Part shown: in pieces, positions 1-32,279 of the stretch
Layout: every line of letters starts with the position of its first letter
Numbering within the stretch: position 1 is the first letter of the stretch
Assembly: GCA_003245625.1 (NCBI GenBank)
Contig: QKCT01000043.1
Coordinates: 1 to 32,279 of the forward strand
DNA: 32,279 bases
Reading direction: 5' to 3'
From: Bacillota bacterium
GTDB taxonomy: Bacteria > Bacillota_I > Bacilli_A > Izemoplasmatales > Hujiaoplasmataceae
Program-made: the position numbers and the translations under genes
The notes under the pieces: model-generated
The model's input: the letters and a program-made list of their open reading frames with translations, nothing else
Told to the model about the DNA's origin: nothing
Databases searched by the model: none

Positions 1-615
1 AGGAATTCCTAATTCCACTTTTCCAACTAGATCGGCGGAGATATCAGCTGTTTTGGTATAGATACCACCACCTGCTTTGGCAAACAAAGCCAAAGAAGAA
101 GCACCAAAGCTAAATCCTAAAATCATCGTGGCATTTCCTGTGAATCGAAAGACTAGTGTTACACCGAGTAAACTAGCACCTACTACAGCCATGCCCATAA
201 CAGCACCACCACGGAATCCGGATAAAAAGCTTGCTTTGATTCCCTTGGTCGCTGCTTCAGCAGTTTTCTTATTGGCAATTGTTGCGACAAAAATCCCAAT
301 TTTTCCTGCAAAAGCAGAGAAAACAGTACCGAATAGATAAGAAAAAGCCATAATAACATTTTGTGTTATATTGCCTTTCCAGATCGGTTCAGGTAAGAAT
401 ACAAAGATCAGAATCGCTAATACTCCAGCGAACTTTGCCAAAATTATGTATTCTTTTTTTAAGAAAGTGTTGGCGCCACTTCGAATCAATTCGGCAATGC
501 TATTGATTTTAGCATTTTCCGATTCTTGTTTATTGACCCATGAATATAACCATCCCGCTAATAAAAAGGCGGCTAGGGAGATCAACAAACTGAAAATAAA
601 CGCAAAAATATTCAT
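1..615 (-). CDS. hppA: Membrane-bound ion-translocating pyrophosphatase, N-terminal part
   Basis: Partial gene: the reading frame runs from an ATG at 615 leftward off the window edge, giving 205 residues of a protein usually near 700. Membrane pyrophosphatases hydrolyse PPi and pump H+ or Na+ out across the cell membrane. The translated part is strongly hydrophobic, with a first helix at about residues 4-26 and further helices near 60-75, 88-112 and 138-180. It reaches the family's first acidic signature: GGGIYTKTADISADLVGKVE at about 182-201 fits D-(x7)-K-x-E with D191, K199 and E201, which bind Mg-PPi in the family. The start is set by AAGGAG just upstream (about 623-628) and by an early stop in the alternative ATG frame at 620. 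It is transcribed divergently from the rubredoxin gene. Whether it pumps H+ or Na+ and whether it needs K+ cannot be judged, because the deciding residues lie outside the window. Confidence 0.93.
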   Translation of the reverse strand, partial: MNIFAFIFSLLISLAAFLLAGWLYSWVNKQESENAKINSIAELIRSGANTFLKKEYIILAKFAGVLAILIFVFLPEPIWKGNITQNVIMAFSYLFGTVFSAFAGKIGIFVATIANKKTAEAATKGIKASFLSGFRGGAVMGMAVVGASLLGVTLVFRFTGNATMILGFSFGASSLALFAKAGGGIYTKTADISADLVGKVELGIP

Positions 616-643
616 ATCATCACTCCTTGTTTGTACTACCCCG

Positions 644-672
644 ATTGTATCACTATAGTTCATTCTTTTCAA
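644..672 (-). promoter_or_regulatory. Sigma-A-type promoter of the pyrophosphatase gene
   Basis: On the minus strand, TTGAAA (667-672) and TACAAT (644-649) are separated by 17 bp. They lie about 30 bases upstream of the start codon, with a clear ribosome binding site in between. Confidence 0.7.
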
Positions 673-700
673 TATTTTACAGAATAATTAAACTTGTTAG

Positions 701-729
701 TGGAAAAAAGAATTAAAATCAAGTATAAT
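701..729 (+). promoter_or_regulatory. Probable promoter of the rubredoxin gene
   Basis: A perfect TATAAT (724-729) lies 31 bases before the rubredoxin start. The -35 match 17 bp upstream (TGGAAA, 701-706) is only 4 of 6, so the -10 is the better supported half. It is back to back with the pyrophosphatase promoter. Confidence 0.5.
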
Positions 730-760
730 AACCTTATCAAACAAATGAGGAGGCAACAAT

Positions 761-919
761 ATGAAATATATTTGCGATGTATGCGGTTATGTTTACGATC
801 CTGTATTGGGAGATCCAGATGGAGGAATCGAGCCAGGAACAGCATTCGAAGACATTCCTGATGATTGGGTATGCCCAATCTGCGGTGTAGGGAAAGAAGA
901 TTTCAGCCCTCTTGAATAG
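761..919 (+). CDS. Rubredoxin
   Basis: A small iron protein of 52 residues that carries single electrons on an Fe(Cys)4 centre in the cytoplasm. It typically feeds rubrerythrin, superoxide reductase or other oxygen-detoxifying and redox partners of anaerobes. The sequence [14 protein letters not shown] at the start and [13 protein letters not shown] near the end carry the two CxxC(G) knuckles (C5, C8 and C38, C41). The conserved aromatic residues and the usual 50-54 residue length are also present. AGGAGG at 748-753 lies 7 bases before the ATG. The gene stands alone, with its own -10 element upstream and a terminator downstream, so the context does not name its redox partner. Confidence 0.96.
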
Positions 920-926
920 GAAAGAC

Positions 927-956
927 AAAAAGGCAAAAAAATGATTGCCTTTTTTC
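927..956 (+). terminator. Rho-independent terminator after rubredoxin
   Basis: AAAAAGGCAA (927-936) pairs with TTGCCTTTTT (945-954) across an 8-base loop and runs into a T-rich tail. It ends the rubredoxin transcript just before the promoter of the riboswitch transcript. Confidence 0.8.
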
Positions 957-980
957 TTTTGATTTTTTTATCTATTACAC

Positions 981-1009
981 TTGAAATCTGAACCAACAGA
1001 TACTATAAT
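981..1009 (+). promoter_or_regulatory. Promoter of the cobalamin-riboswitch transcript
   Basis: TTGAAA (981-986), a 17-bp spacer and TATAAT (1004-1009) make a near-consensus sigma-A promoter. The predicted start, about 1015-1017, would place the hairpin at 1016-1047 at the very 5' end of the RNA. Confidence 0.8.
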
Positions 1010-1015
1010 AGTCAA

Positions 1016-1047
1016 TGTGTCCGGTACCTAGATAGTAGCCGGTCACA
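1016..1047 (+). other. 5'-terminal stem-loop of the riboswitch leader
   Basis: TGTG-T-CCGG (1016-1024) can pair with CCGG-T-CACA (1039-1047), with one T-T mismatch in the stem; the loop side can add TAC/GTA pairs. It is not part of the conserved cobalamin aptamer, which begins about 20 bases later. From the promoter position it would form the first nucleotides of the transcript. A role in protecting the 5' end, or as an extra peripheral stem, is inference only. Confidence 0.45.
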
Positions 1048-1065
1048 ATAATTTTATATTTGCTA

Positions 1066-1206
1066 ATGAATGGGTGTATAACAGGGAACCAGGTGAAAAT
1101 CCTGAACTGTACCAGCAACCGTGATTTGGATGACTCTTCTTATTAGCCATCGGCGACGAGAAGGCGAAGAGGCATGTGAAGATTAGTCGGGAGACCTACC
1201 CATTGA
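1066..1206 (+). promoter_or_regulatory. Cobalamin (B12) riboswitch
   Basis: The conserved core of the cobalamin riboswitch class can be read directly: GGGAACCAGGTGAAAATCC (1084-1102), CTGTACCAGCAACCGTGAT following it, and AGTCGGGAGACCTACCC at the 3' side. The closing helix is AATGGGT (1069-1075) with ACCCATT (1198-1204). There is no T-rich terminator between the aptamer and the gene, so control is most likely at translation. CTAAT at 1063-1067 can pair with ATTAG at 1217-1221, which overlaps the ribosome binding site (about 1219-1224) and offers a possible sequestering helix. It should turn down the lipoprotein and S-component genes when B12 is plentiful. Confidence 0.93.
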
Positions 1207-1230
1207 TTAAATACAAATTAGGAGTAGAAG

Positions 1231-1713
1231 ATGAAAAGAAGAGTACTGGGGCTATTGCTGTTCTTATTGATCATTCCTTTCTTTATGGGATGCGATCAAA
1301 CAACAACCACAACTGCAGCAACTGCGACGACGACTGAAGAACTTACATCTGCAGTCACAACTCAAGATACCGAATCCACAACGATTTCGTATCTTGGAAT
1401 GGTTACCATCCAAATCATCACAGCAGGTGATGATCCGGAAACAACCGAAGTGGAAACAGAATACGTTTCCAATGAATTAGTGGTTGGCTATTTAGAAGAT
1501 GATACGTTATTTGGATTATTGGAAGAAAACTTTACGATTTCATATGAGACTAGCACTTATGGTAGTTATCTAACTGCAATCGATACATTGATTCCATCCG
1601 AATCGAATCAGTATATTGCGTTTTACATTAATGATGCATACGCGATGACCGGAGTTGATGCGACAGACCTCGTAGATGGTTCTGTGTATCAGTTCAAGAT
1701 TGAAAGCTTCTAA
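1231..1713 (+). CDS. DUF4430-type lipoprotein under B12 riboswitch control
   Basis: A 160-residue exported lipoprotein. The N-terminus is a signal peptide (KRR, then a hydrophobic stretch) ending in FMGC, so C21 is the probable lipidated cysteine. A Thr-rich linker follows to about residue 50. The rest (about 55-160) resembles the DUF4430 fold: a repeated beta pattern ending in YIAFYINDAYAMTG...VDGSVYQFKIES. This family is related to the C-terminal domain of the eukaryotic B12 carriers transcobalamin and intrinsic factor. GGAG at 1221-1224 sets the start. Together with the riboswitch and the adjoining S component, this suggests surface capture of corrinoids for uptake. That role is inferred, because some DUF4430 proteins lie in unrelated contexts. 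The 3' end overlaps the next frame. Confidence 0.85.
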   Translation: MKRRVLGLLLFLLIIPFFMGCDQTTTTTAATATTTEELTSAVTTQDTESTTISYLGMVTIQIITAGDDPETTEVETEYVSNELVVGYLEDDTLFGLLEENFTISYETSTYGSYLTAIDTLIPSESNQYIAFYINDAYAMTGVDATDLVDGSVYQFKIESF

Positions 1714-2254
1714 GACTGGACAAAGCATCAGAAGCATCACTTTACAAGCGATGCTTCTGGCCGTTTTGGTTACCCAGGAATATATATTACAAGGAATACC
1801 ACAGATCGGTCTAACTGCGATACTCATCATCGTGTATGCGCGTTTTTTGCCGTATAAACAGTTGATTCCCTTGTTAATAGCATATTCGTTTTTGGATAAC
1901 CTTTTAGGTGGATCATTGAATGTCATGTATCTACCAACACATATGCTAATTTGGACAGGATTTGGCTCGTTGATGAGAGCGATTCGAAACGCAGAAGATT
2001 ATGTTGTATTACTCGTCGCAACTATAGCAACATTCTTTATGGGTTTTCTGTATATTCCGGTAAACGCAATTGTGTTTCATTACAATACCTGGGAGATGGT
2101 TCGAACTTATATTTATTACGATATCCCATTTGATATTGCGCTAGCAGCAAATACAGTTGTAACTTTCTTACTGCTATATCAAACGTTGACTGAACTTTTG
2201 AGGTACTTGTTTGAAAGAATCTATAATCATGAGCAACTTCAATCACAGCTTTAA
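1676..2254 (+). CDS. ECF-type transporter S component, probable cobalamin/corrinoid uptake
   Basis: A 192-residue integral membrane protein with five or six predicted helices: about residues 22-42, 45-60, 62-80, 89-102, 108-130 and 150-175. Length and layout match the substrate-binding S components of energy-coupling factor transporters. These associate with a shared EcfA-EcfA'-EcfT module that is not encoded here. It sits in the same transcript as the B12 riboswitch and the DUF4430 lipoprotein, so a cobalamin or precursor substrate is the natural inference. The start is uncertain. ATG at 1676 overlaps the previous gene by 38 bases without a ribosome binding site; TTG at 1700 (overlap 14) would give a more typical short Lys-rich N-terminus before helix 1. 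Either would depend on translational coupling. A simple hypothetical membrane protein is the alternative reading. Confidence 0.75.
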   Translation: MVLCISSRLKASKTGQSIRSITLQAMLLAVLVTQEYILQGIPQIGLTAILIIVYARFLPYKQLIPLLIAYSFLDNLLGGSLNVMYLPTHMLIWTGFGSLMRAIRNAEDYVVLLVATIATFFMGFLYIPVNAIVFHYNTWEMVRTYIYYDIPFDIALAANTVVTFLLLYQTLTELLRYLFERIYNHEQLQSQL

Positions 2255-2270
2255 CAATAGCGAAACGAAG

Positions 2271-2299
2271 ACACATACTTGGTATGTGTTTTTATTTTT
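2271..2299 (+). terminator. Rho-independent terminator after the B12 uptake genes
   Basis: ACACATAC (2271-2278), a 3-base loop and GTATGTGT (2282-2289) form a perfect 8-bp stem followed by a T-rich run. Confidence 0.85.
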
Positions 2300-2310
2300 G
2301 ATAAAAATAC

Positions 2311-2339
2311 TTGACAAACTGTGTATGACTGATTATACT
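2311..2339 (+). promoter_or_regulatory. Promoter of the YtrA-like ABC operon
   Basis: Consensus TTGACA (2311-2316), a 17-bp spacer and TATACT (2334-2339). The ACTGT boxes described separately overlap both promoter elements. Confidence 0.85.
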
Positions 2340-2361
2340 GTATATGTATGATATGCACAGT
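2318..2361 (+). promoter_or_regulatory. Candidate operator for the GntR/YtrA-type repressor
   Basis: Two direct copies, ACTGTGTATG (2318-2327) and ACTGTATATG (2337-2346), lie 19 bp apart. A third, inverted copy (GATATGCACAGT, 2350-2361) sits between the promoter and the ribosome binding site. YtrA-family regulators usually repress their own operon at such sites, and the regulator is the third gene here. The repeats are visible; the assignment to this regulator is inference. Confidence 0.45.
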
Positions 2362-2373
2362 GGGAGGGTCGTT

Positions 2374-3219
2374 ATGAATATACTTGAAATCAAAGATTTA
2401 TCGAAGAAGTATCCGTCTTTTGAATTAAAGAATGTTAATATCAGTTTAGAAGAAGGATATATTATGGGTTTTATCGGAGCCAATGGCGCCGGAAAGACAA
2501 CAACGCTAAAGTCAATGTTGAATTTAGTTCACAAAGATACGGGAGAAGTCTGTTTCTTTGGAATGTCCATGGATCAAAACGAGCGTCAAGTGAAACATCG
2601 AATTGGCTTTATGTTTGGAGATTCCGTATTCTATAGTAAGAGAAAACTGAAGGACATTACCGATGTCGTCCAACGCTTCTATGATACATGGGACAATGAA
2701 ATGTATCAAAACTTAATGGAGAAATTTCAACTTGATCCGAATAAAAAGTTAGAACAACTCTCGCAAGGTATGAAAGTGAAATACTCGATTACACTAGCAC
2801 TCAGCCATCAAGCAGAATTATTAATTCTCGATGAACCTACGACTGGGCTAGATCCTGTCGCAAGAGATGAATTGTTGGAATTGTTTCAAGAACTCATTGA
2901 AGATGGAAAAAGAAGTATTTTATTTTCCACACATATTACATCCGATTTGGAGAAATGTGCAGACTATATTACCTTTATCCGCGATGGGGAAATTGTCGAA
3001 AGTAGCACCAAAGATGATTTCTTAGAGCAATACCGAGTGGTGAGAGGATCGAAAGAGCAGTTAAAAGCAGTCGAACATGAATTGGTTGCTTATAAAACAA
3101 ACTCCTTTGGATTCAATGGATTAATGCGAGTTGAATTCTTTGAGAAGCATCCAGAATTAGATGCTGCCGCGCCATCCATTGATGATATTATGATTTATTA
3201 CGCAAAGGCGGTGAAATAA
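2374..3219 (+). CDS. ABC transporter ATP-binding protein (YtrB-like)
   Basis: A 281-residue cytoplasmic ATPase that would power the ABC-2 permease encoded next. It has Walker A GANGAGKTT (35-43), the signature LSQGM (129-133), Walker B LLILDEPTTGLD (149-160) and the switch histidine in FSTHIT (H187). The C-terminal 80 residues form the variable accessory region. The start at 2374 is chosen because GGGAGG (2362-2367) lies at correct spacing; an in-frame ATG at 2344 is ten codons upstream and lies just after the -10 element. The stop overlaps the permease start (TAATG). YtrB-type ATPases often belong to stress-induced exporters responding to cell-envelope antibiotics, but the substrate cannot be read from the sequence. 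Confidence 0.92.
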   Translation: MNILEIKDLSKKYPSFELKNVNISLEEGYIMGFIGANGAGKTTTLKSMLNLVHKDTGEVCFFGMSMDQNERQVKHRIGFMFGDSVFYSKRKLKDITDVVQRFYDTWDNEMYQNLMEKFQLDPNKKLEQLSQGMKVKYSITLALSHQAELLILDEPTTGLDPVARDELLELFQELIEDGKRSILFSTHITSDLEKCADYITFIRDGEIVESSTKDDFLEQYRVVRGSKEQLKAVEHELVAYKTNSFGFNGLMRVEFFEKHPELDAAAPSIDDIMIYYAKAVK

Positions 3220-3866
3220 TGATGAAACAATTAATGTACAAGGAATTCAAACTGTCGATCCATAAGTTCTTTTTTATAGTTCCAATTCTTACAGGAGCAC
3301 TCCTATTAATCCCACAGTGGGTCTTTCTCGTAGCGATGATGTATTTCTTCTGGATTTCCATTCCAAATATATATTCTACATACAACGCTCAGAATGATTT
3401 GACATTTTGTATGTTAATGCCAATTAAAAAAGAAGATTATGTGAAATCAAAAATCTATTCCGTAATGTTCTTAGAGGGATTATCGATTCTCTTTGGTGTT
3501 GTCTTCGCAATCTTGAATCATCTATTCTATGGAACACCGAATTTCGTCCTCGATTTGAATGCGGCATTCTTTGGAGTCGTCTTCATCATGTATGGAATAT
3601 TCAATCTTGTCTTCTTTCCTGAATATTTCAAAACCGGTTATCGTTTCGGCAAAGCTACTATCTACGGAAATGTCGTCGCAATCTTATTCGCTTTACTAGT
3701 AGAGGTATTGGTTGCAACAGTACCAACAATCCAAGTTTGGATGGAATCAAGCAACTATCTATGGTTCCAAATTGTGTTCTTATTTCTAGGAATGGTTTTA
3801 TTTGGGGTCGCAAACTTGATTGCATTTATTCAATCCAAAAAACGTTTTGAGAGTATCGACTTGTGA
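3219..3866 (+). CDS. ABC-2 type permease
   Basis: A 215-residue membrane protein with about six hydrophobic segments (near residues 17-33, 35-50, 83-103, 112-130, 148-168 and 180-205). The region QNDLTFCMLMPIKKEDYVKS (about 58-77) matches the 'LP(I/L)KRxxYVxSK' element typical of small ABC-2 permeases of the ABC2_membrane_5 type, found in bacteriocin-immunity and YtrA-linked exporters. It partners the ATPase upstream, whose stop it overlaps, and it overlaps the regulator start by four bases (GTGA), so the three genes are translationally coupled. The gene ends in TGA, one of the clear uses of UGA as stop in this window. The exported substrate is unknown. Confidence 0.85.
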   Translation: MMKQLMYKEFKLSIHKFFFIVPILTGALLLIPQWVFLVAMMYFFWISIPNIYSTYNAQNDLTFCMLMPIKKEDYVKSKIYSVMFLEGLSILFGVVFAILNHLFYGTPNFVLDLNAAFFGVVFIMYGIFNLVFFPEYFKTGYRFGKATIYGNVVAILFALLVEVLVATVPTIQVWMESSNYLWFQIVFLFLGMVLFGVANLIAFIQSKKRFESIDL

Positions 3867-4240
3867 AAAACATTGAAGTAGCGACGACATCAAAAAAGCC
3901 GATCTATCAACAATTATTTGAACAAATTTCTTCCCAAATTATCCGTGGCGAACTCGCTACGGATACTTTGCTACCATCGATTAGAACAACAGCGAAAGAG
4001 TTGCGTATCAGTGTTATTACAGTAAAAAAAGCTTGGGATGAATTGGAACAAAAGAATTTTATCTATACCATACCTGGGAAAGGATGCTTTGTTTCCAATC
4101 TAACGAAAAAAGATAAAGCTCAGATGATGGAAGAACAAATCCTTACGCGATTAAAAACGCATTTATCCTATTATAAAACCTTGGGACTTTCCAAGGAAGA
4201 TCTCATCGAGTATATCGATAAATATTACGAAAATCTTTAG
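3863..4240 (+). CDS. GntR-family transcriptional regulator (YtrA subfamily)
   Basis: A 125-residue DNA-binding protein. Residues about 10-78 form the GntR winged helix-turn-helix: KPIYQQLFEQISSQIIRGEL, LPSIRTTAKELRISVITVKKAW, and a wing ending in IPGKGCFVS. The short helical tail of about 45 residues is too small to bind an effector, which is the mark of the YtrA subfamily. These proteins usually repress the ABC operon that contains them until an envelope stress or antibiotic signal is sensed. Translation starts at a GTG overlapping the permease stop. The three ACTGT boxes at the operon promoter are its likely targets. Confidence 0.9.
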   Translation: MKNIEVATTSKKPIYQQLFEQISSQIIRGELATDTLLPSIRTTAKELRISVITVKKAWDELEQKNFIYTIPGKGCFVSNLTKKDKAQMMEEQILTRLKTHLSYYKTLGLSKEDLIEYIDKYYENL

Positions 4241-4246
4241 AATTTT

Positions 4247-4275
4247 GGATGACGGAACAAAAGTCATCCTTTTTT
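4247..4275 (+). terminator. Rho-independent terminator after the GntR gene
   Basis: GGATGAC (4247-4253) pairs with GTCATCC (4263-4269), followed by six T. It closes the ABC operon. Confidence 0.85.
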
Positions 4276-4308
4276 GTTGGTTTTTCCTTGTTTTCTTCCC
4301 GGATTAAA

Positions 4309-4337
4309 TTGTAAATAGCCATTGAAACTGGTATAAT
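4309..4337 (+). promoter_or_regulatory. Promoter of lpdA-sirtuin unit
   Basis: TTGTAA (4309-4314), a 17-bp spacer and a perfect TATAAT (4332-4337) lie about 35 bases before the lpdA start. Confidence 0.7.
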
Positions 4338-4371
4338 TGGTGGAAGAAAACCTTTTGAATTCGGAGGAAAC

Positions 4372-5772
4372 ATGATGTTGGAAAAACAAACCGATCTATT
4401 AATTATCGGTGCTGGACCTGGTGGATACGTTGCTTCAATCTATGCGGCGAAACAGGGGTTATCCGTGACTTTGGTTGAAAAAGAGTATATTGGTGGTACC
4501 TGCTTGAATGTTGGTTGTATTCCTACCAAAGCTTTGGTTAAGTCGGCTGAACTATATCAAGAACTTTTGCATTTGGAAAACAAAGGAATATCCGTAGTGA
4601 ATCCAGAATATGATATGACAGCGATTATCGAACAAAAGAATCAGATCAAGGATAAATTAGTATCAGGGATTGCCTATTTACTGGAAAAATACAACGTGGA
4701 AACAATCCAAGGAACTGCTTCCTTTCTCGATGATCACTTAGTTGAAATCAACGGAAGCGAAGTGGTTCGTGTTACTGCCAAAGATATTATTATAGCGACT
4801 GGATCAAAAAACAAACATTTACCAATACCAGGGATTGATCTAGAAGTAGTCCTCGACTCAACTGGATTGTTGAATAACACCAAAGTGCCGAAATCTTTAG
4901 CAGTTATTGGTGGTGGTGTGATCGGAATGGAGTTTGCTTTTATCTATGCCTCTTTGGGAATACCCGTCACAGTAATTGAATTCTTACCTCGAGTTCTTCC
5001 TGGAGTTGATAAAGAGTTTTCCGCAAGATTGTTACGATATGCAAAACAATTAAACATCGATATCATCACACAAGCGAAAGTATTAAAAATTGAAGCAGTG
5101 GGAGAAGCCGCTATCATAACCTATGAAAGAAAAGAAAAATTCGAATCTATTGAAGCGGATTTGATTTTGGAAGCAGTAGGAAGAGCGCCAAACATCGATG
5201 GGCTAGGATTAGGAAATACATCAATTATCCATGATCTTAGAAGCGGAATCAAGGTGAATTCGAAGCTTCAAACCAATGTTCATCATATTTATGCCATTGG
5301 AGATGTAACCAATCTCTATCAGTTAGCTCATGTTGCAAGTCATCAAGGAATCGTAGCTGTTGACAATATTCTTGGAAAAACCAAAGAAATGGATTATTCG
5401 GCTGTTCCAGCAGTTATATTTACTTCGCCACAAATTGCAACGGTAGGAAAAACTGAGGATTATTGTAAGGACAATGAGATTTCCTATGACGTGATTAAAG
5501 TTCCATTTTCAGCGAATGGAAAAGCCTTAATCATGGAAGCAGAAGCAGGATACTTAAAACTTCTGGCTAATCCAACCACAAAAGAGTTAATCGGCGGTAT
5601 GATTTTCGGGAAAGAAGCGGAATACTTGATTGCAACATTGACAGTGGCTATCCAAAATCACTTGACATGGGAACAATTACAAGAAACAATATTTGCACAC
5701 CCGACCATGTCGGAACTAATACACGAAGGAGCGATGGGATTGGATCATCTTGCGATTCATTTCATGGACTAA
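4372..5772 (+). CDS. lpdA: Dihydrolipoamide dehydrogenase (E3)
   Basis: A 466-residue FAD flavoprotein that reoxidises dihydrolipoyl groups with NAD+ for 2-oxoacid dehydrogenase complexes or the glycine cleavage system. It has the FAD site GAGPGG (13-18), the redox disulfide GGTCLNVGC (C44, C49), the NAD site GGGVIG (180-185), a second FAD motif in YAIGDVT (about 306-312), and the dimer-interface catalytic pair in HPTMSE (H443, E448). No N-terminal lipoyl domain is fused and no E1, E2 or gcv gene is nearby, so its complex is encoded elsewhere. ATG codons at 4372 and 4375 are both possible; GGAGG at 4363-4367 fits the second slightly better. Its stop overlaps the sirtuin start by one base. Mercuric or glutathione reductases are unlikely given the length and motif set. 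Confidence 0.95.
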   Translation: MMLEKQTDLLIIGAGPGGYVASIYAAKQGLSVTLVEKEYIGGTCLNVGCIPTKALVKSAELYQELLHLENKGISVVNPEYDMTAIIEQKNQIKDKLVSGIAYLLEKYNVETIQGTASFLDDHLVEINGSEVVRVTAKDIIIATGSKNKHLPIPGIDLEVVLDSTGLLNNTKVPKSLAVIGGGVIGMEFAFIYASLGIPVTVIEFLPRVLPGVDKEFSARLLRYAKQLNIDIITQAKVLKIEAVGEAAIITYERKEKFESIEADLILEAVGRAPNIDGLGLGNTSIIHDLRSGIKVNSKLQTNVHHIYAIGDVTNLYQLAHVASHQGIVAVDNILGKTKEMDYSAVPAVIFTSPQIATVGKTEDYCKDNEISYDVIKVPFSANGKALIMEAEAGYLKLLANPTTKELIGGMIFGKEAEYLIATLTVAIQNHLTWEQLQETIFAHPTMSELIHEGAMGLDHLAIHFMD

Positions 5773-6506
5773 TGGAAACGATTAAAGACATCAAACACTT
5801 AAAAACAATCATAAATGAAGCGAATTCTATCGTGTTTTTGGGTGGTGCAGGTACGTCTACTGAGTCCGGAATACCTGATTTTCGCTCTGAAAATGGATTG
5901 TATCATCAACCTCATCAATATAGCCCCGAGAAAATATTGAGTCATAATTTCTTTTTTCATCAACCAAAGATTTTTTATGAATTCTATCATACAAACATCA
6001 TCAATCATAATCCTTCGCCTAATTCTGGCCATTACGTTCTCAAACGGATGGAAGAAAAGGGACAATTAAAAGCGATTATTACTCAAAATATTGATGGATT
6101 ACACCAAGCAGCTGGGTCCAAGAATGTAATCGAATTACATGGATCCATTCATCGTAACCATTGTGTGAAATGCAATCAATTCTATGATTTGAACTATATC
6201 AAACAACATCAAGGGACCATTCGCTGTGAAAATTGTGGCGGTTTGATTAAACCCGATGTTGTATTGTATCAAGAACCCCTAAATGAAAAGACATTGCTCG
6301 AAGCAGTATCTTTGATTGAATCTTGTGATCTTTTGATTATTGCAGGAACATCTCTCAATGTTTATCCGGCTGCTGGATTATTACGCTATGCCAAGAAAAC
6401 TCTGCTTATCAATCTCACAAGAACCTCGAAAGACATCGTCTGTGATTATGTCTATTATGGACGTTTCGGAGAAACGTTCGCAAAACTGTACAGTACAATC
6501 GATTGA
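5772..6506 (+). CDS. cobB: Sir2-family NAD-dependent protein deacylase (sirtuin)
   Basis: A 244-residue cytoplasmic enzyme that removes acyl groups from protein lysines using NAD+. Visible motifs are GAGTSTESGIPDFRS (25-39), TQNIDGLH (104-111), the catalytic histidine in ELHGS (H123), and a zinc ribbon with C131, C134, C152 and C155. The NAD-binding GTSLNVYPAAGL comes later. The length is typical of compact bacterial sirtuins, and the ordinary catalytic residues argue against the macrodomain-linked SirTM class. The start is chosen at the ATG overlapping the lpdA stop (TAATG); there is no separate ribosome binding site, so translation probably depends on lpdA. The partner is suggestive because CobB-type sirtuins can act on lipoylated proteins, but the substrate is unproven. 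Confidence 0.94.
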   Translation: METIKDIKHLKTIINEANSIVFLGGAGTSTESGIPDFRSENGLYHQPHQYSPEKILSHNFFFHQPKIFYEFYHTNIINHNPSPNSGHYVLKRMEEKGQLKAIITQNIDGLHQAAGSKNVIELHGSIHRNHCVKCNQFYDLNYIKQHQGTIRCENCGGLIKPDVVLYQEPLNEKTLLEAVSLIESCDLLIIAGTSLNVYPAAGLLRYAKKTLLINLTRTSKDIVCDYVYYGRFGETFAKLYSTID

Positions 6507-6532
6507 CACATCCTTATCTGATATACTATAAT
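6503..6532 (+). promoter_or_regulatory. Promoter of the cysteine desulfurase operon
   Basis: Consensus TTGACA (6503-6508), an 18-bp spacer and TATAAT (6527-6532). The -35 overlaps the sirtuin stop codon, so this operon starts afresh directly behind it. No hairpin terminator is seen between the two units, so read-through is possible. Confidence 0.8.
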
Positions 6533-6553
6533 GTACCTAACTGAGGTGACAAG

Positions 6554-7669
6554 ATGATTTATCTCGACTATTCGGCGACAACACCGCCGGATCCTCGCGT
6601 CTTAGACGCGTATCAATTGTTCAATCAGGAATACTTTGGAAATCCCAATTCAACGCATGAGTTGGGGCTTTTAGCGAATCATCAAATCGAAAAAGCATCC
6701 AAAGAAATTCTCTCAATCTTGAATGTTGAACATTACGAGGTTATCTATACGTCAGGAGCAACCGAAGCGAATAATCTTGCTTTAAAAGGTTATGCCTATC
6801 AAAATGCTCATAAAGGCAAGCATATCATTACCTCTCCGTATGAACATTCTTCTGTTACAACGGTTTTGAATTACTTAGCAAAACAAGGATATGAAATCGA
6901 TGTTTTAGATATCGATAAACAAGGAAAAGTAGATTTGGTGGAATTACGTGATTTGATTCGTGAGGACACTATATTGGTTTCCATTGGTATGGTGAATTCC
7001 GAACTTGGAATTTTACAAGATATGGAAGCAATCAAAGAAATCATAGCCGAACACGAAGATGTAGTGCTTCATAGTGATATGACGCAAGCAATCGGGAAAG
7101 TAAAAGTCGATTTAAAAGGGATTGATCTAATCACCTTCTCAGCTCATAAATTCTATGGGTTGAAAGGAATTGGTGCGCTTTTGAGACGCAAAGACATTCT
7201 CTTGGAACCAGTTATTCATGGTGGCAAATCCAATAGTATGTTTCGCGGAGGAACACCGCCTGTCCCATTGATGAATAGCCTTGCTGTCGCTTTGCGATTC
7301 GCGACCAAAGACTTCAGTAAAAAAATCGAACATATTAAACAACTGAATTTGTATCTGAAAGATCGTCTAGGTCAAATCAAAAATAGTAAGATCAATGGAG
7401 TTGACGCGATACCACAAATCCTAAATGTCTCTTTTTTAGGAGTGCCTGCCGAAACCCTACATCATGAATTGAGTAAACGCAAAATCTATGTTTCTACTCA
7501 AACTGCTTGTAGTTCAGAAAGTAGTTATTCCATTACGGTCAAACGAATTACTGGATCAGATGAAAGAGCTAAAACCAGTATTCGGATTTCTTTATCTCAC
7601 TTAACAAAAAAACAAGAAATCGATGATTTTATCGATGCACTCTTGGAGGTACTCGATGAAAATCGTTAG
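6554..7669 (+). CDS. Cysteine desulfurase (NifS/IscS-like)
   Basis: A 371-residue PLP enzyme that converts cysteine to alanine and passes on the sulfur as a persulfide, for iron-sulfur clusters or thiolated tRNA. The start LDYSATTPP, the GATEANNLAL stretch (68-78), H98 that stacks on PLP, the Schiff-base lysine in SAHKFYG (K199) and the mobile catalytic cysteine in QTACSS (C319) are all present. The loop after C319 is of the longer NifS/IscS kind, not SufS. A ribosome binding site GAGGTG lies at 6543-6548. No IscU, SufU or ThiI gene adjoins; instead two thiol-redox genes overlap it downstream, which points to a link with disulfide or persulfide chemistry. Confidence 0.94.
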   Translation: MIYLDYSATTPPDPRVLDAYQLFNQEYFGNPNSTHELGLLANHQIEKASKEILSILNVEHYEVIYTSGATEANNLALKGYAYQNAHKGKHIITSPYEHSSVTTVLNYLAKQGYEIDVLDIDKQGKVDLVELRDLIREDTILVSIGMVNSELGILQDMEAIKEIIAEHEDVVLHSDMTQAIGKVKVDLKGIDLITFSAHKFYGLKGIGALLRRKDILLEPVIHGGKSNSMFRGGTPPVPLMNSLAVALRFATKDFSKKIEHIKQLNLYLKDRLGQIKNSKINGVDAIPQILNVSFLGVPAETLHHELSKRKIYVSTQTACSSESSYSITVKRITGSDERAKTSIRISLSHLTKKQEIDDFIDALLEVLDENR

Positions 7670-7925
7670 AGTAACCGCAATGTGGTGTATGAGTTGTTTG
7701 GCAATGAAAAAGGTCTGGAAAAAGGTTTTTGCGGAATTTGATGACATCGAAATCATTGATTTTGATTTTGATATGGACCAAGAACGGATTGAATCCTATC
7801 AGATTGGCAAGGTTCTGCCGGAGTTGATTGTCTTTCAAAACGAGAAAGAAGTAGGACGGATCATCGGAGAAAAGTCCAAACATCAGTTGTTTCAGATTCT
7901 AGAGGAGTTCCATGAAAACAATTAG
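7656..7925 (+). CDS. Small thioredoxin-like protein
   Basis: An 89-residue cytoplasmic protein of thioredoxin fold. The redox motif MWCMSC (C11, C14) comes straight after the first strand, and a later LPELIVFQNEKEVGRIIG stretch holds the expected proline-preceded strand and hairpin. It is shorter than classical thioredoxin (about 105 residues), and its active site differs from WCGPC. The start at 7656 follows GGAGGT (7645-7650) and lies inside the end of the desulfurase gene, overlapping by 14 bases; its own end overlaps the next gene by 14 bases. It may shuttle electrons or persulfide between the desulfurase and the membrane protein encoded next, which is an inference from gene order. Confidence 0.82.
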   Translation: MKIVRVTAMWCMSCLAMKKVWKKVFAEFDDIEIIDFDFDMDQERIESYQIGKVLPELIVFQNEKEVGRIIGEKSKHQLFQILEEFHENN

Positions 7926-9102
7926 AAATTTACTGCTTATCATTCTATTGGGATTGATCATCAGTCCCTTTTTCCAACAAGTAAAGGCGGAAGAACATAT
8001 CGACCTTTACTTTTTTCATAGTGATTTCTGCTTGAATTGCCGTGAAATTGAGACATTCTTAGAGCAAATTGAATTGGACTATACGAATGTTGTGGTCCAC
8101 CGATATGAAATCAGTGATTCATCAAATTATGAATTATACCAAGAAGTAGCGAAAACATTTAAATTACCTCAAGCAGTTCCAATTGTCGCTATTGGCGGAA
8201 TTGGAATGACTTATTCTGAGAATATGACACAAGATATTGAAGATACGATTATTCGTTATTCCGAGCATTATTATCGTACAGATATCGTCGACAAAGTGAT
8301 CAATGGTGAAACCGTTTTGGTTACCGACTTTGATACGTTGGAACGAAAAACGATTCAGATTCCTTTTATCGGTGAAGTGGAATTGGAGTCTGTATCAATT
8401 TTAGTCGCAGCGATATTCCTTGGTTTTAGCGACGGATTTAATCCTTGTGCGATGTGGGTTTTGGTTTTCTTAATCACAATGCTAATTGATCAAAACGATC
8501 GAAAACGGATGTGGATTATCGGCTTTACGTTCTTATTTGTGACAGCTGCAATGTATTATCTCATCATGGTGGTTTGGTTAAGTCTATCTCAGTTTTCGAT
8601 TTCTGCTCAATGGATGCGTTACCCTGTTGGGGCGTTCGCCTTCCTGTTTGGAGTTTATCAAATCATTCGGTTTATGCAGAAACGAAAAGAAGAAGCTGGT
8701 TGTGAGGTGACGGATCAAGAAAGCAAATCAAAGATCATGAAGCGAATTCGGACGATTACAGCGAAACGAAACATCTTTTTAGCGATTGCTGGCGTAGCTG
8801 TATTGTCGATTTCTGTGAATCTAATCGATTTAGCTTGTTCTGTTGCATTGCCATTATCTTTTACTCAACTATTGGCATACAATAGTCCATCCTTCCAAAT
8901 CAGCTTATTCTATCTTGCGATATATGTATTCTTCTTTATGTTGATTCCGCTAATCATTTTTACTATCGCAATGGTCACGATGAAAGTGACAGGTATCACC
9001 AGTAAATATGCAAAGATTGCCACTTTTATCGGTGGTATCATCATGACAATTATTGGATTTTTATTGTTATTTTTCCCAAATATTATAATGTTTAACTTCT
9101 AA
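7912..9102 (+). CDS. Exported thioredoxin-like domain fused to a CcdA/DsbD-type membrane reductant conduit
   Basis: A 396-residue fusion. A signal-like hydrophobic N-terminus (residues 5-20, followed by VKAEE) precedes a thioredoxin/glutaredoxin-like domain (about 27-125) with the motif FCLNC (C40, C43), which would face outside. From about 160 onward six hydrophobic segments form a CcdA-like core, with one cysteine in DGFNPCAMW (C179) and its partner in LIDLACSVALP (C309). These two are spaced as in transmembrane disulfide carriers. Such proteins pass electrons from cytoplasmic thioredoxin to extracytoplasmic thiols. Thus the protein could both accept electrons from the small thioredoxin-like protein encoded upstream and deliver them through its own exported domain. 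GAGGAG at about 7902-7907 supports the start. Confidence 0.85.
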   Translation: MKTIRNLLLIILLGLIISPFFQQVKAEEHIDLYFFHSDFCLNCREIETFLEQIELDYTNVVVHRYEISDSSNYELYQEVAKTFKLPQAVPIVAIGGIGMTYSENMTQDIEDTIIRYSEHYYRTDIVDKVINGETVLVTDFDTLERKTIQIPFIGEVELESVSILVAAIFLGFSDGFNPCAMWVLVFLITMLIDQNDRKRMWIIGFTFLFVTAAMYYLIMVVWLSLSQFSISAQWMRYPVGAFAFLFGVYQIIRFMQKRKEEAGCEVTDQESKSKIMKRIRTITAKRNIFLAIAGVAVLSISVNLIDLACSVALPLSFTQLLAYNSPSFQISLFYLAIYVFFFMLIPLIIFTIAMVTMKVTGITSKYAKIATFIGGIIMTIIGFLLLFFPNIIMFNF

Positions 9103-9124
9103 AATTACAATCATTATTATCGTT

Positions 9125-9150
9125 AGAGCCCTATATAAAGGGCTCTTTTA
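9125..9150 (+). terminator. Rho-independent terminator after the CcdA-like fusion gene
   Basis: AGAGCCC (9125-9131) pairs with GGGCTCT (9140-9146), followed by a T-rich run. Confidence 0.85.
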
Positions 9151-9177
9151 TTTTCTCACAGAAAATTCACAAAAATA

Positions 9178-9204
9178 TTGGCACTCAACACTTGACACTG
9201 CTAA
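9178..9204 (+). promoter_or_regulatory. CIRCE operator 1 (HrcA site)
   Basis: TTGGCACTC (9178-9186), a 9-base spacer and CACTGCTAA (9196-9204). Against the consensus TTAGCACTC-N9-GAGTGCTAA the left arm has one mismatch and the right arm two. It overlaps the -35 of the Hsp20 promoter. Confidence 0.7.
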
Positions 9205-9219
9205 AATATATGATATAAT
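9192..9219 (+). promoter_or_regulatory. Promoter of the Hsp20 gene
   Basis: TTGACA (9192-9197), a 16-bp spacer and TATAAT (9214-9219), set between the two CIRCE elements. Confidence 0.8.
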
Positions 9220-9223
9220 AAAG

Positions 9224-9250
9224 TTGTCACTCGGGTTGGTAGAGTGCTAA
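9224..9250 (+). promoter_or_regulatory. CIRCE operator 2 (HrcA site)
   Basis: TTGTCACTC (9224-9232), spacer GGGTTGGTA, GAGTGCTAA (9242-9250). The right arm is a perfect consensus match and the left arm matches 7 of 9. It covers the predicted transcription start just after the -10. Confidence 0.88.
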
Positions 9251-9279
9251 TTCTAAATAATATTATAGGAGGTATGGTT

Positions 9280-9702
9280 ATGACTAAATTAGTAAAAACC
9301 AATAATATGTTCCCAATTTTTAATGATATTTTTGATGACTTTTTCACCACAAACACTTCTCGCAGACCTTCCATTTCCAGTTTGAAAACAGATATTTTGG
9401 AAGTCGATAACGGATACGAACTAAATATCGATGTTCCGGGATTCGGAAAAGAAGATATCAAGATTCAACTTGACAAAGGATATTTGACAATCGAAGCGAA
9501 AAAGGAAGAAGTGAAGGAAGACGAGAACAAACACTATGTAAGACGCGAACGTTTTACAGGGACTTGTGCAAGAAGCTTCTATGTTGGTGACGATATTCAA
9601 GAAGAAGACATCAAAGCGAAGTATGAAAAAGGAATCTTAAATTTGTTCATTCCAAAAGAGGGAACAAACAAGAAAGAAACAAAGTATATTTCCATCGACT
9701 AA
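9280..9702 (+). CDS. Small heat shock protein, Hsp20/alpha-crystallin family
   Basis: A 140-residue ATP-independent chaperone that holds unfolding proteins in the cytoplasm. Its alpha-crystallin domain spans about residues 35-125: LKTDILEVDNGYELNIDVPG, LTIEAKKEE, YVRRERFTGTCARSF and the GILNLFIPK strand are characteristic. A terminal YISID supplies an I-x-I type oligomerisation motif. AGGAGG at 9267-9272 places the start at 9280; an ATG at 9274 lies too close, and an in-frame ATG at 9244 falls inside the second CIRCE operator. The double CIRCE indicates strong repression by HrcA and induction by heat or misfolding. Many Hsp20 genes are controlled otherwise, so this arrangement is informative. 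Confidence 0.96.
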   Translation: MTKLVKTNNMFPIFNDIFDDFFTTNTSRRPSISSLKTDILEVDNGYELNIDVPGFGKEDIKIQLDKGYLTIEAKKEEVKEDENKHYVRRERFTGTCARSFYVGDDIQEEDIKAKYEKGILNLFIPKEGTNKKETKYISID

Positions 9703-9706
9703 AAGG

Positions 9707-9734
9707 AACTCTCATTTTGAGAGTTTCTTTTTTT
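9707..9734 (+). terminator. Rho-independent terminator after Hsp20
   Basis: AACTCTC (9707-9713), a 5-base loop and GAGAGTT (9719-9725) form a perfect stem followed by a T-rich run. Confidence 0.85.
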
Positions 9735-9741
9735 CAACGCC

Positions 9742-9769
9742 TTAAAATAACCAAAGAATATGGTATAAT
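9742..9769 (+). promoter_or_regulatory. Probable promoter of addB-addA
   Basis: A perfect TATAAT (9764-9769) lies 27 bases before the addB start. The -35 (TTAAAA, 9742-9747, 16 bp away) is weak. Confidence 0.55.
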
Positions 9770-9796
9770 AGAGGAAATAAAGAAAGGCGCGATGTC

Positions 9797-12067
9797 ATGC
9801 TTTGGGATAGTGAAAGATCTTTGATTTTCTGTGATCAACAAGCAAAAAACAAAATTCTTCGTCAAATGAGTGATCAATCACTCTTTTTCGATATCAAGTT
9901 TATCGATCCTTTACATCTTTACGGTAGTTTATCGCACCGTTATTTTTTCTTTTTGAAAGAGCAATTCTCTTATGCTTACGATCATGCAAAGCAATTGATC
10001 CCTTATTTCGATTATATCGATATTGAAGCCAATTATCATTCCGAAGCATTGAAGACAATGCAACAAATAAAAATTCGTTTATTGGCTACGGAAATTTATC
10101 AAAGTAGACCGAGTGAAGTCTTTCATAACAGAGTGATAGGTCGAGTCCATCATATGCCAATACCGTCCCTTTTCGGGAAGAATGAAATGGAAATTTCACT
10201 TTGGGAGAAATCGACTTCACCGATTCGTTTGGTACATACAGAAAACGATCATCAAGCTGCGTATGCGGTATATGAAGAAGTTGTTGCTTTGCTGGAGAAG
10301 AATGTACCAATTGATCGAATCAAGATTCTAAACGCGAAACCAACGGATGAGTATACCCTAACAAAACTCTTTCAAGATAGTTCAATCCCAACCAGTTCAA
10401 CGAGAAAAGAACGATTATCTTCAATCCCAGAAGTGATTGATTTGATTCGAGCGTTACAAAACAATGGATATTCAGCTTTTTTGGAAAAACTTGAAACGTG
10501 TTCTCGTGATACAAAAGAAGCAGTAATACGTTTGTTAAACCTCTATTTGGAAGAAGATATTAGAAACCATCCCAATATTTTAGTGAGATTATTGGAAGAA
10601 GCATCACTTTCAATCACTCATTATCGTGGATGCGTTACATTTCAGTCATTGAACGAAGTCGACGTGCCAAAAGAGAATTATTATCTGGTACTGCACTACA
10701 CCCTCGATGATTTTGTTGATACCCTTTTGGAGCACCCCTATTTATCCGCTTCTGAAATAGAAGAAATCGGATATCCTAGTTTAGATGAAATCAATGAGTA
10801 TCAAGAACAAAAAAGAAAGGATTTTCTAGCCGAAACAGAACATATTACTTTGTTCTTTTCAGCTTATTCCGACCACGAAAACATTCCAAGTGATATTGTG
10901 GTAGATCGTTTGATTATCGAAGAAAACTATCGCTATCAAATCAAAGAAAAGACCTATTTAAAGCACTTATCTGCGTTAGAATTTGCGAAAGCAAAATATG
11001 ATTTGGATACCTATTATTTAGAACGATTGGATTATCCTTTGCTTGCTCAAACATTCGCCAAAGACTATCGCCTTTATAACCACGCATTTACTGGTATCTA
11101 TCAAGAGGATTTGAAAGATCTCTTACAGAAAAACAATACACTTACCGGAGCGAAGATTGAAAGTTATCATTTATGTCAATTTCAATTCTTGCTGAAATAT
11201 CTTTTAAAACTAGGGAACGTGGCTCCTTCACCAAGTCAATTCTTAGGAACATTGACGCACTCTGTATTGGAACAATCTATTCATAATAATTCTTTTGACC
11301 TGGAAGATGTCGTAATGACTTCCTTTGATTTCCCAGAAGAAGAAAAATACAAAGAAACAATTTATCGAAAAGCTTTATTACAGGAATTACAGAAAATTTT
11401 GCCGATCTTTATCGATTTTCACCAAAAGACAAAGTTTAATGAAATCGAGACAGAAATCAACTTCAAATTACCTTACCAAGATTTTTATATTACTGGTATC
11501 ATCGACAAGGCTATGGTCTTTCAAACTTCTGAAGAAAATCAATATTTTGTTCTGGTTGATTATAAGATTGGCGAGAAGGACTTTTATTTGGAAGAATTTC
11601 AAGAAGGTAGAACATTACAACTACCTCTTTATCTCTATGCTTTCATGACCATGAATCCACATGCGAAACCTGCTGGGCTGTATTATCAAACCACAGGAGT
11701 AGGAAGATATAAAAAGATGGAGAATGCGATTGAGACCTCATTCCAACTGAAAGGAATCTCTTTAGAAAGCGCAGCTGTATTACAAGCGCTTGATGAAGAT
11801 TTGACTCATCTTCGATCTGCGAAATTGAAGAAAGATGAAACGTTCACGAAATACTCCAAAGTATTGAATCAAGCAGATTTTATCGCAATGAAATATAGCA
11901 TGGAGAAACAAATTGACGCAATGATTCAAAACCTTAAAGCTGGAAGATTTGAAATCAATCCACTACCTAGTTATGGCAAGAAAAAGGATTCTATTTCCTG
12001 CGAATACTGTGACTTTAGAGCTTTATGTTATAACAAAAACAAAAACTTGGGAGGTGAAGAAGAATGA
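9797..12067 (+). CDS. addB: AddB-like subunit of the AddAB helicase-nuclease (shortened)
   Basis: A 756-residue protein pairing with AddA to resect double-strand breaks for RecA loading. The C-terminal RecB-type nuclease is intact: H488, D570 in TGIIDKAM, D588 and K590 in VDYKIG, and QLPLY. The four iron-sulfur cysteines typical of AddB are present: C460 in SYHLCQFQF, plus C735, C738 and C744 in CEYCDFRALC. The protein is far shorter than usual AddB (about 1150), and the N-terminus has no GxxGxGKS Walker A, so it cannot be an ATPase. The helicase-like part is much reduced. The start at 9797 has AAAGG at a rather wide spacing, and a nearby ATG (9792) is in another frame that closes at once. 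Its TGA overlaps the addA start by four bases. Confidence 0.88.
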   Translation: MLWDSERSLIFCDQQAKNKILRQMSDQSLFFDIKFIDPLHLYGSLSHRYFFFLKEQFSYAYDHAKQLIPYFDYIDIEANYHSEALKTMQQIKIRLLATEIYQSRPSEVFHNRVIGRVHHMPIPSLFGKNEMEISLWEKSTSPIRLVHTENDHQAAYAVYEEVVALLEKNVPIDRIKILNAKPTDEYTLTKLFQDSSIPTSSTRKERLSSIPEVIDLIRALQNNGYSAFLEKLETCSRDTKEAVIRLLNLYLEEDIRNHPNILVRLLEEASLSITHYRGCVTFQSLNEVDVPKENYYLVLHYTLDDFVDTLLEHPYLSASEIEEIGYPSLDEINEYQEQKRKDFLAETEHITLFFSAYSDHENIPSDIVVDRLIIEENYRYQIKEKTYLKHLSALEFAKAKYDLDTYYLERLDYPLLAQTFAKDYRLYNHAFTGIYQEDLKDLLQKNNTLTGAKIESYHLCQFQFLLKYLLKLGNVAPSPSQFLGTLTHSVLEQSIHNNSFDLEDVVMTSFDFPEEEKYKETIYRKALLQELQKILPIFIDFHQKTKFNEIETEINFKLPYQDFYITGIIDKAMVFQTSEENQYFVLVDYKIGEKDFYLEEFQEGRTLQLPLYLYAFMTMNPHAKPAGLYYQTTGVGRYKKMENAIETSFQLKGISLESAAVLQALDEDLTHLRSAKLKKDETFTKYSKVLNQADFIAMKYSMEKQIDAMIQNLKAGRFEINPLPSYGKKKDSISCEYCDFRALCYNKNKNLGGEEE

Positions 12068-15000
12068 AATTCACACCATCTCAAAAACAAGCTATCGAAA
12101 AAAGAAAAACCAATATTTTGGTCTCTGCTGGAGCTGGATCGGGAAAAACTGGAGTCTTAAAAGAACGCGTTATAAGCTACCTCAAAGAAGGGATTCATAT
12201 CGATGAGTTAATTATTTTAACCTTCACGAACGCTGCCGCTTTTGAAATGAAGAGTAGAATCCTTCAGGCAATCCAGAAAGAACCTTCCTTAGAAGCAGAA
12301 AAGAAGCGCATGAATCGAGCAATTATTTCCACCTTCGACGCCTTTTGTTTGCGCCTTGTTAAACAATATCACTATTTATTAGATTTACCAAAAGATATTA
12401 CCATTAGCGATAAAATCATGTTGGAGAGTTTAGAACAGGAGACCATCGAGTCCGTTCTAAGGGATTACTACAAATCATCTGATTTGGAATTTGAAAAATT
12501 GGTTCTTTCTCTTTTTCAACGCTCCGATGCATTGATTGTACAAACTGTAAAGTCATTAACAAAAGCTTTACTGAAAGAACCCAATCATCAAGCTTTTGTT
12601 CGAAATTATCGGGAGAACTATTTAACACCTTCAAAAAGAGAACAAGCCTTTACTCTGTTCCATCAAATGCTTTCCGATCTGGTTTGGGATGCAAAACCAA
12701 TGTTGTCTGAGTTGAATAAGGAACTAGCACCGAGTAAGAATGAGAAGATTCAAATTTTTTTACATGATTTACAGGAACGATCAAAATCGTTGTTTCAAAC
12801 AGAAGATTTTGATTCTTTTGCGCACTCTCTCATGACTATTGAATTCCCAAGAAAGCCAACATTGAAAGAGGATGACGCTTCAAAAGACTCATTAGAGCGT
12901 TATTATGATTCATATAAAAATCAAATACGTAAAGCAAAAACGATTTTAGAAGATATCCAAGCCATTACCAAAGAGCAGATCCTCAAGAATCACCAAAAAA
13001 CAGATTGGATGGTTTTGAAGTTACTAGAGATTGCGAGTACAGTAGTGGATCGTTTTACAAGCAGCAAAGCAGAAAGAGAAATTTTTACTTTTTCTGATAT
13101 CATGGAATTCGCTACGAATTTACTTAAAAAACACCCAGAAATCGCGAAAATATATCAAGAAAACATCGTTGAAATCATGATTGACGAATATCAAGATACC
13201 AATGATTTACAGGAAGATTTCATCTCTTTGATAGCGAAGGATAATCTCTTTATGGTCGGCGATATGAAACAATCAATTTATGGATTTCGAGATGCGAATC
13301 CAAAAAACTTCTTGTCGAGGTACCATCAATATAAGAATAGTCAAAACGGAATAGCGATTGATTTGCGGGAAAACTTCCGGTCACGTAAGCAAATTTTATC
13401 TGACATCAATAAAACGTTCCACCATACCATGTCAGAGAAAATCGGTGGAATCGATTATCAAGATGGACAAAGTCTAGTCTACGGTCTTCTTTCCTATGAA
13501 GCCGAGATTCCTGAATTAACATACGGTATTGAACTGATCGGTTATGATTATGATGAAATCAAAGAAAATCAACATGATACCGATCGAGCAACGATTGAAG
13601 CATATCGATTGATAAGCGATATTAAACAGCGAATTCAGAAGAAAGAAATGGTTTTTGATCTATCAGACAACGATTTCAGACCAATCCAATATCGTGATAT
13701 TGCGATATTAATGGATCGCGCTACAGACTTTGAAAAATTATCCAAATTACTATCCAAACACAATATTCCAGTCAACTTATATAGCGACGAACCGTTCATT
13801 GACAGCCCAGAAATGTTGTTTCTATCCTCTTACCTGTCATTTCTTCATTCCCTTAGGGATATGGAATATGCGAAAGATCATTTGAAATCTTCCTTCTATT
13901 CGATTGCGAGATCATTCGTGTATCAATACAAGGATGAGGATATCATCCATGTTTTGAATCAAGAAGGGGGATTTCTAGAGAACTTATCCCGTAATCCTCT
14001 TTTTGATAAACTGGTGCAGAATGCGAAAGATCTCGTTCAAATATTGGAATTTACACCAACCAAAGCATTTGTCGAAAAAATCTATCAAACGACAAATTTA
14101 TATTCCGCATTGAAGTATTTGGAGAATCCAGCTAAGAAAGAAGAGAAACTGGACTATTTTGTACAAAATCTTGAAAACTTCAAACAGTTTACATTCGACG
14201 ATTTAGTGGGCTATTTGGAATGGCTTGACAGCAATCCTGATTTTGATATTGAATACTCACACACGAAGACTAATGTTGACGCTGTAAAACTGATGACAAT
14301 GCACAAATCCAAAGGGTTACAATTTCCGATTGTTTATCTGATGGGACTTGCAAAACAATTTAATTTCCAAGAAAACAAAGATTTCTTTATTTTTGATCGA
14401 CGATTCGGTTTGATTGCAAATGTCATCGATGAAGGGTATTATTCCTCCTTTGTAAGACATCTATACCTGCATCAATCCAAGCAAGAAGCGATATCAGAAC
14501 GAATTCGTTTGTTATATGTCGCATTTACAAGAGCGAAAGAGCATTTGATTCTATTAGCAGATACAAGCAAGTTGAAACCGCATATGGATGAACTGGGAGA
14601 AGACCTCTATATCCGTGATCAAATACGTCTTTCTTACCGCAGTTATTTGGATTTGTTATCTTCTACACCAATCAAATCCTACAGCAATCACTATCCATAT
14701 GAACCAATTGAAACAAACAATGTGGCAGATACAATACCAAATCATTCACAAACGATATCTGTTGATTCTTTTCACTTTCAAAAAGAAGAAGTTCAAAGCA
14801 AACGCTACTCAAAAACGGCGAAGACATTGATAGATGATGAAGTACTTTATGCAATGTCGTATGGGAATAAACTACATCATGAATTAGAAACCATCGATTA
14901 TCATCACTTTGATTTGTCTATGGAACGCCTTCACGATACAAGACTTAGAGCTTCGATGCAAGCATTGGCTAAAACAGAATGTCTTAATACGAAAGAATTG

Positions 15001-15249
15001 ATTCATGCATACAGTGAATTTGAATTTCTGCATAAATCGGATGGAATTTGGCGAAGCGGCATTATCGATTTATTAGTCGAATATGAAGAACGTTTTGTAA
15101 TCATCGATTTTAAAACGAAGAAGATTGAAGAAGAGGATTATGTGGAACAATTAAAAGGGTATCAAAAGCATATTGGGTCCTTGACTTCTAAGAAAGTGGA
15201 TTGTTACCTCTATTCCCTGTTAGACCATGATTTGAAACGAATTCTGTAA
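12064..15249 (+). CDS. addA: AddA subunit: UvrD-like helicase with RecB-type nuclease
   Basis: A 1061-residue ATP-driven 3'-5' helicase and nuclease acting on DNA ends. Helicase motifs in order are SAGAGSGKTG (21-30, Walker A), TFTNAAAFEMKSRI (motif Ia), DEYQDT (from D374, Walker B), GDMKQSIYGFRDA, LRENFRSR, VKLMTMHKSKGLQFPIVY and RLLYVAFTRAKEHL. The C-terminal nuclease has GNKLHHELE, D1002 in GIIDLL, D1015-F-K1017 in IIDFKTKK and QLKGY, so all catalytic residues are present. It is somewhat shorter than Bacillus AddA (about 1230). The ATG lies inside the end of addB (overlap of four bases), typical of tight stoichiometric coupling. RecA, which it serves, is encoded about 10 kb downstream. Confidence 0.96.
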   Translation: MKFTPSQKQAIEKRKTNILVSAGAGSGKTGVLKERVISYLKEGIHIDELIILTFTNAAAFEMKSRILQAIQKEPSLEAEKKRMNRAIISTFDAFCLRLVKQYHYLLDLPKDITISDKIMLESLEQETIESVLRDYYKSSDLEFEKLVLSLFQRSDALIVQTVKSLTKALLKEPNHQAFVRNYRENYLTPSKREQAFTLFHQMLSDLVWDAKPMLSELNKELAPSKNEKIQIFLHDLQERSKSLFQTEDFDSFAHSLMTIEFPRKPTLKEDDASKDSLERYYDSYKNQIRKAKTILEDIQAITKEQILKNHQKTDWMVLKLLEIASTVVDRFTSSKAEREIFTFSDIMEFATNLLKKHPEIAKIYQENIVEIMIDEYQDTNDLQEDFISLIAKDNLFMVGDMKQSIYGFRDANPKNFLSRYHQYKNSQNGIAIDLRENFRSRKQILSDINKTFHHTMSEKIGGIDYQDGQSLVYGLLSYEAEIPELTYGIELIGYDYDEIKENQHDTDRATIEAYRLISDIKQRIQKKEMVFDLSDNDFRPIQYRDIAILMDRATDFEKLSKLLSKHNIPVNLYSDEPFIDSPEMLFLSSYLSFLHSLRDMEYAKDHLKSSFYSIARSFVYQYKDEDIIHVLNQEGGFLENLSRNPLFDKLVQNAKDLVQILEFTPTKAFVEKIYQTTNLYSALKYLENPAKKEEKLDYFVQNLENFKQFTFDDLVGYLEWLDSNPDFDIEYSHTKTNVDAVKLMTMHKSKGLQFPIVYLMGLAKQFNFQENKDFFIFDRRFGLIANVIDEGYYSSFVRHLYLHQSKQEAISERIRLLYVAFTRAKEHLILLADTSKLKPHMDELGEDLYIRDQIRLSYRSYLDLLSSTPIKSYSNHYPYEPIETNNVADTIPNHSQTISVDSFHFQKEEVQSKRYSKTAKTLIDDEVLYAMSYGNKLHHELETIDYHHFDLSMERLHDTRLRASMQALAKTECLNTKELIHAYSEFEFLHKSDGIWRSGIIDLLVEYEERFVIIDFKTKKIEEEDYVEQLKGYQKHIGSLTSKKVDCYLYSLLDHDLKRIL

Positions 15250-15264
15250 AAAATAAATTATCGC

Positions 15265-15294
15265 TTGCAAGGTTTGGATTAAATGTATTACAAT
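15265..15294 (+). promoter_or_regulatory. Promoter of the Sel1-repeat/queH unit
   Basis: TTGCAA (15265-15270), an 18-bp spacer and TACAAT (15289-15294) lie about 35 bases before the first Sel1-repeat gene. No terminator hairpin is seen after addA. Confidence 0.6.
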
Positions 15295-15328
15295 AAATAT
15301 AACTTATTTCTAAGAAAGGAGCATTCGC

Positions 15329-16270
15329 ATGGCAGATAATCTCTTATCTACGGCAATTAAGAATTTCAGCGTAAAGAATTATAAAGATGCTTTTCCCATC
15401 TTCAAGAAGATGGCAAAGACGCAAACAGAAGCCGCATATTTCTTGGGATTGATGTATTTTTACGGCTACTATGTGAATGCCGATGATACACAAGCGTTTA
15501 AACTCTTCAAAAAAGCCTGGGAAGGATTGTATCCAGATGCGATTTATATGCTAGGAGTTTGTTATGAAGAAGGTAGAGGAACGATTAAGGATTTGAATCA
15601 AGCCTTCGAACTATATCAAGCTGCTGGGAAAAACGAAAGTCAACTAGCGTTGTTGAAAATTGCGAAATTCCATGAAGATGGCATCGTTGTCGAGAAAAAC
15701 TTAAAAACAGCAATCGAATTTTACGTCAAACTGACCAAATACAATAATGCTTATGCGATGTATAAAATCGGTTCTTTCTACTTGGAAGGAAAAGGTTTAA
15801 AGAAATCGATGGACAATGCATATATGTGGTTGAACAAAGCTTTGGCTGCCGGTAGTGTGGAAGCGATGAATTATTTCCGCTTATTGGGATCTAAATCGAA
15901 GACCGATATCCGGACAACTCAGGATATCTATTTGGCTGCGAAATCGCATTTGCAACGAAGAGAGTTTGAAACGGGACTACAGTTAATGGAAATTGCAGCT
16001 AAGGAAAATCATCTTCCTGCGATTTTTGATTTAGAAGCAGCATACCGTGAAGGAATCGGAGTAGAACCGGATTTAGACCAAGCGTTTAAAATCCTGTTGA
16101 AGTTTAAGGATTTAAAGAGACCGGAATTGTATTACCGCATCGGTCAAAAATATGAGAATGGAGAAGGAATTTCCTCGTCCTATATCAAAGCTGCTGCATT
16201 TTATGAATTAGCAGCGAAACTAAACTATGAGCCGGCAAAAACCGCCTTGTTAGAAATCAGGGGGTATTAG
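15329..16270 (+). CDS. Sel1-like repeat (SLR) protein 1
   Basis: A 313-residue protein built of helix-turn-helix Sel1-like repeats, a TPR relative used for protein-protein contacts. Repeats are visible as blocks such as AAYFLGLMYFYGYYVNADDT, DAIYMLGVCYEEGRGTIKDL, AMYKIGSFYLEGKGLKKS and LYYRIGQKYENGEGISSS, spaced about 36 residues apart. A less regular stretch lies at about 180-235. There is no signal peptide or membrane segment, so it should be cytoplasmic. AAAGGAG (15315-15321) sets the start. It is followed after one base by a second, longer SLR gene, and both lie in one unit with queH. The binding partner is unknown. Confidence 0.88.
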   Translation: MADNLLSTAIKNFSVKNYKDAFPIFKKMAKTQTEAAYFLGLMYFYGYYVNADDTQAFKLFKKAWEGLYPDAIYMLGVCYEEGRGTIKDLNQAFELYQAAGKNESQLALLKIAKFHEDGIVVEKNLKTAIEFYVKLTKYNNAYAMYKIGSFYLEGKGLKKSMDNAYMWLNKALAAGSVEAMNYFRLLGSKSKTDIRTTQDIYLAAKSHLQRREFETGLQLMEIAAKENHLPAIFDLEAAYREGIGVEPDLDQAFKILLKFKDLKRPELYYRIGQKYENGEGISSSYIKAAAFYELAAKLNYEPAKTALLEIRGY

Positions 16271-16271
16271 T

Positions 16272-17984
16272 ATGGCAATCAATCAAACACCTAAACAATT
16301 GAACGATTTAGGAGATCAGTATTTTTACGCTCCCACTTCAGAAAGAAATATCGAGCTTGCCTTTACGTATTATAAAAAGGCTGCTGACCTAAATAATCCG
16401 GTCGGATATTTCAATGTTGGGAAATACTTTCTGGAAAAGGAGCAATACAAAGAAGCTTCCGAATATTTAGCTAAAGCAAAGGATCTCGGGTATACCAAAG
16501 CCATGATCCGGTTGTCTCAAATGTATTTAGAGGGTCAAGGGTTCCGAAAAAACAAGAAAAAAGCCTTCAAAATGATGCAACAGGCAGTCGAAGCGAAGGA
16601 CAGTAATAGCTATCATCAATTTGGTTTGTTTCATCGCGATGGGATTGGTACCAAAAAGAATGAACAAGCAGCCAAACAGTATTTTGAGTTGTCTGCCCAA
16701 AATCAAATAGGAAAAGGAATGTATTACTTAGGAGTATTACTCCTTGAGGCAAAGAAATTAAAGCAAGACCATGAAAATGGTTTTTTCTGGCTCGACAAAG
16801 CTGCAGAAAAGGGCGATATTATCGCCATGAAACATCTGATCAATTTGTATCATCATTCCCACCCATTTCTGAAAAAAAAGAGTGTACTGTATTTAAAAGA
16901 GATGGAATTTTATTACTGGGAATTGCTTGCAAGAACCAAAGATGTCGATGCATTGGTATTGGTATCCAATGCGTATTATGAGGGTACGGAATTTCTGAAA
17001 ATCAACTATGATAAAGCCAATACCTACTTTAAAGAGTTATGGTCTTTGGATCATACTCAAGGATATCTAGGTCTGGGATTATCCTACTTGTATGGACGCG
17101 GTATGGATGCCGATTATATAAAAGCCAAGGAATATCTCGAAATCGCCCAAACGAGAGGCGATCTAGGAGCGATGAATGCACTTGGAGATATGTACCGTTT
17201 GGGTTATGGTGTGGATATCAATTATCAAAGAGCAAAAGATTATTATGTAGAAGCAGCAAAAGGGAATGAAACCAATGCGTTAATCAATTTGGGATTGCTG
17301 CATTATCGCAATCAAATTCAAGGGTCCACAGCGAAGATGGCTTTTCAGTATATGACTACTGCGAAACAAAAAGGAAATCATCTTGCCCATTATTGGCTTG
17401 GTATCTTCCATGAAAAAGGCGTAGGAACTGCCATCGATTCCAAATTGGCTGAACACGAATACAAAGAAGCTATCACAGCCGGAAATGAAGGAGCGAAATA
17501 TAAATACGCTCAAATGCTATATGAGAACTGTGGAAAGAAGAAACTGAACTCTAAAAAGAAAAACCTAATCTATGATGAAATTAAAGCATTGTTGATTGAA
17601 TATGTGAATTCACCGAATACGTCAGATGTCAACACCATGTACTCCATGTATATGTTGGGTGATTTGTTCCGACAATCCAATTTCTTACAACGTTCTGAGA
17701 AAATTTCGCGATATTATTTTGAGCTAGCTGCTTCCAAATTGCATGCAAAAGCGATGGTTCGTATGTATGAAATCTTATTGGAAAAAGAACCGGAGGTTGC
17801 CATTGACTATTTGGTTCAGGCTTGTAAAAGACCGATGGATGGAGAATCGCTTTATGAATATGCAAATCTTTTAATGATTGGACATCCACTGGTTAAACAA
17901 GATATAGCAAAAGCAAAAGAATACTATGGTAAAGCTGCTGGATTAGGATTTACGAAAGCAAAAGAAAAACTAGCGATGTTATAA
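16272..17984 (+). CDS. Sel1-like repeat (SLR) protein 2
   Basis: A 570-residue cytoplasmic protein made almost wholly of Sel1-like repeats, for example AMIRLSQMYLEGQGFRKN, SYHQFGLFHRDGIGTKKN, GYLGLGLSYLYGRGMDAD, AMNALGDMYRLGYGVDIN and AHYWLGIFHEKGVGTAID. It should fold as a long superhelical scaffold. It follows SLR protein 1 with one base between stop and start and an AGGGGG ribosome binding site at 16259-16264 inside the upstream gene, so the two are translated together and probably arose by duplication. No catalytic domain or membrane segment is visible. The function is unknown; the pairing suggests a shared complex. Confidence 0.88.
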   Translation: MAINQTPKQLNDLGDQYFYAPTSERNIELAFTYYKKAADLNNPVGYFNVGKYFLEKEQYKEASEYLAKAKDLGYTKAMIRLSQMYLEGQGFRKNKKKAFKMMQQAVEAKDSNSYHQFGLFHRDGIGTKKNEQAAKQYFELSAQNQIGKGMYYLGVLLLEAKKLKQDHENGFFWLDKAAEKGDIIAMKHLINLYHHSHPFLKKKSVLYLKEMEFYYWELLARTKDVDALVLVSNAYYEGTEFLKINYDKANTYFKELWSLDHTQGYLGLGLSYLYGRGMDADYIKAKEYLEIAQTRGDLGAMNALGDMYRLGYGVDINYQRAKDYYVEAAKGNETNALINLGLLHYRNQIQGSTAKMAFQYMTTAKQKGNHLAHYWLGIFHEKGVGTAIDSKLAEHEYKEAITAGNEGAKYKYAQMLYENCGKKKLNSKKKNLIYDEIKALLIEYVNSPNTSDVNTMYSMYMLGDLFRQSNFLQRSEKISRYYFELAASKLHAKAMVRMYEILLEKEPEVAIDYLVQACKRPMDGESLYEYANLLMIGHPLVKQDIAKAKEYYGKAAGLGFTKAKEKLAML

Positions 17985-17993
17985 GAGGTATTT

Positions 17994-18530
17994 ATGAAAA
18001 TATTATTGCACACCTGTTGCGGGCCTTGTACGGTTGGGACTCTAAAAGAAATTGACCGCGAGAAACATCAAGTGACCGCATATTGGTACAATCCAAATAT
18101 CCATCCATATCTCGAATATCAAAGTCGATTGGATTCCTTGAAAACTTTGACAAATACTCTGGGTATGGATGCGATTATCGATGATGAATATGGACTCAAG
18201 AAATTCATCGGAATGTTAGGCACAGATTTGGATAATCGTTGTTTGAAATGCTACAACGATCGATTGGTTCAAACAGCAAGAAAAGCTAAAGAATTAGGCT
18301 TTGATGCGTTTTCTACAACATTATTAGTCAGTCCCTATCAGCAACACGATGCAATCAAATTAATGGCGACGAAGATTGGTGAGAAATTAGGGATACCTTT
18401 CTTTTATATTGATCCACGACCACATTTTCGTGAAGGCAATAAAGAAGCGAGAGAACAAGGTCTCTATATGCAAAAATACTGTGGTTGCGTCTTTTCGGAA
18501 GAAGAGCGCTATCTTGGACAAAAGAAGTAA
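17994..18530 (+). CDS. queH: Epoxyqueuosine reductase QueH
   Basis: A 178-residue iron-sulfur enzyme (old DUF208) that makes queuosine from epoxyqueuosine in tRNA, the last step of the Q34 modification. It replaces the cobalamin-dependent QueG. Cysteine motifs are HTCCGPC (C8, C9, C12), RCLKCY (C83, C86) and KYCGCVFSEEER (C163, C165), exactly the QueH pattern. The length is near the family norm. GAGG lies just before the start, 9 bases after the second SLR gene, in the same transcript. No other queuosine genes are in the window, so precursor supply is encoded elsewhere or by salvage. Confidence 0.95.
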   Translation: MKILLHTCCGPCTVGTLKEIDREKHQVTAYWYNPNIHPYLEYQSRLDSLKTLTNTLGMDAIIDDEYGLKKFIGMLGTDLDNRCLKCYNDRLVQTARKAKELGFDAFSTTLLVSPYQQHDAIKLMATKIGEKLGIPFFYIDPRPHFREGNKEAREQGLYMQKYCGCVFSEEERYLGQKK

Positions 18531-18555
18531 GTTAAGGTTTCTTAACTTATTTTTT
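18528..18555 (+). terminator. Rho-independent terminator after queH
   Basis: TAAGTTAAG (18528-18536), loop GTTT and CTTAACTTA (18541-18549) form a perfect 9-bp stem followed by T residues. The stem includes the queH stop codon. Confidence 0.85.
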
Positions 18556-18564
18556 ATAGTCTTG

Positions 18565-18592
18565 TTGTAATTTTTATAGATTCAGGTACAAT
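18565..18592 (+). promoter_or_regulatory. Promoter of the DUF5058/M20 cassette
   Basis: TTGTAA (18565-18570), a 16-bp spacer and TACAAT (18587-18592). The -10 contains the upstream in-frame ATG at 18591, so that codon cannot be the translated start from this promoter. Confidence 0.6.
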
Positions 18593-18614
18593 GATTTTAG
18601 AGAGGATGATTATT

Positions 18615-19403
18615 ATGATACTTGTTGTTACAGATGTCAATGTCGTCAAAGAGGCGTGGTGGCTTTATGCTATAGGCGCTTTTGTGACGCTTTTTATTAT
18701 TTTAGGCTCATTGTTTTTTGCCTATAAGGCATATCAAAGATCGAAAGAACTCAATATGTCAAAGGAAAATATCAAAAAGGCGATGATTTCTTCGATTAGC
18801 TTTAGTATTTTGCCCTCGATCGGTATTTTTATCGGTGTAATTACGATGTCAGGGTTACTTGGTATTCCATTACCATGGATCCGTTTATCCGTTTTAGGAG
18901 CACTTCATTATGAGTTGTTGGCTGTCAATAACGCAGCCGAAGGAATTATGGCAAGCGCGATGACAATCCAGGATTTTGTGACAATCGCATTTACCATGAC
19001 AATTGCGATTATATGGGGAGCGTTATTTACACTAATAGGTTTCAAAAAGTACCAATCCTTGGTTGTCGACGAGACGACAAAAAAGAAGGGTAGATCCTTT
19101 GGTCCTTTACTATTTCAATCCGTATTTATTGGTTTGATAGCGGCCTATTTTGGCGATGCATTCAGTCGTATCTTTGGCTATAATGTTCGAGAAATCGTGG
19201 ATGGAGCCTACACAGGAAATTCCACCTTGACCTATTCGATTGTACCGATGGTCGTCTTTTTAGTTTCCTTTCTCTGTATGATGGGATTTGATTGGTTGGT
19301 GCAGAAGAAACAAATGAAATGGTTGGAGAACTTTCAACTAACATTCTCGATGATTCTAGGTATGAGTGTTGCGGTTCTTCTAGGGATTGGGGGTATCTTC
19401 TAA
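18615..19403 (+). CDS. DUF5058-family membrane protein
   Basis: A 262-residue membrane protein with about seven hydrophobic segments. The stretch ISFSILPSIGIFIGVI, followed by LLGIPLPWIRLSVLGALHYE, is the hallmark of the uncharacterised DUF5058 family as I remember it. The start at 18615 is chosen because AGAGG (18601-18605) precedes it and because the promoter -10 covers the longer start at 18591. Its stop overlaps the start of a second membrane protein by one base, and an M20 peptidase follows. Together they look like a transporter whose imported substrate is hydrolysed inside. The transport role and substrate are inference; no ATPase or binding protein is encoded nearby, so uptake would have to be ion-coupled. 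Confidence 0.75.
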   Translation: MILVVTDVNVVKEAWWLYAIGAFVTLFIILGSLFFAYKAYQRSKELNMSKENIKKAMISSISFSILPSIGIFIGVITMSGLLGIPLPWIRLSVLGALHYELLAVNNAAEGIMASAMTIQDFVTIAFTMTIAIIWGALFTLIGFKKYQSLVVDETTKKKGRSFGPLLFQSVFIGLIAAYFGDAFSRIFGYNVREIVDGAYTGNSTLTYSIVPMVVFLVSFLCMMGFDWLVQKKQMKWLENFQLTFSMILGMSVAVLLGIGGIF

Positions 19404-20062
19404 TGGTTGATGTTTACAGAGAGAAGATGCACTTCTATGGTCGAATCTTCATCGCATTTGGTTTAGTCGTGATGTTCTTAGCACCAACAGTTACTTGGAT
19501 TGTAACCGGTGTTGGACCGAATTGGTCAAAACTCTGGTGGGGTGTACTTACCTTATCCATCATATTCCTTCCGGGAGGATTGATTGAGATGATGACCTAT
19601 TCGCCTATTCTTGGCACAAGCGCAACCTATTTAGCGTTTATTACCGGTAATCTCGTCAATTTAAAGGTTCCTTGCGTGATGAACGCAACCGAAATTTGTG
19701 GTACCAAGATCAATACTCCAGAAAATGAGGTGATCGCAGCGATTAGTGTTGCTTTTTCATCGATTACGACAGTAGTCATTATTACAACTGGGGTTGTTCT
19801 ATTGATTCCATTGCGACCTATTTTGAATTCACCGTTGTTACAACCCGCATTTAACTGGGTAATATCGGCTTTGTTTGGAGCTTTAGGATACAAGTATTTC
19901 CGTCATAATTGGAAAATGGTTGTCGCACCAATGGTCATTATTATTGCTTTAAGCATCGTGATGCCTACTTTTGTAAACGGAAATGTATCAATCTTAATTC
20001 CAATCATGGCATTACTCACAGTAGGAGTATCATTCTTCATGTTTAAAAAGAAATGGATTTAG
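19403..20062 (+). CDS. Membrane protein partner of the DUF5058 protein
   Basis: A 219-residue integral membrane protein with about six hydrophobic segments (near residues 11-33, 40-60, 68-85, 115-135, 143-160 and 170-215). I do not recognise a named family. The segment FLPGGLIEMMTYSPILGTSA, followed by TYLAFITGNLVNLKVPC, is Pro/Gly-rich and Asn-bearing like a transport core. The ATG overlaps the DUF5058 stop (TAATG), and its own stop lies 12 bases before the peptidase start, so the three genes are co-translated. A two-subunit membrane transporter formed with the DUF5058 protein is the simplest reading. Confidence 0.7.
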   Translation: MVDVYREKMHFYGRIFIAFGLVVMFLAPTVTWIVTGVGPNWSKLWWGVLTLSIIFLPGGLIEMMTYSPILGTSATYLAFITGNLVNLKVPCVMNATEICGTKINTPENEVIAAISVAFSSITTVVIITTGVVLLIPLRPILNSPLLQPAFNWVISALFGALGYKYFRHNWKMVVAPMVIIIALSIVMPTFVNGNVSILIPIMALLTVGVSFFMFKKKWI

Positions 20063-20074
20063 GAGGGAGATAGT

Positions 20075-21427
20075 ATGGGTTTATATATTATTTTAGGAAT
20101 CCTTGGTATTCTTGTATTATTGTTTTTGATTGCCTTACTTCATTCATTAGTGATCAAAGACAAAGATACCACTTCTTTACCAAGGCCAGTGGATCCTGTT
20201 TATAGCGATCGATTGGCAAAGCGCTTCAGCAAACTGATTCAGGTGAAAACATTATCTTATACCAGAGAACAAGATAATATCATACCATTTCATCAAATGC
20301 ATAAGGAAATGGAAACACTCTTTCCTAATGTCTTCCAGCATTTACGAAAAGTTGAGTTCGAAGGTGGTTCCTTATTATTGAAGTGGCGTGGGAAGAGTTC
20401 TGAGAAACCAATGGTTCTAATGGCACATCAAGATGTGGTACCAGCAGATAAAACCGATTGGAGTTTCGGTCCCTTTTCCGGAGAAGTAACGGATACGGAG
20501 GTTTATGGCCGAGGAACACTAGATACAAAATCAACTTTGTTCTCATTCTATCAAGCGGTGGAAGAATTACTGGAAGAAGGCTTTAAACCGGAACAAGATA
20601 TCTATTTGTCGAGTTCAACCGATGAAGAAATTAGTGGTTTTGGTGCAGAATTGGCTGTCGAGTATCTCAAAAAGAATAACATCACTCCTTATATTGTTTT
20701 AGATGAAGGAGGAGCTATTGTCAGTGGAGCTTTACCGAGCGTAAAACGACCACTCGCTTTGGTTGGTGTGCTGGAAAAAGGATATCTCAATTTAAAATTT
20801 GTCGCGAAAAGTAGAGGTGGACATTCATCAACGCCTCCAAAAAACAGCCCAATTCCTCGTTTAGCTGCTTTTATCACAGACGTAGAAAAAAGATTTCCTC
20901 TCAAAACGAAAATGATTCCAGAAGTCGAAGACTTATTTAAAACAGCTGCGCCTTCAATGAACGGCACTTACCGTTTCTTGTTTGGTAATATGTGGTTATT
21001 CAAACCGCTGATTACTTGGTTATTACCGAAAATAAATCCTTATGGAAGAGCATTGTTATCGACGACTATCGCCTTTACAATGCAGAATGGTTCTGATGCC
21101 GCAAATGTTATCCCATCGGAAGCCTATGTCTTATGTAATTTACGTACTCATCCGATACAAAATATTGCTTCGTCCATAAAAGTATTACAGAAGATTGCCA
21201 ATAAATATGATTTAGAAACCATTTTGGTGGAAGGTAGGGAAGCTTCTCCAATATCCAATACAAATGGGGATACCTATCGCTATTTATATGATCAAATCAA
21301 GGCAGCATATCCGGATGTTCAAATCAGTCCATATATCATGCTCGGAGGAACCGACGCAAGATTCTTCTCTGAAGTGACAGAATCCGCCTTTCGTTTCTCA
21401 CCAATTCGTATGATAATAATGAATTAA
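20075..21427 (+). CDS. M20-family metallopeptidase (CPS1/PM20D1-like), frame broken near the C-terminus
   Basis: As read, 450 residues. An N-terminal membrane anchor (about 2-25) precedes a di-zinc M20 hydrolase with MAHQDVVPA (H and D ligands), YGRGTLDTKS, STDEEISG (catalytic and ligand Glu), LDEGGA and GGHSS. This branch splits peptides or N-acyl amino acids. The frame ends in SPIRMIIMN-stop, but the -1 frame from 21412 continues NNELKKIHGKDESIQKSALS to a stop at 21517-21519. That is the normal family ending and carries the last conserved histidine ligand. A one-base loss (or two-base gain) between about 21398 and 21424 explains this. Either the gene is a recent pseudogene or the read has an error. 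AGGAGGGAG (20061-20069) sets the start. Confidence 0.88.
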   Translation: MGLYIILGILGILVLLFLIALLHSLVIKDKDTTSLPRPVDPVYSDRLAKRFSKLIQVKTLSYTREQDNIIPFHQMHKEMETLFPNVFQHLRKVEFEGGSLLLKWRGKSSEKPMVLMAHQDVVPADKTDWSFGPFSGEVTDTEVYGRGTLDTKSTLFSFYQAVEELLEEGFKPEQDIYLSSSTDEEISGFGAELAVEYLKKNNITPYIVLDEGGAIVSGALPSVKRPLALVGVLEKGYLNLKFVAKSRGGHSSTPPKNSPIPRLAAFITDVEKRFPLKTKMIPEVEDLFKTAAPSMNGTYRFLFGNMWLFKPLITWLLPKINPYGRALLSTTIAFTMQNGSDAANVIPSEAYVLCNLRTHPIQNIASSIKVLQKIANKYDLETILVEGREASPISNTNGDTYRYLYDQIKAAYPDVQISPYIMLGGTDARFFSEVTESAFRFSPIRMIIMN

Positions 21428-21519
21428 AAAAGATTCATGGGAAAGACGAATCTATCCAGAAATCAGCGCTTTCAGAGGCAGTATATTTTTACAAAGAATT
21501 TATAAAAAATCACAAATAA
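21412..21519 (+). pseudogene. Out-of-frame C-terminal tail of the M20 peptidase
   Basis: About 34 codons in the -1 frame relative to the main peptidase frame. They hold the family's IHGxxES-type end (His codon at 21436-21438) and a final helix AVYFYKEFIKNH. There is no start codon or ribosome binding site of its own, so it is the detached end of the upstream gene and not a separate gene. Confidence 0.85.
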
Positions 21520-21567
21520 GACATAAATATATGATATAATTCACATAAACACTTAGGAGGTAGTTCC

Positions 21568-22623
21568 ATGATTTTTCCCAAGACGGAGTTTAACAAGGCA
21601 TCGGTGAAGGATGCCGACATCAACAAAGGTTTATTAGTTGATTTATTCAACACGATTGATGAGGAGCGCCTGAACATTCATTCCATGTTACTCTTGAAGG
21701 ATGGTTCCCGTGTATTCCGAGCTTCTGCTTATGACTACGATGAAGATACAAAAGAAGAAGTATATTCGGTTTCAAAATCCTTTACCAGCATTGCAATCGG
21801 GATTTTATTTGACTTGAAATTAGTTGCTTTGGATGATTATGTACTCTTTTATTTTCAAGATGATGTCAAGGAATATCTTCCTGAATATGAATCCTTAAAG
21901 ATTCGTCATCTACTAACCATGACCGTAGGGCAGGAAACAGACCTCTTTATGGAATTAACTCCGAATGACAACGTGTTTGAACGATTCTTCAATGTTCCTT
22001 TGGTACATCAACCAGGTGAAGTATTCAAATACAATAACCATGCTTCTTTGATGTTGTCTGGCATTGTTACAAAAGTTACCGGACGTTCGCTGAATGATTT
22101 TCTCAATGAGTACCTCTATTCCGTAATTGGAATGGAAAAACCTATTTGGAATCAAGTTGGAAATGTCAACTTTGGAGCAACCGGATTACAGATATCAGCC
22201 AATGATATGGCACGATTCGGATTATTATTGCTAAATGATGGAAATTGGGATGGAACACAAGTTGTGTCCAAAGAATACCTCGATTTAGCAACTAGTTTAA
22301 GGGTCGAAACAAAAGCAATCAGTTTCCAATACGATTATGATAAATATGGGTATGGATATCAGTTCTGGATGAACAGCTTTGGCGATTATCGATGCGCAGG
22401 AGCATATCAGCAATATATCGTTATCAATAAAGAGTATCATCTCGTATTTGTTGTGAAATCATATGAGGAAAGAAATGTCCTTCGTTTGTTTGAAGAATAC
22501 ATTCTAAAAGCAGCAAAAACGGGTTGGAATTATTGCGATTATTCATTACGTGACTATACAAGACGCTTTAAGATTAATTCTCAAGAAATCATTGAAAAAG
22601 AAAAAGAAATCCGATTTGGATAA
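21568..22623 (+). CDS. Serine beta-lactamase-like hydrolase (class C/esterase family)
   Basis: A 351-residue protein of the beta-lactamase/DD-peptidase superfamily (PF00144 type). The nucleophile motif SVSK (S67, K70) and the tyrosine motif YNN (Y155) are present, as are the IRHLLTMTVG block and FGATGLQISANDMARFG. The third active-site element is not a clear KTG; CAGAYQQ near residue 268 (after about 250) is the probable counterpart. There is no signal peptide, so it is cytoplasmic, which argues for an esterase, peptidase or amidase and against antibiotic resistance. AGGAGG (21555-21560) lies 7 bases before the ATG. A TATAAT at 21535-21540 is the likely -10, but no convincing -35 is seen because the sequence is occupied by the frameshifted peptidase tail. 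A terminator follows. Confidence 0.88.
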   Translation: MIFPKTEFNKASVKDADINKGLLVDLFNTIDEERLNIHSMLLLKDGSRVFRASAYDYDEDTKEEVYSVSKSFTSIAIGILFDLKLVALDDYVLFYFQDDVKEYLPEYESLKIRHLLTMTVGQETDLFMELTPNDNVFERFFNVPLVHQPGEVFKYNNHASLMLSGIVTKVTGRSLNDFLNEYLYSVIGMEKPIWNQVGNVNFGATGLQISANDMARFGLLLLNDGNWDGTQVVSKEYLDLATSLRVETKAISFQYDYDKYGYGYQFWMNSFGDYRCAGAYQQYIVINKEYHLVFVVKSYEERNVLRLFEEYILKAAKTGWNYCDYSLRDYTRRFKINSQEIIEKEKEIRFG

Positions 22624-22628
22624 AATAT

Positions 22629-22670
22629 CAAGAGGTAAGTCATAGATGGTGGACTTATCTCTTGTTTTTT
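22629..22670 (+). terminator. Rho-independent terminator after the beta-lactamase-like gene
   Basis: CAAGAGGTAAGTC (22629-22641) pairs with GACTTATCTCTTG (22652-22664) with one G-T pair, 13 bp in all, followed by six T. The cvfB -10 (TATAAT, 22673-22678) starts two bases after the T run, so the hairpin arm overlaps the promoter's -35 region. Confidence 0.88.
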
Positions 22671-22707
22671 GGTATAATATCTTAGAATGAAATTAGTAGG
22701 AGTATCT

Positions 22708-23550
22708 ATGGAAATCGGACGTATAAATACCTTGTCCGTCCTACGAGAGACAGAAATCTCTTATTTATTGACGGACGGAACAGAGGAAGTCTTTTTGCAT
22801 AAAAAAGAAGCACAAAAACCATATCAGGATAAGGAACGCATCGATGTCTTTTTATATTTAGACAATCAAGGGCGAATCACTGCATCTACCAAACAACCGT
22901 TGGTGATGCTAGGGGAAACAGCACTCTTGGAAGTTGTTGCGGTAAGACCCAGATATGGTGTTTTCCTGTACTATGGCATGATCAAAGATCTCTTACTTAG
23001 TTTGGATGATTTGCCAGAGGACTTTAGTTTGTGGCCCCAAGTGGGGGACAAGGTAATCGTTGAAATGATATCCAAGAACAATCAATTGTTCGGGCATATC
23101 AAAGGCAGAAAGCAAATCAAAGCCAATGAAGATCGTTTGATTTTGGAAGAAAAACAAGAAACAGATGCATACGTGATGTATTTAACTGACAACGGGCTTG
23201 TCTGTTTCACTGAGTCGTTTGATGAGATCTTTGTTCACAAGAACAACTTGAGAGAACAGTATCGAATCGGTGAACTCGTTCGTCCCAAGATCCTATCTCG
23301 AAATCCCGATGGGGAGTATGTTGGCACTTTGATAGCACAAAAAGAAATCATGTTGGAACAAGACGCATTGACAATCTTGAAGTACCTCGAAGACCATAAA
23401 GGCTTCATGACCTATACGGACAAAACGAGTCCAGAAGTCATCAGTCGAGTGTTCCATATGTCAAAAGCATCATTCAAACGCGCTTTGGGAACGTTGTACA
23501 AAGCCAAAAAAGTCGAATTATCGAATCAAAACACGAAATTGATTAAGTAG
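22708..23550 (+). CDS. cvfB: S1-domain RNA-binding regulator CvfB
   Basis: A 280-residue cytoplasmic protein with three S1-like beta-barrel segments followed by a C-terminal winged helix (about 225-280, ALTILKYLEDHKGFMTYTDK... SKASFKRALGTLYKAKKVEL). The opening MEIGRINTLSVLRETEISYL, the VFLYLDNQGRITASTKQP block and MIKDLLLSLDDLP are typical of CvfB (YitL), which binds RNA and affects expression of virulence or stress genes in Staphylococcus. The start at 22708 has TAGGAG (22697-22702) at good spacing. An ATG at 22687 would be almost at the 5' end of the transcript. The yebC gene follows after 9 bases. Confidence 0.92.
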   Translation: MEIGRINTLSVLRETEISYLLTDGTEEVFLHKKEAQKPYQDKERIDVFLYLDNQGRITASTKQPLVMLGETALLEVVAVRPRYGVFLYYGMIKDLLLSLDDLPEDFSLWPQVGDKVIVEMISKNNQLFGHIKGRKQIKANEDRLILEEKQETDAYVMYLTDNGLVCFTESFDEIFVHKNNLREQYRIGELVRPKILSRNPDGEYVGTLIAQKEIMLEQDALTILKYLEDHKGFMTYTDKTSPEVISRVFHMSKASFKRALGTLYKAKKVELSNQNTKLIK

Positions 23551-23559
23551 GTGAAAGTG

Positions 23560-24288
23560 ATGGGAAGAGCCCATGAAGTAAGAGCAGCATCAATGGCAAA
23601 GACAGCTGCAAAAAAATCAAAATTATATGCCAAATTTGGAAAAGAAATCTATATGGCCGCAAAACAAGGCGGTACAGACCCTGATGCAAACCTTGCCTTG
23701 CGACGTTTGATTGATCGCGCAAAACAAGCACAGGTGCCTGGAGATGTTATCAAAAGAAATATTGAAAAATCCAAGGGCGGTTCAGGAGAAGATTATTCTC
23801 CAATTCGTTATGAAGGATTTGGTCCTGGTGGATGCACGGTTATCATCGAATGTTTGACTGATAATGTGAATCGTACCTTTGGGGAAGTTCGTAACTGTTT
23901 CACCAAAACAGGTGGCAAATTAGGTGTTGCGGGTTCTGTATCCTATCTTTATAATTTCTGTTCTCGTATTTCCTTCTCAGGAATGACAGAAGATGAAGCA
24001 TTGGAAGCAATGCTGATGAATGAATGTGAAATTACGGATATTGAAAGCGATGAAGATATCGTTATCATCACTGGTCAAGCTGGAGATTTGGATAAAATCA
24101 AAGATGCTTTGACAGAATCTGGGAAAGAATTAGAGTTTTTCGAAGATCAAGTCGCCTATTTTCCAAATGATTATATGGAATTAGATGCAGAAGACGTCGA
24201 CAAATTCAACCGTTTTATGAATATGTTAGACGATTTGGATGATGTTCAAGACGTCTATCACAACGTCAAACAATCCGACGCAGAATAA
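23560..24288 (+). CDS. yebC: YebC/PmpR-family protein (YeeI type)
   Basis: A 242-residue three-domain cytoplasmic protein. KLYAKFGKEIYMAAKQGGTD, the RAKQAQVPGDVIKRNIEKSKGG block, YEGFGPGG and LTDNVNRT are diagnostic. The N-terminus (GRAHEVRAASMAKTAAKKS) and Leu/Asp-rich C-terminal end (LDDLDDVQDVYHNV) are closer to Bacillus YeeI than to Escherichia YebC. The family was long annotated as transcription regulators; recent work links members to translation of difficult proline-containing stretches. The start at ATG 23560 follows AGGTG; GTG codons at 23551 and 23557 are less likely. It is co-transcribed with cvfB and pgsA. Confidence 0.95.
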   Translation: MGRAHEVRAASMAKTAAKKSKLYAKFGKEIYMAAKQGGTDPDANLALRRLIDRAKQAQVPGDVIKRNIEKSKGGSGEDYSPIRYEGFGPGGCTVIIECLTDNVNRTFGEVRNCFTKTGGKLGVAGSVSYLYNFCSRISFSGMTEDEALEAMLMNECEITDIESDEDIVIITGQAGDLDKIKDALTESGKELEFFEDQVAYFPNDYMELDAEDVDKFNRFMNMLDDLDDVQDVYHNVKQSDAE

Positions 24289-24309
24289 TTGCAATACAGG
24301 GGGTCACAC

Positions 24310-24888
24310 ATGAACTTACCAAATAAACTTACAATGATTCGAATCATCATTATTCCATTGATCGTTGTGATCTATTTACTGAAAGATATTCTACCGAATT
24401 CTTTTCTAATTGTCATTGGTGTGTTGTTCGTACTAGCATCCATTACTGATTATCTAGATGGAAAGTTGGCCAGAAAGCTCAACTTAGTTACGACTTTTGG
24501 AAAGTTCATCGATCCTTTAGCAGATAAATTATTGGTGTTATCAACATTGCTGCTTTTATCCAATTACTATGCGGAAAACTTCACAGGACTCAGCATGTGG
24601 ATGCCATTTTGGGTCGTCTTAATCGTTTTGGCAAGAGAGTTGATTGTAACCTCGATTCGACTTGTCGCTGTTGGCGAAGGATTAATCCTTCACGCCTCGA
24701 AATGGGGAAAATATAAAACAGCTACAACAATGGTAACCTTAGCATATTATTTCTTTATTATGCCATTTGATACAAACCTTATTAACCTCATCGGAATCGG
24801 TCTTGTCAGCATTTCTGTTTTATTGACAATCGGCTCTGGAGTGGATTACTTTGTCAAGAATAAAGCAATGATTTTAAAAACGTATTAA
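24310..24888 (+). CDS. pgsA: CDP-diacylglycerol--glycerol-3-phosphate 3-phosphatidyltransferase
   Basis: A 192-residue membrane enzyme that makes phosphatidylglycerol phosphate, the committed step to phosphatidylglycerol and cardiolipin. The CDP-alcohol phosphotransferase motif D-G-x2-A-R-x8-G-x3-D-x3-D is complete in DYLDGKLARK...GKFIDPLAD (from D47). About five or six hydrophobic helices follow the usual pattern, and the N-terminus MNLPNKLTMIRIIIIPL is typical. AGGGGG (24298-24303) places the start at 24310 and not at an in-frame TTG at 24289. pgsA next to recA is a familiar arrangement in Bacillota. Confidence 0.96.
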   Translation: MNLPNKLTMIRIIIIPLIVVIYLLKDILPNSFLIVIGVLFVLASITDYLDGKLARKLNLVTTFGKFIDPLADKLLVLSTLLLLSNYYAENFTGLSMWMPFWVVLIVLARELIVTSIRLVAVGEGLILHASKWGKYKTATTMVTLAYYFFIMPFDTNLINLIGIGLVSISVLLTIGSGVDYFVKNKAMILKTY

Positions 24889-24898
24889 AGAATATTCG

Positions 24899-24915
24899 AT
24901 AGTACCCAGTACTAT
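24899..24915 (+). promoter_or_regulatory. 17-bp perfect palindrome upstream of recA, candidate operator
   Basis: ATAGTAC-CCA-GTACTAT lies between pgsA and recA, 29 bases before the recA start. The arms are perfect and the spacer is 3 bases, as in a dimeric repressor site. It does not match the usual Gram-positive SOS box (CGAAC-N4-GTTCG) and is not followed by T residues, so it is not a terminator. A LexA-like site of different specificity is possible. Confidence 0.45.
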
Positions 24916-24943
24916 GTTATAGAAACTACCTTAGGAGGAAAAT

Positions 24944-25936
24944 ATGGCTGAAAATACAAGACAAAAGAATTTAGAACTCGCGTTAAAAAATATCGAAAAA
25001 GAATACGGAAAAGGCGCTGTCATGATTCTTGGTGAAGTCGAACATATGGATATCGAAACGATTTCCACTGGATCCATTTCACTAGACCAAGCGCTTGGCG
25101 TTGGAGGCTATCCAAAGGGTAGAATCGTAGAAGTCTACGGACCAGAATCCAGCGGGAAAACAACATTCGCTTTACATGCGATCGCAGAAGCGCAAAAAGC
25201 AGGTGGATATGCTGCTTTTATCGATGCAGAGCACGCTTTGGATGCAGTCTACGCAAAGAATTTAGGAGTAGATATCGATAGCTTGATTTTATCACAACCT
25301 GACACTGGCGAACAAGCACTAGAAATTGCAGAGGCATTAATTCGTTCTGGAGCAATTGACGTGGTTGTTATCGACAGCGTTGCAGCTTTGGTTCCGGAAG
25401 CGGAAATCAGAGGAGAGATGGGAGATAGTCATGTTGGTTTACAAGCAAGATTGATGAGCCAAGCAATGAGAAAACTCTCTGGAGCTCTTTCCAAATCAAA
25501 ATGTATTGCGATTTTCATCAATCAAATCCGTGAGAAAGTTGGAGTGATGTTTGGAAATCCTGAAACGACTCCTGGTGGTAGAGCGTTAAAGTTCTATTCG
25601 TCTGTACGTTTGGAGATCCGCAGAGGTCAACAAATCAAGGATGGTACCGATTTTGTCGGCAATGAAGCGAAGATTAAAGTCGTCAAAAACAAAGTGGCTG
25701 CTCCGTTTAAAACTTGCAGTGTCGACATCATCTTTGGGAAAGGAATTTCCAAAGAAGGAGAACTTGTTGACCTTGGAACAGAATTGGAAATCTTAGAAAA
25801 GAGTGGTTCCTGGTACGCATATAGCGGTAATAAAATTGGTCAAGGGCGCGAAAACGTCAAGAAGTATTTATTGGAGAATCCAGAACTCTATCAAGAGATT
25901 TATACAAAAATCCGTGAAAAAATCATCACAAAATAG
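24944..25936 (+). CDS. recA: RecA recombinase
   Basis: A 330-residue ATPase that forms filaments on single-stranded DNA for homologous recombination and SOS induction. Walker A is GPESSGKTT (66-74), Walker B is in [10 protein letters not shown], and the L2 region reads [21 protein letters not shown]. The C-terminal domain is short, without the long acidic tail of Escherichia RecA. AGGAGG precedes the ATG. It follows pgsA by 55 bases with a palindrome between, and has its own terminator. Its loading machine AddAB is also in this window. Confidence 0.99.
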
Positions 25937-25966
25937 AAAAACCCTTTTGCGGTTTTTCTTTTTTTT
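25936..25966 (+). terminator. Rho-independent terminator after recA
   Basis: GAAAAACC (25936-25943) pairs with GGTTTTTC (25951-25958) across a 7-base loop, with eight T following. Confidence 0.85.
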
Positions 25967-26005
25967 GAAGTCGAAAAAAAATGAACGAGAAATCGGAAAT
26001 TATCT

Positions 26006-26034
26006 TTGACTAAGTGAGAAATATATACTATAAT
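26006..26034 (+). promoter_or_regulatory. Promoter of rny
   Basis: TTGACT (26006-26011), a 17-bp spacer and TATAAT (26029-26034). The transcript would have a leader of about 75 bases before rny in which no conserved structure is recognised. Confidence 0.8.
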
Positions 26035-26116
26035 AGAAGAAGCATTAGTATATAGAAGTATGGAATTTGCCATGCGTTACATATATGAAAAATAACATAA
26101 TAAAGGAGATAATAAG

Positions 26117-27682
26117 ATGCCAGATTTTGTATGGATTATTATTTCCAGTGTGTTAGGTCTAATTGTTGGTGGACTACTTGGATTCATTCTACGAGTTGCT
26201 CTGGTAGAAAAGGGATTCCAAACTGCAAGAAATAAATCGCAGAGTATCATCGATAATGCATTTGCGCAAGCGGAGAGAATCAAAAAAGAAAAACTTCTTG
26301 AAGCCAAACAAGAGATTTACAACCTCAACCAAGAAAATGAGAAAATCTTAAAAGAGAAACGTAATGAAGCAACCGTTCGTGAGAATAAGTTGCATCAACG
26401 CGAAGAATTGTTGGAACGCAGATCCTCAAATTTGGATAAACGTGAAAGCAATTTGGACCGTAAAGAAGAGATCTTAGACAACCGAAAAACCGCAATTGAC
26501 GAAAAGAACTTACAACTGGAAAACATCATTAAGGAACAAAATGAGAAGCTGTTAGAAATCGCCAACTTCACGGAGGAACAAGCAAAAGAAGTCGTCATGA
26601 AACGTGTCGAAGAAGACATGGTTGATGAAATCGATCGCTACCTCAGAGATGAAGAGGAAAAGGCCAAAAATGAGGCTCAAAAGAAGGCAAAGGAAATCAT
26701 TTCCGGAGCTATCCAGAAGTATGCACAGGATGTTACTGTGGAAGCGACTGTATCAGTAGTCGCACTACCGAACGATGAAATGAAGGGACGAATTATCGGA
26801 CGTGAAGGTCGCAATATTCGTACTTTAGAAGCTTTAACAGGTGTTGATTTGATTATTGACGATACACCGGAAGCTGTCGTTCTAAGCGGGTTTGACCCAA
26901 TTCGAAGAGAAATTGCAAAACGCTCTTTGGAGACTTTGATTCAAGATGGACGTATTCATCCAGCAAGAATTGAAGAAATCGTGGAAAAAACTCGTGTTGA
27001 AGTCGATCAATTCGTTCGCGATAAAGGTGACGAAGCAGTCTTCGAAACCGGCATCGGTAGAATCCATCCGGATTTAACGAAAATGATCGGTCGTATGCAT
27101 TTCAGAACGTCTTACGGACAAAACGCCTTGCGACATTCCATTGAAACAGCATTCTTAGCTGGAAAAATGGCTGTTGAACTAGGTGAAAATGAAATTATTG
27201 CAAAACGCGCTGGGTTACTTCATGATATCGGTAAAGCCGTGGATCATGAAATGGAAGGATCCCATGTGGATATCGGCTATTCCATCGCGAAGAAGTATCG
27301 TGAACATCCGGCAGTCCTTGATGCTATCACAAGTCATCATGGAGACCAAGAAGCAACCACCATCATCGGCGTATTGGTGGCTGCAGCCGATGCACTATCC
27401 GCCGCTAGACCAGGAGCTAGATCGGAATCACTAGAAAACTATATCAACCGACTCACTCAACTCGAAGAGATTTCTTCTGAAGTGAAGGGTGTGGAACAGG
27501 CATTTGCCATCCAAGCAGGTCGTGAGGTACGCGTAATCGTGAAACCGAACGAAGTCGATGACGCAAGAACACATGTTATCGCTCGTGAAATCAAAGAGCA
27601 AATTGAAGAACGACTCAGTTATCCTGGAACGATTAAAGTCACTGTAATACGTGAAACAAGAGCACAAGACGTGGCGAAATAA
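26117..27682 (+). CDS. rny: Ribonuclease Y
   Basis: A 521-residue membrane-anchored endoribonuclease that starts mRNA decay in Bacillota. It has one N-terminal transmembrane helix (about 4-25), a long Glu/Lys-rich coiled coil (about 30-195), a KH RNA-binding domain with [19 protein letters not shown] (from G228), and an HD metal-dependent nuclease domain with [20 protein letters not shown] (H369, D370). The length is canonical. GGAG at 26105-26108 sets the start. It is followed by a weak hairpin, then a NUDIX gene and ymdB; YmdB binds RNase Y in Bacillus, so this order has functional sense. Confidence 0.98.
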
Positions 27683-27687
27683 AGCAT

Positions 27688-27720
27688 AGCCTTCCGGATA
27701 TTTCGGGAGGCTTTCTTATT
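27688..27720 (+). terminator. Probable weak terminator after rny
   Basis: AGCCTTCCG (27688-27696) pairs with CGGGAGGCT (27704-27712) with one G-T pair. The tail TTCTTATT is short of a proper T run, so read-through into the NUDIX and ymdB genes is likely. Confidence 0.6.
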
Positions 27721-27729
27721 GGAGACTAT

Positions 27730-28230
27730 ATGGAACAATTCGATTTATACGACGTAATGGGAAATAAATTACATAAAACAATGATTCGAGGTGCAAGTAA
27801 TGAAGTGGGAGAATACCATCTTGTTACTCATATTTGGTTTCGGAATTCAGAAGGGCTATATTTGGTTCAACAACGAAATAAAGCGGATGATCGCATCCCT
27901 TACCAATGGGCAGCAACTGGTGGAGCCATCCTTGCAGGGGAAGATTCCATCACCGGAACAATTCGAGAAGTACAAGAGGAAATGGGGATTCAACTAACCC
28001 ATAAGGACCTCATCTATTTAACTCGATTGCATACCGAGTCTAAACCATCTAATTATCTAACAGACCTCTATTTGGTCGAGAAGGATATTCCATTGACCGA
28101 TCTGACCTTAGATGAAAGCGAAGTAAAAGATGTTGCTTATCGAACAATGGATGAAATCAAACAGATGATTCAAGCCAATCAGTTTTGGTCATATGAATAC
28201 TTAGATTTACTAGAAAGAAGTGAAAAATGA
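27730..28230 (+). CDS. NUDIX hydrolase
   Basis: A 166-residue cytoplasmic pyrophosphohydrolase. The Nudix box is complete from G65 to I87: G-x5-E71-x7-R79-E80-V-x-E83-E84-x-G-I, with the metal-binding glutamates in place. The N-terminal sequence DLYDVMGNKLHKTMIRG...EYHLVTHIWFRNSEGLYLVQQR resembles the group related to isopentenyl-diphosphate isomerase, common as general nucleotide-diphosphate hydrolases. It lies between rny and ymdB and overlaps ymdB by four bases (ATGA), so it is translated with an RNA-decay set. A role on nucleotide diphosphates or RNA caps would suit the context but is not shown. GGAGA precedes the ATG. Confidence 0.93.
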   Translation: MEQFDLYDVMGNKLHKTMIRGASNEVGEYHLVTHIWFRNSEGLYLVQQRNKADDRIPYQWAATGGAILAGEDSITGTIREVQEEMGIQLTHKDLIYLTRLHTESKPSNYLTDLYLVEKDIPLTDLTLDESEVKDVAYRTMDEIKQMIQANQFWSYEYLDLLERSEK

Positions 28231-28988
28231 AAGTTTTATTTGTAGGAGATGTCTACATGGAACAAGGGCGTAAAGCCTTTGACCGCTATTTTGATTCCGT
28301 CAAGAATGAATACAAACCACAGTTTGTCGTTGTCAATGGCGAAAATATCGCCGATGGCAATGGTTTGACGGAACAAATCTATAAGGAATACCTAAAGAAA
28401 GGTGTTCATGTCTTTACATTGGGAAATCATACCTTTACAAGGAAGGATTATCCCGATGTTTTGTCTTTACCATATGTCGCAAGACCAGCAAATTATGGAC
28501 CTGGGACATTGGGAAATGAATATGTGATTTATAAGTACAATAACAAAACCGTAGCCGTCATCAATCTTTTGGGTCGAATCTTTATGCGAGATCCAATTGA
28601 GAATCCGTTTTTAAAGGCGGATGAATTGTTGAAAGAAATCAAAGCAGATTATATTATCGTCGACTTTCATGCTGAAGCGACGAGTGAGAAACTTGCTTTG
28701 GCTCACTATTTAGACGGTAGAGTAGATGCAATCCTTGGAACGCATACTCATGTTCCTACAGCAGACGATATGCGTTTACCTAAGGGAACTCTGTACATTA
28801 CCGATGTCGGAATGACCGGCGTGAAGTTTGGAATCATCGGCGGGGAAATCACACAAGGAATACGTAAATTCATCAGTGGTGTTCCGGAACGGGTTCGTCC
28901 TGAAACAAGCAATCTATTACAGTTTAACGCTGTGATAATGGATTTGGAACAACATACAATTAAGCGCATCAATATCAAAGAGGAATAA
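28227..28988 (+). CDS. ymdB: YmdB-family metallophosphoesterase
   Basis: A 253-residue di-metal phosphodiesterase (TIGR00282 family). The motifs VLFVGDVYMEQGR (D8), VVNGENIADG, LGNHTF (about 66-71), VDFHAEATSEK and GTHTHVPTAD supply the metal ligands of the calcineurin-like fold. Bacillus YmdB hydrolyses 2',3'-cyclic AMP and affects biofilm and sporulation choices, and interacts with RNase Y. The length is close to the usual 260. Its ATG overlaps the NUDIX stop, and miaB follows after 3 bases. Confidence 0.95.
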   Translation: MKVLFVGDVYMEQGRKAFDRYFDSVKNEYKPQFVVVNGENIADGNGLTEQIYKEYLKKGVHVFTLGNHTFTRKDYPDVLSLPYVARPANYGPGTLGNEYVIYKYNNKTVAVINLLGRIFMRDPIENPFLKADELLKEIKADYIIVDFHAEATSEKLALAHYLDGRVDAILGTHTHVPTADDMRLPKGTLYITDVGMTGVKFGIIGGEITQGIRKFISGVPERVRPETSNLLQFNAVIMDLEQHTIKRINIKEE

Positions 28989-28991
28989 TCC

Positions 28992-30422
28992 ATGGATATT
29001 AGAAAAAAACCGGATCTTACGCTGGCAAGAAAGCGTTCAAAGACACCGACAATGACAATTGAATATGATCAAAACAATGAAATACAAAACCTTGGACTAG
29101 GGAAAAAATATCTCATTCAAACCCACGGATGTCAAGCAAATGAGGCAGATACAGAAATTTTAAGAGCGATGATTGAAGAGCAGAAATTTACTTTGACAGA
29201 TAAAGTGGAAGAAGCAGACCTAATCCTAATCAATACATGTGCTGTACGTGAAACGGCTGAAAATAAGGTTTTCGGGGAACTAGGCAGATTAAAGAGTTTA
29301 AAAAAAGTTAATCCCGATATGATTTTGGTTGTCGCTGGTTGTATGTCCCAAGAGGAAGCTACAATTGAACGGATATTAACGAAATACAAACATGTTGATA
29401 TCGTCTTGGGAACGCATAATATTCCGGAGTTTATTCATTATCTTCACTATGTAATGACAGAACGCAAACAAATGATTGAAGTGATCTCCCAAGAAGGCTC
29501 TATTACAGAACATTTACCACATGCCAGAGACAGTCGTTTTAAAGCTTGGGTAAATATCATGTATGGATGTGATGAATTTTGTACCTATTGTATCGTACCA
29601 TATACCAGAGGAAAAGAACGGAGCAGAAGAAAGGAATATATCTTAAATGAAGTCAAAGCTTTAATTGAGAAAGGATATCAAGAGATTACTTTACTTGGCC
29701 AAAATGTAAATTCGTATGGATTAGATTTTGAAGAAGGCAATTATGATTTTTCGGATTTATTGTCTGACTTAGCTCAAACAGGTATCTCTCGTATTCGTTT
29801 TACCACCTCTCATCCAAAGGATTTTTCTGATTCTTTGATTGATGTTATTGCAAAATATGAAAACGTAATGCCTCATATTCATTTACCTGTTCAATCCGGT
29901 TCGGATACAGTACTTAAGAAAATGAATCGAAAATATACCAAAGAACAGTACTTAGACTTGGTTCATCGTATTTACGAAAAGATCCCAAATGCATCCATTA
30001 CTACTGATATTATTGTTGGTTTTCCAACGGAAACCGAACATGATTTTTTAGAAACAATGGACCTAGTAACGAAAGCTCGTTTTGAAGGAGCATATACGTT
30101 TGTGTACTCTCCGAGAAAAGGAACTCCAGCTGCCATGTATGAAACCACAGTTTCTAAACAAGAAGCAAAAGACCGTCTTCATCGTTTGAATGAGCTTGTA
30201 AACGAGGGGTATTTAAAAGGAAATATGCGTTTTGAGGGACAGAATGTAAAGGTACTAATCGAAGGAAAATCCAAAACCAAAGAAGATGTCTATTCCGGAT
30301 ATACTGAAAATAATAAATTAGTAAATGTAAAATGTAGTGACCAAGAGATTGGTAATATCGTTTTGGTTCATATTACAAAAGCAAAGACTTGGTCGTTGGA
30401 TGGAGAACTTGTCCGTTCTTAA
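28992..30422 (+). CDS. miaB: tRNA-2-methylthio-N6-dimethylallyladenosine synthase
   Basis: A 476-residue radical-SAM methylthiotransferase that adds the 2-methylthio group to i6A37 of tRNAs reading U-starting codons. The N-terminal domain holds the auxiliary cluster cysteines C47 (THGCQAN), C83 (NTCAVRE) and C117 (AGCMSQ). The radical-SAM triad is C193, C197 and C200 in YGCDEFCTYC, followed by VPYTRGKERSR. A TRAM domain closes the protein (about 410-475). The first 35 residues are a polar extension as in Bacillus MiaB (YmcB). The start is 3 bases after ymdB with AAGAGG overlapping its end. No clear terminator follows. Confidence 0.97.
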   Translation: MDIRKKPDLTLARKRSKTPTMTIEYDQNNEIQNLGLGKKYLIQTHGCQANEADTEILRAMIEEQKFTLTDKVEEADLILINTCAVRETAENKVFGELGRLKSLKKVNPDMILVVAGCMSQEEATIERILTKYKHVDIVLGTHNIPEFIHYLHYVMTERKQMIEVISQEGSITEHLPHARDSRFKAWVNIMYGCDEFCTYCIVPYTRGKERSRRKEYILNEVKALIEKGYQEITLLGQNVNSYGLDFEEGNYDFSDLLSDLAQTGISRIRFTTSHPKDFSDSLIDVIAKYENVMPHIHLPVQSGSDTVLKKMNRKYTKEQYLDLVHRIYEKIPNASITTDIIVGFPTETEHDFLETMDLVTKARFEGAYTFVYSPRKGTPAAMYETTVSKQEAKDRLHRLNELVNEGYLKGNMRFEGQNVKVLIEGKSKTKEDVYSGYTENNKLVNVKCSDQEIGNIVLVHITKAKTWSLDGELVRS

Positions 30423-30482
30423 ACAAGCAAAACAGAAAAGAGAAAAAAAACAAGGAAATCGCCAAATTTATGCGTAACTCAC

Positions 30483-30511
30483 TTGAATTTCTCAAAAATA
30501 TATTGTACTAT
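30483..30511 (+). promoter_or_regulatory. Promoter of the tail-anchored protein/mutS unit
   Basis: TTGAAT (30483-30488), a 17-bp spacer and TACTAT (30506-30511). It lies about 30 bases before the start at 30543. The bases 30423-30482 after miaB are A-rich and show nothing else. Confidence 0.6.
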
Positions 30512-30542
30512 AGTAGTATATATTCTAAAAAAGGGTGAGAAA

Positions 30543-31880
30543 ATGGGTAAATTAAAAACAAGAGAAGAGTATTTTGCTTTCTCGAAACGTTTGGTTGTCA
30601 TTCCAACCGAGGATATCCAAAAACTATTCTTGAAGTTCAAAGTGAAATTGCCATTGTTTGTGCATGCCTTTTTATTGCGGGAAACAATCCGTTCAAAGGT
30701 CTTTGAAGAAAAACTCTACAACACTTACACCGATGAATTGAAATATCGTCTTCGTGGATATAATGTTTTTTCCATATATCCTCTTGAGTCGTTGATCGAA
30801 AAATACAACTTAGACTTTGAATTATCCAGATACAAAGAATTATTGTTTGACTTCATTTTCGTCAACATGGACGAAATGTCGTTGAAGAATAGTTTTATCA
30901 ATGACTTAGAGCAGTTGCAACATAATTATGCTGTCGACTTAGAAGTGATGAAATATTCTAACTTTTACGAACTACTAAAACCTGTTTTTTATGAAGCACA
31001 AGGATATTTGGATGGAGTAAAACTCAGTGAGTGGACAGACGAAATGTTGAATTCCTATACTTTGGGTGATCTAAAAGCATTAGGAAAGAAATATGATGTC
31101 AATGTTCCAAGACGTATTAATAAAGCGAAACTGATAGAGATTCTTGCGGCGAAATTCAAGTTGACTGAAGATGAAATTGAATTATTAGGGAAGAAGAGCG
31201 TTTTGGATTTGGAAATCTATGCCAAAGAAAAAGGGTTCAAAATATCAATTGATTTAAAGAAACAAGATATGATTGAGTACATGAAGTTCGATTTAGGAAT
31301 GTATCACAAACCAATGGAATCCGATTCTTATAGTTATGATATCCCTGTCGATAGTCGTGAGGATGAAGTGACAAAAGACATTGAGATTGAAGAAGAAGTT
31401 GTTGTAGAGGAAATTCAACCTGAACCACAACCAGTCTTTGTCCCTGTGGAAGAGGAAGTAGAAGAAGAACCAGTCGAACTTCCAGAACCGGAACCAATTG
31501 TTGAAGTGGAGCCGGAACCTGAGCCTGAACCAGTGATTGAACCGGAACCTATTCCTGAATCAGAACCTGTGGAAGAAGTTATCCCTGAATCAGAGCCATC
31601 CCCACAGCCACAACCAATCATCTCAGAACCAGTTCGACCAGTAGCACCAACTGTTGTTGAAGACAGTTTGTTGTCTGGAGAAGAGAAAGAACTGTTGGAT
31701 GAAAAAATCAATCAAATCATCAAGAAATTCTATAAAAAACGCCGTCGTCGCAGAATAACATGGACCATCATTATTGTTTTACTTGCGCTGGTTCTTGGGT
31801 TTGTGGCGTACTCTTACTACTACTATACAATCGGTAATCCTGGTAATTTACCATTTGGTTTACCTGTATTTTGGAATTAA
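30543..31880 (+). CDS. Unrecognised tail-anchored protein with two SAP/Rho-N-like motifs and a Pro-Glu stretch
   Basis: A 445-residue protein I cannot assign to a named family. Residues 1-165 are helical and unfamiliar. Two short helix-extended-helix motifs follow: LGDLKALGKKYDVNV...KAKLIEIL (about 174-200) and VLDLEIYAKEKGFKI...KQDMIEYM (about 220-248). Both resemble SAP or Rho N-terminal motifs that bind nucleic acid. Residues about 275-368 are acidic, rich in Pro and Glu, and probably extended and disordered. Then comes a basic patch (KKRRRRR) and one transmembrane helix (about 406-428) with a short tail. This suggests tail anchoring with the bulk in the cytoplasm. The start follows AGGGTGA; an in-frame ATG at 30483 lies within the promoter. 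mutS follows after 13 bases, probably in the same transcript. Confidence 0.8.
   Translation: MGKLKTREEYFAFSKRLVVIPTEDIQKLFLKFKVKLPLFVHAFLLRETIRSKVFEEKLYNTYTDELKYRLRGYNVFSIYPLESLIEKYNLDFELSRYKELLFDFIFVNMDEMSLKNSFINDLEQLQHNYAVDLEVMKYSNFYELLKPVFYEAQGYLDGVKLSEWTDEMLNSYTLGDLKALGKKYDVNVPRRINKAKLIEILAAKFKLTEDEIELLGKKSVLDLEIYAKEKGFKISIDLKKQDMIEYMKFDLGMYHKPMESDSYSYDIPVDSREDEVTKDIEIEEEVVVEEIQPEPQPVFVPVEEEVEEEPVELPEPEPIVEVEPEPEPEPVIEPEPIPESEPVEEVIPESEPSPQPQPIISEPVRPVAPTVVEDSLLSGEEKELLDEKINQIIKKFYKKRRRRRITWTIIIVLLALVLGFVAYSYYYYTIGNPGNLPFGLPVFWN
31413..31640 (+). repeat. Degenerate Pro-Glu codon repeat inside the tail-anchored protein gene
   Basis: Runs of GAACC/GAGCC-type units encode PEPEP tracts (for example between about 31480 and 31560). 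The copies vary in third positions, which points to selection for the protein sequence and not to recent repeat slippage. Confidence 0.7.
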
Positions 31881-31893
31881 TTTAGGAGCTTAG

Positions 31894-32279
31894 ATGAAAG
31901 AGATAGATCCAACCATTTATACACCGATGATGCAACAATATCTAGAGATCAAAAAAGACTATAGCGATTATATAGTCTTTTTTCGACTGGGAGATTTCTA
32001 TGAAATGTTCTTCCAAGATGCTTTGGTTGCTTCGAAAGAGTTGGAGATTGTTTTAACAGGCAGAGATGCCGGAGCACAAGAACGTGTTCCAATGTGCGGA
32101 ATTCCTTATCACGCAGCAAGCATCTATTTGGATAAATTGGTTGAAAAGGGATATAAAGTTGCAATCGTTGAACAAGTGGAAGATCCAAAAGAAGCAAAAG
32201 GCATTGTAAAACGAGAAGTCATCAAGCTTGTTACACCTGGTACGATTATCGAAGATGGCAGTCTAAGCAAAAAAGCTAA
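31894..32279 (+). CDS. mutS: DNA mismatch repair protein MutS, N-terminal part
   Basis: Partial gene cut by the window edge: 128 complete codons plus two bases of a protein usually near 850 residues. MutS finds mispaired bases and starts mismatch repair. The visible part is the mismatch-recognition domain. [10 protein letters not shown] contains the Phe-x-Glu that inserts at the mismatch (F35, E37), followed by [35 protein letters not shown] and [13 protein letters not shown], all family signatures. AGGAG (31884-31888) lies 5 bases before the ATG. The final bases read GCT-AA and are an incomplete codon, not a stop. A terminator-like hairpin lies within codons about 20-30. Confidence 0.98.
31951..31983 (+). 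other. Terminator-like hairpin inside the mutS coding sequence
   Basis: AAAAAAGACTATA (31951-31963) and TATAGTCTTTTTT (31971-31983) are perfect 13-base complements with a 7-base loop, and the 3' arm ends in six T. This has the shape of an intrinsic terminator 57 bases after the mutS start codon. It encodes [11 protein letters not shown], a normal MutS segment, so it may be fortuitous or an attenuator. Confidence 0.6.

Follow-up and report, generated by a model that had tools for sequence, protein, structure and literature searches.

The window, by which we mean the whole stretch of 32,279 nucleotides that was analysed, contains near its beginning a cobalamin riboswitch followed by two genes: the first encodes a surface lipoprotein of 160 residues with a DUF4430 domain, and the second, which overlaps the first by 38 bases, encodes a membrane protein of 192 residues (Table 1). 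The promoter-like site ahead of the riboswitch and the terminator-like hairpin behind the second gene delimit a transcription unit of one riboswitch and two genes, and a separate promoter-like site (2311-2339, consensus scan only) precedes the ABC gene that starts at 2344. The initial annotation had placed exactly two genes behind the riboswitch, which these promoter- and terminator-like sites, taken from consensus scans only, bear out. Its call of a cobalamin aptamer was right as well: the RF00174 model is covered in full (model positions 1-189) and scores 77.9 bits where the gathering score is 31.5, and the start then given, 1066, lies 11 bases inside the element. No second cobalamin riboswitch was found in the genome, which is about 90% complete.

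Table 1. Features of the riboswitch and gene pair, with positions in the window
Feature	Position	Strand	Basis
Sigma-70-like promoter, TTGAAA-17-TATAAT	981..1009	+	11/12 consensus matches; consensus scan only
Cobalamin riboswitch aptamer	1055..1217	+	RF00174, 77.9 bits, E 9.1e-18
CCAG in loop L5, aptamer half of the kissing loop	1112..1115	+	L5 assigned from Rfam structure line
Shine-Dalgarno AGGAG, 2 bases 3' of the aptamer	1220..1224	+	read in sequence
DUF4430 surface lipoprotein (transcobalamin beta-domain-like, SLBB), CbrS-like	1231..1713	+	PF14478, 34.4 bits, and fold match
Putative P13 regulatory hairpin in first lipoprotein codons (arms 1236-1245 and 1256-1265)	1236..1265	+	stem pairing
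CUGG of putative loop L13, codons Val-Leu-Gly, complementary to L5	1246..1249	+	
CbrT-like ECF S component, six-helix membrane protein	1676..2254	+	profile match to 6fnp_A and model fold
Terminator-like hairpin 3' of the second gene	2267..2293	+	12-pair stem, then T-rich tail

On the 5' side of the riboswitch lies a rubredoxin gene (761-919; PF00301, 87.4 bits) that ends in a terminator-like hairpin (927-954). The operon that follows the pair (2344-4240) encodes an ABC ATPase that comes closest to PmtA (E 1.2e-84, short of the PmtA cut-off), together with an ABC-2 membrane protein and a regulator of the GntR type that most resembles PmtR. Within the pair itself, a 14-pair hairpin occupies the first codons of the second gene just past the lipoprotein stop (1729-1759; the scan listed it on the minus strand, and the inverted repeat is on both), and it might tune the ratio of lipoprotein to membrane protein.

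The lipoprotein carries a domain with the fold of the transcobalamin beta domain

The lipoprotein consists of a signal peptide, Cys21 (retained in 23 of 24 aligned proteins), a Thr-rich linker and the DUF4430 domain, which matches PF14478 at residues 90-156 with 34.4 bits against the Pfam cut-off of 23.8. Its gene is the sole DUF4430 gene above cut-off found in the roughly 90% complete genome. An AlphaFold2 model built from 24 rows has a mean pLDDT of 85, rising to about 94-98 within the domain, and predicts a beta-grasp in which the helix (93-100) is followed by an inserted beta-hairpin, with strands at 103-108 and 111-117. Compared with solved structures, the model reaches Z 12.3-13.2 and rmsd 2.2-4.1 Å over 95-102 residues against the beta domains of transcobalamin, intrinsic factor and haptocorrin, with 14-18% identity over the aligned part. 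It also matches the DUF4430-like structure 3u7z at Z 14.0, the first unrelated row standing at Z 6.7, and the first 19 rows returned by Foldseek are all B12 carriers or 3u7z. Thus, both the transcobalamin-related DUF4430 lipoprotein and the link to the animal B12 carriers that had been proposed from the letters alone stand up, by family score and by fold. At the sequence level, a single-sequence PDB search with the lipoprotein gave no meaningful match, and a profile search recovered 3u7z at E 0.009. The profile also hit 6xi3 (E 1.2e-4), but that score came from brief repetitions of a single motif, and we put it down to a short turn motif matching by chance. In many relatives outside the genus, the place of residues 108-111 is taken by a longer loop with two cysteines, which the window protein lacks and which may form a hairpin closed by a disulfide close to where corrinoid is expected.

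In transcobalamin, the alpha/alpha toroid half makes up much of the binding cavity. A toroid domain is absent from the 160-residue window lipoprotein, which is hence not classed as a transcobalamin, and PF01122 was found in none of 13 genomes. Beyond the window's closest group, the operon of many relatives begins with an additional gene, for a large lipoprotein. Eleven of 14 such proteins match DUF4430 at E <= 1, and no toroid family appears among the 25 Pfam families listed for the 14. Their profile reached a meaningful score in the PDB for 3u7z only, through the DUF4430 part; against the window genome it matched only via the N-terminal and DUF4430 part, as it did within the family with one weak exception. 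Three loci of a more distant group (L095, L097 and L099) gave weak, sub-cut-off matches to the Prenyltrans and squalene-cyclase toroids. We suspect a toroid in the large lipoproteins of the Izemoplasmatales type, whose helical remainder resembles one by pattern only.

The membrane protein is homologous to the cobalamin S component CbrT

Taken alone, the membrane protein matched no Pfam family and no NCBIfam model of note, and a single-sequence PDB search gave no meaningful match and did not recover CbrT. By contrast, a profile of 46 sequences, its own included, found a single PDB match up to E 10, namely CbrT (6fnp_A, E 2.7e-11), so that both proteins of the pair were resolved by profiles and models only, not by single sequences. 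A model built from 23 rows (pLDDT 88, pTM 0.82) gave 19 top rows that were all ECF S components, at Z 9.3-15.6, the next row standing at 8.6; 6fnp was not among the rows of this comparison, an absence that we do not take as a difference in fold. The first transmembrane helix (TM1) keeps small residues at position 25 (A/S/G in 45 of 46) and position 29 (A/S/T in 46 of 46), which we take to be the EcfT contact motif. The protein had been described as being of S-component type, and the profile match together with the fold of the model upholds this: by its sequence profile, it is a homolog of the proven cobalamin S component.

The gene pair is conserved behind cobalamin riboswitches

Searching with the S protein, we matched 82 of 150 genomes, the own genome included, and examined 46 of the other 81. 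A small ORF lies directly 5' of the S gene in all 46, ending anywhere from 5 bases short of the S start to 85 bases past it, and a cobalamin riboswitch lies upstream of the pair in 40. The survey of pair and riboswitch that had been suggested at the outset came out in favor of a standing association. Four of the six loci without a riboswitch are cut by the contig end (L024, L034, L040 and L053) and one by the fetched stretch (L028); the sixth (L043) has its full upstream sequence and no cobalamin riboswitch in it. An additional scan among 24 loci on named contigs found the riboswitch in L078 and L080 and none in L079. PF14478 was matched at E <= 0.01 by 23 of the 29 upstream-ORF proteins that were scanned, a set to which the window's own and that of L080 belong. 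The order of riboswitch, DUF4430-like gene and S component recurs even where S-protein identity falls to about 20%, and such recurrence in diverged relatives puts the arrangement beyond chance. The named kin include Candidatus Izemoplasmatales MAGs. One relative (L041:10473-10564) has a THF riboswitch (62.8 bits) near an ORF resembling an ECF-type membrane protein.

Several relatives link the pair to other B12 genes. An adenosyltransferase gene follows the S gene in L040 (BtuR/CobO) and L044 (PduO type), and L080 has the order lysine 5,6-aminomutase-like genes, riboswitch, lipoprotein, S gene and PduO-like gene (flanking names by eye); the linkage is also seen in L120 and, by eye, in L107 and L111. 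In the window itself, the link to B12 consists of the riboswitch and the lipoprotein only. A rumen Acholeplasmatales MAG (L079:5362-6489) has a single ORF of 375 residues in which an anchored DUF4430-like domain (by eye) is joined to a CbrT-like S component, a natural fusion that suggests direct contact between lipoprotein and S component.

The pairing was also approached from CbrT itself. With the L. delbrueckii protein as query, 42 of 395 genomes of the class matched at E <= 1e-5, and 30 loci were fetched. Eleven of them (L095-L105) have a DUF4430-type gene upstream (three were tested against Pfam, all above cut-off, and the others called by eye), and two more (L106 and L116) have DUF4430 above cut-off. 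Another three (L107, L111 and L120) have a DUF4430-like gene upstream and a PduO-like gene after the S gene: the upstream genes of L111 and L120 were called by a custom profile and that of L107 by eye, and for L120 PduO was confirmed and the upstream gene has no PF14478 match. The remaining 14 of the 30 have an ECF ATPase-like gene (by eye) and, among the matches listed, no DUF4430-like gene upstream, so that the pairing is not universal for CbrT-like proteins.

The genome encodes an ECF module and B12-dependent enzymes

A search of the same genome for an ECF module, which the initial annotation had called for, found EcfT (132 bits) on contig 95, a contig other than that of the operon, with EcfA2 and EcfA1 adjoining it, both above their NCBIfam cut-offs. 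PF02310, the B12-binding domain, has five matches. On contig 44, NCBIfam models identify the alpha and beta subunits of lysine 5,6-aminomutase together with methylaspartate mutase S and GlmL; on contig 98 they identify OraE. Between the lysine and glutamate mutase genes lies that of an adenosyltransferase (PF01923, 120.9 bits; 100.3 against NCBIfam PduO, just under the cut-off of 108.45). CbiC was searched for and not found, an absence that is provisional in a genome about 90% complete. FecCD has two matches, one over cut-off at 29.9 bits, which by eye looks like a metal-ion ABC permease, and one under. The B12 enzymes and the adenosyltransferase, without CbiC, indicate a cell that needs corrinoid, can activate it and probably makes none of its own. 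The lysine, glutamate and ornithine aminomutase genes themselves (contig 44, 3000-10000, L088; contig 98, L089) point to amino-acid fermentation as a likely reason for the need for B12.

A putative loop L13 of the riboswitch falls within the signal-peptide codons

The start codon of the lipoprotein lies 13 bases past the end of the aptamer with AGGAG in between, which leaves no space for a terminator and makes translation control the natural reading. In the 23 leaders of the window's group, the L5 hairpin always contains CCAG, within a loop of U(A/G)CCAG, and a CUGG follows 25-42 bases downstream of the aptamer in the signal-peptide codons Val/Ala-Leu-Gly, at +16 to +19 counted from the start codon in the window. 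All 23 leaders thus show complementarity between L5 and L13. The pattern used to locate the L13 motif itself contains CTGG; the motif occupies the homologous Val/Ala-Leu-Gly place in all 23 leaders, none dropped; one leader has Glu instead of Gly. The Leu codon of the motif is CTG in 23 of 23, compared with 33 of 313 other Leu codons in the same genes (Fisher 1.4e-20, a value that ignores shared ancestry). Among the Leu codons of the following 13 codons CTG accounts for 13 of 96, and in 15 other ORFs of the window its share is 7%. The placement of the L13 loop in codons is well supported by these sequence comparisons.

For the stem around L13, a register of nine pairs has 90.1% of cells paired over 18 distinct rows, against 35-71% in slid registers, and two pairs are changed on both sides. 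Its covariation score was reached by 2 of 500 shuffles, a test that favours itself because the register was picked by a register scan. The four inner pairs alone did no better than shuffles, and RNAalifold predicted no pairs and hence no P13. We regard a P13 stem as probable from the pairing pattern.

Sister lineages, read by eye, have mostly UCCCAG in L5, a CUGGG loop mostly within about 10 bases after the aptamer (L038 is an exception) and, in many cases, a T-rich hairpin ahead of the first gene; there, L13 looks to be non-coding and to go with an apparent transcription terminator. L5-L13 kissing loops are known from the cobalamin riboswitches of P. megaterium metE, E. coli btuB, env8 and M. 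tuberculosis ppe2, which according to the excerpted reports belong to the same aptamer family and have the same kind of complementarity (PMC11260477, PMC10653944). The window differs from them in that the putative L13 lies past the start codon, in signal-peptide codons, with the ribosome-binding site between P1 and P13. The coding loop is absent from the initial annotation's reading. If L13 truly lies in codons, this would be a clear case of a riboswitch structure shaping a signal peptide.

Relation to known B12 uptake systems

B12 scavenging was predicted for the transcobalamin C-terminal clade of the SLBB superfamily in 2007 (Burroughs 2007, PMC1796856, in excerpt). CbrT, predicted by Rodionov 2009 and shown to transport in 2018, is a proven S component for cobalamin and cobinamide, encoded in L. 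delbrueckii in the cluster nrdJ-cbrS-cbrT-pduO (all from the excerpted text of PMC5997447); cbrS is likely the gene of a DUF4430 protein. A Lacticaseibacillus proteome, as far as its excerpt goes, lists an 'additional lipoprotein component of putative cobalamin ECF transporter' and a DUF4430 gene adjoining rtpR (PMC9963975). The concept of such a B12 transporter is therefore already in print and the biology mostly foreseen. As far as we found in a limited literature search, two details are new so far: the L13 loop inside lipoprotein codons and the DUF4430-S fusion, neither of which we found described.

The locus shares with ECF-CbrT a homologous S component, a partner gene directly upstream and a shared ECF module, and several relatives of the window have an adenosyltransferase adjoining the S gene. 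It differs in its far-diverged S protein, in the cobalamin riboswitch over the pair and in having PduO and the B12 enzymes on other contigs. Compared with the SLBB transcobalamin clade (PF14478), the window has a stand-alone domain on a lipoprotein, with no toroid found in the genome, and an S component as operon partner instead of CbiO/CbiQ-like genes. With animal transcobalamin, intrinsic factor and haptocorrin the window protein has the beta-domain fold in common, but it is a bacterial lipoprotein without the toroid. Bacteroides BtuG is a B12-binding surface lipoprotein thought to give corrinoid to a transporter, in transport across the outer membrane; its likeness to the window lipoprotein lies in the proposed surface role. 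The locus ties the 2007 proposal, in which animal B12 carriers derive from Gram-positive scavenging proteins, to a concrete two-gene transporter, and one genome unites a CbrT-type S component, riboswitch, motor and B12-using enzymes, to which a relative adds a natural fusion.

A model for corrinoid uptake and its alternatives

We consider it highly likely that the locus is an operon of the CbrS-CbrT type for taking up corrinoid (vitamin B12), repressed by its riboswitch, in which lipoprotein and S component serve with the separately encoded EcfA1-EcfA2-EcfT. From the computed features, we infer corrinoid binding, transfer and transport, and the mode of switch action, as follows. The transcobalamin beta-like domain, held by a lipid anchor and the Thr-rich tether, would catch or retain corrinoid and pass it to the CbrT-like S component, which would work with the motor encoded elsewhere in the genome. 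Once inside the cell, corrinoid would be adenosylated by the PduO-type enzyme and would then serve lysine 5,6-aminomutase, ornithine 4,5-aminomutase and glutamate mutase. With corrinoid in ample supply, the riboswitch would close and L5 would kiss L13 in the first lipoprotein codons; the ribosome-binding site and start codon would be trapped between P1 and P13, and the docked loops would block the initiating ribosome, repressing translation of the lipoprotein and, given the overlap of the genes, probably of the S gene along with it. The two-part corrinoid system suggested by the initial annotation gains support from the DUF4430 fold, the S-component match and the presence of EcfAAT; for the handover itself, strict gene pairing and one natural fusion argue in its favor.

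A bolder reading, which we put forward tentatively, sees in the pair a split, minimal transcobalamin with the S component in the place of the toroid, combined with an L13 that has moved into the signal-peptide codons, so that Val/Ala-Leu-Gly would be kept for the RNA and not for the protein. The tethered beta domain would then close over corrinoid held in the S component, some relatives would add a larger, perhaps toroid-bearing secreted protein, and one would have beta domain and S component in a single chain.

We think it doubtful that the S component alone binds and carries corrinoid while the lipoprotein docks to it, stabilizes it or binds the cell wall without touching corrinoid. Such a division of labor would suit both the 14 of 30 CbrT-like loci without a DUF4430 gene among the matches listed and L. 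delbrueckii CbrT, which in the excerpted report has a nM Kd for cobalamin and transports with the ECF module only (PMC5997447). It fits poorly with the strict pairing in 46 of 46 genomes, with a fold match specific to the beta domain of B12 carriers, and with the isolated human transcobalamin beta domain, which was solved with cyanocobalamin according to the title of 5np4.

A true substrate other than cobalamin, be it cobalt or some precursor or relative of a corrinoid (cobinamide, a different cobamide or a lower-ligand base), appears unlikely in view of the adenosyltransferase and AdoCbl enzymes in the genome. CbrT also takes cobinamide (PMC5997447, in excerpt), and the title of 3u7z, the closest DUF4430-like structure solved, calls it a putative metal-binding protein, both of which speak for another substrate; without CbiC, which was not found, cobalt by itself would help corrin synthesis little. 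Finally, it is very improbable that the S-like protein acts without an ECF motor, as proposed for BtuM: the motor genes do stand apart from the pair, on a different contig, but TM1 keeps its small residues at positions 25 (45/46) and 29 (46/46), and group II ECF transporters as a rule have several S components sharing one motor (PMC5997447, in excerpt).

Follow-up and report, generated by a model that had tools for sequence, protein, structure and literature searches.

A conserved tail-anchored protein with tandem HeH modules, encoded upstream of mutS in Izemoplasmatales and tentatively read as a membrane tether for nucleic acid

The 32,279-nucleotide stretch of DNA analysed here (the window; contig QKCT01000043.1 of the Bacillota assembly GCA_003245625.1) carries a gene whose product is a member of a conserved, unnamed family found mostly in wall-less bacteria. 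Computational methods gave us the gene and its family, a fold model for a helical head, a duplication of small modules within it, a membrane anchor, and a pattern of constraint that separates these parts from the linker between them. We infer that the protein binds nucleic acid, DNA more probably than RNA, with its head in the cytoplasm, and that it has a tethering role. The reading we prefer, at a probability of roughly 45%, is that of a tail-anchored protein which tethers nucleic acid, most probably chromosomal DNA, to the membrane. The parts of the gene and its flanking genes are listed in Table 1.

Table 1. Features of the tandem-HeH gene and its immediate neighbours, in window coordinates.
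Feature	Coordinates	Strand	Description and basis
Whole gene	30543..31880	+	445 aa, tail-anchored tandem-HeH protein; ORF, orthologues, constraint
Shine-Dalgarno-like site, AAAGGGTGAG	30530..30539	+	Precedes ATG start; read from sequence
Diverged HeH module 1	30597..30701	+	Residues 19-53 (IPTEDIQKLFLKFKVKLPLFVHAFLLRETI); hhalign and model helices 22-31/38-53
Diverged HeH module 2	30765..30866	+	Residues 75-108 (LESLIEKYNLDFELSRYKELLFDFI); hhalign and model helices 78-87/94-107
Helical connector	30873..31046	+	Residues 111-168, near-invariant LDG at 156-158; unmatched by HeH modules
HeH/Rho_N module 3	31056..31157	+	Residues 172-205, conserved PRRINK; Rho_N in relatives, phrog_3281, basic residues
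HeH/Rho_N module 4	31194..31292	+	Residues 218-250, conserved ISxDLKK; second Rho_N stretch in relatives, likeness to module 3
Acidic Pro/Glu linker	31326..31670	+	Residues 262-376, fast-evolving; alignment, composition, pN
Amphipathic juxtamembrane helix with polybasic end	31674..31754	+	Residues 378-404, conserved (LDEKINQIIKKFYKKRRRRR); alignment, hydrophobic moment
Single predicted transmembrane helix	31755..31811	+	Residues ~405-423; hydropathy
Short conserved tail, predicted external	31812..31877	+	Residues 424-445, ends LPFGLPVFWN; alignment
mutS	31894..32279	+	13 nt downstream of the gene, cut by contig end; continues on contig C22
miaB	28992..30422	+	Upstream neighbour; Pfam or homology

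The reading frame lies where a preliminary description, made from the sequence alone, had placed it, between miaB and mutS in a cluster with recA and rny. Identities of the neighbours, obtained by Pfam or homology, confirm this arrangement and give the order recA (from 24944), rny (RNase Y, 26117), ymdB (28227), miaB, the gene and mutS, with a NUDIX gene also present. No terminator-like site was seen between the gene and mutS, the number of promoter-like sites did not exceed that in shuffled sequence, and the linker DNA had no tandem repeats by TRF. The window's mutS is split between contigs C63 and C22 of genome G000, whose ends share a 320-base overlap at 97.2% identity; strain variation thus probably broke the contig within mutS.

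The ORF is real and evolves under purifying selection. In comparison with the nearest relative, pN was 0.096 for the head, 0.093 for the juxtamembrane helix, membrane helix and tail taken together, and 0.274 for the linker, with pS at 0.73-0.80 and so near saturation. We therefore regard the head and anchor as the conserved parts and the linker as a spacer. The layout is common to 25 aligned relatives, which argues that it did not arise by chance.

We modelled the head (residues 1-269) with AlphaFold2 from a 24-sequence alignment and obtained an almost wholly helical structure with a mean pLDDT of 94.5 and a pTM of 0.89. Two SAP/Rho-N-like motifs had been proposed for this protein, and an HeH unit was found in the model at both, with helices at residues 174-183 and 194-205 in module 3 and at 220-229 and 240-250 in module 4. 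Both units recurred when residues 172-250 were modelled by themselves (pLDDT 90.4), and each has the HeH topology of a helix, an extended loop and a second helix in about 35 residues, with a basic loop or second helix. Profile searches support the assignment among relatives. With E values of 1 or below allowed, the Pfam Rho_N profile matched 24 of the 29 domain sequences (best E 5e-10), and it exceeded its gathering score in L074, L073, L126 and L132, each with two stretches at positions matching the modules; the window protein itself matched at E 0.07-0.3, under the cut-off. The window protein matched the module of phrog_3281 (endonuclease VII) at E 2.9e-4, and L077 did so at E 1.2e-6. Modules 3 and 4 belong to the Rho_N/SAP/HeH superfamily of modules, membership being claimed at the level of the superfamily only, and the window protein is neither a LEM protein, nor Rho, nor Noc.

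The N-terminal domain, described at first as helical and unknown, is indeed helical, and profile comparison makes it look like a divergent duplicate of the module 3 and 4 pair. Using hhalign, module 3 matched module 4 at E 4.8e-7 (0 of 100 column shuffles reached the score), module 1 matched module 3 at E 2.6e-5 and module 2 matched module 4 at E 3.4e-4, again with 0 of 100 shuffles in each case. Residues 23-111 aligned collinearly with residues 175-253 with both modules in register (E 7.1e-5, 0 of 100 column shuffles), and the controls gave E 0.55 for a reversed profile and E 0.18 for the connector (residues 110-168). On the basis of this self-comparison, we read the head as two HeH pairs plus a connector.

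Residues 69, 183, 191, 194 and 240 (R69, K183, R191, K194 and K240) are basic in 93% or more of 30 diverse members, the last four spanning 93-100% and K240 being basic in 97%. The basic residues of module 3 are K183, R190, R191 and K194. Across the broad family, no more than about 12 basic positions are conserved at 70% or above. The net charge of the head is close to zero and that of modules 3 and 4 together only +3, so nucleic-acid binding would be weak or require many copies. Structural databases gave little: a PDB sequence search with the domain and tandem profiles returned nothing better than calmodulin and LC3, with E values of 0.5 and above, and Foldseek, run with the head on PDB structures and viral models, found no match at E < 1, nor any for the tandem by itself in the PDB, modules of about 35 residues scoring weakly in a larger chain.

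The linker has the acidic Pro/Glu composition of the preliminary description (33% D+E, 21% P, net charge -37 over the 121 residues set by the bounds of the composition script), and is longer than the 90 or so residues given there, at about 115. It is acidic and Pro-rich in families f1 and f3 (families are labelled f1-f22 and genera by g numbers, f1 being the family of the window genome). In the sister family f2 it measures only 14-23 residues and so is no defining feature of the protein; in more distant members it is longer or occupied by other domains. In L119, the linker carries Listeria-Bacteroides repeats at residues about 320-440, which are unexpected for a cytoplasmic segment and put the topology, or our reading of the L119 linker, in question.

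A polybasic patch and a C-terminal membrane helix had also been described, and both were recovered. The run KKFYKKRRRRR occupies residues 394-404, at the end of a juxtamembrane helix with a hydrophobic moment of 0.46 and seven invariant residues (L385, D386, E387, K388, I389, I392 and I393). The transmembrane helix scores 2.54 on the Kyte-Doolittle scale and ends 22 residues before the C-terminus, with basic residues on its N side, so that the positive-inside rule predicts a cytoplasmic N-terminus. With this single C-terminal helix, the protein is predicted to be tail-anchored. Nearly all members have one C-terminal transmembrane helix with a basic N-side flank, the members without it being L120, L121, L125 and L129. 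L121 and L125 lack the helix yet have a basic C-terminal stretch and possibly contact the membrane peripherally. Weak Pfam matches to ETRAMP, US9, FixQ and similar families all fell on the membrane helix and were taken as chance.

The protein was found in all five genomes of the genus and 31 of 34 genomes of the family by protein search, and in 76 of 90 genomes of the order (Izemoplasmatales-like) by profile search. A head-only profile matched 112 of 395 genomes sampled across class Bacilli, although some ten of them are no more than short hits at E close to 1e-3 and may come from the module alone. Outside the class, a broader profile gave no match in 392 genomes of the phylum sample. There was no full-length match over the cut-off in Pfam, NCBIfam, PHROGs or PADLOC, and with the PDB searches this bears out the early impression that no named family matches the protein as a whole. 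Our literature search found no paper describing the tandem-HeH protein family. A defence or phage protein was considered and rejected, as there was no PADLOC match and the PHROG match is confined to the small module. Most of the genomes were assembled from metagenomes, so a gene missing from one of them may be a gap, and the absence patterns discussed below rest on 4-7 genomes each. A second, diverged paralogue of about 400-490 residues, with the same head and membrane helix, occurs elsewhere in the genome (L083, L084, L088, L085 and L086); its neighbour is a subtilase (L083) or an MscS-type channel (L085). A partial divergent member (L137:4294-6539) overlaps a T2SSE-type (ComGA/PilT-like) ATPase gene.

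Conservation next to mutS, which the preliminary description had proposed checking, was borne out. In 52 of the 68 members with downstream sequence, drawn from several bacterial families, mutS begins 2-44 nt past the stop codon (median 19), and the two genes therefore probably form one operon. They are nevertheless separable in both directions. All seven f3 genomes (genus g29, G083-G089) keep the gene with only a MutS2-like match and no MutS1, and four g19 genomes (G054-G057) keep MutS1 and lack the gene, which is also missing from some other genomes. This two-way absence rules out MutS as an obligate partner. The gene is away from mutS in its f5, f7 and f18 members, and the divergent f5 members L136 and L138 lie upstream of a methyltransferase gene, a short ORF, ruvA and ruvB. 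The same four g19 genomes are reduced (0.7-1.0 Mb), and in them ymcA adjoins mutS.

The order rny-ymdB-miaB-(ymcA)-gene-mutS is found in most lineages, and most genera of the order have a YlbF-family gene, ymcA by its position, between miaB and the tandem-HeH gene. In the window, the corresponding 120-base gap (30423-30542) is without this gene. No YlbF-family match was found anywhere in genera g1, g2 and g10, though they retain the tandem-HeH gene, and this absence rules out the YlbF/YmcA proteins of the RNase Y complex as obligate partners. The rny-ymdB-miaB-mutS order is common to Bacilli. Given this general order and the absence of YlbF/YmcA from the window's genus, the gene cluster does not support the role in an RNA degradosome that had been suggested from it. 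Among other candidate systems, Noc was not found over the cut-off in the order's genomes, which mostly have one ParB-like match each; the f3 genomes, which keep the tandem-HeH gene, gave no ParB/Noc-like match. None of the order's 90 genomes had Rho over the cut-off; matches at E 1e-10 were read as F1-ATPase subunits from their lengths and low scores, and a Rho-linked function was rejected.

In the tether we propose, the cytoplasmic head would consist of two pairs of HeH modules of the SAP/LEM/Rho_N class. The second pair (residues 172-250) would be the one to contact nucleic acid, as it retains the basic loops PRRINK and LKK typical of nucleic-acid-binding members; the diverged first pair probably serves to stabilise the head or to bind a partner. 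The Pro/Glu linker would act as a disordered cable, strongly acidic and variable in length; repelled by nucleic acid, it would space the head from an anchor made of the amphipathic helix, the polybasic patch and the transmembrane helix. Each molecule would make several weak contacts through its HeH modules, and these, gathered along the membrane, could then hold the nucleoid loosely against it, much as LEM/HeH proteins keep chromatin at the inner nuclear membrane. In favour of the tether we count the HeH/Rho_N identity and modelled fold of the modules, the duplication of the pair, the conserved basic residues, the constrained anchor with its basic flank, the precedent of Rv3852 described below, the DNA-repair genes that neighbour it in two contexts (mutS, and ruvA-ruvB by the divergent f5 members) and its retention in seven of seven f3 genomes without a ParB/Noc-like or MutS1 gene. 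Because of these repair neighbours, and because the RNase Y partners are dispensable, DNA is weakly favoured over RNA. Against the tether we count the neutral head, the Rho_N match below cut-off in the window protein, the helix-less members, the genomes without the gene, the lack of a solved structure matching the fold, and the fact that HeH modules can also bind proteins.

This last point, with the neutral head, makes a protein-protein scaffold at the membrane (for the envelope, division or protein sorting), in which the HeH modules bind protein only, a serious if somewhat unlikely rival. LEM-type HeH modules of animals bind the protein BAF, and the small number of conserved basic positions across the broad family also fits a scaffold; however, the most strictly kept basic residues concentrate in the loops where contact with nucleic acid would be expected, and genes of DNA repair are repeatedly found next to the gene. 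A tether of RNA, or of RNA-decay machinery alongside RNase Y, we consider unlikely. RNase Y is membrane-bound, Rho_N modules occur in the RNA-binding protein Rho, and the rny-to-mutS setting is that of most lineages, but the same setting is general in Bacilli, the gene stays in g1, g2 and g10 where YlbF/YmcA is missing, the divergent f5 members sit by ruvAB, and the g19 genomes, which have YlbF-family genes and mutS in place, are without it.

The close and widespread spacing to mutS would suit a membrane recruiter or accessory factor for MutS-dependent mismatch repair, a role made very unlikely by the f3 genomes without MutS1, the g19 genomes with MutS1 and no gene, and the f5, f7 and f18 members away from mutS. 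It is more improbable still that the HeH assignment is wrong and an unrelated helical domain resembles SAP/Rho_N by chance. The sub-threshold Rho_N score of the window protein and the Foldseek searches, even with the tandem alone, point that way; against them stand the Rho_N matches above threshold at the expected positions in four relatives, the likeness of module 3 to module 4, and the two HeH units in both models, and units of this size are too small for good Foldseek scores in a larger chain.

The nearest parallel in layout for the proposed nucleic-acid tether is with the inner-nuclear-membrane LEM/HeH proteins (MAN1, Src1/Heh1, emerin and LAP2), which likewise join an HeH-type module to a membrane helix; they do tether chromatin, whereas for the window protein tethering is a proposal. 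LEM/HeH proteins have a long linker between module and membrane, as the window protein does. In fungi the HeH module makes direct contact with DNA; of the two LEM-type modules in LAP2, one is DNA-binding. These proteins are eukaryotic with one or two modules, in contrast to the four that we read here, and we claim homology for the class of module only. The unicellular forms also possess a second membrane helix and, at the C-terminus, an MSC domain, whereas the window protein has one helix, a 22-residue tail and no Pfam match to MSC. Among bacteria, Rv3852 of Mycobacterium tuberculosis is a DNA-binding nucleoid protein fixed to the membrane by a C-terminal helix, and so resembles the window protein in setting a nucleic-acid-binding part (predicted in our case) on such a helix. 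It differs in having KAAK/PAAK histone-like repeats and in being restricted to slow-growing mycobacteria; we saw no homology between the two and know of no HeH modules in Rv3852.

The Rho_N domain (Pfam PF07498), found at the N-terminus of Rho and in L20 fusions, is of the same module class as modules 3 and 4, and family searches found neither the RecA-type Rho ATPase nor an OB fold in the window protein. In the phage endonuclease VII-like phrog_3281, the C-terminal 40 residues match modules 3 and 4; only this small module is in common, and the window protein has no nuclease domain. Noc, the nucleoid occlusion factor of Bacillus subtilis, links DNA to the membrane through a ParB-type fold and an amphipathic helix, and no ParB/HTH domain was matched by Pfam in the window protein.

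Cells of the Izemoplasmatales and of several related orders have no wall or a thin one, and the cultured Xianfuyuplasma coldseepsis zrk13 is a wall-less cell. To our knowledge, little is understood of how the nucleoid is held and segregated in these orders. With a conserved, uncharacterised protein laid out like a chromatin tether, this question becomes testable, and in cultured strains too, as X. coldseepsis zrk13 and strain zrk2 (CP076020.1) both carry the gene. It is a doubtful but conceivable extension that the protein is a lineage-specific bacterial counterpart of the LEM/HeH tethers, in which four HeH modules and an adjustable acidic cable pin the chromosome, and that in f3, where no ParB/Noc-like gene was found, it is a main remaining link between chromosome and membrane. 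If the tether reading is true, bacteria would use HeH modules at the membrane, and this would bear on the origin of the LEM/HeH proteins of the nuclear envelope without implying descent.
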